DNA from: Smithella sp.
GTDB lineage: Bacteria > Desulfobacterota > Syntrophia > Syntrophales > Smithellaceae
Assembly: GCA_017993615.1 (NCBI GenBank)
Contig: JAGOMJ010000014.1
Location: 1-52,130, forward strand
Length of the DNA stretch: 52,130 bases
Reading direction: 5' to 3'
The stretch's first letter is position 1, and every line of letters starts with the position of its first letter. The notes below the pieces were generated by a model. That model did no database searches and was not told where the DNA came from. It saw only the letters and a list, made by a program, of their open reading frames with translations. Positions 1-52,130 of the stretch are shown here, one piece after another. The position numbers and the translations under genes were made by a program.

Positions 1-177
1 AATGGTTCAAAACACATGAAAGGAAGAGATGATATAAATATTCAATGTAATCTAAAAGAAGAAGCGCAAAACATTCTTGATCGTGCAGTTTCTAATTTTT
101 ACACATTGATGACTTTTGAGAATCTTAATGAAACATCCCTCATGAAAAAATTTAATTCCCAGTTAGTTAGTAAGTAA
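1..177 (+). CDS. C-terminal end of an unknown AT-rich gene (partial)
   Basis: An open frame runs in from the left edge and closes with tandem TAA TAA at 175-180, leaving 58 residues. It ends in ...FNSQLVSK and is polar, rich in Asn, Lys and Glu, with no motif I recognise. Only 15 of the first 60 bases are G or C, clearly poorer than the neighbouring ilv genes, and codon choice is AT-rich. This suggests a horizontally acquired or accessory gene (inference). It is convergent with ilvD, and the space between them holds a palindromic repeat. It could be an untranslated frame, but 58 codons without a stop in DNA this AT-rich argues mildly for a real gene. Confidence 0.45.
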   Translation, partial: NGSKHMKGRDDINIQCNLKEEAQNILDRAVSNFYTLMTFENLNETSLMKKFNSQLVSK

Positions 178-330
178 TAACAAATAATCATCTCAAAATG
201 TTTAAAGAACGTACTTTAATAAAGAAACTCGAATGAGCTACAAATATAAATTGCCGGGTAATCAGGCATTCGCCTGACTTCCAACCCAGCAATAACATAC
301 CTTTTGTATTCCGCTTCCAAATCAAAGATC

Positions 331-401
331 ATATCAAGGCGGCAAGGAGTCGGCTCCACAGACGTATATGATAATACGTCGAGGAAGACGACGCTGCCAA
401 C
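331..401. repeat. REP-like palindromic element, copy A
   Basis: The centre is a perfect 7-bp stem, GACGTAT (361-367) and ATACGTC (374-380), with a 6-base loop. An outer arm pairs GGCGGC (338-343) with GCTGCC (393-398), with one G-T wobble. The layout resembles copy B near 3827-3938, whose core is GGCGTAT/ATACGCC. It sits between ilvD and the convergent gene at 1-177. A 68-residue minus-strand frame (216-422) covers it, but I read that as a by-product of the repeat. It may also help end ilvD transcription (inference). Confidence 0.5.
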
Positions 402-430
402 AAAGTTAGCCGAAGAAATCAAAATTGGTA

Positions 431-2092
431 TCAGTCTTTGAAGATGGCGCCCGTCGAGGACGACGTCACCATTTTCGCATACCTCGCCAGATAACCCGTC
501 GTAATTCTCGGCTTGAATGGTTTCAATGCTTTTCTGCGTTTGGCCAGTTCCTGAGCACCGACTTTCAGGTTCAGTTTCTTGGCCGGTATATCGATGGCGA
601 TGATGTCGCCTTCTTTCACCAGCGCGATCGGCCCGCCTTCTGCTGCTTCTGGTGAGATATGGCCGATGGCTGCGCCCTGTGTACCGCCACTGAAACGTCC
701 GTCGGTTAAGAGAGCAACCGTTTTATCCAGACCCATGCCAACGATTGCCGAAGTGGGAGAAAGCATTTCCCTCATGCCGGGACCGCCTTTGGGACCTTCG
801 TAACGAATGACAACGATATCGCCGCCTTTGATTTTTCCGCCAAGAATCGCCTTAATGGCGTCGTCTTCGCAGTCAAACACACGCGCTTTGCCTTCGTTTT
901 TCTGCATGGCCGGCGCGACCGCCGATTGTTTCACTACCGCTCCGTCCGGCGCGAGATTGCCGCGCAGAATCGCGATACCGCCCTGCTGAGAATAAGCATT
1001 CTTGAGAGTTCTGATGACATCCGTATTCAACACACGGGCATCTTTCAAATTCCCGCCGACGGTTTTGCCGGTTACCGTGATGGCTTTTTCATCAATGACA
1101 CCCAGCGCGCTGATGACTTTCATCACAGCCTGTATGCCGCCCGCCGCGTCCAGATCTTCGATGTGATGACGCCCGGCGGGGCTCAATTTGCAGAGATTGG
1201 GAGTTTTTTCACTGATCCTGTTGAAAAGATCCAGATCGAGTTTGATGCCCGCTTCATGGGCAACGGCCGGAATGTGCAAAACCGTGTTGGTGGAACAGCC
1301 CAGCGCCATGTCGACAGCGATAGCATTTTTAAATGCAGCCAATGTGGCAATGTTGCGCGGCCGGATATTTTTCTTGAGCAAATCCATGATTTTCATTCCG
1401 GCGCGTTTGGCCAGGCGGTGACGAGCGGCCAGGACGGCGGGAATCGTTCCGTTGCCGGGCAAGCCGAGACCCAGCGCTTCGGTGACGCAGTTCATGGAAT
1501 TGGCCGTGTACATGCCGGAACATGAACCGCAGCCGGGGCAGGCACAGTCTTCCAGTTGCTTCAGTTCAGCGGCGGTGATTTTTTTTGCCCTGACGGCGCC
1601 CACGCCTTCAAAAACACTGATCAGGTCAACGGTCTTGTCCTGAAATTTTCCCGCCAGCATCGGACCGCCGCTGATAAAAATGGACGGAATGTTCAGACGC
1701 AGAGCGGCCATGAGCATGCCCGGAATAATCTTGTCGCAGTTGGGAATGAAAACCAGCGCGTCAAAAGGATGAGCCATCGCCATGATCTCGATGGAATCGG
1801 CGATCAGTTCGCGACTGGCCAGCGAAAATTTCATACCTTCGTGCCCCATGGCGATGCCGTCGCAGACGCCAATGACCGGGAACTCCACCGGTGTTCCGCC
1901 GGCCATCCGGATTCCCGCCTTGACATCCTGCGTAATCAAATCCAGATGGATATGTCCGGGAATGATTTCATTGGCCGAATTGACCACGCCGATCAACGGC
2001 CTGGCCAGCTCTTCATCTGTATACCCCATTGCCTTAAACAACGAGCGATGCGGCGCCCGCTCGAAACCTTTTTTCATGAGATCGCTTCGCAT
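431..2092 (-). CDS. ilvD: Dihydroxy-acid dehydratase
   Basis: Converts 2,3-dihydroxy-3-methyl acids to 2-keto acids, the third shared step of valine and isoleucine synthesis; cytosolic iron-sulfur enzyme. The 553 residues match the usual family length. Conserved cysteines lie in [13 protein letters not shown] (C77), [11 protein letters not shown] (C119) and the [17 protein letters not shown] motif (C185, C188, C191), the normal cluster-ligand regions. The ATG at 2092 follows a good Shine-Dalgarno (AGGGAGAG) about 7 bases upstream. It is the last gene of ilvB-N-C-D, separated from ilvC by 98 bases that contain a perfect hairpin. Confidence 0.97.
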
Positions 2093-2140
2093 GGTTATCT
2101 CTCCCTTGATAAAATAAATTTCTAATAGAAACTTCCCCGC

Positions 2141-2163
2141 CCCTCTCCCCTCAAGGGAGAGGG
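2141..2163. repeat. Intercistronic hairpin between ilvC and ilvD
   Basis: CCCTCTCCC (2141-2149) and GGGAGAGGG (2155-2163) form a perfect 9-bp stem with a 5-base loop. No T-run follows on the minus strand, so it is unlikely to be an efficient terminator. Motifs of this CCCTCTCCC/GGGAGAGGG kind occur as dispersed intergenic repeats in many proteobacteria (general knowledge). Here it could set relative ilvC and ilvD levels by mRNA processing or stability (inference). Confidence 0.55.
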
Positions 2164-2190
2164 CGTAAAATGAACTTTTTAAGGAGTCGT

Positions 2191-3249
2191 CTATTTCTTC
2201 TTTCGTTTTTCCGGTCGTAATTCACGCACGGCAGCGCCGGCTTTCCACATTTCCGAATCACGCATCTGTTTAAGTTCTTTTTCCAGTTTGACCCGGTAAT
2301 CGGGAGCACTGTTGGCCTTCAGGACAATGGCTGTTTCCTTGCCACTCGCCACCGACTTATAAAGCTCGGCAAACACGGGTGCAACCGCTTTGCGGAATTT
2401 ATGACGCCAATCCAGAGCGCCGCGCTGAGCCGTGGTGGAGCAATTGGCATACATCCAGTCCATACCGTTTTCTGCAACCAGACGGATCAGGCTCTGTGTC
2501 AGTTCTTCCACCGTTTCGTTAAAAGCTTCACTGGGCGTATGGCGGTGTTTGCGCAGTTCGTTGTACTGGGCTTCCATGATGCCCGCCAGCGCACCCATAA
2601 GCACGCCGCGTTCACCGGTCAAATCGCTGTAAACCTCGTTCTGGAAGGTTGTCGGGAATAAAAATCCGGAGCCGATGGCGATGCCCAGGGCCAGCGTTCT
2701 TTCCATTGCGCGTCCCGTATAATCCTGCTGCACGGCAAAGCTGGAGTTGATACCGCTGCCGTCCAGGAAATTCCGGCGGACGGATGTTCCCGACCCTTTG
2801 GGAGCTACCATGATCACATCAACAAATTTTGGCGGTATAACGCCGGTCTGCTTTCTGTAAACAATGGAAAATCCGTGTGAGAAATATAGAGCGTCGCCCT
2901 CTTTCAGGTTAGCCTTGACCTTGGGCCAAAGAAGTTTCTGCGCCGCATCAGAAACCAGATACTGAATGATGGTACCGCGCTTGACCGCTTCTTCAATCGG
3001 GAAAAGAGTCTTGCCGGGCTTCCATCCATCGGCAATGGCCTTTTTCCAGTAGCGCGTATCTTCCTTGGCCTGGCCGATGATCACATTAATGCCGTTATCC
3101 TTCATATTAGCCGCCTGAGCCGGCCCCTGCACGCCGTACCCCAGCACTGCCACCACATCATTCTTCAAAACTTTCTGAGCTTTTTTCAGAGGAAATTCCT
3201 TCGCCGTAATAACATCTTCGAGAACACCGCCAAAATTAATTTTTGCCAT
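2191..3249 (-). CDS. ilvC: Ketol-acid reductoisomerase (NADP+)
   Basis: Carries out the alkyl migration and NADPH-dependent reduction of acetolactate or acetohydroxybutyrate, the second shared step of branched-chain amino acid synthesis. The Rossmann motif [10 protein letters not shown] is at residues 37-46. The C-terminal knotted helical domain holds the acidic metal-ligand region near [11 protein letters not shown] and the later EETVEEL-like helix. At 352 residues it is slightly longer than common class I enzymes (~330-340) and ends in a basic tail, RPEKRKKK. ilvN lies 31 bases upstream, so the genes are co-transcribed. Confidence 0.97.
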
Positions 3250-3280
3250 ATTAACCCCCTATTGAATAAAATATTATAAT

Positions 3281-3766
3281 TTAGTTTTCCAAATTTAAAG
3301 CGACAATGCCGGTTCTTGTGATATCGGCTATGCCCAGCGGCTCCAGTCTGGCCAGCGCAAAATCAATCTGTGACCGATCACCGGTTATTTCCAGAATCAC
3401 GTAGGTGTCGGCATTGACTATTACCTTCCATTTATTCATGTCAACAGCTTTTTTTATCTGTTCTTTTTTATCGGCCGCCAGATTTAACCGCACGAGGATC
3501 AATTCGCGGTGAATCGATTCCACATTGGTCAAATCATCCACCTGAATTACATCTACCAGCCTTCGCAATTGCCCTTCGATTCTGTTGATGGTGTCCTGCG
3601 TACCCACGGTGGTCATCACGATTTTTGATACTTCGTAATGTGTGGTTGAATTCACGCACAGGCTTTCGATGTTATAACCCTTACCGCCCAGGATGCCGGC
3701 GATTCTCGCCAGCACGTCCGGTTTGTTGTGAACCAGTATTGAAATGATATGTTCCTTCTTTTCCAT
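3281..3766 (-). CDS. ilvN: Acetolactate synthase, small regulatory subunit
   Basis: Regulatory partner of IlvB; the family binds valine through its ACT domain and gives feedback inhibition. Residues about 4-77 form the ACT domain (ISILVHNKPDVLARIAGIL...) and the rest is the ALS small-subunit C-terminal domain; 161 residues is normal. I choose the ATG at 3766 because AGGGAG lies just upstream of it. The frame is open to an earlier ATG at 3781, which has no ribosome-binding site. It is separated from ilvB by about 168 bases occupied by a palindromic repeat. Confidence 0.95.
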   Translation of the reverse strand: MEKKEHIISILVHNKPDVLARIAGILGGKGYNIESLCVNSTTHYEVSKIVMTTVGTQDTINRIEGQLRRLVDVIQVDDLTNVESIHRELILVRLNLAADKKEQIKKAVDMNKWKVIVNADTYVILEITGDRSQIDFALARLEPLGIADITRTGIVALNLEN

Positions 3767-3826
3767 CTTCTCCCTCATCATATTATTTATTATTTAATAC
3801 TTCTTATTTAAAAACTTTGTCAAAAG

Positions 3827-3938
3827 CTACAGAGGCAAGGCGCGCGAAGCCTGAGAAGTGAGGCGTATTTTTCACATACGCCGCAACGCCGAAGGATGAA
3901 GCGCAACGCAGCATCTGGACTTTTCACGAAATCGTCAA
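3827..3938. repeat. REP-like palindromic element, copy B, inside the ilv operon
   Basis: The core is a perfect 7-bp stem GGCGTAT (3862-3868) / ATACGCC (3876-3882) with a 7-base loop. It is flanked by GC-rich imperfect repeats (GGCAAGGCGCGCGAAGCC on the left, GAAGCGCAACGCAGC on the right) and ends in GACTTTTCACGAAATCGTCAA. Similar blocks are common between genes in deltaproteobacteria (recalled, not searched). It fills most of the ilvB-ilvN gap. Position, core sequence and stem size match copy A at 331-401. Confidence 0.6.
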
Positions 3939-5638
3939 TTGATCATTTCTCTGCTCCCCAGCGACATGTTGCTGATCGAATCGCCCGGATGCACCATGGG
4001 GTAAACGCATTCTTCCCGGGAGACACGAAAATCCATCAGCACCGGTTTGTCAATAGCCAGTCCTTCTTTTAACACAGGCTCCACGTCTTCCGGTTTTGTG
4101 GCGCGCAAGCCCACGACGCCGAACGCCTCAGCCAGTTTTACAAAATCAGGCGCATAGGTCATATCTGTAAATGAATACCGTTTTTCGTAAAACAATTCCT
4201 GCCACTGACGCACCATGCCCAGATAGCCGTTATTCAGCAGAACGATTTTTACATTGATTTTATACTGCGCGGCGGTGGCCAGTTCCTGGATATTCATCTG
4301 GATACTGCCGTCGCCGGCAATGTCCACCACGTGCTTGTCGGGAAAAGCGCATTTCACACCGATAGCCGCGGGGAAACCGAATCCCATTGTTCCCAGTCCG
4401 CCGGATGAAATAAACGTATTGGGCTTGTCAAACGGGAAGAACTGCGCGGTCCACATCTGGTTCTGGCCGACTTCCGTTGTAATAATCGCGTCGCCGCCGG
4501 TCAACTTATACAGTGTCTCGATGACAGACTGCGGTTTGATGACGTTGCCGTTCTGGCAATAGGTCAGCGGCACTTTTTCCTTCCAGCCGGCAATTTCATT
4601 CAGCCATTCATTTCTTGCATCCTTGTCATAAGCGTAATTGTGTTCGTCCAGAAATGTGATGAGGTCCTTCAGCACCGCCTGGGTATCGCCGATGATCGGC
4701 AGATCCACGGCAACGTTTTTATTGATGGATGACGGATCAATGTCAATCTGAACTATTTTGGCCTTGGCGGCAAACGTATCGATGGTGCCGGTTACCCGGT
4801 CGTCAAATCTGACGCCCACGGCAATGAGCAGATCACAATGGCTGATCGCCATGTTGGCATAGTACGTTCCGTGCATGCCCAGCATGCCCAGCCAAAGCGG
4901 ATCAGTCCCCGGGAAAGAACCAAGCCCCATCAGGGTTCCGGTCACCGGCATCTGATATTTCCTGGCAAACTCCGTTAGGAGCGATGACGCCCTGCCCAGA
5001 ATGACACCGCCGCCGGTCATAATCAGAGGCTTTTTCGCCGCTGTCAGCAAATCCAGTAAACCGGCCATCTTTTTCGGAGCCGGTTTGTACGCGGCCTCAT
5101 GATTTCTGATTTTGATGTTGGCCGGATCATATTCCGTCTGGGCCGCCATCACATTTTTAGGCAGATCAACAAGCACCGGACCGGGTCTTCCCGAGCGGGC
5201 AATATCAAACGCTTCCTTGATCGTCGCAGCGAGATCGTCAATATTGCGCACCAGAAAATTATGTTTGGTGCACGGACGGGTTATGCCGGTGATATCGCAT
5301 TCCTGAAAAGCGTCGTTGCCGATCAGCGCAGTGGGAACCTGCCCCGTAAAAACAACCAGAGGAATGGAATCCATATTCGCCGTGGCAATGCCGGTGACTG
5401 TGTTGGTTGCGCCGGGACCCGACGTCACCAGACAAACGCCGACTTTTCCGGTGGACCGGGCATAGCCGTCGGCTGCGTGCACGGCTCCCTGCTCATGCCG
5501 GACCAGAATGTGTTTCATGTTGCTTTTGTATATCTGATCGTAAATATCGAGAACAGCGCCTCCGGGATACCCGAAGATAATTTCAACCTTCTCCTCTTCG
5601 AGCGCTTTCAGCAATATTTCTGTCCCCTTCAGTTTCAT
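3935..5638 (-). CDS. ilvB: Acetolactate synthase, large catalytic subunit
   Basis: ThDP-dependent condensation of pyruvate with pyruvate or 2-ketobutyrate, the committed step of Val/Leu/Ile synthesis. The 567 residues hold the N-terminal ThDP Pyr domain with the catalytic glutamate in LVRHEQGAVHAADGYAR (E49), a central FAD-type domain, and a C-terminal PP domain with the GDGS...NN ThDP/Mg motif near residue 435. The ATG at 5638 is preceded by AAGGGGAAAAGGA. It is the first structural gene behind the attenuator (5893-6096), with about 250 untranslated bases between terminator and start. Confidence 0.97.
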   Translation of the reverse strand: MKLKGTEILLKALEEEKVEIIFGYPGGAVLDIYDQIYKSNMKHILVRHEQGAVHAADGYARSTGKVGVCLVTSGPGATNTVTGIATANMDSIPLVVFTGQVPTALIGNDAFQECDITGITRPCTKHNFLVRNIDDLAATIKEAFDIARSGRPGPVLVDLPKNVMAAQTEYDPANIKIRNHEAAYKPAPKKMAGLLDLLTAAKKPLIMTGGGVILGRASSLLTEFARKYQMPVTGTLMGLGSFPGTDPLWLGMLGMHGTYYANMAISHCDLLIAVGVRFDDRVTGTIDTFAAKAKIVQIDIDPSSINKNVAVDLPIIGDTQAVLKDLITFLDEHNYAYDKDARNEWLNEIAGWKEKVPLTYCQNGNVIKPQSVIETLYKLTGGDAIITTEVGQNQMWTAQFFPFDKPNTFISSGGLGTMGFGFPAAIGVKCAFPDKHVVDIAGDGSIQMNIQELATAAQYKINVKIVLLNNGYLGMVRQWQELFYEKRYSFTDMTYAPDFVKLAEAFGVVGLRATKPEDVEPVLKEGLAIDKPVLMDFRVSREECVYPMVHPGDSISNMSLGSREMIN

Positions 5639-5892
5639 TCCTTTTCCCCTTTAAAATGATTTATAATTAATTTTTTACGGTCTTGTTTCAGGCCATGTCT
5701 CTTTCGCTTTTTTAAAGATCACTTAACCCGCTTACCCTGCCCAGAATTAATCCGCCGTACAAATTTCCACCTATAGCGACCTTCAGGATATGCGTTCCTG
5801 AAAGTTGAGTCTCCGATCCCACTCCGCTTCGCTCCGGGGATTGTTCGTTCTGCAAATTTCAGCGTGCTCCGCTTCTGAAATTTGGAACTCAC
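5639..5892 (-). other. Long untranslated leader between attenuator and ilvB
   Basis: No gene is seen here. On the RNA side it carries two perfect inverted repeats: TTCAGGA/TCCTGAA (5782-5802, 7 bp) and CAAATTTCAG/CTGAAATTTG (5853-5884, 10 bp, 12-base loop). Neither is followed by a T-run in the minus direction. I see no T-box conserved sequence and no known riboswitch core. The function of this stretch is unknown. Confidence 0.5.
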
Positions 5893-5930
5893 AAAAAAAG
5901 CCGCCTGTTTCCTTGAGAAAAAGCGGCTTT
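5893..5930 (-). terminator. Intrinsic terminator of the ilv attenuator (3:4)
   Basis: AAAGCCGC (5930-5923) pairs with GCGGCTTT (5904-5897). The stem can be extended inside the loop by TTTC/GAAA. A run of seven T follows the stem on the transcribed strand (5899-5893). It lies about 65 bases beyond the leader peptide stop and 255 bases before ilvB. Confidence 0.88.
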
Positions 5931-5973
5931 ATGCCAAAAACAACAAAGCCGCGGGCTTCAGGGGCCTGCGGCT
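5893..5973 (-). promoter_or_regulatory. ilv operon transcription attenuator (alternative hairpins)
   Basis: Read on the minus strand, four segments follow the leader peptide. Segment 1 is 5973-5961 (AGCCGCAGGCCCC), segment 2 is 5956-5945 (GCCCGCGGCTTT), segment 3 is 5930-5923 (AAAGCCGC) and segment 4 is 5904-5897 (GCGGCTTT), running into a T-run to 5893. Pair 1:2 is a 10-bp stem with one mismatch. Pair 2:3 is a perfect 8-bp antiterminator (GCGGCTTT with AAAGCCGC). Pair 3:4 is a perfect 8-bp terminator. Pairs 2:3 and 3:4 share segment 3 and exclude each other. Segment 1 can also pair with the 3' end of the leader frame (6019-6007). This is the classical ribosome-stalling attenuator design. Confidence 0.88.
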
Positions 5974-5994
5974 AGTATCTTTTATTCCGGTTTC

Positions 5995-6096
5995 TTAAAG
6001 ATACAGAGCAGCAGACCCCGTAAGTACGACTACTACGAGGACCAGTACTTTATTCAGTACCCGGATAATGCCGCTTTGTAAAACTTTAAGAAACAT
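5995..6096 (-). CDS. ilv leader peptide (attenuator peptide)
   Basis: A 33-codon frame, ATG at 6096 to TAA at 5995-5997, lies between the promoter at 6130-6158 and the attenuator. It begins MFLKVLQSGIIR, carries the run VLVLVVVVL at residues 17-25 and ends GSAALYL. Eighteen of 33 residues are Val (8), Leu (8) or Ile (2). Slow translation of the Val/Leu run under amino acid shortage would leave the 3' part of the leader RNA free to pair with segment 1. The ribosome-binding site is weak (GGA about 11 bases upstream). It is analogous to IvbL/IlvL leaders in role; no homology is claimed. Confidence 0.85.
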   Translation of the reverse strand: MFLKVLQSGIIRVLNKVLVLVVVVLTGSAALYL

Positions 6097-6129
6097 AAAC
6101 ACATCATTCCGTTGAATTATTTCGTGCTT

Positions 6130-6158
6130 TCAATAACGAAAAACACTGTCTTTGTCAA
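6130..6158 (-). promoter_or_regulatory. Promoter of the ilv operon
   Basis: A consensus -35 TTGACA lies at 6158-6153, followed after 17 bases by a weak -10 TATTGA (6135-6130). Transcription would start near 6123, about 27 bases before the leader peptide ATG. It lies in the gap after the mrcA stop codon, so the ilv operon need not depend on read-through from mrcA. Confidence 0.6.
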
Positions 6159-6218
6159 CAATATTTTTTGCCGGACATTCTTTCCGGATCGTCGACACGC
6201 CCCAGGAATAACTCCCGG

Positions 6219-8243
6219 CTACCGGAATAAACCTTTAATAGAATCGCCCAGAGTGCTGCTGGGAGACGTTCCCAACAGGAAGGCTTCATTGGTCCCCTTT
6301 TCCGAAGGTCCGGCAGGCTCTCCCGTTTTCGGATTGATTTTTTCAAAGACGATGCCTTCCGGAACGGGAAAAGACTCCACCGGTGTGTTCTGCAAGGCCT
6401 TTTCCATAAAATAAAGCCAGATCGGTGCCGCCGCCCGTCCGCCGACTTCCTGTGATCCCAGCGAGGCTTCCTGATCGAAACCGATCCACACTCCGGTGAT
6501 CAGCGAAGGCGTCATCCCGATAAACCAGGCATCACGCGTATCGTTGGTCGTTCCGGTTTTTGCAGCCACCGGACGCCCTATGCTCCTGACTCTCGTACCG
6601 GTGCCGCTTGTTACGACATCCTGCATGACATGAGTCGTGATGAATGCGATGCGGGGATCAATCACCTGTTCCGGCTGAACTTTTGTTTCTTCAAAAACAT
6701 TGCCGGTGCGATCAACGATTTTTTTGATGAAAAAAGGAGAAACTTTCTGTCCCTGATTAGCCAAAACGCCATACGCTTGAACCAGCTCCTGCAGCGTTAC
6801 CCCGGATGCGCCCAGTGCCAAAGACAGTGTTCGCACCAGAGGGGATGTAATTCCCATATTCATGGCGTACGAAACAGCATAATCAATGCCGATTTCCTGC
6901 AAAATTTTTACCGTTACAACATTGCGGGACAGCACGAGCGCCGTTCTCATTGTGATCGGCCCCATGAATTTGTCGTCAAAGTTTTTCGGCCTCCAGATGC
7001 CGTCAGGCTGCGAAACATCATCCACAGCAAGCGGTGAATCGTCAATAACGGTTGCAGGCGTCATGCCTTTATCAAAAGCCGCCGTATAAATGATCGGTTT
7101 GAACGCTGAACCGGCCTGACGTCGTGACTGCGTCGCGCGGTTGAACTCGCTTTGATTGAAGTCGCGCCCGCCGACCATCGCACGGATGGCACCCGTTCTG
7201 ACGTCCATGCAGAAAAGCGCGCCTTGCACGAGACCGGATTTGTATTTATTCCGTTCCTCCAGTTCCTTCAAGCCCCGCTCCATCGCCTCCCCGGCGTACT
7301 TCTGCGCGGTCAGATCCAGCGTGGTATAGATGGAAAGACCTTCCTTGTACAAAACATCGGCGCCGTATTTTTCCTGAACATACCGTCGAACGGTCTCGAC
7401 GAAATAGGCGGCCATCTTGTCCTTGGGGCGGATGGATCGCAGATTCATCGGCGCAGCATACGCTTTTTCCATTTCCTCCTGGGAAATATAGCCGTCTTCT
7501 TTCATGCGCGTCAGAACGTAATATTGTCTTTGTTTGGCTTTGTCATAATGAAGGAAAGGGGAATAATTGCTGGGAGCTTTGGGCATACCGGCCAGAAGAG
7601 CCGCTTCGTGCAATTTCAGTTCCCGGGCACTCTTCCCGAAATAACCAAGCGAAGCGGACTCTATGCCGTAAGTACCATGGCCCAGATAAATCTGGTTTAA
7701 ATATAAATTCAGAATCTCGTCTTTGGTCAGGTACCGATCAATTTTGTAAGCTAGAATAGCTTCCTTGAATTTACGGGTATATTTCTTTTCGGGAGAAAGA
7801 TACATCATCTTGGCAACCTGCTGGGTAATCGTGCTGCCGCCCTGGATGATATGTCCCGCCTCGATGTTTTTGAAAACCGCCCGGAAAATGCTTTGCAGAT
7901 CGAAACCCTTGTGCGCAAAGAAACGGGAATCCTCCGCCGCCACAAAAGCCTGAACAACAACTCGCGGAACTTCCTTAATCTTGATGAGTTTTCTGTCTTC
8001 CAGAAAAAACTCATCGATCAGTTCGTTTTTATCGTCATAAACGCGGGAAGAAATGCTGGGACGATAATCCTTGAGCGCATCGATACCGGGCAAATCCATC
8101 GTAAAAGCATAGAATCCGATGACCCCGAAAACTGTCATCACCAGAATGAAGACGACAAAGCCCAGAAAAAAATTAAAAAGCGAAGAAAGTTTTTTAGCTT
8201 CTCCGTCGTTTTTTCTGTTTGACTTTTTACGATTTAGAAACAT
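6219..8243 (-). CDS. mrcA: Penicillin-binding protein 1A (class A, bifunctional)
   Basis: Polymerises glycan strands and cross-links peptides of peptidoglycan at the inner membrane, periplasmic side. One membrane anchor spans residues ~22-48. The GT51 domain has the catalytic glutamate in AAEDSRFFAHKG (E104) and GGSTITQQ (135-142). The transpeptidase domain has SAFK (379-382, nucleophile S379), SRN (439-441) and KTGT (562-565). The 674 residues are on the short side for PBP1A (some ~800), lacking a long OB-like insert. It follows tatC by 8 bases, so the two are almost certainly co-transcribed. Confidence 0.95.
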   Translation of the reverse strand: MFLNRKKSNRKNDGEAKKLSSLFNFFLGFVVFILVMTVFGVIGFYAFTMDLPGIDALKDYRPSISSRVYDDKNELIDEFFLEDRKLIKIKEVPRVVVQAFVAAEDSRFFAHKGFDLQSIFRAVFKNIEAGHIIQGGSTITQQVAKMMYLSPEKKYTRKFKEAILAYKIDRYLTKDEILNLYLNQIYLGHGTYGIESASLGYFGKSARELKLHEAALLAGMPKAPSNYSPFLHYDKAKQRQYYVLTRMKEDGYISQEEMEKAYAAPMNLRSIRPKDKMAAYFVETVRRYVQEKYGADVLYKEGLSIYTTLDLTAQKYAGEAMERGLKELEERNKYKSGLVQGALFCMDVRTGAIRAMVGGRDFNQSEFNRATQSRRQAGSAFKPIIYTAAFDKGMTPATVIDDSPLAVDDVSQPDGIWRPKNFDDKFMGPITMRTALVLSRNVVTVKILQEIGIDYAVSYAMNMGITSPLVRTLSLALGASGVTLQELVQAYGVLANQGQKVSPFFIKKIVDRTGNVFEETKVQPEQVIDPRIAFITTHVMQDVVTSGTGTRVRSIGRPVAAKTGTTNDTRDAWFIGMTPSLITGVWIGFDQEASLGSQEVGGRAAAPIWLYFMEKALQNTPVESFPVPEGIVFEKINPKTGEPAGPSEKGTNEAFLLGTSPSSTLGDSIKGLFR

Positions 8244-8251
8244 TTTACAGA

Positions 8252-9016
8252 TTATCCTTCGTCATTTTGGGATTCTTCTTTTTTCGTCTCGGCAAATTTG
8301 GAAACAAATATGCTTATTTCATACAGGATCATGAGAGGAATTGCCATTAATATCTGGCTCAGGGCGTCCGGCGAAGGCGTCAGGACTGCGGCAACCAGAA
8401 AGATAACAAGAATCGCGTATCGCCTCTGTCTGGAAAGCTTGGCTGCATTGACGATCCCCAGTTTGGTCAGAAAAAAAATGAAAATCGGCAATTCAAAAGA
8501 CAAACCGAACCCGAGCAGGAACGTTACAAAAAGAGACAAATAATCCTTAAACGAAAGCATCGCCTGCAAGTATTCATTATTGAAACTGACAAAAAATTTG
8601 AACGCCGTGGGCAAAACGATAAAATACCCAAAGAGAACGCCTCCGATAAAAAGCAGAGATGAAGAAATGACAAACGGGACAACATACTGCTTTTCTTTCG
8701 GAAGCAGTCCCGGTGAAAGGAATTTCCATACCTGATACAGAATGTAGGGACTGGTAATGATCAGGGAAGCAAAAAAAGCGATTTTCATGTACGTGAAAAA
8801 GGCTTCCGTCAAACCGATATAGACAAGATGACTGTCTTTCGACAACACTTGAGTCAGCGGACGGGTCATCACATCAAAAATCAGGTCTTTAAAATAATAA
8901 CAGACACCGAAACCGGCCGCCAGCGCAATTAAAGAACGGGTGAGCCTTTTGCGCAGTTCCAGCAAATGATCGGTCAGAGACATTTTTTGATCTTCGGCGG
9001 CCTGGGTATTGTCCAT
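8252..9016 (-). CDS. tatC: Sec-independent protein translocase TatC
   Basis: Receptor core of the twin-arginine translocase, which exports folded proteins across the inner membrane. The 254 residues contain the N-terminal signature LTDHLLELRKRL (about 14-25) and six hydrophobic membrane segments. The ATG at 9016 lacks a clear ribosome-binding site; an in-frame ATG at 8983 (MSLTDHLLEL) would give the commoner family N-terminus and is a possible alternative. It lies 61 bases downstream of tatA in the same direction. Confidence 0.96.
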   Translation of the reverse strand: MDNTQAAEDQKMSLTDHLLELRKRLTRSLIALAAGFGVCYYFKDLIFDVMTRPLTQVLSKDSHLVYIGLTEAFFTYMKIAFFASLIITSPYILYQVWKFLSPGLLPKEKQYVVPFVISSSLLFIGGVLFGYFIVLPTAFKFFVSFNNEYLQAMLSFKDYLSLFVTFLLGFGLSFELPIFIFFLTKLGIVNAAKLSRQRRYAILVIFLVAAVLTPSPDALSQILMAIPLMILYEISIFVSKFAETKKEESQNDEG

Positions 9017-9077
9017 AGTTTGACGTTTTGCCTTTTGCAGCGTTGATAGTCAGAGCGAATCAGTTTATCGTTTGGAT

Positions 9078-9338
9078 TTATTCAGATGAATCGGATTTTA
9101 CGTTGTCATGATCGGGCTTCTTCATTAAAAGAGAATTCTTCCATTCGTCGTCATTCTTCGGTTTTTCATCCACTTTGACGGCGTCCTTGATATCTTCAGT
9201 CACTCCGTCAGCCGCTCTGCGGAATTCGCTGAAGCCTTTACCAAGAGACTTGGCCAGATCGGGCAGTTTCTTAGGACCGACAACCAGAAGAGCAATTATC
9301 GCAATAATTATCAGTTCCTGCATCCCTATGCCAAACAT
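9078..9338 (-). CDS. tatA: Twin-arginine translocase subunit TatA/TatB family
   Basis: Small membrane protein forming the Tat pore or its receptor partner. A hydrophobic N-terminal helix ([20 protein letters not shown]) leads to the [15 protein letters not shown] hinge and amphipathic helix, then an acidic/basic tail; 86 residues. The start is supported by GGAGAGGA about 8 bases upstream. Glu at position 8 and the MFGIG start are also seen in TatB, so TatA versus TatB is not settled by sequence alone. No second tatA/B copy lies nearby. Confidence 0.93.
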
Positions 9339-9368
9339 CGTGTATCCTCTCCGGGCAACTTTTGTATT

Positions 9369-9396
9369 CCTATATATTGATTGCTGTTTTTGTCAA
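9369..9396 (-). promoter_or_regulatory. Promoter of tatA-tatC-mrcA
   Basis: On the minus strand, TTGACA (9396-9391) is separated by 16 bases from TATAGG (9374-9369). It lies about 30 bases before the tatA start, in the AT-rich divergent gap between tatA and the plus-strand HDAC-like gene. I see no equally good plus-strand promoter in 9397-9574. Confidence 0.6.
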
Positions 9397-9574
9397 TGTT
9401 TTTTGTCGCAGACTTTTTTGAATTTTCCGAATTCATCAAACAGCGATCAAACGAACAAAAACGTCCATTTTATCTTTTCCTGTTTTAAAGCGGTGATTTC
9501 TTTTGCTCTTTGCAACTATTTATGGTAAACGGAATTAACTTTTTTTAACGGCATTTTTACCGAAGAAGGTTCAC

Positions 9575-10633
9575 TTGTCCAGGAAAACAGGCGTCGTCAA
9601 AGATGGAAAATACATGCAGCATTCGATGGGTTTTGCTCATCCCGAAAGCCCGGAGAGGCTCGCCGTCATTTACGAAATGCTGGAAAACCCGCTGATGTCC
9701 TGGAAATTCACGCCGATCGAACCGCGTGAAGCCACTCACGAAGAAATTGAAAGGATTCATGCTCGCTCTTATGTGGACTTTATCGCCAGCACCGCGGGCA
9801 AGCGCAGCGTTTTTCTCGATCCCGACACATCGACATCTCCGGAAACTTACGACGCCGCAAAGCTAGCCGCCGGCGGTGTCTGCAATGCCATTGACAGCGT
9901 CATGAAAGGCGACGTGGATAACGCTTTTGCTTTTGTCAGACCGCCGGGACACCATGCGGAAAAAGATACGGCCGCCGGCTTCTGCGTTTTCAATAATATC
10001 GCCATCGGGGCCATGCATGCCATCCAAAAACACAATTTAAAGCGAATTCTGATTGTCGACTGGGATCTGCATCACGGTAACGGCACCCAGCACAGTTTTT
10101 ACGGGGATCAGCGCGTTTTATATTTTTCCACGCATCAATATCCCTATTATCCGGGAACGGGAAGCATTTCGGAAACCGGCCGGGGCCAGGGCGAATATTA
10201 TACGATCAATGTCCCCCTGACCATGTCTGTCGGCGATGCGGTCTTTGTCAAGATATTCCGGAAGATTCTTGAACCCGTGGCGCTGGAATTCAAACCTGAA
10301 TTGATCCTGCTGTCCGCCGGTTTTGATACGTATTATCAGGATCCGCTGGGCGCAATGCAGGTCACGCCGGAGGGCTACGCCGCTATGACGCGTATCCTTC
10401 TCAATATTGCCGACACCTGCTGTCAGGGACGTTTTGTAGCCGTCCTGGAAGGAGGATATCATCTGAGCGGACTGGTCAAGTCGGTAAAAGCCGTCTTGAA
10501 CGAAATGCTGGATGAAACCCATTTCTCGGAAGAACGCTTGTCTCTGATGGAGAAAGACGTGGATGAAAGAACAACGGAATCCGTGATCGATAAGGTGATC
10601 ACCAGAATAAATCCCTACTGGAAAGTTTTTTAA
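9575..10633 (+). CDS. Histone deacetylase-family (AcuC/HdaH-like) hydrolase
   Basis: Zinc amidohydrolase of the arginase/deacetylase fold; bacterial members remove acetyl groups from polyamines, small amides or protein lysines. The 352 residues show RPPGHHAEKDTAAGFC (tandem His 126-127), DWDLHHGNGTQ (D164 and H166 metal ligands), STHQYPYYPGTG and SAGFDTYYQDPLG (D251 ligand), and end with EGGYHLSGL. The start is TTG at 9575 with GAAGG upstream. Its stop is only 15 bases before gatC, so it appears to lead the gat operon. The substrate cannot be told from sequence. Confidence 0.9.
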   Translation: MSRKTGVVKDGKYMQHSMGFAHPESPERLAVIYEMLENPLMSWKFTPIEPREATHEEIERIHARSYVDFIASTAGKRSVFLDPDTSTSPETYDAAKLAAGGVCNAIDSVMKGDVDNAFAFVRPPGHHAEKDTAAGFCVFNNIAIGAMHAIQKHNLKRILIVDWDLHHGNGTQHSFYGDQRVLYFSTHQYPYYPGTGSISETGRGQGEYYTINVPLTMSVGDAVFVKIFRKILEPVALEFKPELILLSAGFDTYYQDPLGAMQVTPEGYAAMTRILLNIADTCCQGRFVAVLEGGYHLSGLVKSVKAVLNEMLDETHFSEERLSLMEKDVDERTTESVIDKVITRINPYWKVF

Positions 10634-10648
10634 AGGAGATGATGTTTT

Positions 10649-10936
10649 TTGAAAATAAGTTCCCGCGAAGTTGAGTATGTGGCTCATTTGGCGCGTCTGG
10701 AAATAACGGACGCAGAAAAAGAGAAATTTACGGCTCAGTTAAACGACATTCTGCTCTATATTGATAAGTTGAACGAACTGGATACCGGGGATGTGAAACC
10801 GATAAGCCATGCAATCAGCATAACCAATGCGTTTCGCGAAGATAAGATATCAAACTCCATCGGCACCCGGGAGGCATTGGCCAATGCGCCGGACACCCGA
10901 GGTGAGTTCTTCCGCGTCCCCAAAGTAATCGATTAA
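10649..10936 (+). CDS. gatC: Asp/Glu-tRNA amidotransferase subunit C
   Basis: Small subunit that clamps GatA and GatB in the GatCAB complex, which converts Glu-tRNA(Gln) and/or Asp-tRNA(Asn) to the amidated form. The 95 residues hold the family hallmarks VEYVAHLARLEIT, LNDILLYIDKLNELDT and the C-terminal RGEFFRVPKVID. The TTG start at 10649 is chosen because AAAGGAGAT ends 8 bases upstream; the nearby ATG at 10642 is in another frame. It precedes gatA by 61 bases. Confidence 0.95.
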   Translation: MKISSREVEYVAHLARLEITDAEKEKFTAQLNDILLYIDKLNELDTGDVKPISHAISITNAFREDKISNSIGTREALANAPDTRGEFFRVPKVID

Positions 10937-10997
10937 AATCTCGTCCGAAATCACAACGTTGACTATTCCAGGCCCTAATTAAATATAAAGGAATTTT

Positions 10998-12455
10998 ATG
11001 AAGTTGAATCAGTTAACCATTCATGAACTGCAGAAAAGAATCAAAACCGGCGAAACATCGGCCACGCAAATTACTCATGATGTTTTTGCCAGAATCAATG
11101 CTGTCGACGAAAAGGTTCATGCCTATATTCGTCTGATGCAGGAAGAGGCTTTTCAGGCCGCGTCAAAAGCGGATGAAGACATTAAACAAGGTGACATAAG
11201 AGCTTTAACCGGCATTCCTATCGCTCTGAAAGACATTGTCTGCACCAAAGGCATTCCCACCACCTGCGGATCGCGCATTCTGCATAATTTTATTCCGCCG
11301 TATGATGCAACGGTCGTGGAAAGACTGCGCAAGGCTGGAGCGATATTTGTCGGCAAGGCCAATATGGATGAATTCGCAATGGGTTCGTCCACGGAAACTT
11401 CCTATTTCGGTGCCACACGCAATCCATGGGATCTGGAACGGATTCCCGGGGGCTCCAGCGGCGGGTCCGCCGCCGCGGTTGCCGCCGATGAATGCATCGC
11501 CTCCATCGGTTCCGATACCGGCGGCTCCATCCGTCAACCGGCGGCGCTTTGCGGTACTGTCGGCATGAAACCGACCTACGGACGGGTGTCGCGCTTCGGT
11601 CTGATTGCTTTTGCCTCATCGCTTGATCAGATCGGACCGTTTACCAAAGATGTCGAGGACTGCGCCATCATGATGAATGTGCTGGCCGGGTATGATCCGA
11701 AAGAATCCACTTCCGTGAACGAGGAAGTTCCCGATTATCGGCAATTTGTCGGGCGCGACATCAAAGGCTGGAAAATCGGCATCCCGAAGGAATATTTTAT
11801 CGACGGCATTGATCCGGGAGTCCATGCCGCCATTAAGAAAGCGATTACCGTCATTGAACAGAGCGGTGGCCAGTGCGTGGATATTTCACTGCCTCATACA
11901 CAATACTGTGTGGCAACCTATTATATTATTGCTCCGGCGGAAGCCAGTTCCAATCTGGCGCGCTATGACGGCGTCCGGTACGGGCTTCGGGCACAAGATG
12001 TCCGGGATCTTTTGATGATGTATAAAGAATCCCGCAAGCAGGGTTTCGGCGCGGAAGTAAAAAGAAGAATTATGATCGGCACCTATGCCTTGTCCGCGGG
12101 ATATTATGACGCCTATTACAAAAAAGCTTCGCAGGTGAGGGCTCTGATCAAGAAGGATTTCGACAAAGCGTTTAAAATTTGCGACGTGATTATGACGCCT
12201 ACATCCCCGACACCGGCTTTTAAAATCGGCGAAAAAACAGATGATCCGCTGCAAATGTATCTTTCCGATATTTTCACCATCTCGGCCAACCTGGCGGGAA
12301 TACCGGGAATCTCGGTTCCCTGCGGATTTAGTTCGAGCGGTCTGCCGATCGGAGTGCAGTTTCTGGCGAGCCATTTTGAAGAAGGCAAACTCATTCAAAT
12401 CGCCTCTGCTTACGAGAAAAACGCCAAGATTGAAAAGAGGAGACCTGCATTATAA
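10998..12455 (+). CDS. gatA: Glutamyl-tRNA(Gln) amidotransferase subunit A
   Basis: Glutaminase subunit releasing ammonia for tRNA-dependent amidation. The 485 residues have the amidase-signature triad: Lys78 in [11 protein letters not shown], the cis-Ser153 in [13 protein letters not shown] and Ser177 in [13 protein letters not shown]. These numbers match the family (about 79/154/178). The presence of gatCAB implies that at least one of Gln-tRNA or Asn-tRNA is made indirectly (established knowledge). Its stop overlaps the gatB start in TAATG, giving translational coupling. Confidence 0.98.
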
Positions 12456-13897
12456 TGGATTTTGAAACAGTCATCGGGCTGGAAGTTCACGCCCAAATGT
12501 TAACGGACACGAAAATTTTCTGTAACTGCTCCACCAAATTCGGCGCTGCACCCAACAGCCACACCTGCCCGGTTTGTCTGGGCATGCCCGGCGTTTTGCC
12601 GGTACTGAATAAAAAAGTCGTGGAATACGCCCTGAAGATGGCACTGGCAACCAACTGCGAAATCAATAAATCATGCGAATTTGCGCGCAAGAATTACTTC
12701 TACCCCGATCTGCCCAAGGGGTACCAGATATCCCAGTATGCCTATCCGCTGGCCGAACACGGCTATGTCATGCTGGAGACGAATGGCGAGCAGAAAAAAA
12801 TCGGCATCACCCGGATTCACATGGAAGAAGACGCCGGCAAACTGCTGCATGACGAGCACAACCCGGTCAGTTACGTCGATTTAAACCGTACCGGCGTTCC
12901 GCTGATTGAAATTGTCAGCGAACCGGATATGCGTTCGCCGGAGGAAGCAGCCGATTATCTGAAACGCCTGCACGAAATTCTAGTGTATCTGGAAATTTGC
13001 GACGGCAACATGGAAGAAGGTTCCTTCCGCTGTGATGCCAACGTATCGATTCGTCCCAAAGGCCAGAAGGCATTCGGCACCCGGACCGAATTGAAAAACA
13101 TGAATTCCTTCCGCAATGTGCAGCGCGCGCTGGAATACGAAATCAAGCGCCAGCAATACCTGGTGGAAAACGGCGGCACAGTCATTCAGGAAACCCGGCT
13201 TTGGGATGACGCCCAGGGCGCCACCAATTCGATGCGCAGCAAGGAAGAAGCGCACGATTACCGTTACTTCCCCGATCCCGATCTTGTCCCCATCCTGGTT
13301 GATGAAGCGTGGGTGGAAAAAATCAGAAAAGAGCTTCCCGAACTGCCGCTGGCCAAACGGGAAAGATTCATCAAGGATTATCAAATACCGGCTTACGATG
13401 CCGGCGTGCTGACCGCCGACAAGGCGCTGGCTCTTTATTACGAAAAGGTGGTCAAACTCTGCAACAAACCCAAAATCGCCAGCAACTGGCTCATGGGAGA
13501 CGTTATGCGTTTTCTCAATGAAGATAAACGCTCTGTCCGCGAATGTCCCATCAAGGCCGAATCGCTGGCCGATATGATTCGATTGATTGAAGAAGGCGCC
13601 ATCAGCGGAAAGATGGCCAAGGAAGTTGTGGAGGATATGTATAAGACCGGCAAATCGCCGCAGAATATCATCAAGGAAAAGGGCCTGGTGCAGATTACCG
13701 ATAGAGATGCTCTGGTTAAAACAGCCAGCATAACCGTCGGTAAATATCCGCAGCAGCGTGATGATTATCGCGGTGGAGGCAGGGAAAAACTTTTTGGTTT
13801 TTTTGTCGGTCAGGTTATGAAAGAGACCAAGGGCAAAGCCAATCCGCAGCTTGTCAATGAAATCCTGAAAGAAATTCTTGATAAGAAAGATGATTAA
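12455..13897 (+). CDS. gatB: Asp/Glu-tRNA amidotransferase subunit B
   Basis: Binds and phosphorylates the mischarged aminoacyl-tRNA, then amidates it with ammonia from GatA. The 480 residues start with [14 protein letters not shown] and a zinc site of four Cys (C23, C25, C38, C41). They continue with [19 protein letters not shown] and end in the helical and YqeY-like tRNA-binding tail ([18 protein letters not shown]). Its end overlaps mtnA by 8 bases. Confidence 0.98.
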
Positions 13898-14939
13898 AAC
13901 AATTTTCTGGAAAAACAATGCGGTCGTTTTAATCGACCAGAAAGCTCTGCCGCTTGCCGAGAAATATATAGTCTGCAAATCATACAAAGCAGTGATTGCC
14001 TGTATTAAAGATTTGACTGTGCGCGGAGCTCCCGCCATCGGCGTTGCCGCTGCGATGGGCGCCGCTCTGGGAGCGATTCATCTTGCCTCTTTATCGCCGG
14101 ATAAATTCCGGAAAAAGTTTTACGCCATTTGTGATGAGATTGCCCAGGCACGCCCCACGGCACGCAATCTTTTCTGGGCGCTGGAGCGCATGAAAAAAAT
14201 TGTCAGTCATTCAAGTCAACTATCCCAACGAGATATAGTCAAAGAACTAATCAAAAAAGCCAAGCATATCTGCTCCGAAGATATAGCCATCAATCAACAA
14301 ATGGGGAAAAACGGAAGCCGGATAATTGCCGACGGCGACAATATTCTGACGCACTGCAATGCCGGCGCGCTGGCGACAGCCGGATACGGAACGGCGCTGG
14401 GCGTCATTCGTGCAGCCCGTAAACAAGGCAAAAAACTGCACGTTTACGTGGACGAGACCAGACCTGTCCTGCAGGGCGCACGGCTTACCGCCTGGGAACT
14501 CAAAAAAGAAAAAATCCCTTACACACTAATCACCGATAATATGGCGGGATTTCTCATGCAGCAGAAAAAAATAGACAAGATTATCGTCGGGGCAGACAGA
14601 ATTGCGGCCAACGGCGACACGGCCAATAAAATCGGCACCTATTCTCTGGCGGTCCTGGCGCAGGCTCACGGCGTTCCTCTCTACATTGCGGCGCCGCTTT
14701 CCACGATTGACGTTTCATTAAAAACAGGAGACTCGATTCCCATCGAAGAAAGGAAAAGCGATGAGGTGGCACATCTTCAAGGAACCCGCAGCGCTCCCAG
14801 GGGAACGATCGTTTATAATCCGGCATTTGACATCACGCCCGCCCGGCTGATCACGGCGATGATCACAGAGAAAGGAATTTTAAGAAAACCTTTCCGCGCA
14901 TCCATTGCCCGTCTGTATAAAGGAGAAAGGGGATCATGA
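13890..14939 (+). CDS. mtnA: S-methyl-5-thioribose-1-phosphate isomerase
   Basis: Isomerises 5-methylthioribose-1-phosphate to the ribulose form in methionine salvage; same fold as eIF2B subunits. The 349 residues carry RGAPAIG (45-51), the catalytic Cys156 in [14 protein letters not shown] and Asp236 in [18 protein letters not shown], matching the known Cys/Asp pair. I choose the ATG at 13890, within the gatB end; a TTG at 13878 is also in frame. No other salvage gene (mtnB, C, D, K) is seen nearby. Some anaerobes use this enzyme in alternative methylthio routes, and a related-sugar isomerase role cannot be excluded. Confidence 0.9.
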
Positions 14940-15550
14940 AATTATTCCTTTTTGATTTTGACGGCGTGCTTGTCGACTCGCTTGACGTTTATGAAAAAAC
15001 GGTCAAGGACAACCTTCAAAAAATTAAACAACCTGTTGTACAAAGCCGGGAGGAATTTCTGGAACTCTTTGAAGACAATTTCTATACCTCGCTGAAAAAC
15101 AAGGGCATTGATCTGAATGTGTTTATGAAAGCCGCCGAGGATATTCTCGCGCAGGTCCGGATCACGGACATGAAACCGTTTCCGGATGTTGCGCCGGTTA
15201 TCGAAACGCTGCACAAGAACCACTGCCTGATTGTTGTTTCCTCCAATGATTATGCCTCCATCAAAGAGGCCCTTGATTTATTTCATTTCAATGATTATTT
15301 CCGGGACATACTCGGTTCCGATTTCATGTTCAGCAAAAAAGAAAAGATTCTTTATGCCGCGGAAAAATATCATGTGGAACCCAATAAAATATATTATATT
15401 GGCGATACGACCGGCGATATCAAGGAAGGAAAGCAGGCCGGGGTAAAAACCGTGGGAGTGACCTGGGGATGGCACAGCAGAGAAAGAATGGCTGCTGCCG
15501 AACCGGATTACCTGTTCGATACGCCCGGCGAACTTTTGCAACTAAGCTAG
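14936..15550 (+). CDS. HAD-family hydrolase (phosphoglycolate phosphatase-like)
   Basis: Phosphatase of the HAD superfamily, subfamily I. Motif I is DFDGVLVDS (nucleophile D7, D9), motif II is VVSSND, motif III Lys lies in KKEKILYAAEKY, and motif IV is YIGDTTGDIKEGKQAG. The 204 residues include a helical cap of the usual size. The ATG overlaps the mtnA stop (ATGA), giving translational coupling. It may act on a phosphosugar from the MtnA reaction or be a general phosphatase; the sequence does not decide. Confidence 0.88.
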   Translation: MKLFLFDFDGVLVDSLDVYEKTVKDNLQKIKQPVVQSREEFLELFEDNFYTSLKNKGIDLNVFMKAAEDILAQVRITDMKPFPDVAPVIETLHKNHCLIVVSSNDYASIKEALDLFHFNDYFRDILGSDFMFSKKEKILYAAEKYHVEPNKIYYIGDTTGDIKEGKQAGVKTVGVTWGWHSRERMAAAEPDYLFDTPGELLQLS

Positions 15551-15560
15551 GTTTTTAAAC

Positions 15561-15842
15561 ATGAATGATTTACTGGCATATATCAGCAACTGGTCTGTTC
15601 TGAAATGGGTTGTGCTTGTGCTGATTGCCGGATTTATCGGACAATTCGGCAGAATGGCGGCTGAAGCCATCGCCAAAAAAATCCGTGCAGGCCGGCCCCA
15701 ACAGGAAAACAAAACAATAAAGCCGGAAACTCCCTTGCAGACTCCGGCACCGCAGCCTGTATCATCCGGTGACCTTCCCGACAAAAAACTCCTCAAAGCG
15801 ATTGCCAAAGCGAAAAAAAAGGAGGCGAAAAAAAAAGAGTAA
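15561..15842 (+). CDS. Small membrane protein of unknown function
   Basis: I do not recognise this protein. Its 93 residues start with one hydrophobic segment (about residues 12-28, VLKWVVLVLIAGFIGQFG). A Pro/Gln-rich linker follows, then a Lys/Ala tail (LLKAIAKAKKKEAKKKE), so it is probably an inner-membrane anchor with a basic cytoplasmic end (inference). It follows the HAD gene by 10 bases and closes the plus-strand cluster; its stop is 1 base from the stop of the convergent formiminotransferase gene. Confidence 0.75.
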   Translation: MNDLLAYISNWSVLKWVVLVLIAGFIGQFGRMAAEAIAKKIRAGRPQQENKTIKPETPLQTPAPQPVSSGDLPDKKLLKAIAKAKKKEAKKKE

Positions 15843-15843
15843 C

Positions 15844-16746
15844 CTATTCCGACAGGCGCCTGATGTGTGTTTCCAGCAGACGATTCTCATCAAAATCTTT
15901 CAGTCTGAGATATTCTGGCGTCGCACCGGCAAAAGCGCATTTCGGCGCCAATCCGATTAACTCCGATTCCAAAATCTGCGCACCGCCTTCAGCCGCGAGA
16001 GCTTTCACCCGGTCAAAGACGGTTTTCAAGGGTGTTTCCTTACAATCGGTCAGATTGACCGAGACCTGCGCCAGTCTTCGTCTTTTCAGCATCACTCCGA
16101 TCGCCCGCACATTCTTCAATCCACCGCCCTTCTCTCTGATGCGCGAGGCGATATGCCGCGCCAGAAGCAGATCGTCAGAGACCAGATTGATATTGTAGGC
16201 AACCAATAAATCCCGCGCCCCTACAGCGGTGGCGCCGGACCGCGCGTTGAATTGATTTTCTCCCGCATCGGGAAGGCTTTCCGTAGAAGACATTTTATCA
16301 GCCAGTCTTTCATAACCGCCGCGGCGGACATCGGGAAGTTCAACATTCCGACCGTTGCGCGCAGCGTAACCGTAAAAATACACCGGCACGCCGAACCGCT
16401 GGGAAAACCGCATGCCGAACGCATGAGCCAGTTCAACGGCATCTTTCATTTTTGCCCGGCCCAGCGGAATAAAAGGAACGACATCGACGGCACCCAGCCG
16501 CGGGTGAACGCCCGACTGTTGCCGCATATCGATTAATTCCAGGGCCTTTCCACAGGCGGCCAGTGTCGCGTCCAGCACATCATCGGGTTTTCCCAAAAAA
16601 GTAAAAACACTTCTGTTATGATCGGCGTCCCCGCTGAAATCGGCTAAACGGACGCCGGGAAACATTTTAAAAACAGAAACAATGGATAAGATTTTTTTGT
16701 CATCGCGTCCTTCACTGAAGTTCGGTACGCATTCAATGATCTTCAT
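15844..16746 (-). CDS. ftcD: Glutamate formimidoyltransferase (single-domain)
   Basis: Transfers a formimino group between formiminoglutamate and tetrahydrofolate, linking histidine or purine breakdown to C1 metabolism. The 300 residues contain VPNFSEGRD (7-15), DHNRSVFTF and the catalytic His81 in SGVHPRLGAVDVVPFIPL. It covers only the N- and middle formiminotransferase subdomains and lacks the cyclodeaminase part of the animal enzyme. The gene starts 2 bases after the phosphatase stop. No hut gene is nearby. Confidence 0.92.
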   Translation of the reverse strand: MKIIECVPNFSEGRDDKKILSIVSVFKMFPGVRLADFSGDADHNRSVFTFLGKPDDVLDATLAACGKALELIDMRQQSGVHPRLGAVDVVPFIPLGRAKMKDAVELAHAFGMRFSQRFGVPVYFYGYAARNGRNVELPDVRRGGYERLADKMSSTESLPDAGENQFNARSGATAVGARDLLVAYNINLVSDDLLLARHIASRIREKGGGLKNVRAIGVMLKRRRLAQVSVNLTDCKETPLKTVFDRVKALAAEGGAQILESELIGLAPKCAFAGATPEYLRLKDFDENRLLETHIRRLSE

Positions 16747-16748
16747 GT

Positions 16749-17393
16749 CTATGCCTGATAAATTTTTAAGCCCGGAAATTCGATACAGGTCAGTTTCCCG
16801 CCGTAAACTGCGCCGGTATCAATGCCGATCTTGTTTTTGTCAATCAGGGGGGTCATTAACGGCGTGTGACCGAACACAACCGTCTTGTCAAAGTCTTTTT
16901 CTGTATTGATAAACTCGTACCGGATCCATAATAGATCGTTTTGCGACTGTTCCGCGACCGGAATCCCTGGTCTGAGACCGGCATGAACAAAAATATATTT
17001 TTCGGTTTCATAATACGGCAGAAGGGTTTCAAAGAATTTCCGGTGCCTTGCGGACATTTTACGTTTTCTTTCCTTGATATCATCGGACAAAAATATTTCA
17101 TAGGAACGCAGGGTCTGCATGCCGCCGTTTCTCAGATAAATCTCTTCATCCACGCCCTCCAGATAATTCATAAACATTTGTTCGTGATTGCCGAGCAAAC
17201 AAACTATGTTTTCATGCGAATCCTGCAGGCCGGAAACATAATCGACAACGTCCCTGCTGAATTCACCGCGGTCGACGTAATCGCCGATAAACACCAGGGT
17301 GTCTTTTTTGAAATCGATGTCAATATCCGATATCAGCGTTTTAAGCTTTGTCAGACAACCGTGAATATCGCCGATGGCATAGATTTTCCCCAT
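16749..17393 (-). CDS. PPP-family metallophosphatase (Ser/Thr phosphatase-like)
   Basis: Bimetal phosphoesterase resembling bacterial PrpA/ApaH-type enzymes. It shows the three PPP motifs GDIHG (8-12), GDYVDRG (37-43) and GNHE (68-71), plus the later metal His residues in FVHAG and FGHTPL. The 214 residues are typical for bacterial diadenosine-tetraphosphatase or protein phosphatases. The ATG at 17393 has GGGAGCAG about 9 bases upstream. It lies between ftsY and ftcD, all co-directional. Substrate is unknown. Confidence 0.88.
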   Translation of the reverse strand: MGKIYAIGDIHGCLTKLKTLISDIDIDFKKDTLVFIGDYVDRGEFSRDVVDYVSGLQDSHENIVCLLGNHEQMFMNYLEGVDEEIYLRNGGMQTLRSYEIFLSDDIKERKRKMSARHRKFFETLLPYYETEKYIFVHAGLRPGIPVAEQSQNDLLWIRYEFINTEKDFDKTVVFGHTPLMTPLIDKNKIGIDTGAVYGGKLTCIEFPGLKIYQA

Positions 17394-17420
17394 ATGGATC
17401 TGCTCCCGTTGCCTCGGCTC

Positions 17421-18341
17421 TTAATCCAGCAGTGCTTTGGTAAAATTGCTGCTTTCAAAAACGCGCAGATCGTCCACGCCTTCACCAACACCGATATACC
17501 AGACGGGCAATGCAAGTTCACTGGCAATGCGCACAACGACTCCGCCTTTGGAGGTGCCGTCCAGTTTTGTCAGCACGATGCCTGTCGCGCCGATTTCTTC
17601 TTTAAACGTTTTGGCCTGAGCCACGGCATTCTGGCCGGTGGTCGCATCCAGAATCAGCAGAATCTCCGGCGGCACATCCGGCAATTCCTTGTTGATGATT
17701 CTTTTCACTTTTTTCAGTTCTTCCATCAGATTGACACGGGTGTGCAGCCGCCCCGCGGTATCCACAATCACCACCCCGTTGAAACCGGCCTTGACTTTCG
17801 ACATCGCGTCAAAAACGACCGCTGCCGGGTCGGCGTTTGTTTTGTGTTTAATAACGGGAGCGCCCACGCGTGCTCCCCAGACCTCGAGTTGTTCGACGGC
17901 GGCAGCCCGAAATGTATCGGCAGCCACCAGCAAAATTTCATGGCCTTCACTTTTCAGGATATTGGCCAGCTTTCCGATGGTCGTGGTCTTGCCGCTGCCG
18001 TTAACGCCGATGGTCATAATCACAAACGGTTTCCCGCGGGGTATGATCAGGGGCTTTTCCATTTTTTGCAGAATGGCCGTCATGCGTTCCTGTAAAACTT
18101 TTTTGATCTCCTGAGCGTTATTCAATTCATTGCGGCTGACGCGCTGTTTGACGTCATCAATCAGATCGTAGGTAAACTGCGGCCCCATATCCGCTGAAAT
18201 CAGAAGTTCCTCCAGATCTTCGAAAAGTTCCTGGTCCAGAACCCTCTTGCCGAACACCAGATTATCCAGACTCTTGGTCAGGGCGGTTCTGGTCTTGACC
18301 AGCCCCGCTTTCAATTTTTCAAAAAGACTCGATTTAGCCAT
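17421..18341 (-). CDS. ftsY: Signal recognition particle receptor FtsY
   Basis: SRP-receptor GTPase for co-translational membrane targeting. An N domain (four-helix bundle) is followed by the G domain with GVNGSGKTTTIGKLA (P-loop), DTFRAAAVEQL, DTAGR and TKLDGTSKGG. The start is placed at ATG 18341 because AAAGGTG lies just upstream; an in-frame ATG at 18356 is less well placed. At 306 residues it lacks the long acidic A domain of E. coli FtsY, as in many bacteria. It follows smc by about 67 bases. Confidence 0.96.
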   Translation of the reverse strand: MAKSSLFEKLKAGLVKTRTALTKSLDNLVFGKRVLDQELFEDLEELLISADMGPQFTYDLIDDVKQRVSRNELNNAQEIKKVLQERMTAILQKMEKPLIIPRGKPFVIMTIGVNGSGKTTTIGKLANILKSEGHEILLVAADTFRAAAVEQLEVWGARVGAPVIKHKTNADPAAVVFDAMSKVKAGFNGVVIVDTAGRLHTRVNLMEELKKVKRIINKELPDVPPEILLILDATTGQNAVAQAKTFKEEIGATGIVLTKLDGTSKGGVVVRIASELALPVWYIGVGEGVDDLRVFESSNFTKALLD

Positions 18342-18407
18342 AGAAGCACCTTTCATCCTGCCACAATTGATTCATAACCGCTTTTTTGTAAGAAGTAAAG
18401 AGACGGA

Positions 18408-21400
18408 TTAATTGAGATTGACGGAAACCAGAGTGGATATCCCCTGTTTCTGCATGGTCACGCCGAAGAGCGTGTCGGCAACTTCCATCGTGCTCTTGTT
18501 ATGCGTAATCATGACAACCTGGGATTTCCCAGCGACATCCTTGATCAGACGATTGAACAGATTTGTATTGGCATCATCCAGGGCGGCATCGACTTCATCC
18601 AGCACCAGAAACGGCGAGGGACGATATTTCAAAATGGCAAAAATAAGAGCAACCGCCACCAGTGATTTTTCACCGCCGGAAAGCAGACTCACATTCTGCT
18701 TGCGTTTGCCTGGTACCTGAATATCAATATCAACGCCTGTTTCCAGCATATCATTTTCGTCCGTCAAAAGAAGTTCTCCGCGTCCGCCGGGAAAAATCTG
18801 CGCGAAGACTTCTTTGAAGCACGCGTTGACGGCTTCAAAGGTTTCCGCAAATCTGGCGCGGGAAATTTTATTAATCCGGGCAATGGTCCGCTGCAAAACA
18901 TTGATGGATGCATTCAGATCGGCAATCTGTGTCGACAGAAAATTGTAGCGCTGGTCGAGTTCCTCATACTCATTCAAGGCAAGGAGATTCACCTCGCCGA
19001 ATGTCTCGAGCATCTGTTTGTTTTTTTCCAGAGCATCAACGATCTCGACCAGTTTTTCTTCCGTGACCTTTTCAAAATCCGCGGCCATGCCGGCCAGATC
19101 AACATCATGTTTTTCGGCCACGCTTTTTCTGAGGTTTTCTCTGTTTAGGGTTATTTCCCGGCTTTGAAATTCCATTGCATTGACCTGCTGGCGTAATTCA
19201 TCCAGATTCTTCTTGATTTCCCTGATTTCACCTTCCAGGATCTTTAGTTGTGCATCTTCACGGTTTTGCTCGGCTTTTTTCTCGGCCAGCAATGCTTCCT
19301 GTGCCGCAAACGCGCTGTATATTTCTTTTAACAAAACCTGATCGTTCTCAATGCCTTGCGTCAATTCGGCGATCTGCTTTTCACAGAACACGATGTCCTC
19401 TTCTTTGGTCCTCTGTTCCTGTTCCATGGAATCAATATGATCCTGCAGCCTGGATATCGTCCGTACATCCCCTTCTTTCTTCTCCTCCAGAGAGGCCAGT
19501 TCTATTTTCCCGGCGGTTACATAACGTTCCTGTTCGTCAATCTGGACGCGGGACTGTTCTTTTTGAACGTTTAACGCGGCGATGATGTCGTTGATCTGTT
19601 TTTCTTCACCGTCCTTTTGCAAAACATCCTCATTGAACCTTCGGAGCTTTTCTTCCGCTTCCGTCTTTTCTGTATTCAGGGTTTGTCTGTTGAACTCCAG
19701 AACGGCGATTCTCTGTCTGAGTCTGTTGACATCGTCGTCAAAACGTTCGCGATCCTTTTTTCTGCCGTTGACGGTAATTTCCAGCGCATGAATTTCCGTC
19801 TTCATTTGAGAGCTTTCTTCTTCCCAGCGGGAAATGGTCGCTAAGATTTTAGTTCTCCGGCCAACCTTGGTTTCCAGATCGAGAGATAAGGCTGCAATCT
19901 CTGCCTCCAGTTCGCCGATTTCTCTTTTTGTCGCCAGCAGGCTTTTTTCCACCGCCGAACCGCTGCCGCCGGTTAACACACCGTGCGGGCTGATGATATC
20001 GCCCTCCGGCGTGACAAACGTCCCCCGGAAACCGTTTTTCTTCCAGAGAGAGATGCCGTTTTCAATCGTGGGAATCAGCAGAACGTCACCCAGCAGGCAG
20101 TCGATAATGGGTTTAAAATCATCGCGGACTGTTACCTTGTCCAGCAGGGGTTTCGCTTCATTGAGGTGCGCTTCGCTGTAAGTCCTGGCATCATGGGTTC
20201 TCAAATCGACGGAAATAAAACTGCCCCGGCCCAACTGATAATTCTTCAAGTAATCGATAGCGCGCACACCGTCTTCCTGACTTTGCACTACCACGTACTG
20301 CAGTTTTTCACCCAGGACGGCTTCCACGGCAGCCTCATATTCACGGGGAACACTGATATGATCGGCAATCACGCCGTAAAATTTATCACTGTGCTCTTTA
20401 TTCTCGATAATCGTTTTAACGCCCTCGTTACTCCATTTGGATGACTCCTGAAACTCCCGCAGAGAAATCAGTCGGGTGGATTTGACGCTGGTGTCTTCCC
20501 TGAGTCTTGCAATATCTTCCTCGTTAAACTGTAAATCCGATCTGAATCGATCCAGTTCGGTTGCCGCTTCCGCCATTTTAGCTTCCAGTCCGACAATGTC
20601 CGCTTTCTCTTTTTTCAAGGCTTCGTCGGCCGCCTCCAGCCTGGCGCATACGTCGGCCATCATCTTCTGATCTTCTTCCAGTTCGCGGGTTTCCCTTTCC
20701 TCTCGTTTCTTCAGATCCTCGATATTTTTGCTGAGGCTGGAAATCATATTATGAAGTTTGGCTTTTTCCGTCACGACATCGATAAACAAAATCTTTTTTT
20801 CTTCCAGCTGACTGCTCAATGCCTTGTCGGCTTCGGTGAGTTCCTGGACTTTTTGCTGAAGCGATTCGTGTTCGGCTTTCAAAGCGACGATTTTATTTTC
20901 CGCTTCTGCCGAATTTTTCCGCAGATTTTCGATTTCAGCGGCTAAATCGGCTTTTCTCGTCTGCAGCACCTGAATTTCCGTCAAATCTTTCTCCCGGCGT
21001 CCGGACATATCGGTCACCTGACGTTGGGCAAACTCAATACTTTTTTCCTTGATACTGATGGTGTTTTTGATTTCGTAAAGTTCCTGCTGAACTTTCGCCG
21101 TCAGTTCCTCATTCTCCAGAAGTTTCACTTTCATTTCATCCAGCATCGATTCTTTCGCTTGGAAATCCGCCCGGATGAGAGCTTCCTGCTGCTGTAATTC
21201 CGTGCGCTGTTGCTGCAGATCCGACTCCCTGGCCATAAAGTCGACATAGGTTTGCAGGGCAACCGTTATTTCCGCTTCTCGGATTTCCTGCTTGATTTTT
21301 TTGTACTGTTCCGCTTTCTTCGCCTGACGGGAAATGGTGTTAAGCTGCGTTTTGACTTCCTTGATAATATCGTTGAGCCGCAGAATGTTCTGTTTCGTCA

Positions 21401-21956
21401 GGTCCATCTTACGGACGGCCGCTTCCTTGCGGCTTTTATATTTGGAAACGCCGGCGGCGTCTTCGATGTACAACCTTCTGTCTTCAGGCTTAGCCTCAAC
21501 CAGATTGGTGACATGGCCCTGTTCAACCAGCGAATATGTCCGGGCACCGACACCGGTCCCCATGAAGAATTCCTTGATGTCGAGAAGACGGCAGGGAACT
21601 TTATTAATAAAATATTCGCTATCGCCGTCCAGAACAACTCTGCGGGAGATGGAGACTTCGTTTAAATCGGAATAAGCACCGGGAAAACTCTGGCCGTTGG
21701 CATACAACGTCATCGTCACTTCAGCCATGCTGACCGGTGCCGAATCCTGGCTGCCGTTGAAGACCACATCATCCATTTTTTTGCCTCGCAGTGCCTTGAC
21801 TCTCTGCTCACCCATCACCCAGCGAATGGCATCGACGATATTAGATTTGCCGCAACCGTTGGGACCGACAATACCCGTAACACCGTTGGAGAAATCCAGC
21901 ACGACCCTGTCCCTGAAGGACTTAAACCCCGATATTTCCAAATTTTTCAGATTCAT
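18408..21956 (-). CDS. smc: Chromosome segregation ATPase SMC
   Basis: Core of the bacterial condensin, which loops and compacts the chromosome. Its 1182 residues have the full plan: N-terminal head with GPNGCGKSNIVDAIRWVMGE, a long coiled coil, a hinge around residues 520-640 (FYGVIADHISVPREYE...), a second coiled coil, and a C-terminal head with signature LLSGGEKSLVAVAL and Walker B FLVLDEVDAALDD. I choose ATG 21956 (MNLKNLEISGFKSF); a TTG at 21962 is in frame. The partners scpA/scpB are not in the window. Confidence 0.97.
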   Translation of the reverse strand: MNLKNLEISGFKSFRDRVVLDFSNGVTGIVGPNGCGKSNIVDAIRWVMGEQRVKALRGKKMDDVVFNGSQDSAPVSMAEVTMTLYANGQSFPGAYSDLNEVSISRRVVLDGDSEYFINKVPCRLLDIKEFFMGTGVGARTYSLVEQGHVTNLVEAKPEDRRLYIEDAAGVSKYKSRKEAAVRKMDLTKQNILRLNDIIKEVKTQLNTISRQAKKAEQYKKIKQEIREAEITVALQTYVDFMARESDLQQQRTELQQQEALIRADFQAKESMLDEMKVKLLENEELTAKVQQELYEIKNTISIKEKSIEFAQRQVTDMSGRREKDLTEIQVLQTRKADLAAEIENLRKNSAEAENKIVALKAEHESLQQKVQELTEADKALSSQLEEKKILFIDVVTEKAKLHNMISSLSKNIEDLKKREERETRELEEDQKMMADVCARLEAADEALKKEKADIVGLEAKMAEAATELDRFRSDLQFNEEDIARLREDTSVKSTRLISLREFQESSKWSNEGVKTIIENKEHSDKFYGVIADHISVPREYEAAVEAVLGEKLQYVVVQSQEDGVRAIDYLKNYQLGRGSFISVDLRTHDARTYSEAHLNEAKPLLDKVTVRDDFKPIIDCLLGDVLLIPTIENGISLWKKNGFRGTFVTPEGDIISPHGVLTGGSGSAVEKSLLATKREIGELEAEIAALSLDLETKVGRRTKILATISRWEEESSQMKTEIHALEITVNGRKKDRERFDDDVNRLRQRIAVLEFNRQTLNTEKTEAEEKLRRFNEDVLQKDGEEKQINDIIAALNVQKEQSRVQIDEQERYVTAGKIELASLEEKKEGDVRTISRLQDHIDSMEQEQRTKEEDIVFCEKQIAELTQGIENDQVLLKEIYSAFAAQEALLAEKKAEQNREDAQLKILEGEIREIKKNLDELRQQVNAMEFQSREITLNRENLRKSVAEKHDVDLAGMAADFEKVTEEKLVEIVDALEKNKQMLETFGEVNLLALNEYEELDQRYNFLSTQIADLNASINVLQRTIARINKISRARFAETFEAVNACFKEVFAQIFPGGRGELLLTDENDMLETGVDIDIQVPGKRKQNVSLLSGGEKSLVAVALIFAILKYRPSPFLVLDEVDAALDDANTNLFNRLIKDVAGKSQVVMITHNKSTMEVADTLFGVTMQKQGISTLVSVNLN

Positions 21957-22154
21957 AAACAAGCAGCTTTATTTAATTGTTCAAAATTTGCAAAATTTTA
22001 GCAAAAGAATATACCTTTGTAAAGTGAAAATACAATAAAATGTGGTTTTAATATATTCATACCACAATATGTAGTGCTTTGATTTTTTTAGCTTTTTAAT
22101 GAAATTCCGTACTTCATCGAAATTAAAGAGAAAAACCATGAAAAAGCAAGAAAA

Positions 22155-22175
22155 GGCAGGGGATGTTCCCCTGCC
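22155..22175 (-). terminator. Intrinsic terminator after the CBS-domain gene
   Basis: A perfect 8-bp stem GGCAGGGG/CCCCTGCC with a 5-base loop. In the minus direction it is followed by TTTTCTTGCTTTTTC. It lies about 45 bases after the CBS gene stop and would insulate smc from upstream transcription. The rest of 21963-22218 is AT-rich and probably holds the smc promoter; I see no gene in it. Confidence 0.8.
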
Positions 22176-22218
22176 CTGAAAGCAACACATAAACTTAAAT
22201 TATTGAAATATTTAGCAA

Positions 22219-22662
22219 TTAATACTTCCCCGCAATGTAGTTACTCAACTGGTTAATCAGTACATCTTTTTCAGAAATCGTCGATTTTACAACATCACCA
22301 ATAGAAACTATCCCCAGAAATTTGCTTCCTTCAAAAACCGGAACATGCCGAATATGCTTGCCCGTCATTAATACCATGCAACCCTCCATCGAGGTGTCCG
22401 GCTTCACGGTATACATCTTATTAAAAGGCGTCATGATTTCTTTGACCAGTGTTTTGGGAGATGTTTTTCCTTTCAGGACGATTTTTCTCGCGTAATCGCG
22501 TTCTGTGATTATGCCGGCAACTTTACCTTTCTTATCCACGACCACCAATGCCCCGATTTCTTTTTCTGCCATGAGTTTAAGGGCTTCAAATACTGTATCG
22601 TTCGGATTAATTGTCCACATCTGCTTCGACTTGCTCTTTAAAATGTCGCTCACTCTCTGCAT
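22219..22662 (-). CDS. Tandem CBS-domain protein
   Basis: Two CBS modules (about residues 1-60 and 75-130 of 147) with the typical endings GIITERDYARKIV and GIVSIGDVVKSTI. Such stand-alone pairs bind adenine nucleotides and regulate partners. The frame is open to 22746, but the start is fixed at ATG 22662 by a near-perfect AGGAGGTG and by the promoter at 22712-22740, which would leave the longer start untranslated. It appears to be a single-gene transcript with its own promoter and terminator. Confidence 0.9.
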   Translation of the reverse strand: MQRVSDILKSKSKQMWTINPNDTVFEALKLMAEKEIGALVVVDKKGKVAGIITERDYARKIVLKGKTSPKTLVKEIMTPFNKMYTVKPDTSMEGCMVLMTGKHIRHVPVFEGSKFLGIVSIGDVVKSTISEKDVLINQLSNYIAGKY

Positions 22663-22711
22663 AATCCACACCTCCTGATAAAGTCTGTTTATTTTTCTCG
22701 GCTGTGAACTT

Positions 22712-22740
22712 ATTTTAAAAGAAAAATGGGAATATGGCAA
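22712..22740 (-). promoter_or_regulatory. Promoter of the CBS-domain gene
   Basis: Minus strand: TTGCCA (22740-22735), 17 bases, TAAAAT (22717-22712). Both boxes are one base from consensus. The start point would be near 22705, about 43 bases before the ATG at 22662. Confidence 0.7.
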
Positions 22741-22815
22741 GCACAATGTAAATCCTCCCGGGATCCGCTTGTGCTTTTTGATGAAAGGCTTGCCGATTCC
22801 GAAGGACGATCACTG

Positions 22816-24744
22816 TCAGATTTCTTCCCCGGCCTTGTAGCCTTCATGAATGGCTTCCAAAATCCGGCGCGGACTGCGGGCATCGCCTACAACCCGGTAA
22901 GGAACGGCCAACGCGTTAAGCACATCCTCCAGAGTATTTTCCGATTTCGCGCCCATGGCGGTCACGATCAGGGATGCCTTTTCCTCACTTGGTTTGTCCG
23001 CCTGAACATATCGCACGATGTTGTTTTCAATCCCGAGGACTCTGGCGCCGAATATTATTTTTCCCCCGCTGTCTTTGATGCGTTTGTTCAGCCAGTATCC
23101 GTGCGCGGAAAACCTGTTCACCGGCGGAAGGGTCTGCATTTCAAGCACCGTTACGGCAATGCCGTTGGCCAGCAGGTAATCAGCGGTTTCCATGCCGACA
23201 TATCCGGCTCCCAGAACAACAGCCGGACCGGCAAGTTTGATATTTCCGGTAAGCACATCCCGCGCATCAGCCACGAGTTCGGATTTCAGACCGGGAATGG
23301 AAGCGGTAACCGGGTAAGCGCCCGACGCTACGATCACGGCATCGGGCGCTGCCTTTTTGATGTCATCGGCGCTGACCGGATGAGAGCAGTGCAACGGCAC
23401 GGACCATTGCTTCAGACGGCGCAGGGCCCAGTTTACCCAATCCATAAAAACGGCTTTGTGCGGCGGACGGCTGGCCGACAGCAGTTGCCCGCCCGGCTGG
23501 GATTCTTTCTCAAAAACCTCCACCTGATGTCCCCGTGCAGCCAGCACCAGGGCGGCGGAAAGTCCCGCCGGTCCAGCGCCGATCACCCATACTTTTTTCG
23601 GCGTCCCGGCCGGCAAAACAGGTCCTTTGTATTCGCGTCCGCATTCAGGATTAAAACTGCACGTGGTGGATTTCATCTCGAAGCTCAAACGCTCGATACA
23701 CCCCTGATTACAGGCTGTGCAGCGGCGGATATCCTCCAGAGATCCCCTGCGGGCTTTTTCGATAAAATCGGGATCCGTAAGATGCTGACGTCCGAAACTG
23801 ATCAGGTCGGCATCGCCCCGGGCAATGGCCTGATCGGCCATTGCCGGATCATTGATCCGACCCACGCCGATGATCGGAACGCTCACCACCTCTTTAAGCG
23901 CACGGGCCCGGAACAGATTGAATCCGGGTTCGGTATCCATTGAGGCGATGGACAGACCTCCCGGCGTGGAATAAACCCCCACGGAACAATGGATGGCATC
24001 CACACCCGCAGTAACCATCCGGGGGGCTAATCTGCGCATCAGAGAAAAATCATATCCACCGCGAACCATTTCATCCGCCGATATGCGAATCCAGAGGGGG
24101 AAATCGTCTCCCACCGCTTTGCGCGCCGCCGCGATGACTTCCAGAATAAAGCGCATGCGGTTTTCCTCGCTTCCGCCGTACTCATCTTCACGGTTGTTGG
24201 AGAACGGTGAAAGAAACTGATTCAGCAGATAGCCGTGCGCACCGTGAAGTTCCACCGAATCAAATCCGGCCTGACGGGCGCGTCCGGCCGCCTGAGCAAA
24301 GGCACGGACTATTTCGGCAATACGCTCCAGAGACATCGCTTCACACGGCTGCCCCAATACGGCACTGGGTATCGCCGAAGGAGCCTCGGGTTTTTTGCCG
24401 AGCACCGCTTCAAACGTTTCACGGCCCGCATGATGCAATTGCAGCGCGGCCTTGGCGCCGTGACGGTGCAGCGCGGCCGGAATCCGTGACAGCGCGCCGA
24501 TGAAATCATCGTTCCAGACACCAATCTCATTGGGAAACCCTTTTCCGCGCGGATCAACCGCGCAGACCTCGGTTATAATCAACCCTGTTCCGCCCTGTGC
24601 CCTGCGCTCCAGATAAGCCAGCAAACGTTCACTGACCGTGTTGTCGGCATTACCGTAACCGGTTGCCATCGGCGGCATCACCGCCCTGTTTTTCAAAGTC
24701 ATTCCGTTTATGGTAAACGGTGAAAAGAGATGCTCAAACCGCAT
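22816..24744 (-). CDS. OYE-type NADH:flavin oxidoreductase, 2,4-dienoyl-CoA reductase-like
   Basis: Three-part flavoenzyme reducing activated C=C bonds or similar electrophiles. Residues ~1-330 are an Old Yellow Enzyme barrel (FSPFTINGMTLKNRAVMPPM, LQLHHAGRE, ELHGAHGYLLNQFLSP). A four-Cys 4Fe-4S site follows (CTACNQGC...CSFNPEC). The C-terminal half has FAD (VWVIGAGPAGLSAALVLAARG) and NAD (VVLGAGYVGMETADYLL) Rossmann folds. This is the FadH/trimethylamine-dehydrogenase architecture. The start at ATG 24744 has AAGGAGG upstream. The substrate is unknown; in a syntroph it may act on enoyl-CoA or enoates (inference). Confidence 0.9.
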   Translation of the reverse strand: MRFEHLFSPFTINGMTLKNRAVMPPMATGYGNADNTVSERLLAYLERRAQGGTGLIITEVCAVDPRGKGFPNEIGVWNDDFIGALSRIPAALHRHGAKAALQLHHAGRETFEAVLGKKPEAPSAIPSAVLGQPCEAMSLERIAEIVRAFAQAAGRARQAGFDSVELHGAHGYLLNQFLSPFSNNREDEYGGSEENRMRFILEVIAAARKAVGDDFPLWIRISADEMVRGGYDFSLMRRLAPRMVTAGVDAIHCSVGVYSTPGGLSIASMDTEPGFNLFRARALKEVVSVPIIGVGRINDPAMADQAIARGDADLISFGRQHLTDPDFIEKARRGSLEDIRRCTACNQGCIERLSFEMKSTTCSFNPECGREYKGPVLPAGTPKKVWVIGAGPAGLSAALVLAARGHQVEVFEKESQPGGQLLSASRPPHKAVFMDWVNWALRRLKQWSVPLHCSHPVSADDIKKAAPDAVIVASGAYPVTASIPGLKSELVADARDVLTGNIKLAGPAVVLGAGYVGMETADYLLANGIAVTVLEMQTLPPVNRFSAHGYWLNKRIKDSGGKIIFGARVLGIENNIVRYVQADKPSEEKASLIVTAMGAKSENTLEDVLNALAVPYRVVGDARSPRRILEAIHEGYKAGEEI

Positions 24745-25022
24745 TCGTGCCTCCTTGTTTGATATGGCTGAAAGACGTTCGTAAAAAATGTTTAAACGTT
24801 GAGAATGTCCGTAACGATTTTGTCCCCTTTGCCGGAGGAATAAAACCAAATCGGTAAAATATGAAGAGTAACCGGTGGAAACAGCCGGCCGTGCGTATCA
24901 TTTTGATCATTCTCAGATCACCTTACTGATAAGACGATGATCCAAAAGAAAATACGTTCCAGGCTCAACTGTTTTTTGCCCAAAGCTTAAATTAAGATTT
25001 TTTCCGCCGGGAATTGCAAGCT

Positions 25023-25184
25023 TTACCAGAGGCCAAACCAGTGTTTGCTCCCTGCCAGCCAGATCAGGGAAATCACATAAGCGATCAAAACAGCCGCCGC
25101 TATCTTCTCTTTAAGGGTGATGGGCTGATTCTCTTGTTTATGAGGATCAGTGGCCGGCTGCTCCTGCTTGATCTCTTCGGTCAT
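25023..25184 (-). CDS. 53-residue membrane protein, unknown
   Basis: A short gene with strong signals: TTGGAGG lies 7 bases before ATG 25184, and a good promoter sits at 25224-25251. The product starts MTEEIKQEQPATDPHKQ, has a polar acidic N-terminal half, then one membrane helix (about residues 28-43, IAAAVLIAYVISLIWL), and ends AGSKHWFGLW. I do not recognise the family. It stands upstream of and co-directional with the OYE gene, 278 bases away; that gap (24745-25022) shows no gene. Confidence 0.72.
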   Translation of the reverse strand: MTEEIKQEQPATDPHKQENQPITLKEKIAAAVLIAYVISLIWLAGSKHWFGLW

Positions 25185-25497
25185 GGGTTTTCCTCCAAGC
25201 ATATTTTTGATATTTTCACGTAATATATACGGAAATGCGGATCATTGTCAATCTTTGCATAAACAGCCCGATTCAAACAACACTCCTGCGACCCTTGATT
25301 TAAATATACAGTACAATAAAGACCATCTCATGAAAAAAGCGCGCAAGAACCGATCAGCGGAGCCGATACGCTCTCTTCATCATCCGGGGGAAATCGGGCA
25401 CCGGAGGGCTGGCCATCTGTTGATTGGATGAGCTGGTTTCAACACATTAAGAGCTGCAAAAAAATCGTTGAGGGCAAAACATGAAAAAAGGTGTCGT
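25185..25497 (-). other. Intergenic stretch after amrS-like gene
   Basis: Apart from the promoter at 25224-25251 I see no convincing gene. A 33-codon plus-strand frame at 25330-25431 (starting MKKARKNRSAEP) has no ribosome-binding site and is not called. No strong terminator hairpin for the upstream radical-SAM gene is visible. Confidence 0.5.
25224..25251 (-). promoter_or_regulatory. Promoter of the 53-residue membrane protein gene
   Basis: Minus strand: consensus -35 TTGACA (25251-25246), then 16 bases, then TATATA (25229-25224); a -10 of TATATT at 18 bases is also possible. Transcription would begin about 30 bases before the ATG at 25184. Confidence 0.68.
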
Positions 25498-26508
25498 TTA
25501 AAATATTCCTTCCAGTTGTGTTCCACAGTGCGAACATTTGTTTTTTTGCAGATTGGTGCCGATAATTTTAAAACCGTAGCGTTCAATCAGCAGTTTGCCG
25601 CAGTGAAAACAGCGCGTGTTTTCGGCATCATCGCCGGGAACGTTGCCGCTGTATACATATTTTAATCCGGCCTCCCTGCCGATCTGCCCTGCGCGATGAA
25701 GGGATTCAAGAGGCGTTACCGGCAGGTGCTGCATTTTGTACTGTGGATGGAAGCGGCTGATATGCCAGGGCGTTTCCCTTCCCAGTCCGGCAATAAATTG
25801 TGCGATATCTCTCATTTCTTCTTCGCTGTCATTTAGAGACGGAATAAGCAGCGTGGTGATTTCCACCCAAATCCCTCTTTCTTTCATTTTTTTCAAACTG
25901 TCCAGAACGGGAACCAGACGTGCCCCGCATCGTTTTTTATAAAACTCGTCGCGAAAAGACTTCAAATCCACATTGGCCGCGGATAAATACGGCGCGATGA
26001 TTTCGATGGCTTCAGGTGTCATGAAACCGTTGGTAACAAAAACATTCTTCAGGCCGCTTGCGGCTGCGATTTTTGCGGTATCGTACGCCAGTTCAAAAAA
26101 CACCGTCGGTTCGGTGTAGGTATAAGCGATCGTTTTAGCGCCGCTTTCTTTCGCGCGCTCCACGATGTCTGACGGCATGGAATCCTCGCCGTAAATCATT
26201 TTTGTTTTTCGGGGCGCTTGTGAAATATCGTGATTCTGACAAAAGTCACAGAAAAAATTGCAGCCCATCGTGGCAATGGAGTAAGACCGTGAGGCAGGGT
26301 ATACATGAAAGAAAGGTTTTTTTTCGATGGGATCGACATTTTGAGCAATCAATGTCCCGTAAGCCATCGAATACAGCACACCGTCCCGATTGCCCCGTAC
26401 ACCGCAGACACCCTGACGCTCGGGATGGATCGTGCATCGGTGCGCGCAAAGATTGCATCGGACGTTTCCGTCTTGAAGTTTTTCGTAGAGCATGGCTTCT
26501 TTGATCAT
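25498..26508 (-). CDS. amrS: AmrS-like radical SAM protein (AmmeMemoRadiSam family)
   Basis: Radical-SAM enzyme of the AmmeMemoRadiSam group; the reaction is not settled. The 336 residues have the radical-SAM CxxxCxxC (GCNFFCDFCQN; C83, C87, C90). An N-terminal CNLCAHRC...GVC region (C18, C21, C25, C35) resembles a metal site, and the C-terminus adds CFHCG and CSHCG, a rubredoxin-like pair. The start ATG overlaps the methyltransferase stop (ATGA, 26505-26508). No AMMECR1 or Memo gene is in the window. Confidence 0.85.
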   Translation of the reverse strand: MIKEAMLYEKLQDGNVRCNLCAHRCTIHPERQGVCGVRGNRDGVLYSMAYGTLIAQNVDPIEKKPFFHVYPASRSYSIATMGCNFFCDFCQNHDISQAPRKTKMIYGEDSMPSDIVERAKESGAKTIAYTYTEPTVFFELAYDTAKIAAASGLKNVFVTNGFMTPEAIEIIAPYLSAANVDLKSFRDEFYKKRCGARLVPVLDSLKKMKERGIWVEITTLLIPSLNDSEEEMRDIAQFIAGLGRETPWHISRFHPQYKMQHLPVTPLESLHRAGQIGREAGLKYVYSGNVPGDDAENTRCFHCGKLLIERYGFKIIGTNLQKNKCSHCGTQLEGIF

Positions 26509-27287
26509 CGGTCTGCCTCTTTCAACATGTTCCTCACAGCTTCAGGAGCCGTTTTGCGTGTTTCCGCCTTGATATTGAATGAATTCATCACCGGATTCTG
26601 TGCCGTCCGGTACGTATACGTTACGGGACAAACCAAGCCGACAAACGCCCCGAAGGGGTTTTTCCGGAAGGGCAGCATCTCCTCAAGTTCTTCAAAAAAA
26701 TCGTAAACCATGGCGGGAAAATAAATAACGCTTCCCCATTTCATGGCGTTATTGCCGGCCGAGACCTCCGCCATTTTTCTGATTTCAGGTAAACTGAAAA
26801 AACGGATTTTTTGAGAAAAAGAAAAACCGAACATTTCTTTCAGGCGCTGTCTGGTTCCGACAAAAGAGTAATTGTTCACACAACCGATAAAAACACGGCC
26901 ACGGCAGACCCGGACGGCCTCGTCAATGATTTTTTGCGGATGCACGGCGGTTTCCAGACAATGAATCATCGTGACAATGTCAAACTCATTGTCGGAGAAG
27001 GGAATGTCTTCAGGATCGGCCAGAATCAGTTCGGCACGTTCACTGTGTTTTTGACGGGCGATTTCCAGATTTGCGCCGGAAGAATCAAGGCCCGTCAGAG
27101 AACACCATTTTCCGCGGAACATATCCAGATGGTTGCCGGTGCCGCAACCGATATCCAGAAGACGTTCACCGGCCAGGGGAGTAATCAGATCCAGAACGAG
27201 CTCTTTCTGCCTCGAAAAGATGTAATCGTCCCTCGGTGTTTTTAATCTTTCAGCCGGAAATCCGGTTTTCTTTTGATCAAAAAACAT
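26505..27287 (-). CDS. SAM-dependent class I methyltransferase
   Basis: Methyltransf_11-type enzyme. Motif I, LLDIGCGTGNH, is at residues 43-53 of 260, followed by LTGLDSSGANLEIAR, LADPEDIPFSDNEFDIV and MIHCLETAVHP. The start is ATG 27287 with TAGGA 8 bases upstream; the frame is open further to 27386, but that extension looks like readthrough. It is translationally coupled to the radical-SAM gene, so the two may act on the same substrate (inference). The substrate is unknown. Confidence 0.85.
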   Translation of the reverse strand: MFFDQKKTGFPAERLKTPRDDYIFSRQKELVLDLITPLAGERLLDIGCGTGNHLDMFRGKWCSLTGLDSSGANLEIARQKHSERAELILADPEDIPFSDNEFDIVTMIHCLETAVHPQKIIDEAVRVCRGRVFIGCVNNYSFVGTRQRLKEMFGFSFSQKIRFFSLPEIRKMAEVSAGNNAMKWGSVIYFPAMVYDFFEELEEMLPFRKNPFGAFVGLVCPVTYTYRTAQNPVMNSFNIKAETRKTAPEAVRNMLKEADR

Positions 27288-27420
27288 GGTCTTGATCCTA
27301 CCCAGATTTTCACAACGATGTAACGATGTATTGCCGTCTTTTCCAGATGCGGTCCGACAGCCCCCTGCCGCCGGAAATAAAGCCATTATTTTTTAAATAT
27401 ATATTTTTGGAAAATATTTT

Positions 27421-28416
27421 TCAACCGCCGATTTCCGACATATTCCGGGAACATTTTCGCAGACTGTTTTCCGTGCAGACAATGTCGTGCTGCCGGGGTT
27501 TCAACAGAACGGCATCCCAGATCAGCTTTTCCAGTTCGGCATCACTGCAGTTTTCCCGCAAGGCTTTTTTCAAATCCACTTCCGCATCATTGAGCAGGCA
27601 GGCTCTGAGTTTCCCGTCCGACGTCAGACGCATGCGATTACAGGTTGAACAGAAATGGTCGCTCACCGGATTGATAAAACCGATTTCTCCCCGCCCGCCT
27701 TTAATCTTAAATATTTTTGCCGGACCGTCTGATCTGTTATGTTTGTTTTTGACCGGTTCCAACACATAGCGTTGCCGAATGATTTTAATTAACTCCGATC
27801 CGGACAAATAATCTTTGTCGTAATCAAGATCCGTTTTGCCAACCGGCATCAGTTCAATAAATCGAATCTGAAACGGACGTTCCTCAGCCAACCGGGCAAA
27901 ATCCAGCGCTTCATCATCGTTGAACCCTCTGATGGCCACCGTGTTGATTTTAATCGGGAAAAAACCGATTTCTTCCGCCCGCGCAATTCCTCTCAAAACA
28001 TCTTCCAGACGTCCGCCCCTGGTAATCTCATAATATTTATCCCTGTTGAGCGAATCAAGGCTGACATTAATCCGGCCAATGCCGGCATCAAAAATACCCT
28101 GTGCAAACTGTTCGAGTAATATCCCGTTGGTCGTAAGACTGATATCTTTCAATCCTTCAATTTTATTCAGGTCCGCAACGAAGTCGACAAAGCCGCGCCG
28201 GACAAGCGGTTCGCCGCCGGTTAACCGCACCTTGATCAATCCCATTTTCACCGCCAGGGAAATAACGCGGATCATTTCCTCATAACGTAAAATATCCTCA
28301 TGACCGTGCAGAGCAACGCCTTCCTTGGGACGGCAGTAAATGCACCGCAAATTGCAGCGGTCGGTAATGGAAACGCGCAAATAATTTATCTCTCTACTGT
28401 ATTTATCGAGCATCAT
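27421..28416 (-). CDS. moaA: GTP 3',8-cyclase (molybdenum cofactor)
   Basis: First step of molybdopterin synthesis. The 331 residues show the N-terminal radical-SAM site CNLRCIYC (C21, C25, C28), VRLTGGEPLVRRG, the C-terminal cluster CSTCNRMRLTSDGKLRAC and the terminal Gly-Gly (MSEIGG) required in MoaA. No other moa/moe gene is seen in the window, so the pathway is presumably completed elsewhere. It is divergent from greA. Confidence 0.95.
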   Translation of the reverse strand: MMLDKYSREINYLRVSITDRCNLRCIYCRPKEGVALHGHEDILRYEEMIRVISLAVKMGLIKVRLTGGEPLVRRGFVDFVADLNKIEGLKDISLTTNGILLEQFAQGIFDAGIGRINVSLDSLNRDKYYEITRGGRLEDVLRGIARAEEIGFFPIKINTVAIRGFNDDEALDFARLAEERPFQIRFIELMPVGKTDLDYDKDYLSGSELIKIIRQRYVLEPVKNKHNRSDGPAKIFKIKGGRGEIGFINPVSDHFCSTCNRMRLTSDGKLRACLLNDAEVDLKKALRENCSDAELEKLIWDAVLLKPRQHDIVCTENSLRKCSRNMSEIGG

Positions 28417-28486
28417 TTTTAATACAATCCTTTTTTCATTGTGTGATAAATAGCATAATTATTTACACAGGGCCATTAAATGTTTC

Positions 28487-28515
28487 TTGACAGCGCCACT
28501 ATTCTCCATTAAACA
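28487..28515 (+). promoter_or_regulatory. Promoter of greA
   Basis: Consensus -35 TTGACA (28487-28492), 17 bases, then a weak -10 TAAACA (28510-28515). It lies about 75 bases before the greA ATG, in the divergent moaA-greA gap. Confidence 0.5.
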
Positions 28516-28587
28516 AAAACGACGTATCATCCTGCCTGTTGTTGAAAAATAATCACGTCAGGAAGAGCAAAACAATCCGGAGAGATC

Positions 28588-29067
28588 ATGGAAAAAGTGC
28601 CGATTACCAAAGCGGGTTTTGAAAAGCTGAAAAAAGAACTTGAAACACTGAAGAACGTGTCCATTCCTGAAAATGTCCGTGACATCGAAGTGGCGCGCGC
28701 GCACGGCGACATTTCAGAGAATGCGGAATATTCTGCCGCCAAAGAAAGACAATCGTTTCTCTACGGCAGGATGCAGGAGTTGGAAAACCAGCTGGCCATG
28801 TCCAATGTCATCAGTCTCAAAGGATTGAACACCGCCAAGGTTGTTTTCGGCTGTTATGTCAGCCTGCAGGATATTGATAGCGGCGAAAAAATTAAATATC
28901 AACTGCTTGGCCCGTATGAATCCGATATCAGCCGGAATAAGATTTCGGTGACGTCGCCAATCGGCAAAGCCCTCATCGGTAAAAATGTCGGCAGCGAAAT
29001 CAACGTCAAGACACCCGGCGGCACACGGAATCTCGAAATCACCGATATTTCCGTTGAAGAAGAATAA
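28588..29067 (+). CDS. greA: Transcription elongation factor GreA
   Basis: Stimulates transcript cleavage by backtracked RNA polymerase. The 159 residues comprise an N-terminal antiparallel coiled coil with the conserved acidic tip (ARAHGDISENAEYSAAKE) and a C-terminal FKBP-like domain (SPIGKALIGKNVGSEINVKTPGG). GGAGAG lies just before the ATG. It is a lone plus-strand gene, convergent with the QueG-like gene 10 bases away. Confidence 0.96.
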   Translation: MEKVPITKAGFEKLKKELETLKNVSIPENVRDIEVARAHGDISENAEYSAAKERQSFLYGRMQELENQLAMSNVISLKGLNTAKVVFGCYVSLQDIDSGEKIKYQLLGPYESDISRNKISVTSPIGKALIGKNVGSEINVKTPGGTRNLEITDISVEEE

Positions 29068-29077
29068 CGTTCCTCAT

Positions 29078-30208
29078 TTATACGCCTGCGGAAGCCGATA
29101 CCATAGCTTGCTCAATTTCTTCCCGGACAACGCCATCGCTGTTTTTCAAAAACCTCCCAAGCGCCTCCACAGCCTCATTACCGCCGATACGCCCCAGCGC
29201 CCAGGCCGCCATGCATCGCACGCGTTCATCGGAATTTTCATGAAACGCCCGGATCAGATCGGCGACATAAACGGGATTTAGAGAATTGCCCATGGCGCGA
29301 GCAACATTCATCTTCCAGCGCCAGAGATCATCCGGAGACATATAAAACATATGCGGCCATATTTTCTTTTCAAAATATACGGCATCCATATGCAGAAGAC
29401 GGGATAATCCGAAATCCGACGCCTTTGCTGAAACCCGTTGATTGACCGGCTTTTCCTCAGCCATCCACGGAATGTTTCGCGGGCAAACGTTTTGACAACG
29501 GTCACAACCGTAAATGTACATCCCCATGGGCTCACGAAGGTCCTGCGGCGTCAATCCGGAGCCGTAATAGGTCAGGAAAGAAATGCAGCGGCGCGGATCA
29601 ATTTTTCCTCCGCCCTTGAGCGCGCGGGTGGGGCAGGCCGCCACGCATGCATTGCGGCACCAGTCGGGACAGCCCATTGCGACGGATGGTTCATCCGGTG
29701 TAAATTCACAATCAACAACCAAGGCAATTGGAAAAACGAAAGAACTGCCGCGGGCGACGCGCCGTGCATAAAAAATGCAGTTGTTGCCAAAGGTCCCCAA
29801 ACCGGCACGGGCGGCTGATAAACGGTGCGGCAGATGAAACGGCACTTTGGAATTAACACCGTTTGCCTTCAAATATTTTCTAAAGGCTTTAATTTTCAGC
29901 GCCAAACCGTCTTGGGTAATCCGGTCGTCATCGAGATAGCACCGGCCGAAATGACGCTCCATCGGCTGCGGAAAGGATTCTTCAAAATATGATTCCAGAA
30001 CAACGATAATCGATTTTGCGCCGGCAAGAATATTTCGGGGGTCGGTTCCGGCCAGCAGCCCCAGGCCAATCGCTTCAGCCCAGCCGTATTCCTCCTGGTG
30101 CGTCAGCAGATAGTCTTTCTGCGAACCAAACGGCTCCGCGCCCGTGAAACCGATATCGGCAAATTTCAGGCGCTTTGCTTCGTCAATGATTTCTTCTTTG
30201 GTAAGCAT
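29078..30208 (-). CDS. QueG-like iron-sulfur/cobalamin reductase
   Basis: Related to epoxyqueuosine reductase, which completes queuosine in tRNA wobble positions. The 376 residues (QueG ~380) have a 4Fe-4S ferredoxin region and a C-terminal HEAT-like repeat (VRCMAAWALGRIGGNEAVEALGRFL). The second cluster motif YIYGCDRCQNVCPRN is typical. The first is CPDWCRNACVAACPT (C180, C184, C188, C192), where QueG usually has CxxCxxCxxxCP, and the AGLGxxGKN region reads AGLGTFGNN. It is therefore a QueG-family member that may not be QueG itself. The start overlaps the ATPase gene end by 43 bases; AAGGA lies 7 bases before ATG. Confidence 0.75.
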   Translation of the reverse strand: MLTKEEIIDEAKRLKFADIGFTGAEPFGSQKDYLLTHQEEYGWAEAIGLGLLAGTDPRNILAGAKSIIVVLESYFEESFPQPMERHFGRCYLDDDRITQDGLALKIKAFRKYLKANGVNSKVPFHLPHRLSAARAGLGTFGNNCIFYARRVARGSSFVFPIALVVDCEFTPDEPSVAMGCPDWCRNACVAACPTRALKGGGKIDPRRCISFLTYYGSGLTPQDLREPMGMYIYGCDRCQNVCPRNIPWMAEEKPVNQRVSAKASDFGLSRLLHMDAVYFEKKIWPHMFYMSPDDLWRWKMNVARAMGNSLNPVYVADLIRAFHENSDERVRCMAAWALGRIGGNEAVEALGRFLKNSDGVVREEIEQAMVSASAGV

Positions 30209-30951
30209 TTGGTGTCCTTTCGTTGATGTTTTGCTTTGGGCTTTAGATAGTTGCTTCTGTTCAGCAGAAAATCTTTGTAAATCCGGTAGTGCTTTGTTTT
30301 CTCGTACACAATTTTCGTCAACGGCGATCTGTCGAAATTATAAATTGTTGCCTGTGGGCAGGCCAGTAAAAGCGGCGAATGCGTGGCGATGATGAATTGG
30401 GCATGGCCGGCGGCGCTCATGCGCTGAAGAATGTCCAGCAGGAGAATCTGTGACTGCGGCGACAGAGCGGTTTCCGGTTCATCCAGCAGATACAGGCCCG
30501 GAATCCGGTAACGGCTGTAAAAAAAAGACATCAGGGACTGACCGTGCGACTGAGTGGTCAGCGATCGCCCTCCGAAATAATTCAACTGGTCGCGATCCGC
30601 TGACGCCCATTCGTCGAGTTTTTCAGCGAAGTACTGGAAATTCTTGGATCCCAAAAAAGACCCGGGCACCGGCTCGTTTGCCCAGATGACCGACATATAC
30701 CGATGAAGCTGATCTTCATAAGGATTGTAATCCGGTCTGGTTCTCTGCGTGTCACGCCAGATATGGATTTGACAGGCTTGAGCCAGCGCCTCTATCAGCG
30801 TGGATTTTCCCGTTCCGTTTTCGCCCACAAACAGCGTCACCGGCGTATCGAACACCAGCCGTTTTGTTGCCCTGAACAGCGGCAAATGAAAAGGATAGTG
30901 GTCTTTTGTCGGATATTTACGAGAATGAAACATCGCCCCGGTCAGATGCAT
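30166..30951 (-). CDS. ABC/AAA-type ATPase of unknown role
   Basis: Single-domain P-loop ATPase of the AAA_21/ABC type. It has Walker A GENGTGKS (43-50), an ABC-like signature SHGQS, Walker B LYLLDEPETALS and an H-loop FIIATHSPLLLA. No transmembrane or nuclease domain is present. The start is uncertain: I use ATG 30951 because the sequence before MHLTG is not family-like; the frame runs open to 31044. The C-terminal ~30 residues are basic and end inside the QueG-like gene start. A housekeeping or stress role is possible; no defence partner is seen. Confidence 0.72.
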   Translation of the reverse strand: MHLTGAMFHSRKYPTKDHYPFHLPLFRATKRLVFDTPVTLFVGENGTGKSTLIEALAQACQIHIWRDTQRTRPDYNPYEDQLHRYMSVIWANEPVPGSFLGSKNFQYFAEKLDEWASADRDQLNYFGGRSLTTQSHGQSLMSFFYSRYRIPGLYLLDEPETALSPQSQILLLDILQRMSAAGHAQFIIATHSPLLLACPQATIYNFDRSPLTKIVYEKTKHYRIYKDFLLNRSNYLKPKAKHQRKDTKCLPKKKSLTKQSA

Positions 30952-31060
30952 GTCTTGAGTCCGATACAAACTATTATTTGGAAACTTTATACACCAACCT
31001 TCACATGAGCACAAGGGCAGACATCGCCCGGTTAAATTTAACAATGCACCGCGAAATAAA

Positions 31061-31090
31061 TTGACAATACCGTTTATTGTTTAGTAGAAA
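31061..31090 (+). promoter_or_regulatory. Promoter of the MltB-like gene
   Basis: A consensus -35 TTGACA (31061-31066) is followed after 18 bases by TAGAAA (31085-31090). It lies about 45 bases before the ATG at 31138, in the divergent gap from the ATPase gene. Confidence 0.5.
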
Positions 31091-31137
31091 TCAAACCGTG
31101 AAACAAAAACAAAATTTGAAGGAACAGGTTGTGTCTC

Positions 31138-31980
31138 ATGAATGCTAAGTCCGCACTGATTATCGCCGCCATCGTTTTTATTTTTACCGGTTGTGCCTCG
31201 GAAAATATACAGGTCCGGAAGCTCCCGGACTCGGCCATCAACGCGGGCCTTGAAGACCTGAGGCAGGAGGTGGCGGACAACGGTGTACCGGGCGAATGGT
31301 TTGACGATCAGATGGACCATTATGCGTTTCGGCTTCACCACAACATCGACAGATTTTTCAGAAAATCGGCGGAAAAGAAAACAGACAGTGAAAAGAAACG
31401 CAGCCTCCTGTGGTACTTCTCCATCTTCGGTGTGGAAACAAAAATCGAAAAGGGCAAAACATTCATCGAGGATTATACCGGCATTTTAGAACGGGCCGAG
31501 GCGAAGCACGGGATTCACAAGGAATTGATTGCCGCCATCATCGGCATGGAAACCAATTTTGCTCAACGCCGTTATCGCGGAAAATTTTACGCTTTTAATT
31601 CCCTGGTCTCCCAATACATCTTCACCGACCGGAAGAAATTTGCCGTTCGTGAAATAACATCGCTCTATAAATTTTCAGAAAAGACCGACCGGTCACCCTG
31701 GTATTTCAAAAGTTCGTACGCCGGTGCCATCGGGTGGGGGCAGTTCATCCCGTCGTCATTGCTGTCTTTCTTTATCGACGAAAATGGAGACAACGACGAC
31801 ATTGATCCTTTTTCCATAGAAGATACGATTTTCAGCGTCGAAAACTATCTTTACCGGCACGGACTCTCCGGCAAGAACGTTCATAAACGTCGCAGCCGGT
31901 ATAAAGCGGTTTATGCATACAACCACAGCGACGCTTACGTTCAGGCGGTTCTCCATATTTATGACGGGCTGAAAAACTAA
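31138..31980 (+). CDS. MltB-like lytic murein transglycosylase, lipoprotein
   Basis: Cleaves peptidoglycan glycan strands in the periplasm. A signal peptide ends in the lipobox FTGC (C19), which predicts an outer-membrane lipoprotein. The SLT_2/MltB catalytic domain has the glutamate in AIIGMETNFAQ (E138), the AGAIGWGQFIPSS signature and FSVENYLYRHG. About 280 residues, shorter than E. coli MltB (361). A TTG at 31129 is in frame and AAGGA is closer to it, so the start is uncertain by 3 codons. Confidence 0.88.
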   Translation: MNAKSALIIAAIVFIFTGCASENIQVRKLPDSAINAGLEDLRQEVADNGVPGEWFDDQMDHYAFRLHHNIDRFFRKSAEKKTDSEKKRSLLWYFSIFGVETKIEKGKTFIEDYTGILERAEAKHGIHKELIAAIIGMETNFAQRRYRGKFYAFNSLVSQYIFTDRKKFAVREITSLYKFSEKTDRSPWYFKSSYAGAIGWGQFIPSSLLSFFIDENGDNDDIDPFSIEDTIFSVENYLYRHGLSGKNVHKRRSRYKAVYAYNHSDAYVQAVLHIYDGLKN

Positions 31981-32017
31981 CGGGTCCGCCGCCGACCCGA
32001 CTTTGACTGGGATCTCA

Positions 32018-32038
32018 GACCTCTGTCAGGTCAGTTTT
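32018..32038 (+). terminator. Weak terminator after the MltB-like gene
   Basis: GACCT (32018-32022) and AGGTC (32028-32032) form a 5-bp stem with a 5-base loop, followed by AGTTTTTC. It overlaps the 3' end of the convergent LapA-domain gene. A second 6-bp inverted repeat CGGGTC/GACCCG lies at 31981-31999 without a T-run. Confidence 0.35.
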
Positions 32039-32240
32039 TCTTCTTTTGGCTGTACGACACGAAGCTGTGCAGGAACCATCCGATGATAAAACCGGTCAGC
32101 AGGATAAAAAACAGGAAAATCGCGCGCGACATCGACAGTTGCCAGAACAGAAAATGTACCGTCATCACTTCGATGTTCTGAACCAGAAAGATCAAAGCCA
32201 GCAGGGCGAAGATGGCAACCAGTCCGATTTTAAAATTCAT
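32031..32240 (-). CDS. LapA (DUF1049)-domain membrane protein
   Basis: Small inner-membrane protein of 69 residues with two hydrophobic helices (residues ~3-21 and ~39-60) and a basic tail (YSQKKKN), as in the LapA/DUF1049 family. In E. coli, LapA (with LapB) tunes LPS synthesis through LpxC turnover. AAAGGAGG lies about 8 bases before the ATG. It is the last gene after the two-component pair and lptD, which fits an envelope role (inference). Confidence 0.85.
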   Translation of the reverse strand: MNFKIGLVAIFALLALIFLVQNIEVMTVHFLFWQLSMSRAIFLFFILLTGFIIGWFLHSFVSYSQKKKN

Positions 32241-32280
32241 TCTTTGCCTCCTTTTCTGTTGAGGAACGATGAACGATCAT

Positions 32281-33654
32281 TTATTTTGATTCCTTCCGAA
32301 GATGATACTTGCTCATTTTCAACTGAAGCCCCTTGCGGCTCAAACCCATTTTTTTCGCCGCCTGCGTGATATTGCCGCCGGATTCATCAAGCGCCCTGGC
32401 AATCATCTGCCGCTCAACATTTTCCACCTGATCGCGCACATATTCCTTAAACGGTTTTTTTATACCGGGGGATAAAGCCGTATTGACATGATCAACCGAT
32501 TTTTTGAAGTCATCGGGTACGTCACCGGACATAATCCGGCATCCCCTGGCCAGCAGCATCATCCTCTCGATGAGGTTTTCCAGTTCGCGAATGTTGCCCG
32601 GCCAGTCATAACGTAAAAGAATGTCTTTGACCTCATTGTCCATGCCGACAGAGATCCCGAGTTTTTTATTGAATTTATCGAGGAAGTAATCCGCGAGTGA
32701 CAGAATGTCGTCTTTTCTTTCTCTCAGCGGCGGGATATCGATGGGAAAAACGTTGAGCCGGTAATACAAATCTTCGCGGAAATTTCCCGTCTGAACCTGA
32801 CGCAGAAGATGTTGATTGGTTGCCGCAATAATGCGCACATCGACCTTGATGGTGCGCAGCCCCCCCACCCTTTCAAATGCCTGTTCCTGAAGGACACGCA
32901 GCAGTTTAACCTGCATCTCGCGCGGAATTTCCGCCACTTCATCAAGAAAAAGTGTTCCTTTGTGGGCAAGCTCGAATTTGCCCGGCTTGGTCACGGCGGC
33001 ACCGGTATAGGCTCCTTTTTCATAACCGAACAGTTCACTCTCCATCAGCGTTTCGGCAATGGCTGCACAGTTGATCTTGATCAGGGGATTATTTTTGCGT
33101 TGCGAATTATAATGGATGGCGTCCGCCACCAGTTCTTTGCCCGTCCCCGTTTCGCCGGTGATCATCACCGTGGTGGTAGTTTGCGCTACCCGGTGAATGG
33201 CCTCAAAGATTTCCATGATGGCGGGGCTGGTCCCGATGATGCCCAGGCGATCGATTTCCGAAGGCGCCATGGAAAATTCACTTTCTTTCAACGTGCTGGT
33301 TCTGATCGCTTTAGACACAATATTCTTCAGGTCATCAAGGTCGAAAGGTTTGGTAATATAATCGAATGCCCCTTTTTTCAGCGCTTCCACCGCAGTGGCA
33401 ATCGTCCCGTGCGCGGTAATCATGACAACCGGAATTTGCGGATGGTTTGCAGAAATCTGGGTCAATAGATCCATGCCGTCCATTCCCGGCATTTTCAAAT
33501 CGGTAATGACCAAGGCCATCTTGTTCGATTGAAGGATCTGCAGGGCTTCCCGCCCGTTGGAAGCGGAGGACACTTCAAAACCTTCTTTCTTCAGCATGGC
33601 CGACAAAACCAGCCGCATGTTCAGTTCATCATCAACGATTAAAATCTTTTTCAT
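32281..33654 (-). CDS. Sigma-54-dependent NtrC-family response regulator
   Basis: Activates sigma-54 promoters on phosphorylation. Residues 1-120 are the receiver domain with phospho-acceptor D52 (VITDLKMPG) and K102. The AAA+ domain has GETGTGKE (167-174) and the sigma-54 contact loop GAYTGA (214-219, Tyr in place of the usual Phe). The C-terminal Fis helix-turn-helix lies at ~420-457 (GGNITQAAKKMGLSRKGLQ). The start is ATG 33654. It is cotranscribed with the histidine kinase gene upstream (53 bases), which is its likely cognate sensor. Confidence 0.93.
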   Translation of the reverse strand: MKKILIVDDELNMRLVLSAMLKKEGFEVSSASNGREALQILQSNKMALVITDLKMPGMDGMDLLTQISANHPQIPVVMITAHGTIATAVEALKKGAFDYITKPFDLDDLKNIVSKAIRTSTLKESEFSMAPSEIDRLGIIGTSPAIMEIFEAIHRVAQTTTTVMITGETGTGKELVADAIHYNSQRKNNPLIKINCAAIAETLMESELFGYEKGAYTGAAVTKPGKFELAHKGTLFLDEVAEIPREMQVKLLRVLQEQAFERVGGLRTIKVDVRIIAATNQHLLRQVQTGNFREDLYYRLNVFPIDIPPLRERKDDILSLADYFLDKFNKKLGISVGMDNEVKDILLRYDWPGNIRELENLIERMMLLARGCRIMSGDVPDDFKKSVDHVNTALSPGIKKPFKEYVRDQVENVERQMIARALDESGGNITQAAKKMGLSRKGLQLKMSKYHLRKESK

Positions 33655-33707
33655 AGTTTGCAAATAGTATGCTTTGAAATTTTAATCAAGCCGGATTATC
33701 GGATGAC

Positions 33708-35225
33708 TCAACCGGATCTTTTCAGCTGAATCACAACGGTGGTGCCCTGAGACGCAATCGACTGCACGCTGATGCGTCCGTTGTGTTCCCTGATGATCTT
33801 CTGACATATGGCCAGTCCCAGACCGACACCCCTTTCCTTGGTTGTGAAAAACGGCTTGAAAATGTCCTTGACGTATTTTTGATCGATTCCCGTACCCGTG
33901 TCCCGGATGGTGAGCGCTAAGTCTTCGGCCGTTTCGGATTTCTGGCTGCTGGTGCAAAACGTCAGGGTGCCTCCCTGCGGCATGGCTTCGATCGCGTTTA
34001 AAGCGATATTCAGAACGACTTGCAGACACTGCTGTTCGTCAACGGCCGCAAACGGCAGCTTATCTTCCAGGTCTTCAACGATGGTGATGTGCTCCAACAG
34101 TTTGTTTGCGGCAATAACGGAAATGGCCCGGCGAATGATGGCGTTAATATCCTGTGTTTTGAGCTGAAGCTGGTAAGGACGCGCGTAATCCAGAAATTTG
34201 CTCACCACGGTATTTAATCTGTCCGTTCCTTCCACAATGACATCCAACAGTTCCTTGTGTTCCCCCGTCGACGCCTCCGTTTTCAGGTACTGCGCCGCTC
34301 CTTTGATGGACCCCAAAGGATTGCGAATCTCATGGGCGAGAACGGGGGCCATCTCCTCCAGCATCAGGGCTTTTTCTCTCTCCAGCTTTTCGTCAAATTC
34401 ATAAAGAGACGTAAAAATATCTTTACTGTCGGGATAGAAAACCCCGAAGATTTTTCTGAAAATCATTCGCATCGGCGACAGGGAAATCACGACGAGAAAA
34501 GAGGCCATCAGCAATCCGGTCAGGGGGGGATCACCGTTGAAAAACGAAACAGTAAAATAAAAAATGGCGGCGCCGGCAAGAGTGCTGAGCAGGATAACCA
34601 GCGACCGGGCCAAAAAGTCATGTAATTCCAAAAGTTGCGGATAGGCAATAATCAGCAAAATAAAATAAAGCAGTGCGGATGATACCATGCCGTTGATTTT
34701 CAGCAAGCTGAATCCCCAGAAATTTAATAAATCCAAATAACTCAGAATCAAAGCTACCGGGCAGAAAACCAGCAGGTAACCGAAACGTCTTTTTTCCGTA
34801 CCTGACGGCAATGTTCCGACATGCCCAAGGAGGGCCAAATAGCAGATCATCAACGAGAACAGCACATAAGCCGCGATGACATTATGAAAACAGGTTTTTT
34901 CGGATAACGGCAGAAAAACAAAAACGACGCCGCACAGACTGATAACCGCAAAGAGCGAAAAAAAATTCCGGAGGATAATCGATTGCCCCTTGGTCAGATG
35001 ATGGAAAAACCGCAGCGCCGCCGGGGCAATGGCCAGGCTGCCCAGATATTTTATTTTCAAGAGAAATTCATAATGGAAAATATTTTCCAGCGTCACGGCG
35101 GCCTGTGAAACAAAAACCGCCGCACATAAAGCGGCAAAGGCGGACTGAAGCCTGTTCGTCTTCCCGGTAATCATCAGAGAAACGGCAATGGTGAAACTGG
35201 TCGCCACGAGAATAAATGTATCCAT
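33708..35225 (-). CDS. Membrane histidine kinase, NtrB/AtoS-like
   Basis: Sensor of the pair. The N-terminal 250 residues form about eight to nine membrane segments with very little extracytoplasmic loop, so the signal is probably membrane-derived. HisKA has the phospho-accepting His298 in VLAHEIRNPLGSIKGAAQYL. The HATPase_c domain has N-box LNIALNAIEAMP, DTGTGID and GVGLGLAICQKIIREHNG. The 505 residues show no PAS domain. It lies 96 bases downstream of lptD. The signal is unknown. Confidence 0.9.
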   Translation of the reverse strand: MDTFILVATSFTIAVSLMITGKTNRLQSAFAALCAAVFVSQAAVTLENIFHYEFLLKIKYLGSLAIAPAALRFFHHLTKGQSIILRNFFSLFAVISLCGVVFVFLPLSEKTCFHNVIAAYVLFSLMICYLALLGHVGTLPSGTEKRRFGYLLVFCPVALILSYLDLLNFWGFSLLKINGMVSSALLYFILLIIAYPQLLELHDFLARSLVILLSTLAGAAIFYFTVSFFNGDPPLTGLLMASFLVVISLSPMRMIFRKIFGVFYPDSKDIFTSLYEFDEKLEREKALMLEEMAPVLAHEIRNPLGSIKGAAQYLKTEASTGEHKELLDVIVEGTDRLNTVVSKFLDYARPYQLQLKTQDINAIIRRAISVIAANKLLEHITIVEDLEDKLPFAAVDEQQCLQVVLNIALNAIEAMPQGGTLTFCTSSQKSETAEDLALTIRDTGTGIDQKYVKDIFKPFFTTKERGVGLGLAICQKIIREHNGRISVQSIASQGTTVVIQLKRSG

Positions 35226-35321
35226 AGTTACCTGACAAAGTTTTTTTAAAGATTGTTTTGCTTGATTGAATACATTGTCCGGCCGGCTCCATTCTGAACA
35301 TCGGCCCGGATCCGGATCGTT

Positions 35322-37664
35322 TTATTTGTCCGCGGTTTTGCCGAAACCGGCCAGGGATATTCTGAACAGGAATCTGACATCGTCATCCGTATCGCTGAGA
35401 TCAAATCCCAGACTCCAGCATTGCGTGTGATAAACAAATCCCAGAGAATTTTCTATTTTCCGGGCGTCCTGCAAATCGCGTTTCAGAACAAAGGTGCTGT
35501 AGAAATGATCGGTAATGACGGCCTTCACACCCAGGTTGATTTCCTCCACCAGACCTTCCGTATTCCGGTAGGCTACAAGCAGAGCGTCGCCGCGCCAGTC
35601 TCTGAGGCTCAGATCATAACTGTTTTGCTTCCATCCGCTGTAAACATTATATTTATCCCTCATCCGGAAAGAAAAATATTTATGAGGGCTGAAATCGAAT
35701 TCAATGCCCATGTCGGAGAAAGGCCGCCTCTCGGGTGCATTCCGCGCCATATCTCTCCGGGCCTCATCGATATCGTACGCCTGAAACACTTTCAGCCGGA
35801 AAAACTCCAGATAGCTTAAGGACCCGCCCTGATCTTTGACCCTCGCCGTCAGTGTGTTGGTCAGCGACCAGGCAACGGCATTCTGTCCGTTCAGCGGATC
35901 GCTGGACAACGATGCAAGGGGCATTCCGAATGGCGATAACGCCGGCAGATAATAATCGGGAACATCCTCTGCGGAAATAGAAGGCATATAGGAGTAGATG
36001 ATTTCCGGTTTGATCTCGTGTCTGATTTTTTCCCAGTGTTTCCCGTTGAGATGGAATACCCGGAAAAGCTGGCTGCCAAAAGACACCGAGGCATTATAAA
36101 CCGAGCGGTCAGCCGTTTTCTCTTTTAAGCCGTTTTCATCATCATCCCGGCTCCAGAACGTTTCTTTGAACGTAAACTGGGGGATAATTCTGACGTAGTC
36201 GGAAAGATTGACCGGCATGGAGAGAGATGGCGACAAATCGGCAAAATGTCCCTTATGACCCTCCTTCTTGTATAAATAATCGTAACGGCCGGCCAGCTCA
36301 TAATAAAAAGGCGTATGCAGCAAGGGCTGCTTGACGCCGGCAAAAATGATTTCCGGATATCTTTGCAGCGTCTGATCATTATTGACAGCGGCAAAATCGT
36401 CAGCCGCATGCATTAATCCCGTCACATTATACTTGGACCATCCTTTATACACGCGGATGGTTGAATCCAGGTAACGCAGCGATTTGTCGCCTTCGAAAGA
36501 CACATTCCGAAAACGGTCTTCGGACGTGCTGTTAAAATGCTCCCGATAATAATTATAAGACGAAAAATCCCTGAAATACCACTTGTCGGACACCTTTTTC
36601 AGGTCCGTTCGGAGATAAAACTGCGAATCGAGCCTCGTCTGATGGTGCAGGAAATAAGACCAGCGTTTGTGCATTCCCTGCCAGTCCCGTCGGAGAGCGT
36701 CATCCTCCGTTTCCGTCACCTGCTTGGTATCCTCCAGATAATCGCCGTAAAACGTGCCGAAGGATTTATTGCCGAAGTCATATCTGAATTCCGCCCCTTC
36801 TTTAAATCCTCTTTTTTCAATGAAACGTTGATAAAACGTCGCATCCATCCAAGGCGAAACGGCCCAGAAAAAAGGAAGCTCCACGTCGATTCCGTCTTTA
36901 TCGCGGGAATACGCCAGATAGGGAAGCAGAAAACCGGTTTGCCGCTTGGTTTTAGCCGGAAAAAGAATATACGGGGAATAAAGCAGGGGGAGGCTCCCTA
37001 CTTTAAAACAGGCGTTTTTCATCAAACCGTAGCCTTCAATGGTCACCTTCATTTCACTGCCGGCGATTTCCCAATCCGGGTTACTGCCGTCACAGGTTGT
37101 GGCAGAGGGATTGTCGATAAAATAGGTGTTTTCTCCCGTTTTCTCTATGATATTGCCACGGACACGAAAATGGTTTCTGGCATAGAAAGCGTCAGCATTG
37201 AACGCGGCGCCGGTTTTATCTTCAATATTGAACCATAGGCGTTCACCCTTCAGCGTATCCTCTCCGATTTTCAAAAGCGTGTTGCCCTGCGCCCGGGCAA
37301 CATGATTCTGATTATCCAGTTCCACTTCATCGGCGTATAAGGAAGCGCCGCTGTAAAAGACGGACACCTGGCCCCTGGCACGGTATAAATCGCTGACATG
37401 GTCGTAATCCATGGCGTCGGCTTCAATGCTGACAGGGGACTTTTCGTTCGTGTGAACGGATGCCGGGAAATTTTTTTTCTGAATGGAAGGTGATGCTTTT
37501 CCCGCCGAGGATTTTTGCTTGCCTGCACAATCCGCGGGAAATGACCACAGGATGATGATCACCGCAACCAGACAAAACGTAAAGACAGGCTCAAGGCAGC
37601 CGGAGAAAGAAGCCAGTCCGTTGTGTTTTATCGGCTTGACGTTAATCAGCGTGTTGATGTTCAT
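35322..37664 (-). CDS. lptD: LPS-assembly protein LptD
   Basis: Outer-membrane beta-barrel that inserts lipopolysaccharide into the outer leaflet with LptE. A long basic N-terminus with a hydrophobic stretch (LEPVFTFCLVAVIIILWSF) acts as the signal. An OstA/LptA-like N-terminal domain (about residues 55-170; KSPVSIEADAMDYD...) is followed by the LptD barrel with many aromatic beta strands. At 780 residues it is full length. Its ATG overlaps the folC stop (ATGA), giving translational coupling. This gene identifies a Gram-negative with LPS. Confidence 0.9.
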   Translation of the reverse strand: MNINTLINVKPIKHNGLASFSGCLEPVFTFCLVAVIIILWSFPADCAGKQKSSAGKASPSIQKKNFPASVHTNEKSPVSIEADAMDYDHVSDLYRARGQVSVFYSGASLYADEVELDNQNHVARAQGNTLLKIGEDTLKGERLWFNIEDKTGAAFNADAFYARNHFRVRGNIIEKTGENTYFIDNPSATTCDGSNPDWEIAGSEMKVTIEGYGLMKNACFKVGSLPLLYSPYILFPAKTKRQTGFLLPYLAYSRDKDGIDVELPFFWAVSPWMDATFYQRFIEKRGFKEGAEFRYDFGNKSFGTFYGDYLEDTKQVTETEDDALRRDWQGMHKRWSYFLHHQTRLDSQFYLRTDLKKVSDKWYFRDFSSYNYYREHFNSTSEDRFRNVSFEGDKSLRYLDSTIRVYKGWSKYNVTGLMHAADDFAAVNNDQTLQRYPEIIFAGVKQPLLHTPFYYELAGRYDYLYKKEGHKGHFADLSPSLSMPVNLSDYVRIIPQFTFKETFWSRDDDENGLKEKTADRSVYNASVSFGSQLFRVFHLNGKHWEKIRHEIKPEIIYSYMPSISAEDVPDYYLPALSPFGMPLASLSSDPLNGQNAVAWSLTNTLTARVKDQGGSLSYLEFFRLKVFQAYDIDEARRDMARNAPERRPFSDMGIEFDFSPHKYFSFRMRDKYNVYSGWKQNSYDLSLRDWRGDALLVAYRNTEGLVEEINLGVKAVITDHFYSTFVLKRDLQDARKIENSLGFVYHTQCWSLGFDLSDTDDDVRFLFRISLAGFGKTADK

Positions 37665-38971
37665 GAAACTTTCTTGCCCTGTACTTTTTTGCTTTTTTCA
37701 TTATCACAGAAGACTAATTTAGAAAACGTCTGTTTTACTTCGCCGGCAAGATAAAAAGATCCGGTGGCGCAGATTAGGTCGCGACTCCCGGCCAGAGACA
37801 GACCCAGTTCCAGAGCCTGATGAACACTTTGAGAGACAACGGGCATGCGGCCCAATGAGCGTATCGTTTGACTGACCGCGGCAACGGAAGCGGCTCTTTG
37901 TGCCTTGAGCGGCGCCAGAATGATCACCCGAGCCAGCGGAACTATTTTCTGAAGCATTTTACGGTAATCCTTGTCCGCCAGAACGCCGAATATAAGAATC
38001 AGATGACGAAAGGAAAAATCTTTTTTCAGTGACCGGCACAACGCACCGATGCCCGCGGGATTATGCGCTCCGTCCAGCAGAACCCAGGGGCTTATGTGTA
38101 AAACCTCCAGCCGGCCCTCCCAGCGGACATTTTGAAGCCCGGCGCGAACGGCCGTTTCTGAGACGGGAAATCCTTTTCGAGCGCACATTTCAACAGCGGC
38201 CAGAGCCAGGGCGGCATTGGCCAACTGATGTTCGCCCCGCAGCGGCACGGTGAGATTTTTTACATCGCTGTACACTCCTTCATACAGCAACGATCCGTTT
38301 TTTTGTCTGGCGAGTCTGAAATCGTGATTCAAACGGTACAAGGAAGCACCGCGCTGCAGACAGATATCCTGCAACAATCCTAAGATTTTCTTTTGGGCGA
38401 CTCCGGTGACGCACAGACCATGAGGCTTGATGATTCCCGCTTTTTCCACGGCTATCGACGTCAGGGTACGACCCAGATAGGCCGTGTGATCAAAAGCAAT
38501 GTTTGTGATGACCGAAACGAGCGGTCGGCAAACATTGGTCGCATCCAGTCTGCCGCCCAGGCCCACTTCTAAAACGGCAATATCGGCTTTTCGCGTCTTG
38601 AAATATTCAAAAGCAACCGCCGTTATAAACTCAAAGTACGTCAACGGCTGAACGACTTTCTTTCTGACGCAGACAATGATTCTGTCGAAATCTTTCCGGG
38701 ATATTTTCCTTCCGTTAACGGTAATACGTTCCCGGACGTCAATCAGATGCGGCGATGTGTACAGTCCGACGCAATAACCGGCTTTGTGCAGCATGGCCGC
38801 GATCATCGCAGCGGTTGATCCTTTGCCGTTGGTTCCGGTAATGGTCACCGCCTTAAATGATTTTTGTGGATGTCCCAAACGCGACAGCACGCTGGTGATC
38901 GCCCCGAGACCGAACCGCATTTTATTGATGTTCAAACTGTCCAGGTATTGAGATGTTCTTGAATTTTTCAT
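37661..38971 (-). CDS. folC: Bifunctional folylpolyglutamate / dihydrofolate synthase
   Basis: Mur-ligase-fold enzyme adding glutamate to folates. P-loop TGTNGKGST is at residues 45-53; further motifs are SPHLIDVRERITVNG, LEVGLGGRLDATNV, the conserved Lys/His stretch in GEHQLANAALALAAVE, and LLDGAHNPAG. The 436 residues are normal. It lies 87 bases after the DUF169 gene and overlaps lptD by 4 bases. Confidence 0.93.
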   Translation of the reverse strand: MKNSRTSQYLDSLNINKMRFGLGAITSVLSRLGHPQKSFKAVTITGTNGKGSTAAMIAAMLHKAGYCVGLYTSPHLIDVRERITVNGRKISRKDFDRIIVCVRKKVVQPLTYFEFITAVAFEYFKTRKADIAVLEVGLGGRLDATNVCRPLVSVITNIAFDHTAYLGRTLTSIAVEKAGIIKPHGLCVTGVAQKKILGLLQDICLQRGASLYRLNHDFRLARQKNGSLLYEGVYSDVKNLTVPLRGEHQLANAALALAAVEMCARKGFPVSETAVRAGLQNVRWEGRLEVLHISPWVLLDGAHNPAGIGALCRSLKKDFSFRHLILIFGVLADKDYRKMLQKIVPLARVIILAPLKAQRAASVAAVSQTIRSLGRMPVVSQSVHQALELGLSLAGSRDLICATGSFYLAGEVKQTFSKLVFCDNEKSKKVQGKKVS

Positions 38972-39058
38972 GGAATGGTCGACGGCCCGGCTAATATCTG
39001 TCCTTCCTGAATCTCCGCAAAGCTAGCATACCCTCTCCGGACAGGGAATGAAATAAAA

Positions 39059-39883
39059 TTACCGGTTCTCAGACAACAGACTCTGCCAGGTGTGACGCTC
39101 CAGAAAAGAACCGGGGACATTCTGCTCCATTTCGTCATAAAGATTGAAGGGGACGGAAAAAGTCATCAGATGAGACTCGCCCAGTTGTTTGCGAACATAA
39201 ACCCGTGCAGAAAGGTCGGTAAGACCGACAACGGCACGGGGGTTTTTCAACCCAGCCTCGCGGTAAGGATAAATACCGATGGCCTGGCAACCGGCGGCGT
39301 AAGGGATGATGACATTTTCATTGCCTTCACGCCCGTAGTTCGCCAGAACGGTTAAAGCGGACAACTGATCCGGATTCACGAAAAAAATGACGGTCTGCGG
39401 CTTTTCGCCGTCCTGATCCACGTCAGACAGCGGTTGAAAAACAACAAACGGTTTGGGGATATCTGTCAGAGGAAGATCCCTGATAAATTTTTCAACAAGC
39501 TGAGGATTTTGAACGTAGCGTTCGCCGTTCAGAAAATTATCATGGCTCTCCCTGGTCATGAACGGTTTGACTTTTGCGGCCATTTCCGGTCCGCCCGGAC
39601 GTCGGGCATTTCCGCTGGAAAGAAAATAACAGAAGCCCTCCTCACCGCCGGGGAAATTTTTGTACTGATTACCGAACCCCAGACCGACGCCGCCGCCGAA
39701 ACAACCAAATGTTTTCCTGTCGGCAACAGCCGCACGACCTTTGGCGGCGTGAACCGCCAGCCACATGACGCAGCCCCATTTCCCTTCGGCAAACTGCATG
39801 GCATCAGCAGGTTTTTCAACGGACCACAACAGCGCTACCGGCTGGTATTTAAGTTTTATCGCTTCGGCAATTCTGCTTTTCAT
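39059..39883 (-). CDS. DUF169 family protein
   Basis: Family of uncharacterised proteins seen mainly in anaerobes and archaea (recalled). The 274 residues include the N-terminal PVALLWS, Cys residues C38 (KWGCVMWL) and C61 (FGCFGGGVGLGFG) and the Asp/Gly-rich loops typical of DUF169. No membrane segment is seen. It is probably cytosolic. It sits between the EF-Tu-domain-like gene and folC. I cannot assign a reaction. Confidence 0.8.
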   Translation of the reverse strand: MKSRIAEAIKLKYQPVALLWSVEKPADAMQFAEGKWGCVMWLAVHAAKGRAAVADRKTFGCFGGGVGLGFGNQYKNFPGGEEGFCYFLSSGNARRPGGPEMAAKVKPFMTRESHDNFLNGERYVQNPQLVEKFIRDLPLTDIPKPFVVFQPLSDVDQDGEKPQTVIFFVNPDQLSALTVLANYGREGNENVIIPYAAGCQAIGIYPYREAGLKNPRAVVGLTDLSARVYVRKQLGESHLMTFSVPFNLYDEMEQNVPGSFLERHTWQSLLSENR

Positions 39884-39936
39884 GACCTGCTAGCCTCTAA
39901 GAAAACCATGCATCGACGATGAAATCCTGATCGGGC

Positions 39937-39956
39937 AAAAGACCACTGTGTCTTTT
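39937..39956. terminator. Possible terminator between EF-like and DUF169 genes
   Basis: AAAAGAC (39937-39943) and GTCTTTT (39950-39956) form a 7-bp stem with a 6-base loop. On the minus strand the 3' arm ends in GTCTTTTG, a short U-tract. It is symmetric enough to act in either direction, but weak. Confidence 0.3.
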
Positions 39957-40003
39957 CACCTGAATCGGGATTTTCATAACAAACCGCTGATCTCCGGGCA
40001 ACA

Positions 40004-40264
40004 TTAATCCGGGATGACTTTGAAAACCTCATCGCCGGGCCGGACACGATCGGAAACTTTGATGCCGATAAAATCACCGGCTACCGCTTTTGGGACCGAT
40101 TGATTGTCCACCTCCATCGACTCAATCACATCGGTAAAATCGGTGGTGTGTCCGGAAAATTTCAGGCTGTCGCCGACGGCAATCTCGCCATCGGTTATCT
40201 TTACCGCGGCCACTGAAGGTTTTGAGAAAAACTTCATTACTTCGCCGATCTTCTTTTCTGCCAT
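40004..40264 (-). CDS. Free-standing EF-Tu domain-II-like protein
   Basis: An 86-residue protein that resembles only the beta-barrel domain II of EF-Tu/SelB-type translation factors (GEIAVGDSLKFSGHTTDF... VAGDFIGIKVSDRVRPGDEVFKV). There is no GTPase domain. Often annotated 'translation elongation factor-like protein' in anaerobes (recalled). GGAGG lies about 8 bases before the ATG. The function is not known; a small ORF lies just upstream (40286-40459). Distinct from any fragment of tuf, since it has its own start and stop. Confidence 0.82.
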   Translation of the reverse strand: MAEKKIGEVMKFFSKPSVAAVKITDGEIAVGDSLKFSGHTTDFTDVIESMEVDNQSVPKAVAGDFIGIKVSDRVRPGDEVFKVIPD

Positions 40265-40285
40265 AACGAAACCTCCATTGTTAGT

Positions 40286-40459
40286 TTATCTGAAAGCATA
40301 TACCCGTACCGGACAATCGATGATATCGAGTACTGCTTCGTTTCCTGTTTTGAGCGCCTGCGTCTGCTGGATCATACTCAACGATCCCGGTCTGCCTAAT
40401 GCAAGCGGCAGTGTCATCACGGTAAGCTCACCGCCGTTAAATCCCATTACCCGCCTCAT
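40286..40459 (-). CDS. Possible 57-residue protein upstream of the EF-like gene
   Basis: A 57-residue minus-strand frame begins at ATG 40459 (MRRVMGFNGG...) and ends at TAA 40286-40288. The next gene starts 21 bases after its stop. An inner ATG at 40447 (MGFNGGELTV) is preceded by AGGCGG and would give 53 residues. Codon use looks protein-like and the end reads IIDCPVRVYAFR. I do not recognise a family, and it could be chance. It shares the direction of its neighbour. Confidence 0.4.
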   Translation of the reverse strand: MRRVMGFNGGELTVMTLPLALGRPGSLSMIQQTQALKTGNEAVLDIIDCPVRVYAFR

Positions 40460-40530
40460 CTGCTTTGCAGCGGTTATCGTTTCAATTCGGCGTTCACAAT
40501 ACTGCTTTTATTATCAAAAAACAACCACAA

Positions 40531-40561
40531 AAAAAGGCGGGGGACAACCCGCCGCCTTTTT
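40531..40561 (-). terminator. Terminator of the ribosomal/rpoA operon
   Basis: Minus strand: AAAAAGGCGG pairs with CCGCCTTTTT (10 bp), with inner GGG/CCC pairing and a bulged C, then a T-rich tail. It lies 23 bases after the rplQ stop and closes the S10/spc/alpha transcript. Reading on the plus strand also gives T after the stem, so it may be bidirectional. Confidence 0.88.
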
Positions 40562-40583
40562 GATGGTTTATTCATGGAAAATC

Positions 40584-41006
40584 TTACTCTGCTTTTTCCT
40601 TCGCTTTCGCTCTGGATCTGGCTTTGGGTTTTGCTTTCTCTTTTTTCTTCTCGTCATTAATAAATTCTAGAATGGAAACCGGAGCATTGTCGCCATAGCG
40701 GTAGCCGGCTTTAACTATTCGTGTATATCCGCCGGCGCGATTGCGATAGCGTTCCGTCATTTCACCGAAAAGCTTACCGACGGTTTCCTTGTCCCGGATC
40801 ACCGCCAGTGCCTGACGGCGTGCATGCAGACTGCCTTTTTTACCCAAGGTGATCATTTTCTCCGCCAGCTTTCTCAATTCTTTTGCTTTGGCATCTGTCG
40901 TGCGGATGCGTTCATGTTTAATGACAGAAGTCACCATATTGCGAAGCATCGCTTCCTTATGGCTGGACGTCCTGCCCAGTTTTCTGCCCGCTTTACCGTG
41001 ATACAT
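40584..41006 (-). CDS. rplQ: 50S ribosomal protein L17
   Basis: Last gene of the alpha operon. 140 residues; the N-terminus [23 protein letters not shown] and the [21 protein letters not shown] helix are characteristic. A basic Lys/Ala-rich tail ([17 protein letters not shown]) extends beyond the ~120-residue core and is variable in the family. It lies 63 bases after rpoA and is followed by the strong terminator at 40531-40561. Confidence 0.97.
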
Positions 41007-41069
41007 TGCTGATTTACCTCTTTCCTTTTATAATAAATACAACGTGATTTTTGATATTGACCGCCAATG

Positions 41070-42038
41070 CTAATTTTTCGAACCGATATCCATTCCGAAC
41101 GTAAGATCATATTCTGCGAGAATATCTTTGATCTCGCTCAATGATTTTCTGCCGAAATTCTTGGTTTTAAGCATTTCCGCTTCTGTTTTCTTCACCAGTT
41201 CTCCGATCGTGTTGATTCCGGCATTTTTCAGACAATTGGCCGATCGGACGGACAGTTCCAGATCTTCCACGGACCGTGATAGAATTTTGTTGATGTTGTC
41301 CGGTTCATCCTGTTTTTCCGGGAGAATTTCCTCTTCGACTTCTTCAAAATTAATAAAAACATCCAGTTGCTGTTTGAGTATTTTTGCCGAATAAGCGATG
41401 GCGTCTTCCGGTTTAACGCTGCCGTCCGTCCAAACTTCCAAGGTCAGTTTGTCGTAATCAGCAATCTGACCGACACGGGCGTAGGAAACGACGTAATTCA
41501 CTTTTTTAATGGGTGAGAAAACAGCGTCTATATTGATGGTTCCCTTGGGCTGATCCGGATCCAGTTCCTTTTTCGCCGGGACGTATCCCTTGCCCATTTT
41601 TACCATCATTTTCGCTTTGAAAGAACCGCTGGAAAGCGTGGCGATGTGATGCTCAGGATTCAGGATTTCCACTGTGCCGTCCGTCATAATGTCCGCAGCA
41701 GTCACTTCGCCTGCGCGGCTGACATCGATGCTCACTTCCTTGATATTGGCCTGCCCCAGTTTAAAGCGCACACCTTTCAGGTTTAAAATAATATCCGTGA
41801 CATCTTCTTTAACACCGGAGATTGTCGAAAATTCGTGCAAAACCCCTTCAATTTTCGCTGATACAATGGCAGAGCCCTGTATGGAAGAAAGCAGTACCCT
41901 TCTCAGGGCATTGCCCAACGTGATACCAAATCCTCTTTCCAGAGGCTGAATGGTAAACTCTCCATAGAAATTCGTATGTGTCGCTTCATCAACATCAATA
42001 CGCTTGGGACGAATCAAACTTGACCAGTTCCTTTGCAT
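41070..42038 (-). CDS. rpoA: RNA polymerase subunit alpha
   Basis: Alpha subunit, dimerisation platform and activator/UP-element contact. N-terminal domain (residues ~1-230; [17 protein letters not shown], ...AIQGS) and C-terminal domain with the helix-hairpin-helix ([23 protein letters not shown]...[14 protein letters not shown]). The ATG at 42038 (MQRNWSSL) has AAGGATGG upstream; a further ATG at 42050 is in frame but abuts the same AAGG. Length 322. Confidence 0.97.
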
Positions 42039-42083
42039 AATTAAACCCATCCTTATAGTAGCTGGTTTATGAAAATAGTTTTT

Positions 42084-42713
42084 TTACTTCGAATAAAGCT
42101 CGACAATAAGCTGTTCCTGTATCGGCATGGTTAAATCTTCCCGCACCGGCAGTGTTTTAATCTTGGCATTGAAATTGTCTTTATCCAATTCCAGCCATTG
42201 CGGAACACCTCGCCTGACAACCGTTTCAAGGGCTCCCATGATGCGGGTCACCTTGCGACTGTTTTCCTTTACAGAAACTTCATCCCCGGCCTTGAGCAGA
42301 TAAGACGGGATGTTAACCGGTTTGCCGTTGACCAGAAAATGGCCGTGGCTGATCAACTGCCGGGATTCAATTCTGGAATTGGCAAATCCCATGCGGAAAA
42401 CCATGTTGTCCATTCTTCTTTCCAGCAGTATCAGCAAATTGGTGCCTGTAATACCCTTTTGCTTATCGGCCTTTTCGAAATAACTTCTGAATTGTTTTTC
42501 CAAAAGCCCGTACATTCTCTTGAGTTTTTGTTTTTCCCGCAACTGGACCCCATAATCAGAACGCTGTTTTTTATGCATCTGACCATGATCTCCCGGAACA
42601 TAATCTCTTCGTTCAAAGGAACATTTTTCCGAGTAACACCGGTCACCCTTTGAAAAAAGTTTTAATCCTTCGCGGCGACACAACCTGCATGAGGAATCCG
42701 TATATCTTGCCAA
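42084..42713 (-). CDS. rpsD: 30S ribosomal protein S4 (zinc-binding form)
   Basis: Nucleates 30S assembly and can autoregulate the alpha operon in enterics. 209 residues with an N-terminal Cys4 zinc site (C9, C12, C26, C31: SCRLC...CYSEKC), the C+ form, and a central S4 RNA-binding domain ([31 protein letters not shown]). The start codon is TTG at 42713, four bases before which ends a purine-rich AGG. Located between rpsK and rpoA. Confidence 0.97.
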
Positions 42714-42760
42714 AAATTGCCTCCCTATATTTCCTTGAAATTAATATTGTTCGTTAATCG

Positions 42761-43153
42761 TTACACCCGGCGACGTTTCGGCGGCCGGCATCCGTTATGC
42801 GGCACGGGCGTCACATCGCGAATCAACGTTATCGTCAGACCGGCGATCTGCAGCGAGCGCAGTGCCGATTCTCTGCCGGCGCCGGGACCTTTGATATAAA
42901 CCTGAACTTTTCGCATGCCCTGTTCTTTGGCTTTGCGCACCACATCTTCCGCAGCCATCTGAGCGGCAAAAGGCGTGCTCTTGCGCGATCCTTTGAATCC
43001 CTGCAATCCGGATGACGACCATGCGATCACGTTACCACTCATATCGGTTATGGTGACAATGGTATTGTTAAACGTCGACTGAATATGGGCAATCCCGTCG
43101 GTGATGTTCTTTTTTTCTTTTTTCTTGCCGGTTTTTCTGACTGCCTTAGCCAT
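42761..43153 (-). CDS. rpsK: 30S ribosomal protein S11
   Basis: Forms the platform of the 30S subunit near the E site. 130 residues; [26 protein letters not shown] and the C-terminal [18 protein letters not shown] are diagnostic. ATG start. Co-directional, 26 bases after rpsM. Confidence 0.98.
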
Positions 43154-43179
43154 TCTACCTCCACTTGGAAATCATAAAT

Positions 43180-43548
43180 TTACTTTTTCTTGCCCGCAAT
43201 GGCGCGCCGCGGACCTTTTCGGGTACGTCCGTTGGTATGCGTTCTCTGGCCCCGGACGGGAAGCCCCTTGCGGTGTCTCAACCCACGATAAGTTCCGACA
43301 TCCATCAGACGTTTGATTGACATGGATATATCCCGGCGCAGATCGCCTTCCACTTTGCCTTCTTTATCGATGATGCCTCTGATCGCCGATATTTCGGAAT
43401 CGGCAAGATCATCTGTCCGTGTGTCCGGGCTCACCCCGGCATCTTTCAGGATTTGCTTTGCTCTGGTCTTGCCAATGCCATAAATATACGTTAAAGCAAT
43501 TTCCATTCTTTTATTTTTCGGTAAATCAACACCTGAAATTCGTGCCAC
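43180..43548 (-). CDS. rpsM: 30S ribosomal protein S13
   Basis: Head protein contacting the P-site tRNA and L5. 122 residues; [26 protein letters not shown] and the tail [23 protein letters not shown] are typical. The start codon is GTG at 43548, with AGGAGG about 7 bases upstream. Confidence 0.98.
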
Positions 43549-43573
43549 CTAAAACCTCCTGAATATAAAAAAA

Positions 43574-43687
43574 CTAACCCTGACGTTGTTTATGCTTGGG
43601 ATTTTCGCAAATCACCCGCAAAACACCTTTGCGTTTGACAATTTTGCATTTTTCGCATATTTTTTTAACCGATGATCTAACCTTCAC
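43574..43687 (-). CDS. rpmJ: 50S ribosomal protein L36
   Basis: 37-residue protein between infA and rpsM, starting with GTG at 43687 after AGGAG. It has the zinc-binding set C11, C14, C27, H32 (CEKCK...ICENPKH), the C+ form, and the typical start MKVRSSVKK. Confidence 0.96.
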
Positions 43688-43705
43688 GATTTAAACTCCT
43701 CATTT

Positions 43706-43924
43706 TTACTTCGTCCTGTAAGTAATCCGGCCCCGGGTCAAATCATACGGTGAAAGTTCCACCGTCACCTTGTCGCCCGGCAGGATCTTGATAAAATGCA
43801 TGCGCATCTTTCCGGAAATGTGCGCAAGAACCTTGTGTCCGTTGTCCAGTTCCACCCGGAACATGGCATTGGGCAGGGGTTCAATCACTCTTCCTTCGAC
43901 TTCAATTGCTTCCTCTTTGGCCAT
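43706..43924 (-). CDS. infA: Translation initiation factor IF-1
   Basis: OB-fold factor that fills the A site during initiation. 72 residues; [39 protein letters not shown] and [15 protein letters not shown] are diagnostic. ATG at 43924. Lies 21 bases after map and 18 before rpmJ. Confidence 0.98.
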
Positions 43925-43945
43925 AATTCCTTTTGTATTCCAAAG

Positions 43946-44698
43946 CTAATAATTCAGCCGGCTCAATATGTCGGGACCATGCTCTGTGATCGCAATAGAG
44001 TGCTCAAAGTGAGCCGACAAACTTCCGTCTTTTGTGACCACCGTCCAGCCGTCCGGCAACACCTGAACCTTGTATTTTCCCTCATTCACCATCGGCTCAA
44101 TGGCCAGGATCATTCCCTTCTTCAGTTCGATCCCGCGCCCCTTCTGGCCAAAATTGGGAATCTGCGGCTCCTCATGAAGATCCTTGCCGATGCCGTGACC
44201 GACAAAGTCGCGGACCACCGAATATCCGGCTTCCTCCACCACAGATTGCACAGCAGCGGATATATCTCCCAGCCTGTTGCCTTCTCTGGCCTGTGCGATG
44301 CCGGCGTATAAGCTCTGCTCGGTAACCTGCATGAGCCTTAAGGCTTTTGCCGTAACCTTTCCCACCGGCAGGGTTACGGTTGCGTCACCGAAAAATCCCT
44401 GATAAAAAACGCCAAAATCAAGCCCGACAATATCTCCTTCCTCCAAAACCCGCTCGGAAGGCATTCCGTGAACGACCACTTCATTGATCGATACGCATAA
44501 AGAGTGAGGATAACCATGATAGCCTTTAAATGCCGGCCGGGCTCCTCTTTTTTCCGCGATCTCCTCGGCAAATTTATCCAGGTCTTTGGTCTTAACACCC
44601 GGCTTCACCTTTTCTCTCAGTCTGCTTAAAACCTCGGCAACAATTCGGTTACTGGCTCTTGCCCTTTCAATTTCTTCCGGAAGCTTCAGAATGACCAT
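43946..44698 (-). CDS. map: Methionine aminopeptidase, type I
   Basis: Removes the N-terminal Met from new proteins; two-metal enzyme. 250 residues with the ligands D94, D105, H168, E201 and E232 and His78 in the VVHGMP motif. It starts 12 bases after secY, in the place where many bacteria have secY-adk-map; adk is absent here. Confidence 0.97.
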   Translation of the reverse strand: MVILKLPEEIERARASNRIVAEVLSRLREKVKPGVKTKDLDKFAEEIAEKRGARPAFKGYHGYPHSLCVSINEVVVHGMPSERVLEEGDIVGLDFGVFYQGFFGDATVTLPVGKVTAKALRLMQVTEQSLYAGIAQAREGNRLGDISAAVQSVVEEAGYSVVRDFVGHGIGKDLHEEPQIPNFGQKGRGIELKKGMILAIEPMVNEGKYKVQVLPDGWTVVTKDGSLSAHFEHSIAITEHGPDILSRLNY

Positions 44699-44710
44699 TA
44701 TATTCTTCCG

Positions 44711-46018
44711 TTATCTCCTTCGGGCAATATGGCCCTTCTTCATGAATCCCTCGTATTGCCGTGTCAGAAGATGCGACTCGATCTGGCTGGCCGTATCCAT
44801 CGCCACCCCGACAACAATCAACAAGGCCGTTCCCCCAAAATAAAAAGGAACGTTTAACTGGGCAATCAGAACGCTGGGCAGCACGCAGATGATGGAAACG
44901 TAAATCGCCCCGCTGAAAGTCAGTTTTTCCAGTACGTTTTCAATATATTCCGCGGTTTTCTTTCCCGGTCTGATGCCCGGTACGTAACCGCCGTATTTTT
45001 TCATATTCTCCGCAACGTCGTCCGGTTTGAACGTAACCGCCGTATAAAAAAAGCAGAAAAAGAAGATAAACGCCACATAAAGCACTTCGTACGCCAGTCT
45101 TCCCGGCACCAAATAGGCGGCGATATCCTTCATCCAGGTCTGCGGAGCAAAATTGGCTATCGTTGCCGGAAACATGATCACCGACGAAGCAAAAATCGGC
45201 GGGATTACTCCGGACGTATTCACTTTCAGAGGCAGATGGGTTGTCTGCCCGCCATACATTTTCCGGCCAACGACTCTTTTTGCATATTGAACCGGAATTC
45301 GGCGCTGACCGCCTTCCACAAAAACAATCGCCCCTACCACCGCGATCATCAAAACGGTGATTAAGAGAATAACCAGTACGCCCAGTTCACCGGCAGTGGC
45401 CAGCCTGAAGGTATTGCCGATTGCCGCCGGAATCCGGCAAACGATACCGGCAAAAATGATCAGCGATATACCGTTGCCAATGCCCTTTTCAGTGATGACT
45501 TCACCCAGCCACATAATAAACGCCGTACCGGAGGTCAGCGTAATCATTGTCATCAGCACAAAACCGATACCCGGATTCAAAACAATCGGAGCTCCCGATG
45601 GCCCGGCCATCTGCTGCAGACCAAAAGCAATCCCGAACCCCTGAATCATACTTAAAAGAACCGTCCCGTAACGGGTATATTGCGTTATCTTGCGGCGGCC
45701 CGATTCACCTTCTTTGGACAGTCGCTCCAAATGCGGAACCGCAATCGTCAGCAACTGCAGAATAATCGAAGAACTGATGTAGGGCATAATGCCCAGAGCA
45801 AAAATAGAAAAATTGCTGAACGCTCCGCCTGCAAACATATCCATCAGACCGAACAACGATCCTTTGGCATGTTCAAAATAAGCCAGTAACGCTACATTAT
45901 CAATTCCCGGAGTGGGAATATAAACGCCGATTCGATAAACACCCAAAAGAAGAATCGTGAATAAAATCCTTCTTTGCAACTCCGGAATCTTGGATACACT
46001 GCCCAGCCCTTCTAACAA
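44711..46018 (-). CDS. secY: Preprotein translocase subunit SecY
   Basis: Pore of the Sec translocon, inner membrane. 435 residues with ten membrane helices; KIPELQRRILFTILLLGVYRIG (first helix), the C5/C6 region (GVIPPIFASSVIMFP...PGIRPG) are typical. The start is TTG at 46018, one base after the rplO stop (TGA-T-TTG), so it depends on coupling with rplO. AGAGGTAA in the rplO end can serve as ribosome-binding site. Confidence 0.96.
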   Translation of the reverse strand: MLEGLGSVSKIPELQRRILFTILLLGVYRIGVYIPTPGIDNVALLAYFEHAKGSLFGLMDMFAGGAFSNFSIFALGIMPYISSSIILQLLTIAVPHLERLSKEGESGRRKITQYTRYGTVLLSMIQGFGIAFGLQQMAGPSGAPIVLNPGIGFVLMTMITLTSGTAFIMWLGEVITEKGIGNGISLIIFAGIVCRIPAAIGNTFRLATAGELGVLVILLITVLMIAVVGAIVFVEGGQRRIPVQYAKRVVGRKMYGGQTTHLPLKVNTSGVIPPIFASSVIMFPATIANFAPQTWMKDIAAYLVPGRLAYEVLYVAFIFFFCFFYTAVTFKPDDVAENMKKYGGYVPGIRPGKKTAEYIENVLEKLTFSGAIYVSIICVLPSVLIAQLNVPFYFGGTALLIVVGVAMDTASQIESHLLTRQYEGFMKKGHIARRR

Positions 46019-46019
46019 A

Positions 46020-46466
46020 TCAAATTACCTCTTCCACCGAACCGCCCGCAGCGATGATTTTATCTTTTGCGGCCGGGCTGATTCGGGCAATTTTTAATGT
46101 CACAGGAAAATCAATGTCTCCCTTGGCCAGAATTTTGATATGGGCGCCTTCTGTTTTAATCAGGCCGCTTTGCAGAAGAGCCGCCTCGTCAATCACCGCA
46201 CCTTTGGAGAATTTTCTGCACAAATCCAAAATATTGACGGCAATATATTCTTTTCTGAAAGGATTGCGGAACCCTCGTTTGGGAAGACGACGCGCCATCG
46301 GCATCTGGCCGCCTTCAAAACCAACCCTTACCTTTCCGCCGGAACGAGCCTTTTGTCCCTTATGGCCTTTGCCGGATGTTCCACCGTGACCGGATGCATT
46401 TCCCCGCCCCACGCGTTTGCGTTTTTTTGTCGCGCCGGCAGGAGCCTTCAACGAACCCAAATCCAT
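46020..46466 (-). CDS. rplO: 50S ribosomal protein L15
   Basis: 148 residues. The Gly/Lys-rich N-terminus ([27 protein letters not shown] in pieces) and [17 protein letters not shown] are characteristic. ATG 46466, three bases after the rpmD stop; one base before secY. Confidence 0.98.
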
Positions 46467-46469
46467 ATT

Positions 46470-46658
46470 CTACTCCTTTGACTCTTCCACGGAAACTAAA
46501 TGCGTAACCTTATTGATCATCCCGCGAATCTGCGGTGTATCCTCCAAGGTTACGGTTTTATTTAATTTGGTCAGCCCCATGCCCTTTAAAATTTTTCTCT
46601 GCTTTTCGGGTCGGCCGATTACACTTTTCACTTTTGTTATTTTTAACATTTTACCCAC
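46470..46658 (-). CDS. rpmD: 50S ribosomal protein L30
   Basis: 62 residues; [19 protein letters not shown] and [28 protein letters not shown] fit the family. ATG 46658. Between rpsE and rplO. Confidence 0.97.
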
Positions 46659-46689
46659 GATACGCTACCTCACCGTATAATTGACAGAG

Positions 46690-47175
46690 CTATTTGCCTC
46701 TCTGTGCGGCAATTTCTTCAGGGTTTTTCAACTGACAAAGGCCTTCGAAAGTGGCTTTTACCAAGTTATGCGGATTATGAGATCCCAGGCATTTGGTCAA
46801 AACATTGTGCACACCGGCAACTTCCAGCACGGCCCGCACAGCGCCGCCGGCAATCAATCCGGTTCCTTCAGATGCCGGCTTCAGCAAAACCTTCCCCGCA
46901 CCATAGCGGCCGATGACTTCAAAAGGGATGGTTCTGTCCACAACGGCCACCCTGACCATATTTTTCTTGGCCATATCCATGCCCTTGCGAATCGCTTCAG
47001 GCACTTCATGAGCTTTTCCCAATCCGGTCCCAATCATTCCTTTGCCGTCCCCGACAACAACAATGGCGCTGAAACGGAAACGCCTTCCGCCCTTAACCAC
47101 TTTTGCCGTTCTGTTAATGGCGACAACCCGGTCAAGGAGCTCCATGTCTTTCATTTCTTTTTCTTTCTTGTCCAA
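46690..47175 (-). CDS. rpsE: 30S ribosomal protein S5
   Basis: 161 residues; [21 protein letters not shown] and [25 protein letters not shown] mark the double-stranded-RNA-binding and S5 domains. The start is TTG at 47175, supported by AAGGAA about 8 bases upstream; the in-frame ATG at 47154 has no such site. Confidence 0.96.
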
Positions 47176-47211
47176 AGATTCTTTCCTTTATTCGCTTGAT
47201 TGATTAATAAA

Positions 47212-47577
47212 TTAAAATTTCAGACCGCTTTCCCTGGCGGCTTCGGCCAATGCCTTGACGCGCCCATGATAGAGAAATCTTCCCCGATCAAAAACCACCT
47301 TCTCAATGCCTTTAGCTTTTAAACGTTCGGCAATGAGTTTGCCCACTTCTTTGGCCACATCCACCTTCTTTTTGCCTTTCAGCCTGCTTTCCAGTTCCTT
47401 GCAGAGCGTCGAGGCCGTTGCCAACGTGTCTGCCGTTACATCATTAACGGCCTGCACATAAATATGCCTGTCACTCCGGAATACGGAAAGACGGGGTCTC
47501 TCCTGAGTTCCTTTAATCTTTGATCTTGTTCTTTTTTCTCTTTTTTCTCTGATCTTTAATGTCTTTTTCGAAGCCAA
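47212..47577 (-). CDS. rplR: 50S ribosomal protein L18
   Basis: 5S rRNA-binding protein of 121 residues; [20 protein letters not shown] and [23 protein letters not shown] are diagnostic. The start is TTG at 47577, preceded by GAGGTAGG. Confidence 0.97.
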
Positions 47578-47615
47578 TTTCCTACCTCTTTACGGCAATA
47601 TAATTTTTTTACCAA

Positions 47616-48155
47616 TTAAGCACCGGCAGACTTACCGGCTTTGCGTTTGATATACTCATTCGCATATTTAATGCCCTTGCCTTTGTACGGTTCCGGTTTT
47701 CTCAAAGCCCTGATTTCCGCCGCAACCCTGCCGACCAGCTCTTTATCAATACCGGAAACGACGATATTGACCTGTTTATCAATTTTGATATCTATTCCCT
47801 TGGGAATATCGTACTGAACCGGAGACGAGAAACCTAAAATAAATTTCAAACTTTTATCGTTTGCTTCAGCGCGATAACCGACTCCGGATATTTCCAGCCG
47901 CTTTTCAAACCCGGTGGTAACCCCCTTGATCATGTTATCAATCAACGTTCTGGTCAAACCGTGGTAGGAACGGGTCGTCAGAGCTTCCGATTTTCTTTCA
48001 ACCGACAGTGTGCCGTCGCTGATTTTGATGGCAATTCCTTCCGGCATTCTGGAAGAAAGCGCCCCTTTGGGCCCCTCGACCTTTACCGTATCAGCACTCT
48101 GGCTGATTTTAACATTCTTGGGAATACTTACTGGTTTTTTACCTATTCTCGACAT
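47616..48155 (-). CDS. rplF: 50S ribosomal protein L6
   Basis: 179 residues, two alpha/beta repeats; MSRIGKKPVSIP and KPEPYKGKGIKYANEYIKRKAGKS are typical. ATG 48155. Confidence 0.98.
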   Translation of the reverse strand: MSRIGKKPVSIPKNVKISQSADTVKVEGPKGALSSRMPEGIAIKISDGTLSVERKSEALTTRSYHGLTRTLIDNMIKGVTTGFEKRLEISGVGYRAEANDKSLKFILGFSSPVQYDIPKGIDIKIDKQVNIVVSGIDKELVGRVAAEIRALRKPEPYKGKGIKYANEYIKRKAGKSAGA

Positions 48156-48190
48156 GAACCACAGCTCCTGCTAATATCTTGATGTTCAAA

Positions 48191-48592
48191 TTACCAAACG
48201 TTGCAGAGGATTTCCCCGCCGACATTCAATTCTCTGGCTTCCGCGTCGGTGATAACCCCCCGGGACGTCGAAAGAATGGAAATTCCCAACCCGTTGAGAA
48301 CCTTGGGAATATTGTCCGCAGGCACATAAATTCTGCGTCCCGGTTTGCTGACTCTTTTAATATTCGTAATCACTGTACGCTTGGCATCGGGATATTTAAG
48401 AATTATTTCCAGCATCTGCCGGCCTTTTTCATCTTTGACCTTTTCGTAATTCGTGATGTAACCTGTTTTTTTCAATACACCGGCCACATTCACATTCACC
48501 TGAGACATGCTGACACGCACGGTCTTGAACCGCGCCTTATTGGCGTTTCTTATTCTGGTCAGCATATCGGCAATAGGATCCGTCATCCCCAT
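48191..48592 (-). CDS. rpsH: 30S ribosomal protein S8
   Basis: 133 residues; DPIADMLTRIRNANKARF and the C-terminal GLGISILSTSRGVITDAEARELNVGGEILC are typical. ATG 48592 follows AAGGAG by 9 bases; an inner ATG at 48586 is an alternative start. S8 can act as spc operon repressor in enterics; no such site was tested here. Confidence 0.97.
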   Translation of the reverse strand: MGMTDPIADMLTRIRNANKARFKTVRVSMSQVNVNVAGVLKKTGYITNYEKVKDEKGRQMLEIILKYPDAKRTVITNIKRVSKPGRRIYVPADNIPKVLNGLGISILSTSRGVITDAEARELNVGGEILCNVW

Positions 48593-48616
48593 GCTTTTTT
48601 TCTCCTTAAGCTAAAG

Positions 48617-48802
48617 TTACCAACTGGATTTAATAACCCCGGGGAGTTCTCCCTGCAGGGAAAGTTTACGCAAACAAATTCTGCACATATCAAATTTTCT
48701 GTAATACGCCCGCGGCCTTCCGCAAAGAGGGCATCGATTGTATTCTCTGACTGAAAATTTCTTCTCTCGCTTCGCTTTCGCGATCAATGACTTTTTAGCC
48801 AC
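48617..48802 (-). CDS. rpsN: 30S ribosomal protein S14 type Z
   Basis: 61-residue zinc form with C24, C27, C40, C43 ([20 protein letters not shown]). The start codon is GTG at 48802. The short Z form replaces the ~100-residue zinc-free form. Confidence 0.97.
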
Positions 48803-48828
48803 GCAAAATTCCTCCGGAGCTTCACAAT

Positions 48829-49368
48829 TTACTGTTTAAAAGGAACGCCCATCATTTTCAGCAAAAACCTGGCTTCCTCGTCGGTTTTCGCCGTCGTCAC
48901 GATGGTGATATTCATTCCTTTGTTTTTCTCGATTTTATCATAGTCAATTTCGGGGAAAATAATCTGTTCCTGCAGGCCAATGGAAAAATTTCCCCTGCCG
49001 TCAAACGCATGGGGTGATATGCCGCGGAAATCCCGAACCTTTGGCAAAGCAGCGTTCACCAGACGATCGAAGAATTCATACATGATCTTTTTTCGAAGCG
49101 TAACGGAACAGCCGACCGGCATGCCTTGCCTGAGCTTGAAGGTCGCAATGGATTTCTTCGCTTTGTTGACAATCGGTTTCTGGCCGGTTATGGCCGCCAG
49201 TTCCTGTACGGCACCGTCAATAATCTTGACGTTCTGAATAGCTTCGCCCAACCCCATGTTAATGACGATTTTCTCCATCTTGGGCACCTGCATAGGATTC
49301 TTGTACTTGAATTCCTGCACCAGCGCAGGCGCTACGGTCTTTGAATAATATTCTTTTAATCTTGCCAT
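48829..49368 (-). CDS. rplE: 50S ribosomal protein L5
   Basis: 179 residues, binds 5S r[37 protein letters not shown] and [30 protein letters not shown] are diagnostic. ATG 49368. Confidence 0.98.
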
Positions 49369-49383
49369 TTTATTTAACCCACA

Positions 49384-49698
49384 TTAAATTACGTCTTTGC
49401 ATTTACTGCAGATACGAACTTTCTTTCCATCTTCAAGTTTTTTACTTTGGACTCTGACGGGCTTATTGCATTTATTGCAAAACAATCCGACATTGGATAC
49501 GTGAATGGATCCTTCTTTTTCCACGATACCGCCTTTGGAGCGCTGGTCCGGTCTTTTATGTTTCTTGATGACGTTCACTTTCTCGACCACGATCCTGTCT
49601 TTCTCGGGAATGACGGCCAGAACTTTTCCCGTCTTCCCTTTATCTTTACCGGCAAGGACCTTAACCGTATCCCCTTTTTTAAATTTGTTTAAACTCAT
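49384..49698 (-). CDS. rplX: 50S ribosomal protein L24
   Basis: 104 residues with a KOW motif ([20 protein letters not shown]) and a C-terminal Cys4 zinc ribbon (C74, C77, C97, C100) of the kind found in many bacteria. I choose ATG 49698, preceded by AGAGGGG; a TTG/ATG 15 bases earlier in frame is unlikely. Confidence 0.97.
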
Positions 49699-49720
49699 TT
49701 TTCCCCTCTGCAAAACATTT

Positions 49721-50089
49721 TTACAAAACTTCAGGAGCTAGAGATATAATTTTCATAAATTGTCTGGCTCGCAATTCTCGGGCGACAGGTCCAAAAATGC
49801 GCGTCCCGACGGGTTCCATCTGATTGGAGATTAAAACCGCCGAATTATCATCGAATTTCAAATAAGAGCCGTCCGGTCTTCTCACTTCCTTAACCGTGCG
49901 GACAATAACGGCCTTGATCACATCACCTTTTTTCACTTTGGAATTGGGAATCGCTTCCTTGACGGAAACCACAATCACGTCTCCCAAACTCGCATACCGC
50001 CGTTTCGATCCTCCCAGCACCTTGATACAGGCAACTTTCTTGGCGCCGGAATTATCCGCAACATTTAATATGGTCTGCATCTGAATCAT
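49721..50089 (-). CDS. rplN: 50S ribosomal protein L14
   Basis: 122 residues; [27 protein letters not shown] and the C-terminal [13 protein letters not shown] are highly conserved. ATG 50089. Confidence 0.98.
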
Positions 50090-50134
50090 ATAAAAATCCT
50101 CATCAAACTGACTTATTCCATCAGGTCAAACAAT

Positions 50135-50392
50135 CTATTTGGCTTTCTCCAAAATTTCCAGCATTCGCCAGCGTTTTTCTCTGCTCAACGGCCTGGACTC
50201 AATAATTAAAACCGTATCTCCGATTTTGCTCTGGTTGCGCTCGTCATGCGCCTTGTACTTGACATGTTTACGTACATACTTGTGAAAAACAGGATGCTTT
50301 ACAAAACGTTCCGCTCTCACCACAATTGTTTTATCCATTTTATTGCTGACGACCACGCCCTTAATGGTGCGATTAAATCCTCTTTGATCCAC
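50135..50392 (-). CDS. rpsQ: 30S ribosomal protein S17
   Basis: 85 residues, OB fold; [25 protein letters not shown] and the [15 protein letters not shown] tail are typical. The start is GTG at 50392, one base after the rpmC stop, with AAGGAGG in the rpmC 3' end. Confidence 0.97.
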
Positions 50393-50393
50393 G

Positions 50394-50588
50394 TTAACTC
50401 GCTGCCTCCTTTTCTTTCAACACCGTGTTGACACGGGCAATATCCTTCCGGATTTTGCTCAGCATGACGGTTGATTCCAATTGCCCCGATGCATGCCGGA
50501 TCTTCAACCGAAAAAGTTCTTCACTCAATTCAGCGATTTTTTGTTTGAGCCCGTTTGAGTCAAGAGCTCTTATTTCCTTAATTTTCAT
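50394..50588 (-). CDS. rpmC: 50S ribosomal protein L29
   Basis: 64 residues, helical hairpin; [21 protein letters not shown] and [21 protein letters not shown] 50588; a TTG three bases earlier is in frame. The start lies inside the last codons of rplP (overlap of 11 bases). Confidence 0.97.
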
Positions 50589-51000
50589 CAACTATATCCC
50601 TCGATAAAAATTTTGTTGCGATGGATAATTTATGGGCTGCCAGCCGAAAAGCCTCGCGGGCCACATCTTTCGAAACGCCTTCCATTTCATAGAGAACGGA
50701 ACCGGGTTTCACGACGGCCACCCATCCTTCCGGGGCGCCTTTCCCCTTGCCCATACGGGTTTCAGCGGGCTTTTTTGTTACGGACTTATGAGGAAATACT
50801 CTGATCCAGATTCTGCCGCCACGTTTGACGTGACGAGTCATGGCAACACGAGCAGCCTCAATTTGACGGGACGTAATCCAACCGCACTCCGCCGCCTGCA
50901 ATCCGTATTCGCCAAAAGCGATGGAACTGCCCCTTGTCGCCTTGCCGCCCATCCGGCCTTTCTGCAACTTTCTGTATTTTACCCTTTTCGGCATTAACAT
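50578..51000 (-). CDS. rplP: 50S ribosomal protein L16
   Basis: 140 residues; [19 protein letters not shown] and [29 protein letters not shown] are diagnostic. GGGAG lies 9 bases before ATG 51000. Overlaps rpmC by 11 bases. Confidence 0.98.
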
Positions 51001-51078
51001 AAAAACAAACTCCCGTTGTTTCTGACAACATCCAACCCTGTCCGCACAAACCGTTCAGCGCCCAGGATGGACATCAAT

Positions 51079-51720
51079 TTATTTTTCATTCTTCGTCGGT
51101 AAAACTTCTCCGTGGAAAATAAAAACTTTTACGCCGATCAATCCGTAAGCCGTTTTGGCTTCCGTAAATCCGTAATCAATATCCGCCCGCAGCGTATGCA
51201 GCGGCACCCGGCCTTCGCGGTACCATTCCGATCGCGACATTTCCGCGCCGCCCAGTCTTCCCGAACAGGCGATTTTGATGCCCTTGGCGCCAAACTTCAG
51301 GGCATACCCGACGCACTTCTTCATTGCCCGGCGGAAAGCAACCCTTTTCTCCAGTTGCATGGCCACGTTTTCCGCCACCAGTTGCGCATCGACTTCCGGC
51401 TTGCGGACTTCGAGAATATTAATGATAATTTCCGACTGCGAAAATCTTTCAATTTCTGATTTGAGCTTCTCGATCTCCGATCCTTTTTTCCCAATGATCA
51501 CTCCGGGTCGCGCCGAGTAAATATTGACTTTCGCTTTGTTGGCTGCTCTCTCAATTTCAATTTTGGATAGACCCGCATGATACAGTTTCTTTTTCAGATA
51601 TTTTCTGATCTGCAGATCTTCATGCAGCACGTCGCTGTATTTTTTATCGGTATACCAGACCGATTGCCATTTTTTGATGTAGCCCAACCGTAATCCTACC
51701 GGATTAACCTTCTGCCCCAA
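51079..51720 (-). CDS. rpsC: 30S ribosomal protein S3
   Basis: 213 residues with KH domain ([20 protein letters not shown]) and the S3 C-terminal domain ([35 protein letters not shown]). The start is TTG at 51720 with AAGGAGG upstream. Confidence 0.98.
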
Positions 51721-51731
51721 GCTGAACCTCC

Positions 51732-52064
51732 TTAAATTTCGTCCAAAATAACGGTAATATGTGAACTTCGTTTCTTGATGCCTGCCGCTCTTCCCTGCGC
51801 TCTGGCGCGCCAGCGTTTCAAGGCGGGCCCTTGATCGACATAAATTTCTTTGACGTAAAGAATATTTTCATCAATATTGGGATTCTGGGCAGCATTGGCC
51901 ACAGCTGATTTCAGCACGTTGGCCACGACACCTGCCGCATATTTCCTGGTGTAGAGAAGAATGTTACGCGCTTCCTGAACGTTTTTCCCCCGGATCAAAT
52001 CCGCCACAAGCCGAACTTTCTGCGGCGACATTCTCATATATTTTGCAACAGCCTTTGCTTCCAT
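51732..52064 (-). CDS. rplV: 50S ribosomal protein L22
   Basis: 110 residues; [21 protein letters not shown] and the C-terminal [25 protein letters not shown] contact the peptide exit tunnel. ATG 52064 with GGAG 9 bases upstream; a TTG at 52079 also lies in frame. Confidence 0.97.
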
Positions 52065-52106
52065 ATTTATCAACTCCAAGCTTTACCGCTTTATCTCCCG
52101 AAAATA

Positions 52107-52130
52107 CTAGCTGACTTTGGTTTTCCGATC
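52107..52130 (-). CDS. rpsS: 30S ribosomal protein S19, C-terminal end (partial)
   Basis: Only the last seven codons (DRKTKVS) and TAG at 52107-52109 lie in the window. The position directly upstream of rplV and the DRKTKV end fit S19. The rest lies beyond the right edge. Confidence 0.8.
   Translation of the reverse strand, partial: DRKTKVS

Follow-up and report, generated by a model that had tools for sequence, protein, structure and literature searches.

A leader with six pairing segments and two serial terminators as the likely attenuator of ilvBNCD in Smithella

Results and Discussion

On the basis of modelled folding, we propose that the leader preceding ilvBNCD in Smithella sp. is very likely a ribosome-mediated transcription attenuator with six pairing segments and two serial terminators. 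The element was found in a 52,130-nt stretch of DNA, in the following called the window. A preliminary description of the window had already placed ilvBNCD under a leader-peptide attenuator; this assignment is supported by modelled-ribosome folding, conservation, and covariation, whereas the segment logic proposed with it had to be revised.

Genomic context and promoter

The attenuator, on the minus strand, is flanked by a gene for a penicillin-binding protein (8243-6219, minus strand) and by the genes ilvB-ilvN-ilvC-ilvD (5638-431, minus strand). The latter were assigned by Pfam domains and code for the large subunit of acetolactate synthase (ilvB, 3935-5638; TPP_enzyme N/M/C), its small subunit (ilvN/H, 3281-3781; ALS_ss_C and ACT_AHAS_ss), ketol-acid reductoisomerase (ilvC, 2191-3249; KARI_N and KARI_C), and dihydroxy-acid dehydratase (ilvD, 431-2092; ILVD_EDD_N and ILV_EDD_C). 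The host is a Smithella-type genus of the Syntrophales, and Smithella sp. SCADC is among the closest relatives with respect to ilvB.

Sequence and comparison with relatives point to a promoter at 6158-6130 of the minus strand, which consists of the -35 box TTGACA (6158-6153), a spacer of 17 nt, and the -10 box TATTGA (6135-6130). It is situated outside the interval 5893-6096 originally given for the attenuator, which does enclose the leader and its hairpins. TTGACA is kept 54-67 nt 5' of the leader ATG in 32 of 33 relatives; in the remaining one, the contig is truncated. Despite this conserved box, a generic promoter scan made no call in the leader region. Downstream, a dispersed repeat with nine more partial matches in the same genome occupies positions 5892-5776 between the second terminator and ilvB. 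Relatives carry other repeat copies or none in this spacer; consequently, the distance from leader to ilvB varies several-fold.

The putative leader peptide

The predicted leader frame of 33 codons was found as described, at 6096-5995 of the minus strand. Its putative product, MFLKVLQSGIIRVLNKVLVLVVVVLTGSAALYL, contains eight valines, eight leucines, and two isoleucines; thus, 18 of 33 codons of this short ORF specify product amino acids. The control run GTA CTG GTC CTC GTA GTA GTC GTA CTT is located within the ORF at 6048-6022 (minus strand). In 33 of 34 family genomes the leader is sited 5' of ilvB, and in the 34th (G011) it is found at a contig end. The ilvB gene of G011 is on a separate contig (loci L097 and L178), with a dus-like gene and repeats as 5' neighbours; this layout may be due to a rearrangement or an assembly break.

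The ORF might encode a small membrane peptide with a function of its own, the RNA structure being secondary; the hydrophobic character of the peptide and the conservation of its core VLVLVVVVLTGSAALYL within the genus agree with this. We see hardly any chance for this explanation: outside the genus the reading frame of the ORF end shifts among relatives (TGSAALYL, GLPLRIFKK, GSAGSCIFKN) while the nucleotides remain unchanged, and the type of residue follows the downstream gene (Trp, Phe, Leu). This shift of the frame over unchanged nucleotides points to the RNA pairing as the conserved feature at the end of the ORF.

Six segments and two predicted terminators

The region folds at -80 kcal/mol, compared to -56 +/- 4.5 kcal/mol for shuffled sequences (z = -5.2); the leader structure is not a product of chance. 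Six segments, named A to F, were delineated on the minus strand. Segment A (6094-6084), at the start of the ORF, is the 5' arm of a protector and pairs in the computed folds with 6000-5990, a stretch that overlaps the 3' end of segment B. Segment B (6019-5997), at the end of the ORF, is the 5' arm of an antiterminator and forms 20 bp with segment C (5982-5961). The latter can alternatively pair with segment D (5956-5945) to give the predicted terminator T1, whose U-tract TTTGTTGTTTTT occupies 5947-5936, so that D and the U-tract together span 5956-5936. Segment E (AAAGCCGC, 5930-5923) pairs either with D, giving a second antiterminator, or with segment F, which together with the U-tract of terminator T2 extends over 5904-5893. 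The resulting chain is A:B (protector), B:C (antiterminator), C:D (T1), D:E (second antiterminator), and E:F (T2). In this chain B:C excludes C:D and D:E excludes E:F; in each case an antiterminator competes with a U-tract terminator. At least five U within 8 nt follow T1 in 97 of 100 homologous elements.

The preliminary description had arranged the same region into four segments, with a 1:2 hairpin, an 8-bp 2:3 antiterminator, and an 8-bp 3:4 terminator. All three hairpins exist: 1:2 at 5973-5947, 2:3 as GCGGCTTT with AAAGCCGC (5930-5923), and 3:4 as AAAGCCGC with GCGGCTTTTTTT (5904-5893), the last two sharing AAAGCCGC as stated. Yet 2:3 and 3:4 account only for the downstream half of the device. 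The former segment 2 corresponds to D plus the U-tract of T1 (5956-5936), and hairpin 1:2 is itself a predicted terminator with its own U-tract. Moreover, the B:C antiterminator (6019-5997 with 5982-5961) and the protector (6094-6084 with 6000-5990) had been overlooked; the hairpins of the preliminary description all start after the stop codon. A classical attenuator, having 5973-5947 as pause or protector hairpin, 2:3 as sole antiterminator, and 3:4 as sole terminator, is very improbable in spite of the existence of these three hairpins. Segment 1 starts 22 nt past the stop codon and thus lies too far downstream to be masked from the Val codons (6048-6022), where the ribosome would stall. In addition, the hairpin regarded as protector carries a conserved U-tract, and the conserved 20-bp helix B:C as well as A:B would have no role.

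Folding with a modelled ribosome

In order to follow the switch between these structures, a ribosome was placed on the leader codon by codon and the remaining free RNA was folded. For A-site positions from codon 15 to codon 23 of the Smithella ilv leader (codon 23 marks the position VVV/V), B:C forms with P = 0.77-1.0, and T1 reaches at most 0.01. With the ribosome anywhere from codon 28 to the stop codon, or without ribosome, T1 has a value of 0.83 and T2 of 0.99. Varying the footprint from 10 to 18 nt leaves the switch point within codons 21-24. Among 33 family leaders, the switch lies inside the Val/Leu run in 31, and T1 forms in the absence of a ribosome in 31. Thus, in silico, the ilv leaders favour the antiterminator as long as the ribosome occupies the control codons, and the terminator once it has reached the stop codon.

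We infer the following mechanism of termination, stalling, and response to starvation. Transcription would start near 6123, and the leader ORF would be translated. When Val or Leu is short, the ribosome would stall in the run at 6048-6022, just 5' of B. B:C could then pair, D would be released to pair with E, both T1 and T2 would be blocked, and ilvBNCD would be transcribed; a single event, the pairing of B:C upon a stall in the Val run, would thus release both terminators. If no ribosome is present, A would pair with the end of B, C would be free for D, and T1 and T2 would both form (superattenuation).

In the ilv family, D:E forms before F exists (P = 0.79-0.86), whereas in the full transcript of the stalled Smithella leader at equilibrium T2 has a value of 0.6 and D:E of 0.3, that is, T2 is partly blocked. 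Since equilibrium blocks T2 only in part, we assume a kinetic effect: D:E would have to form first and to last. Alternatively, only T1 might be regulated by the ribosome; T2 would then be a second terminator that acts constitutively, and D:E would simply follow from the similarity of the hairpins. In agreement with this alternative, equilibrium folding prefers T2 to D:E in most stalled states, and single-terminator relatives are present at other ilvB genes. We nevertheless regard it as unlikely, as a strong constitutive T2 would defeat induction and D and E change jointly between three sequence states.

Conservation and covariation

When relatives were inspected for a loss of the leader frame or of the pairings, both turned out to be retained. 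Within the ilv family alone most pairs hardly vary; covariation is weak there because the segments are nearly invariant, and more diverse members were required. In an alignment of 33 diverse members, the terminator pairs C:D and E:F together showed 34 double-changed cells (7.6 in shuffled controls; 0/500) and the antiterminator pairs B:C and D:E showed 24 (6.6 in shuffled controls; 0/500); note that the sequences are related, so that these counts represent non-independent events. Three main states of the core were observed, GCCGC, GCCGU, and GCCAU, which co-vary along segments C to F. Pairing of D with E was further assessed by counting pairs in 84 complete loci: within-locus pairing was higher than in any of 2000 between-locus swaps. 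The complementarity of D and E could be a mere consequence of the similarity of the T1 and T2 hairpins.

The same chassis upstream of other amino acid genes

Of the 155 genomes of the order, 132 are matched by a covariance model deduced from the ilv leaders (R1). The weaker R1 matches are the same element 5' of other amino acid genes, with fitting codon runs. As these matches carried other runs, a second model (R2) was built without regulatory codons; its training set included some trp, Phe, Tyr/Phe, and leuA members from the R1 search, with the regulatory codons removed. Within the order, R2 finds the element in 154 of 155 genomes; in a sample spread over the phylum, it does so in 154 of 395. 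The E-values of the covariance models are rough. Loci from 31 genomes plus a few earlier finds were clustered by downstream gene.

In each of the 30 trpE loci, a stretch of 12 codons contains at least three Trp (13/1800 in shuffled windows). The 25 DAHP synthase loci, a class absent from the training set, are without exception rich in Phe, Tyr, or Trp (shuffled: 23/1500), and all 25 loci with a Peripla_BP_6 ABC binding protein have runs of Phe or, in two cases, Tyr (shuffled: 97/1500). For these three classes, the codon thresholds were fixed after the leaders had been inspected; with this proviso, the leader amino acid fits the downstream gene in 80 of 80 tabulated loci. Further cases are leuA with Leu, ADH synthase with Tyr/Phe, and trpD and IorA with Trp. 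Outside the order, fifteen loci were inspected; in nearly all of them, a run of the appropriate amino acid is readily recognised. The host genome itself contains four elements, which precede ilvB, trpE (NNWWWNL), DAHP synthase (GYWFYTYF), and the binding protein (AVFFFFFSF).

These data bear on the notion that T1 and T2 are plain tandem terminators of the upstream gene and that the ORF is incidental. The gene of the penicillin-binding protein is indeed encoded on the same strand, with its end at 6219; however, a conserved promoter and a leader intervene, the element stays with ilvB, trpE, or aro genes while the upstream genes change, and the leader codons fit the downstream gene. We give this notion practically no credence.

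In all 80 non-ilv loci B:C is possible before D is made, and it is 7-10 kcal/mol better than with shuffled B. The equilibrium folding test fails for nearly all trpE leaders, where T1 prevails despite a stalled ribosome. Because T1 is the more stable structure, antitermination at trpE would have to be kinetic, with B:C winning by speed. Equipped with other regulatory codons, the chassis very probably controls trpE, DAHP synthase, leuA, and amino acid transport genes in the phylum. There is roughly an even chance that one ancestral tandem-terminator attenuator was copied within genomes of the phylum and retuned solely by swapping the regulatory codon run, which would have given rise to Val/Leu/Ile, Leu, Trp, Phe, and Tyr readers for biosynthesis and uptake.

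Several loci deserve separate mention. Leaders with Phe runs precede a Peripla_BP_6 binding protein at L201 and at about 24 homologous loci; these proteins at best resemble branched-chain types. At L300 and L309, Tyr runs precede a paralogue. Given these Phe and Tyr runs, aromatic substrates are predicted for the binding proteins. At L313, L306, L260, L268, L279, L303, L245, and L308 the chassis has Trp runs (IorA, trpD, outer-membrane-like protein) or Phe-rich leaders (AMP-ligase-like, thiolase-like). Tandem genes for the large subunit of acetolactate synthase occur at L179-L183 (genomes G052, G050, G054, G056, and G053), with the chassis 5' of the first gene and, in several cases, an additional single-terminator leader 5' of the second ilvB. 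Another type of ilvB leader, having one terminator (AACCGUUACCGGC...GGUAACGGUUUUUU) and Ile/Val/Leu runs, is found in other Syntrophales and in Desulfobacterales (L122, L124, L125, L127-L131, L019, L020, L011, L030, L031, L037, and L042); in the four of these that were scanned, no Rfam match was found.

Comparison with known attenuators

Attenuation is textbook knowledge for enterics. The preliminary description had supposed that this leader is new for the lineage, and our searches agree: no Rfam family, including T-box, Leu_leader, and ilvB motifs, reached the gathering score in the 52,130-nt window or in 11 further loci, matches at E <= 10 were weak and unrelated, and a literature search, which covered largely non-subscription journals, gave no description for the lineage.

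The closest analogue is the his attenuator of Salmonella and E. coli, whose six segments are likewise named A-F. In both systems the pairings alternate along a chain that is switched as a whole by a stall, and one extra hairpin is inserted between pause hairpin and terminator. The his-type chain (A:B, C:D, and E:F versus B:C and D:E) is present here, but the last hairpin is not the sole terminator: the extra his hairpin is no terminator, whereas C:D has a U-tract and is the first terminator of our element. The leader, moreover, is of the Val/Leu/Ile type and stems from another phylum. The attenuator would work like the his device but is a variant of it.

The attenuators of E. coli ilvGMEDA, ilvBN, and trp share with our element a leader peptide with regulatory codons, protector, antiterminator, and terminator, as well as the preference for termination with the ribosome at the stop codon (PMC1183508); in contrast to them, one stall would control two terminators here, and the sequence matches no Rfam leader. 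The ilvBNC attenuator of Corynebacterium glutamicum resembles ours in its operon and in its logic of antiantiterminator, antiterminator, and terminator, but it is actinobacterial and has a single terminator and three hairpins in all (PMC11857589). The tandem attenuators of Salmonella mgtCBR also comprise more than one attenuation step per leader; they use two short ORFs (PMC3641672), whereas here one ORF and one stall would set both terminators. Finally, the rimP-leader of some Gammaproteobacteria has tandem terminators, the upstream one with a possible antiterminator; it precedes different genes and is unreported as an amino acid leader peptide system (PMC2965389).

Implications

An extra hairpin before the his terminator has been modelled, and is thought, to lower basal readthrough (PMC1183508); by analogy with this model, a reduced basal readthrough is a possible reason for serial terminators. 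The leaders also provide substrate predictions for poorly annotated genes, namely a Phe-reading ABC transporter and its Tyr-reading paralogue; further predictions concern a Trp-reading indolepyruvate oxidoreductase and an outer-membrane-like protein. The chassis offers a natural example of the modularity of sensor and actuator, and one RNA design appears to underlie much of the control of branched-chain and aromatic amino acids in this phylum of anaerobes.

Follow-up and report, generated by a model that had tools for sequence, protein, structure and literature searches.

Leader and operon in the window

The DNA analyzed here, called the window throughout, is a 52,130-nt stretch from Smithella sp., a member of the Thermodesulfobacteriota (Syntrophia, Syntrophales). 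It carries the gene cluster ilvB-ilvN-ilvC-ilvD, and upstream of ilvB sits a leader with a short peptide gene and a chain of segments able to pair in alternative ways. The parts of the leader and operon are given below in window coordinates.

6153..6158, minus strand: -35 box TTGACA of the putative leader promoter, with a weak -10 box TATTGA at 6135-6130 and a spacer of 17
5995..6096, minus strand: leader peptide gene of 33 codons, MFLKVLQSGIIRVLNKVLVLVVVVLTGSAALYL followed by the stop codon TAA at 5997-5995; kept in relatives
6048-6022, minus strand: Val/Leu run, codons 17-25 of the leader frame
6069..6094, minus strand: segment -1 (classical segment 1), at the leader start; pairs with 6013-5990 in a fold of 5961-6098
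6007..6019, minus strand: segment 0 (classical segment 2), in the leader gene immediately 3' of the codon run
5997..6004, minus strand: 5' arm of the inner helix of hairpin 0:1
5975..5982, minus strand: 3' arm of the inner helix of hairpin 0:1
5961..5973, minus strand: segment 1 (classical segment 3), partner of segment 0 (antiterminator) or of segment 2 (T1)
5939..5972, minus strand: hairpin 1:2, or T1, with its stem at 5972-5948 and the T-rich tail TTTGTTGTT at 5947-5939
5945..5952, minus strand: segment 2, GCGGCTTT, which pairs with segment 3
5923..5930, minus strand: segment 3, AAAGCCGC, the 5' arm of T2
5893..5930, minus strand: hairpin 3:4, or T2, with its stem at 5930-5897 and a T-run at 5899-5893
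3935..5638, minus strand: ilvB, acetolactate synthase large subunit (NCBIfam TIGR00118, above cut-off)
431..3781, minus strand: ilvN (3781-3281), ilvC (3249-2191) and ilvD (2092-431), each above its NCBIfam cut-off

At the Rfam gathering score the window gave no matches, and 11 leader loci gave only a tRNA. A T-box or other known leader was set aside on this basis.

Alternative pairings in the leader

A sequence-only reading of this DNA had proposed that minus-strand 6019-6007 (GGGGTCTGCTGCT) pairs with 5973-5961 (AGCCGCAGGCCCC), and this outer pairing is present as described: by hand count, its 13 positions comprise 11 Watson-Crick pairs, one T-G pair and one T/C mismatch. The perfect 8-mer nested within it, 6004-5997 (GTATCTTT) with 5982-5975 (AAAGATAC), is there too, but it had been said to span the leader stop codon and touches only the first base of TAA (5997-5995). 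The 59-nt hairpin from 6019 to 5961 folds at -28.8 kcal/mol with a z-score of -5.63, and none of 200 shuffles was equally stable; chance complementarity was set aside on this ground. On sequence and comparative evidence, the leader and its pairings are established and conserved, and the hairpin is real.

The role of "protector" first given to 0:1 was mistaken. With its GC-rich stem ahead of a U-tract, hairpin 1:2 resembles a terminator, and on this reading 0:1 is the classical antiterminator of T1; the two share segment 1 and are mutually exclusive. What had been numbered segments 0, 1 and 2 are segments 2, 3 and 4 of a trp-type attenuator. Classical segment 1, at the leader start (6094-6069), had been missed, and 3:4 would then be an added second terminator. 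Judged by its sequence, 1:2 looks like an intrinsic terminator and 3:4 like a second one, tied to the first through 2:3. In the leader folded as untranslated RNA, 6094-6069 pairs with 6013-5990, a stretch that takes in the inner helix and the latter half of segment 0. The comparison of hairpin energies suggested by the sequence-only reading gives, in kcal/mol, -30.0 for 0:1, -15.8 for 1:2, -16.0 for 2:3 and -17.8 for 3:4.

Conservation among ilv leaders

IlvB is present in 39 of 40 related genomes, the closest copy being 92% identical (G015). Thirty ilv loci were retrieved, and 26 of them have a leader of this kind. Three others, from other families of the order (L026, L028 and L030), have an ilv leader with one terminator and the same registration, the leader end pairing with the 5' arm of the terminator at -19.4 to -19.6 kcal/mol. 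The leader end of L026 and L028 contains a CCCCTGC-ACA-GCAGGGG hairpin. At L015 no leader was found within 900 nt upstream, and its genome has one at the end of another contig.

A pattern scan of genome contigs from 84,980 species returned a further 67 stretches. Since much of the sequence of segments 0 and 1 was prescribed by the pattern, the outer helix of these 67 is not independent evidence; the pattern also required three T after segment 2 and left the inner helix free. By their titles the records are all deltaproteobacterial, Syntrophales-type or assigned more broadly to "Proteobacteria" or "Pseudomonadota", and nearly all are metagenome-assembled genomes. A recognizable leader frame occurs in 65 of the 67 loci and ilvB lies downstream in 64, with no ilvB match in the available DNA of the other three. 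Removal of duplicates reduced 93 leaders to 75, and a leader start could be assigned in 73 of these (not in L040 or L066). GTG rather than ATG is the likeliest start in L034, L049, L050, L071, L072, L092 and L094. A generic promoter scan found no leader promoter. Of 71 leaders, 70 have TTGAC no more than 110 nt ahead of the leader start, whereas mononucleotide shuffles would give 7.0.

In an alignment of 73 leaders, 72 of them distinct, 95.7% of the cells of 0:1 form a standard pair, compared with 40-60% when the arms are slid against each other. At pair 7, C-G, U-G and U-A all occur; pair 5 is found as U-G, A-U and U-A and is unpaired in 34 of 72 rows; and pair 10 is a mismatch (T/C, C/C or A/C) in all 73. 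Covariation between 6007-6019 and 5961-5973 had been named as a check on the pairing, which came through it with support from wider relatives; within the genus the segments are nearly invariant and carry little information on covariation. In the outer helix, four of 12 pairs never vary and one pair has changed in both arms; at least as many such pairs arise in 445 of 500 shuffles. With a helix that hardly varies and that the scan pattern partly prescribed, this count does not decide the matter, and we therefore turned to arm-swap tests.

The inner helix differs considerably in sequence among clades while its pairing is kept. Its mean z-score is -2.70 in the 71 of 75 leaders that could be parsed (51 below -1 and 4 above 0), and its own arms pair at -6.29 against -2.62 for swapped arms (9 representatives from greedy clusters, permutation p 5e-5). 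The same test on only four clusters gave p 0.08, and the greedy clusters were used in its place. The pairing of segment -1 has a mean z-score of -3.06 over 73 leaders, 44 of them below -2, and an energy of -16.7 for own arms against -12.3 for swapped arms (22 representatives, p 5e-5).

Leaders before other operons

A covariance model built from the ilv leaders found matches in 137 of 149 genomes from the order and 141 of 155 from the class; of 395 genomes drawn from the phylum, 37 matched, 23 of them outside the class. These are counts of matches, of which a part was inspected individually. Eighteen weaker matches from the order were examined (L128-L146), and all have a leader rich in aromatic codons. 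Nine are Trp leaders, three are Tyr/Phe leaders before a DAHP synthase gene, and among the Phe leaders five precede a binding protein gene and one an acyl-CoA ligase gene. The gene trpE was identified by NCBIfam at L128, L135, L137, L138 and L143 and by eye only at L131, L145 and L146; the frame shown at L132 is not recognizable as trpE.

From the rest of the phylum we took 20 matches in 18 genomes (L147-L166), with five further listed genomes left out. A leader is present in 19 of the 20, and L165, which has none, looks like a false match. Leaders with Leu or Leu-like runs precede leuA or leuB, those with Val/Leu precede ilvB, and those with Trp precede trpE or a DAHP synthase gene. Tyr/Phe leaders stand before genes for ADH synthase, DAHP synthase, an aminotransferase or a binding protein (L155 by eye only). 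The codon run thus matches the gene: Val/Leu with ilvB, Trp with trpE, Leu with leuA or leuB, and Tyr/Phe with DAHP or ADH synthase. Phe- or Tyr-rich leaders before binding-protein genes were found at L129, L134, L140, L141, L142, L156 and L166, and all six of these loci that were tested, that is, all but L140, have the Pfam domain Peripla_BP_6. These leaders suggest that the proteins serve the uptake of aromatic amino acids, with the codon run predicting the substrate.

Hairpin 0:1 is kept in the leaders of other operons, where own arms pair at -28.8 and swapped arms at -21.3 (p 1e-4, 36 of 37 loci, L153 being left out because its first hairpin has no U-tract); its mean z-score is -3.52, with values below 0 in 36 of 36. 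The pairing of segment -1 is weak outside ilv by z-score (mean -0.91, above 0 in 10 of 36), and the arm-swap test gives -22.6 for own arms against -18.9 (p 1e-4). By script, at least one terminator-like hairpin was found in 37 of 37 of these leaders and at least two in 32, an approximate count, since stems that overlap or are mis-folded were in some cases scored too.

Ribosome position and hairpin choice

We read the leader, with a probability of about 0.78, as a trp-type ribosome-mediated transcription attenuator with a second, linked terminator. Stalling in vivo, the activity of T1 and T2, and the operation of the 2:3 link during transcription are what we infer for it. When charged Val or Leu tRNA is scarce, a ribosome would stall in codons 17-25 and leave segment 0 free ahead of it. 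Free segment 0 would then pair with segment 1 and block T1, and the leftover segment 2 could pair with segment 3 and oppose T2, so that RNA polymerase would read into ilvBNCD. When the amino acids are plentiful, the ribosome would reach the stop codon and cover both segment 0 and the inner helix, and T1 would form, with T2 behind it. If no ribosome is present, segment -1 would occupy segment 0 and both terminators would form.

We compared these states in a folding calculation covering 71 leaders (L045 and L056 were left out), in which the front edge of the ribosome was placed 16 nt past the first base of the P-site codon and the RNA ahead was folded up to segment 3. With the ribosome on the Val/Leu/Ile codons, 2:3, the antiterminator state, is predicted in 71 of 71 leaders (mean 0.98), and in nine of 71 when segment 0 is masked. 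With the ribosome at the stop codon, 1:2 is predicted to form in 69 of 71. A switch is found in 70 of 71 leaders, and its position corresponds to the end of the codon run, at a median of -2 nt from the start of segment 0. For the full transcript with no ribosome, T2 exceeds 0.5 in 64 of 71 and reaches 0.999 in the window. The proposed link between codon position and hairpin choice thus holds at the level of predicted folding, in which a stall frees segment 0 and a ribosome at the stop covers it.

At equilibrium the picture is less clear, and the values count against the model. Given a stall and a transcript ending after segment 2, T1 falls below 0.5 in 55 of 71 leaders; given a stall and the full transcript, T2 does so in only 23 of 71, with a mean P(T2) of 0.66 and a value of 0.69 in the window. 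In the leaders of other operons, a stall at equilibrium does not bring T1 below 0.5 in 30 of 34, the 34 being the 36 leaders minus L152 and L163, whose codon run was not recognized by the script. The stability of 0:1 equals or exceeds that of T1 in 19 of 34 of these leaders, versus 73 of 73 ilv leaders. Given the equilibrium values, the model leans on 0:1 forming first, and equilibrium folding would leave the coupling of T1 and T2 to the order of formation.

Roles of the two terminator-like hairpins

The two hairpins may instead be independent terminators, T2 being a backup with an inherited likeness to T1 in its 5' arm and 2:3 a by-product of the shared GCCGC/GCGGC core, an alternative that we regard as possible though doubtful. 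T1 and T2 do share sequence, and in 48 of 71 leaders 2:3 is not favored over T2 at equilibrium once segment 4 has been made, both as this account would have it. Against it, segment 2 prefers its own segment 3 in the leaders of other operons; the effect is weaker than for 0:1 and the difference is small (-19.7 against -18.0 when swapped, p 1e-4, mean z-score -2.33, 36 leaders).

A second alternative is a his-type attenuator, in which 1:2 is an intermediate hairpin that keeps segment 2 off segment 3, and 3:4 is the sole terminator. Its attraction is the six-segment chain, which the leader shares with the his leader of Salmonella, as the part of the published description available to us presents it (PMC4046918). 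There, likewise, untranslated RNA terminates and stalling gives the alternate set of hairpins; only E:F is described as a terminator in that portion of the text, whereas in the present leaders the middle hairpin has the look of a terminator as well (PMC4046918). The hairpins themselves give a mixed answer. In the window's genus T1 is weaker, with an A/C mismatch in the stem of most members and a broken U-tract (TTTGTTGTT), and L153 has T2 and a first hairpin with no U-tract, as a his-type leader might. Over 75 leaders, however, the 1:2 stem averages -16.8 kcal/mol and its tail 7.1 T in 9 nt, 6 or more T being present in 72 of 75 and in all 26 that the scan pattern had not chosen; for 3:4 the stem mean is -11.9, the tail averages 7.4 T, and all 73 have at least 6 T. 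The tail of T1 is thus as T-rich as that of T2, and its stem is stronger in most species. Long GC-rich stems followed by TTTTTT in many other operons, and L045 (3480-3600), where T1 with its tail stands alone with no second hairpin ahead of the next gene, further argue against a his-type mechanism, which we think unlikely.

Least probable by far is that conservation of segment 0 reflects the C-terminus of the leader peptide (TGSAALYL/GTAAR), such as that of a peptide with a function inside the ribosome tunnel: these residues are conserved in the genus, but the RNA pairing and not the peptide is retained where the frame or stop differs past the codon run (L020/L044, L021/L096, L023, L033, L042 and L095), synonymous differences among 15 genus leaders are fewest in codons 26-33 (0.067; the codon run has 0.127 and codons 2-16 have 0.184), and peptide ends differ among other operons while the pairing stays. 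Selection on the peptide was set aside on account of the frame-shifted leaders and the quiet synonymous sites.

Relation to known leaders

The logic of the proposed mechanism is the one known from trp and his attenuation. The leader group is widespread in its phylum, which consists of anaerobic bacteria, and apparently uncatalogued. In the portion of the literature on the E. coli trp attenuator available to us, that system has the same kind of leader peptide with regulatory codons, and its hairpin 1:2, antiterminator 2:3 and terminator 3:4 correspond to -1:0, 0:1 and 1:2 here; the present leaders differ in having a further terminator-like hairpin downstream, linked to the first by a shared strand (PMC1183508). 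The ilvBNC leader of Corynebacterium glutamicum, as covered by the accessible part of its description, controls the same genes with terminator, antiterminator and antiantiterminator hairpins and Leu/Val control codons, and differs in having one terminator, which the antiterminator overlaps at three nucleotides (PMC11857589). The rimP-leader of Gammaproteobacteria shares tandem terminators and a potential antiterminator, and the available text mentions no leader peptide with regulatory codons (PMC2965389). Our literature search found no paper combining tandem terminators, attenuation and an antiterminator, and none on such leaders in this phylum; it mostly did not cover subscription journals, and Vitreschak et al. 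2004, on attenuation in proteobacteria, may overlap with the present results.

In the part available to us, a 2013 survey based on Rfam suggested a possible gammaproteobacterial origin of amino-acid attenuators with few transfers, and covered only four such motifs, the delta lineage being listed only through Desulfovibrionales (PMC3766115). Leaders of one layout here precede at least six kinds of gene in a different phylum. We give roughly even odds to a broader proposal, that these leaders form an attenuator class across the Thermodesulfobacteriota in which one decision by the ribosome throws two serial terminators, used as a cassette before ilv, leu, trp, aromatic and transporter genes with the codon run swapped. 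If so, the antiterminator of the first terminator would free the strand that disarms the second, making a double lock with low leak. For his, a model given in the accessible part of one source has the extra hairpin lowering leak (PMC1183508), and two terminators in series would be a second way to the same end.

Neighboring features of the locus

The interval between T2 and ilvB contains, at window positions 5884-5809, inverted repeats (AAATTTCAG...CTGAAATTT) and a CCCCGGAGCGAAGCGG stretch. L003, L009 and L014 have similar stretches in the corresponding position, as would be expected of a spreading intergenic element. The T1 stem (5973-5947) is terminator-like on the plus strand as well, with the tail AGTATCTTTT, and the covariance model gives a 25-bit match on the plus strand at 5961-6050.
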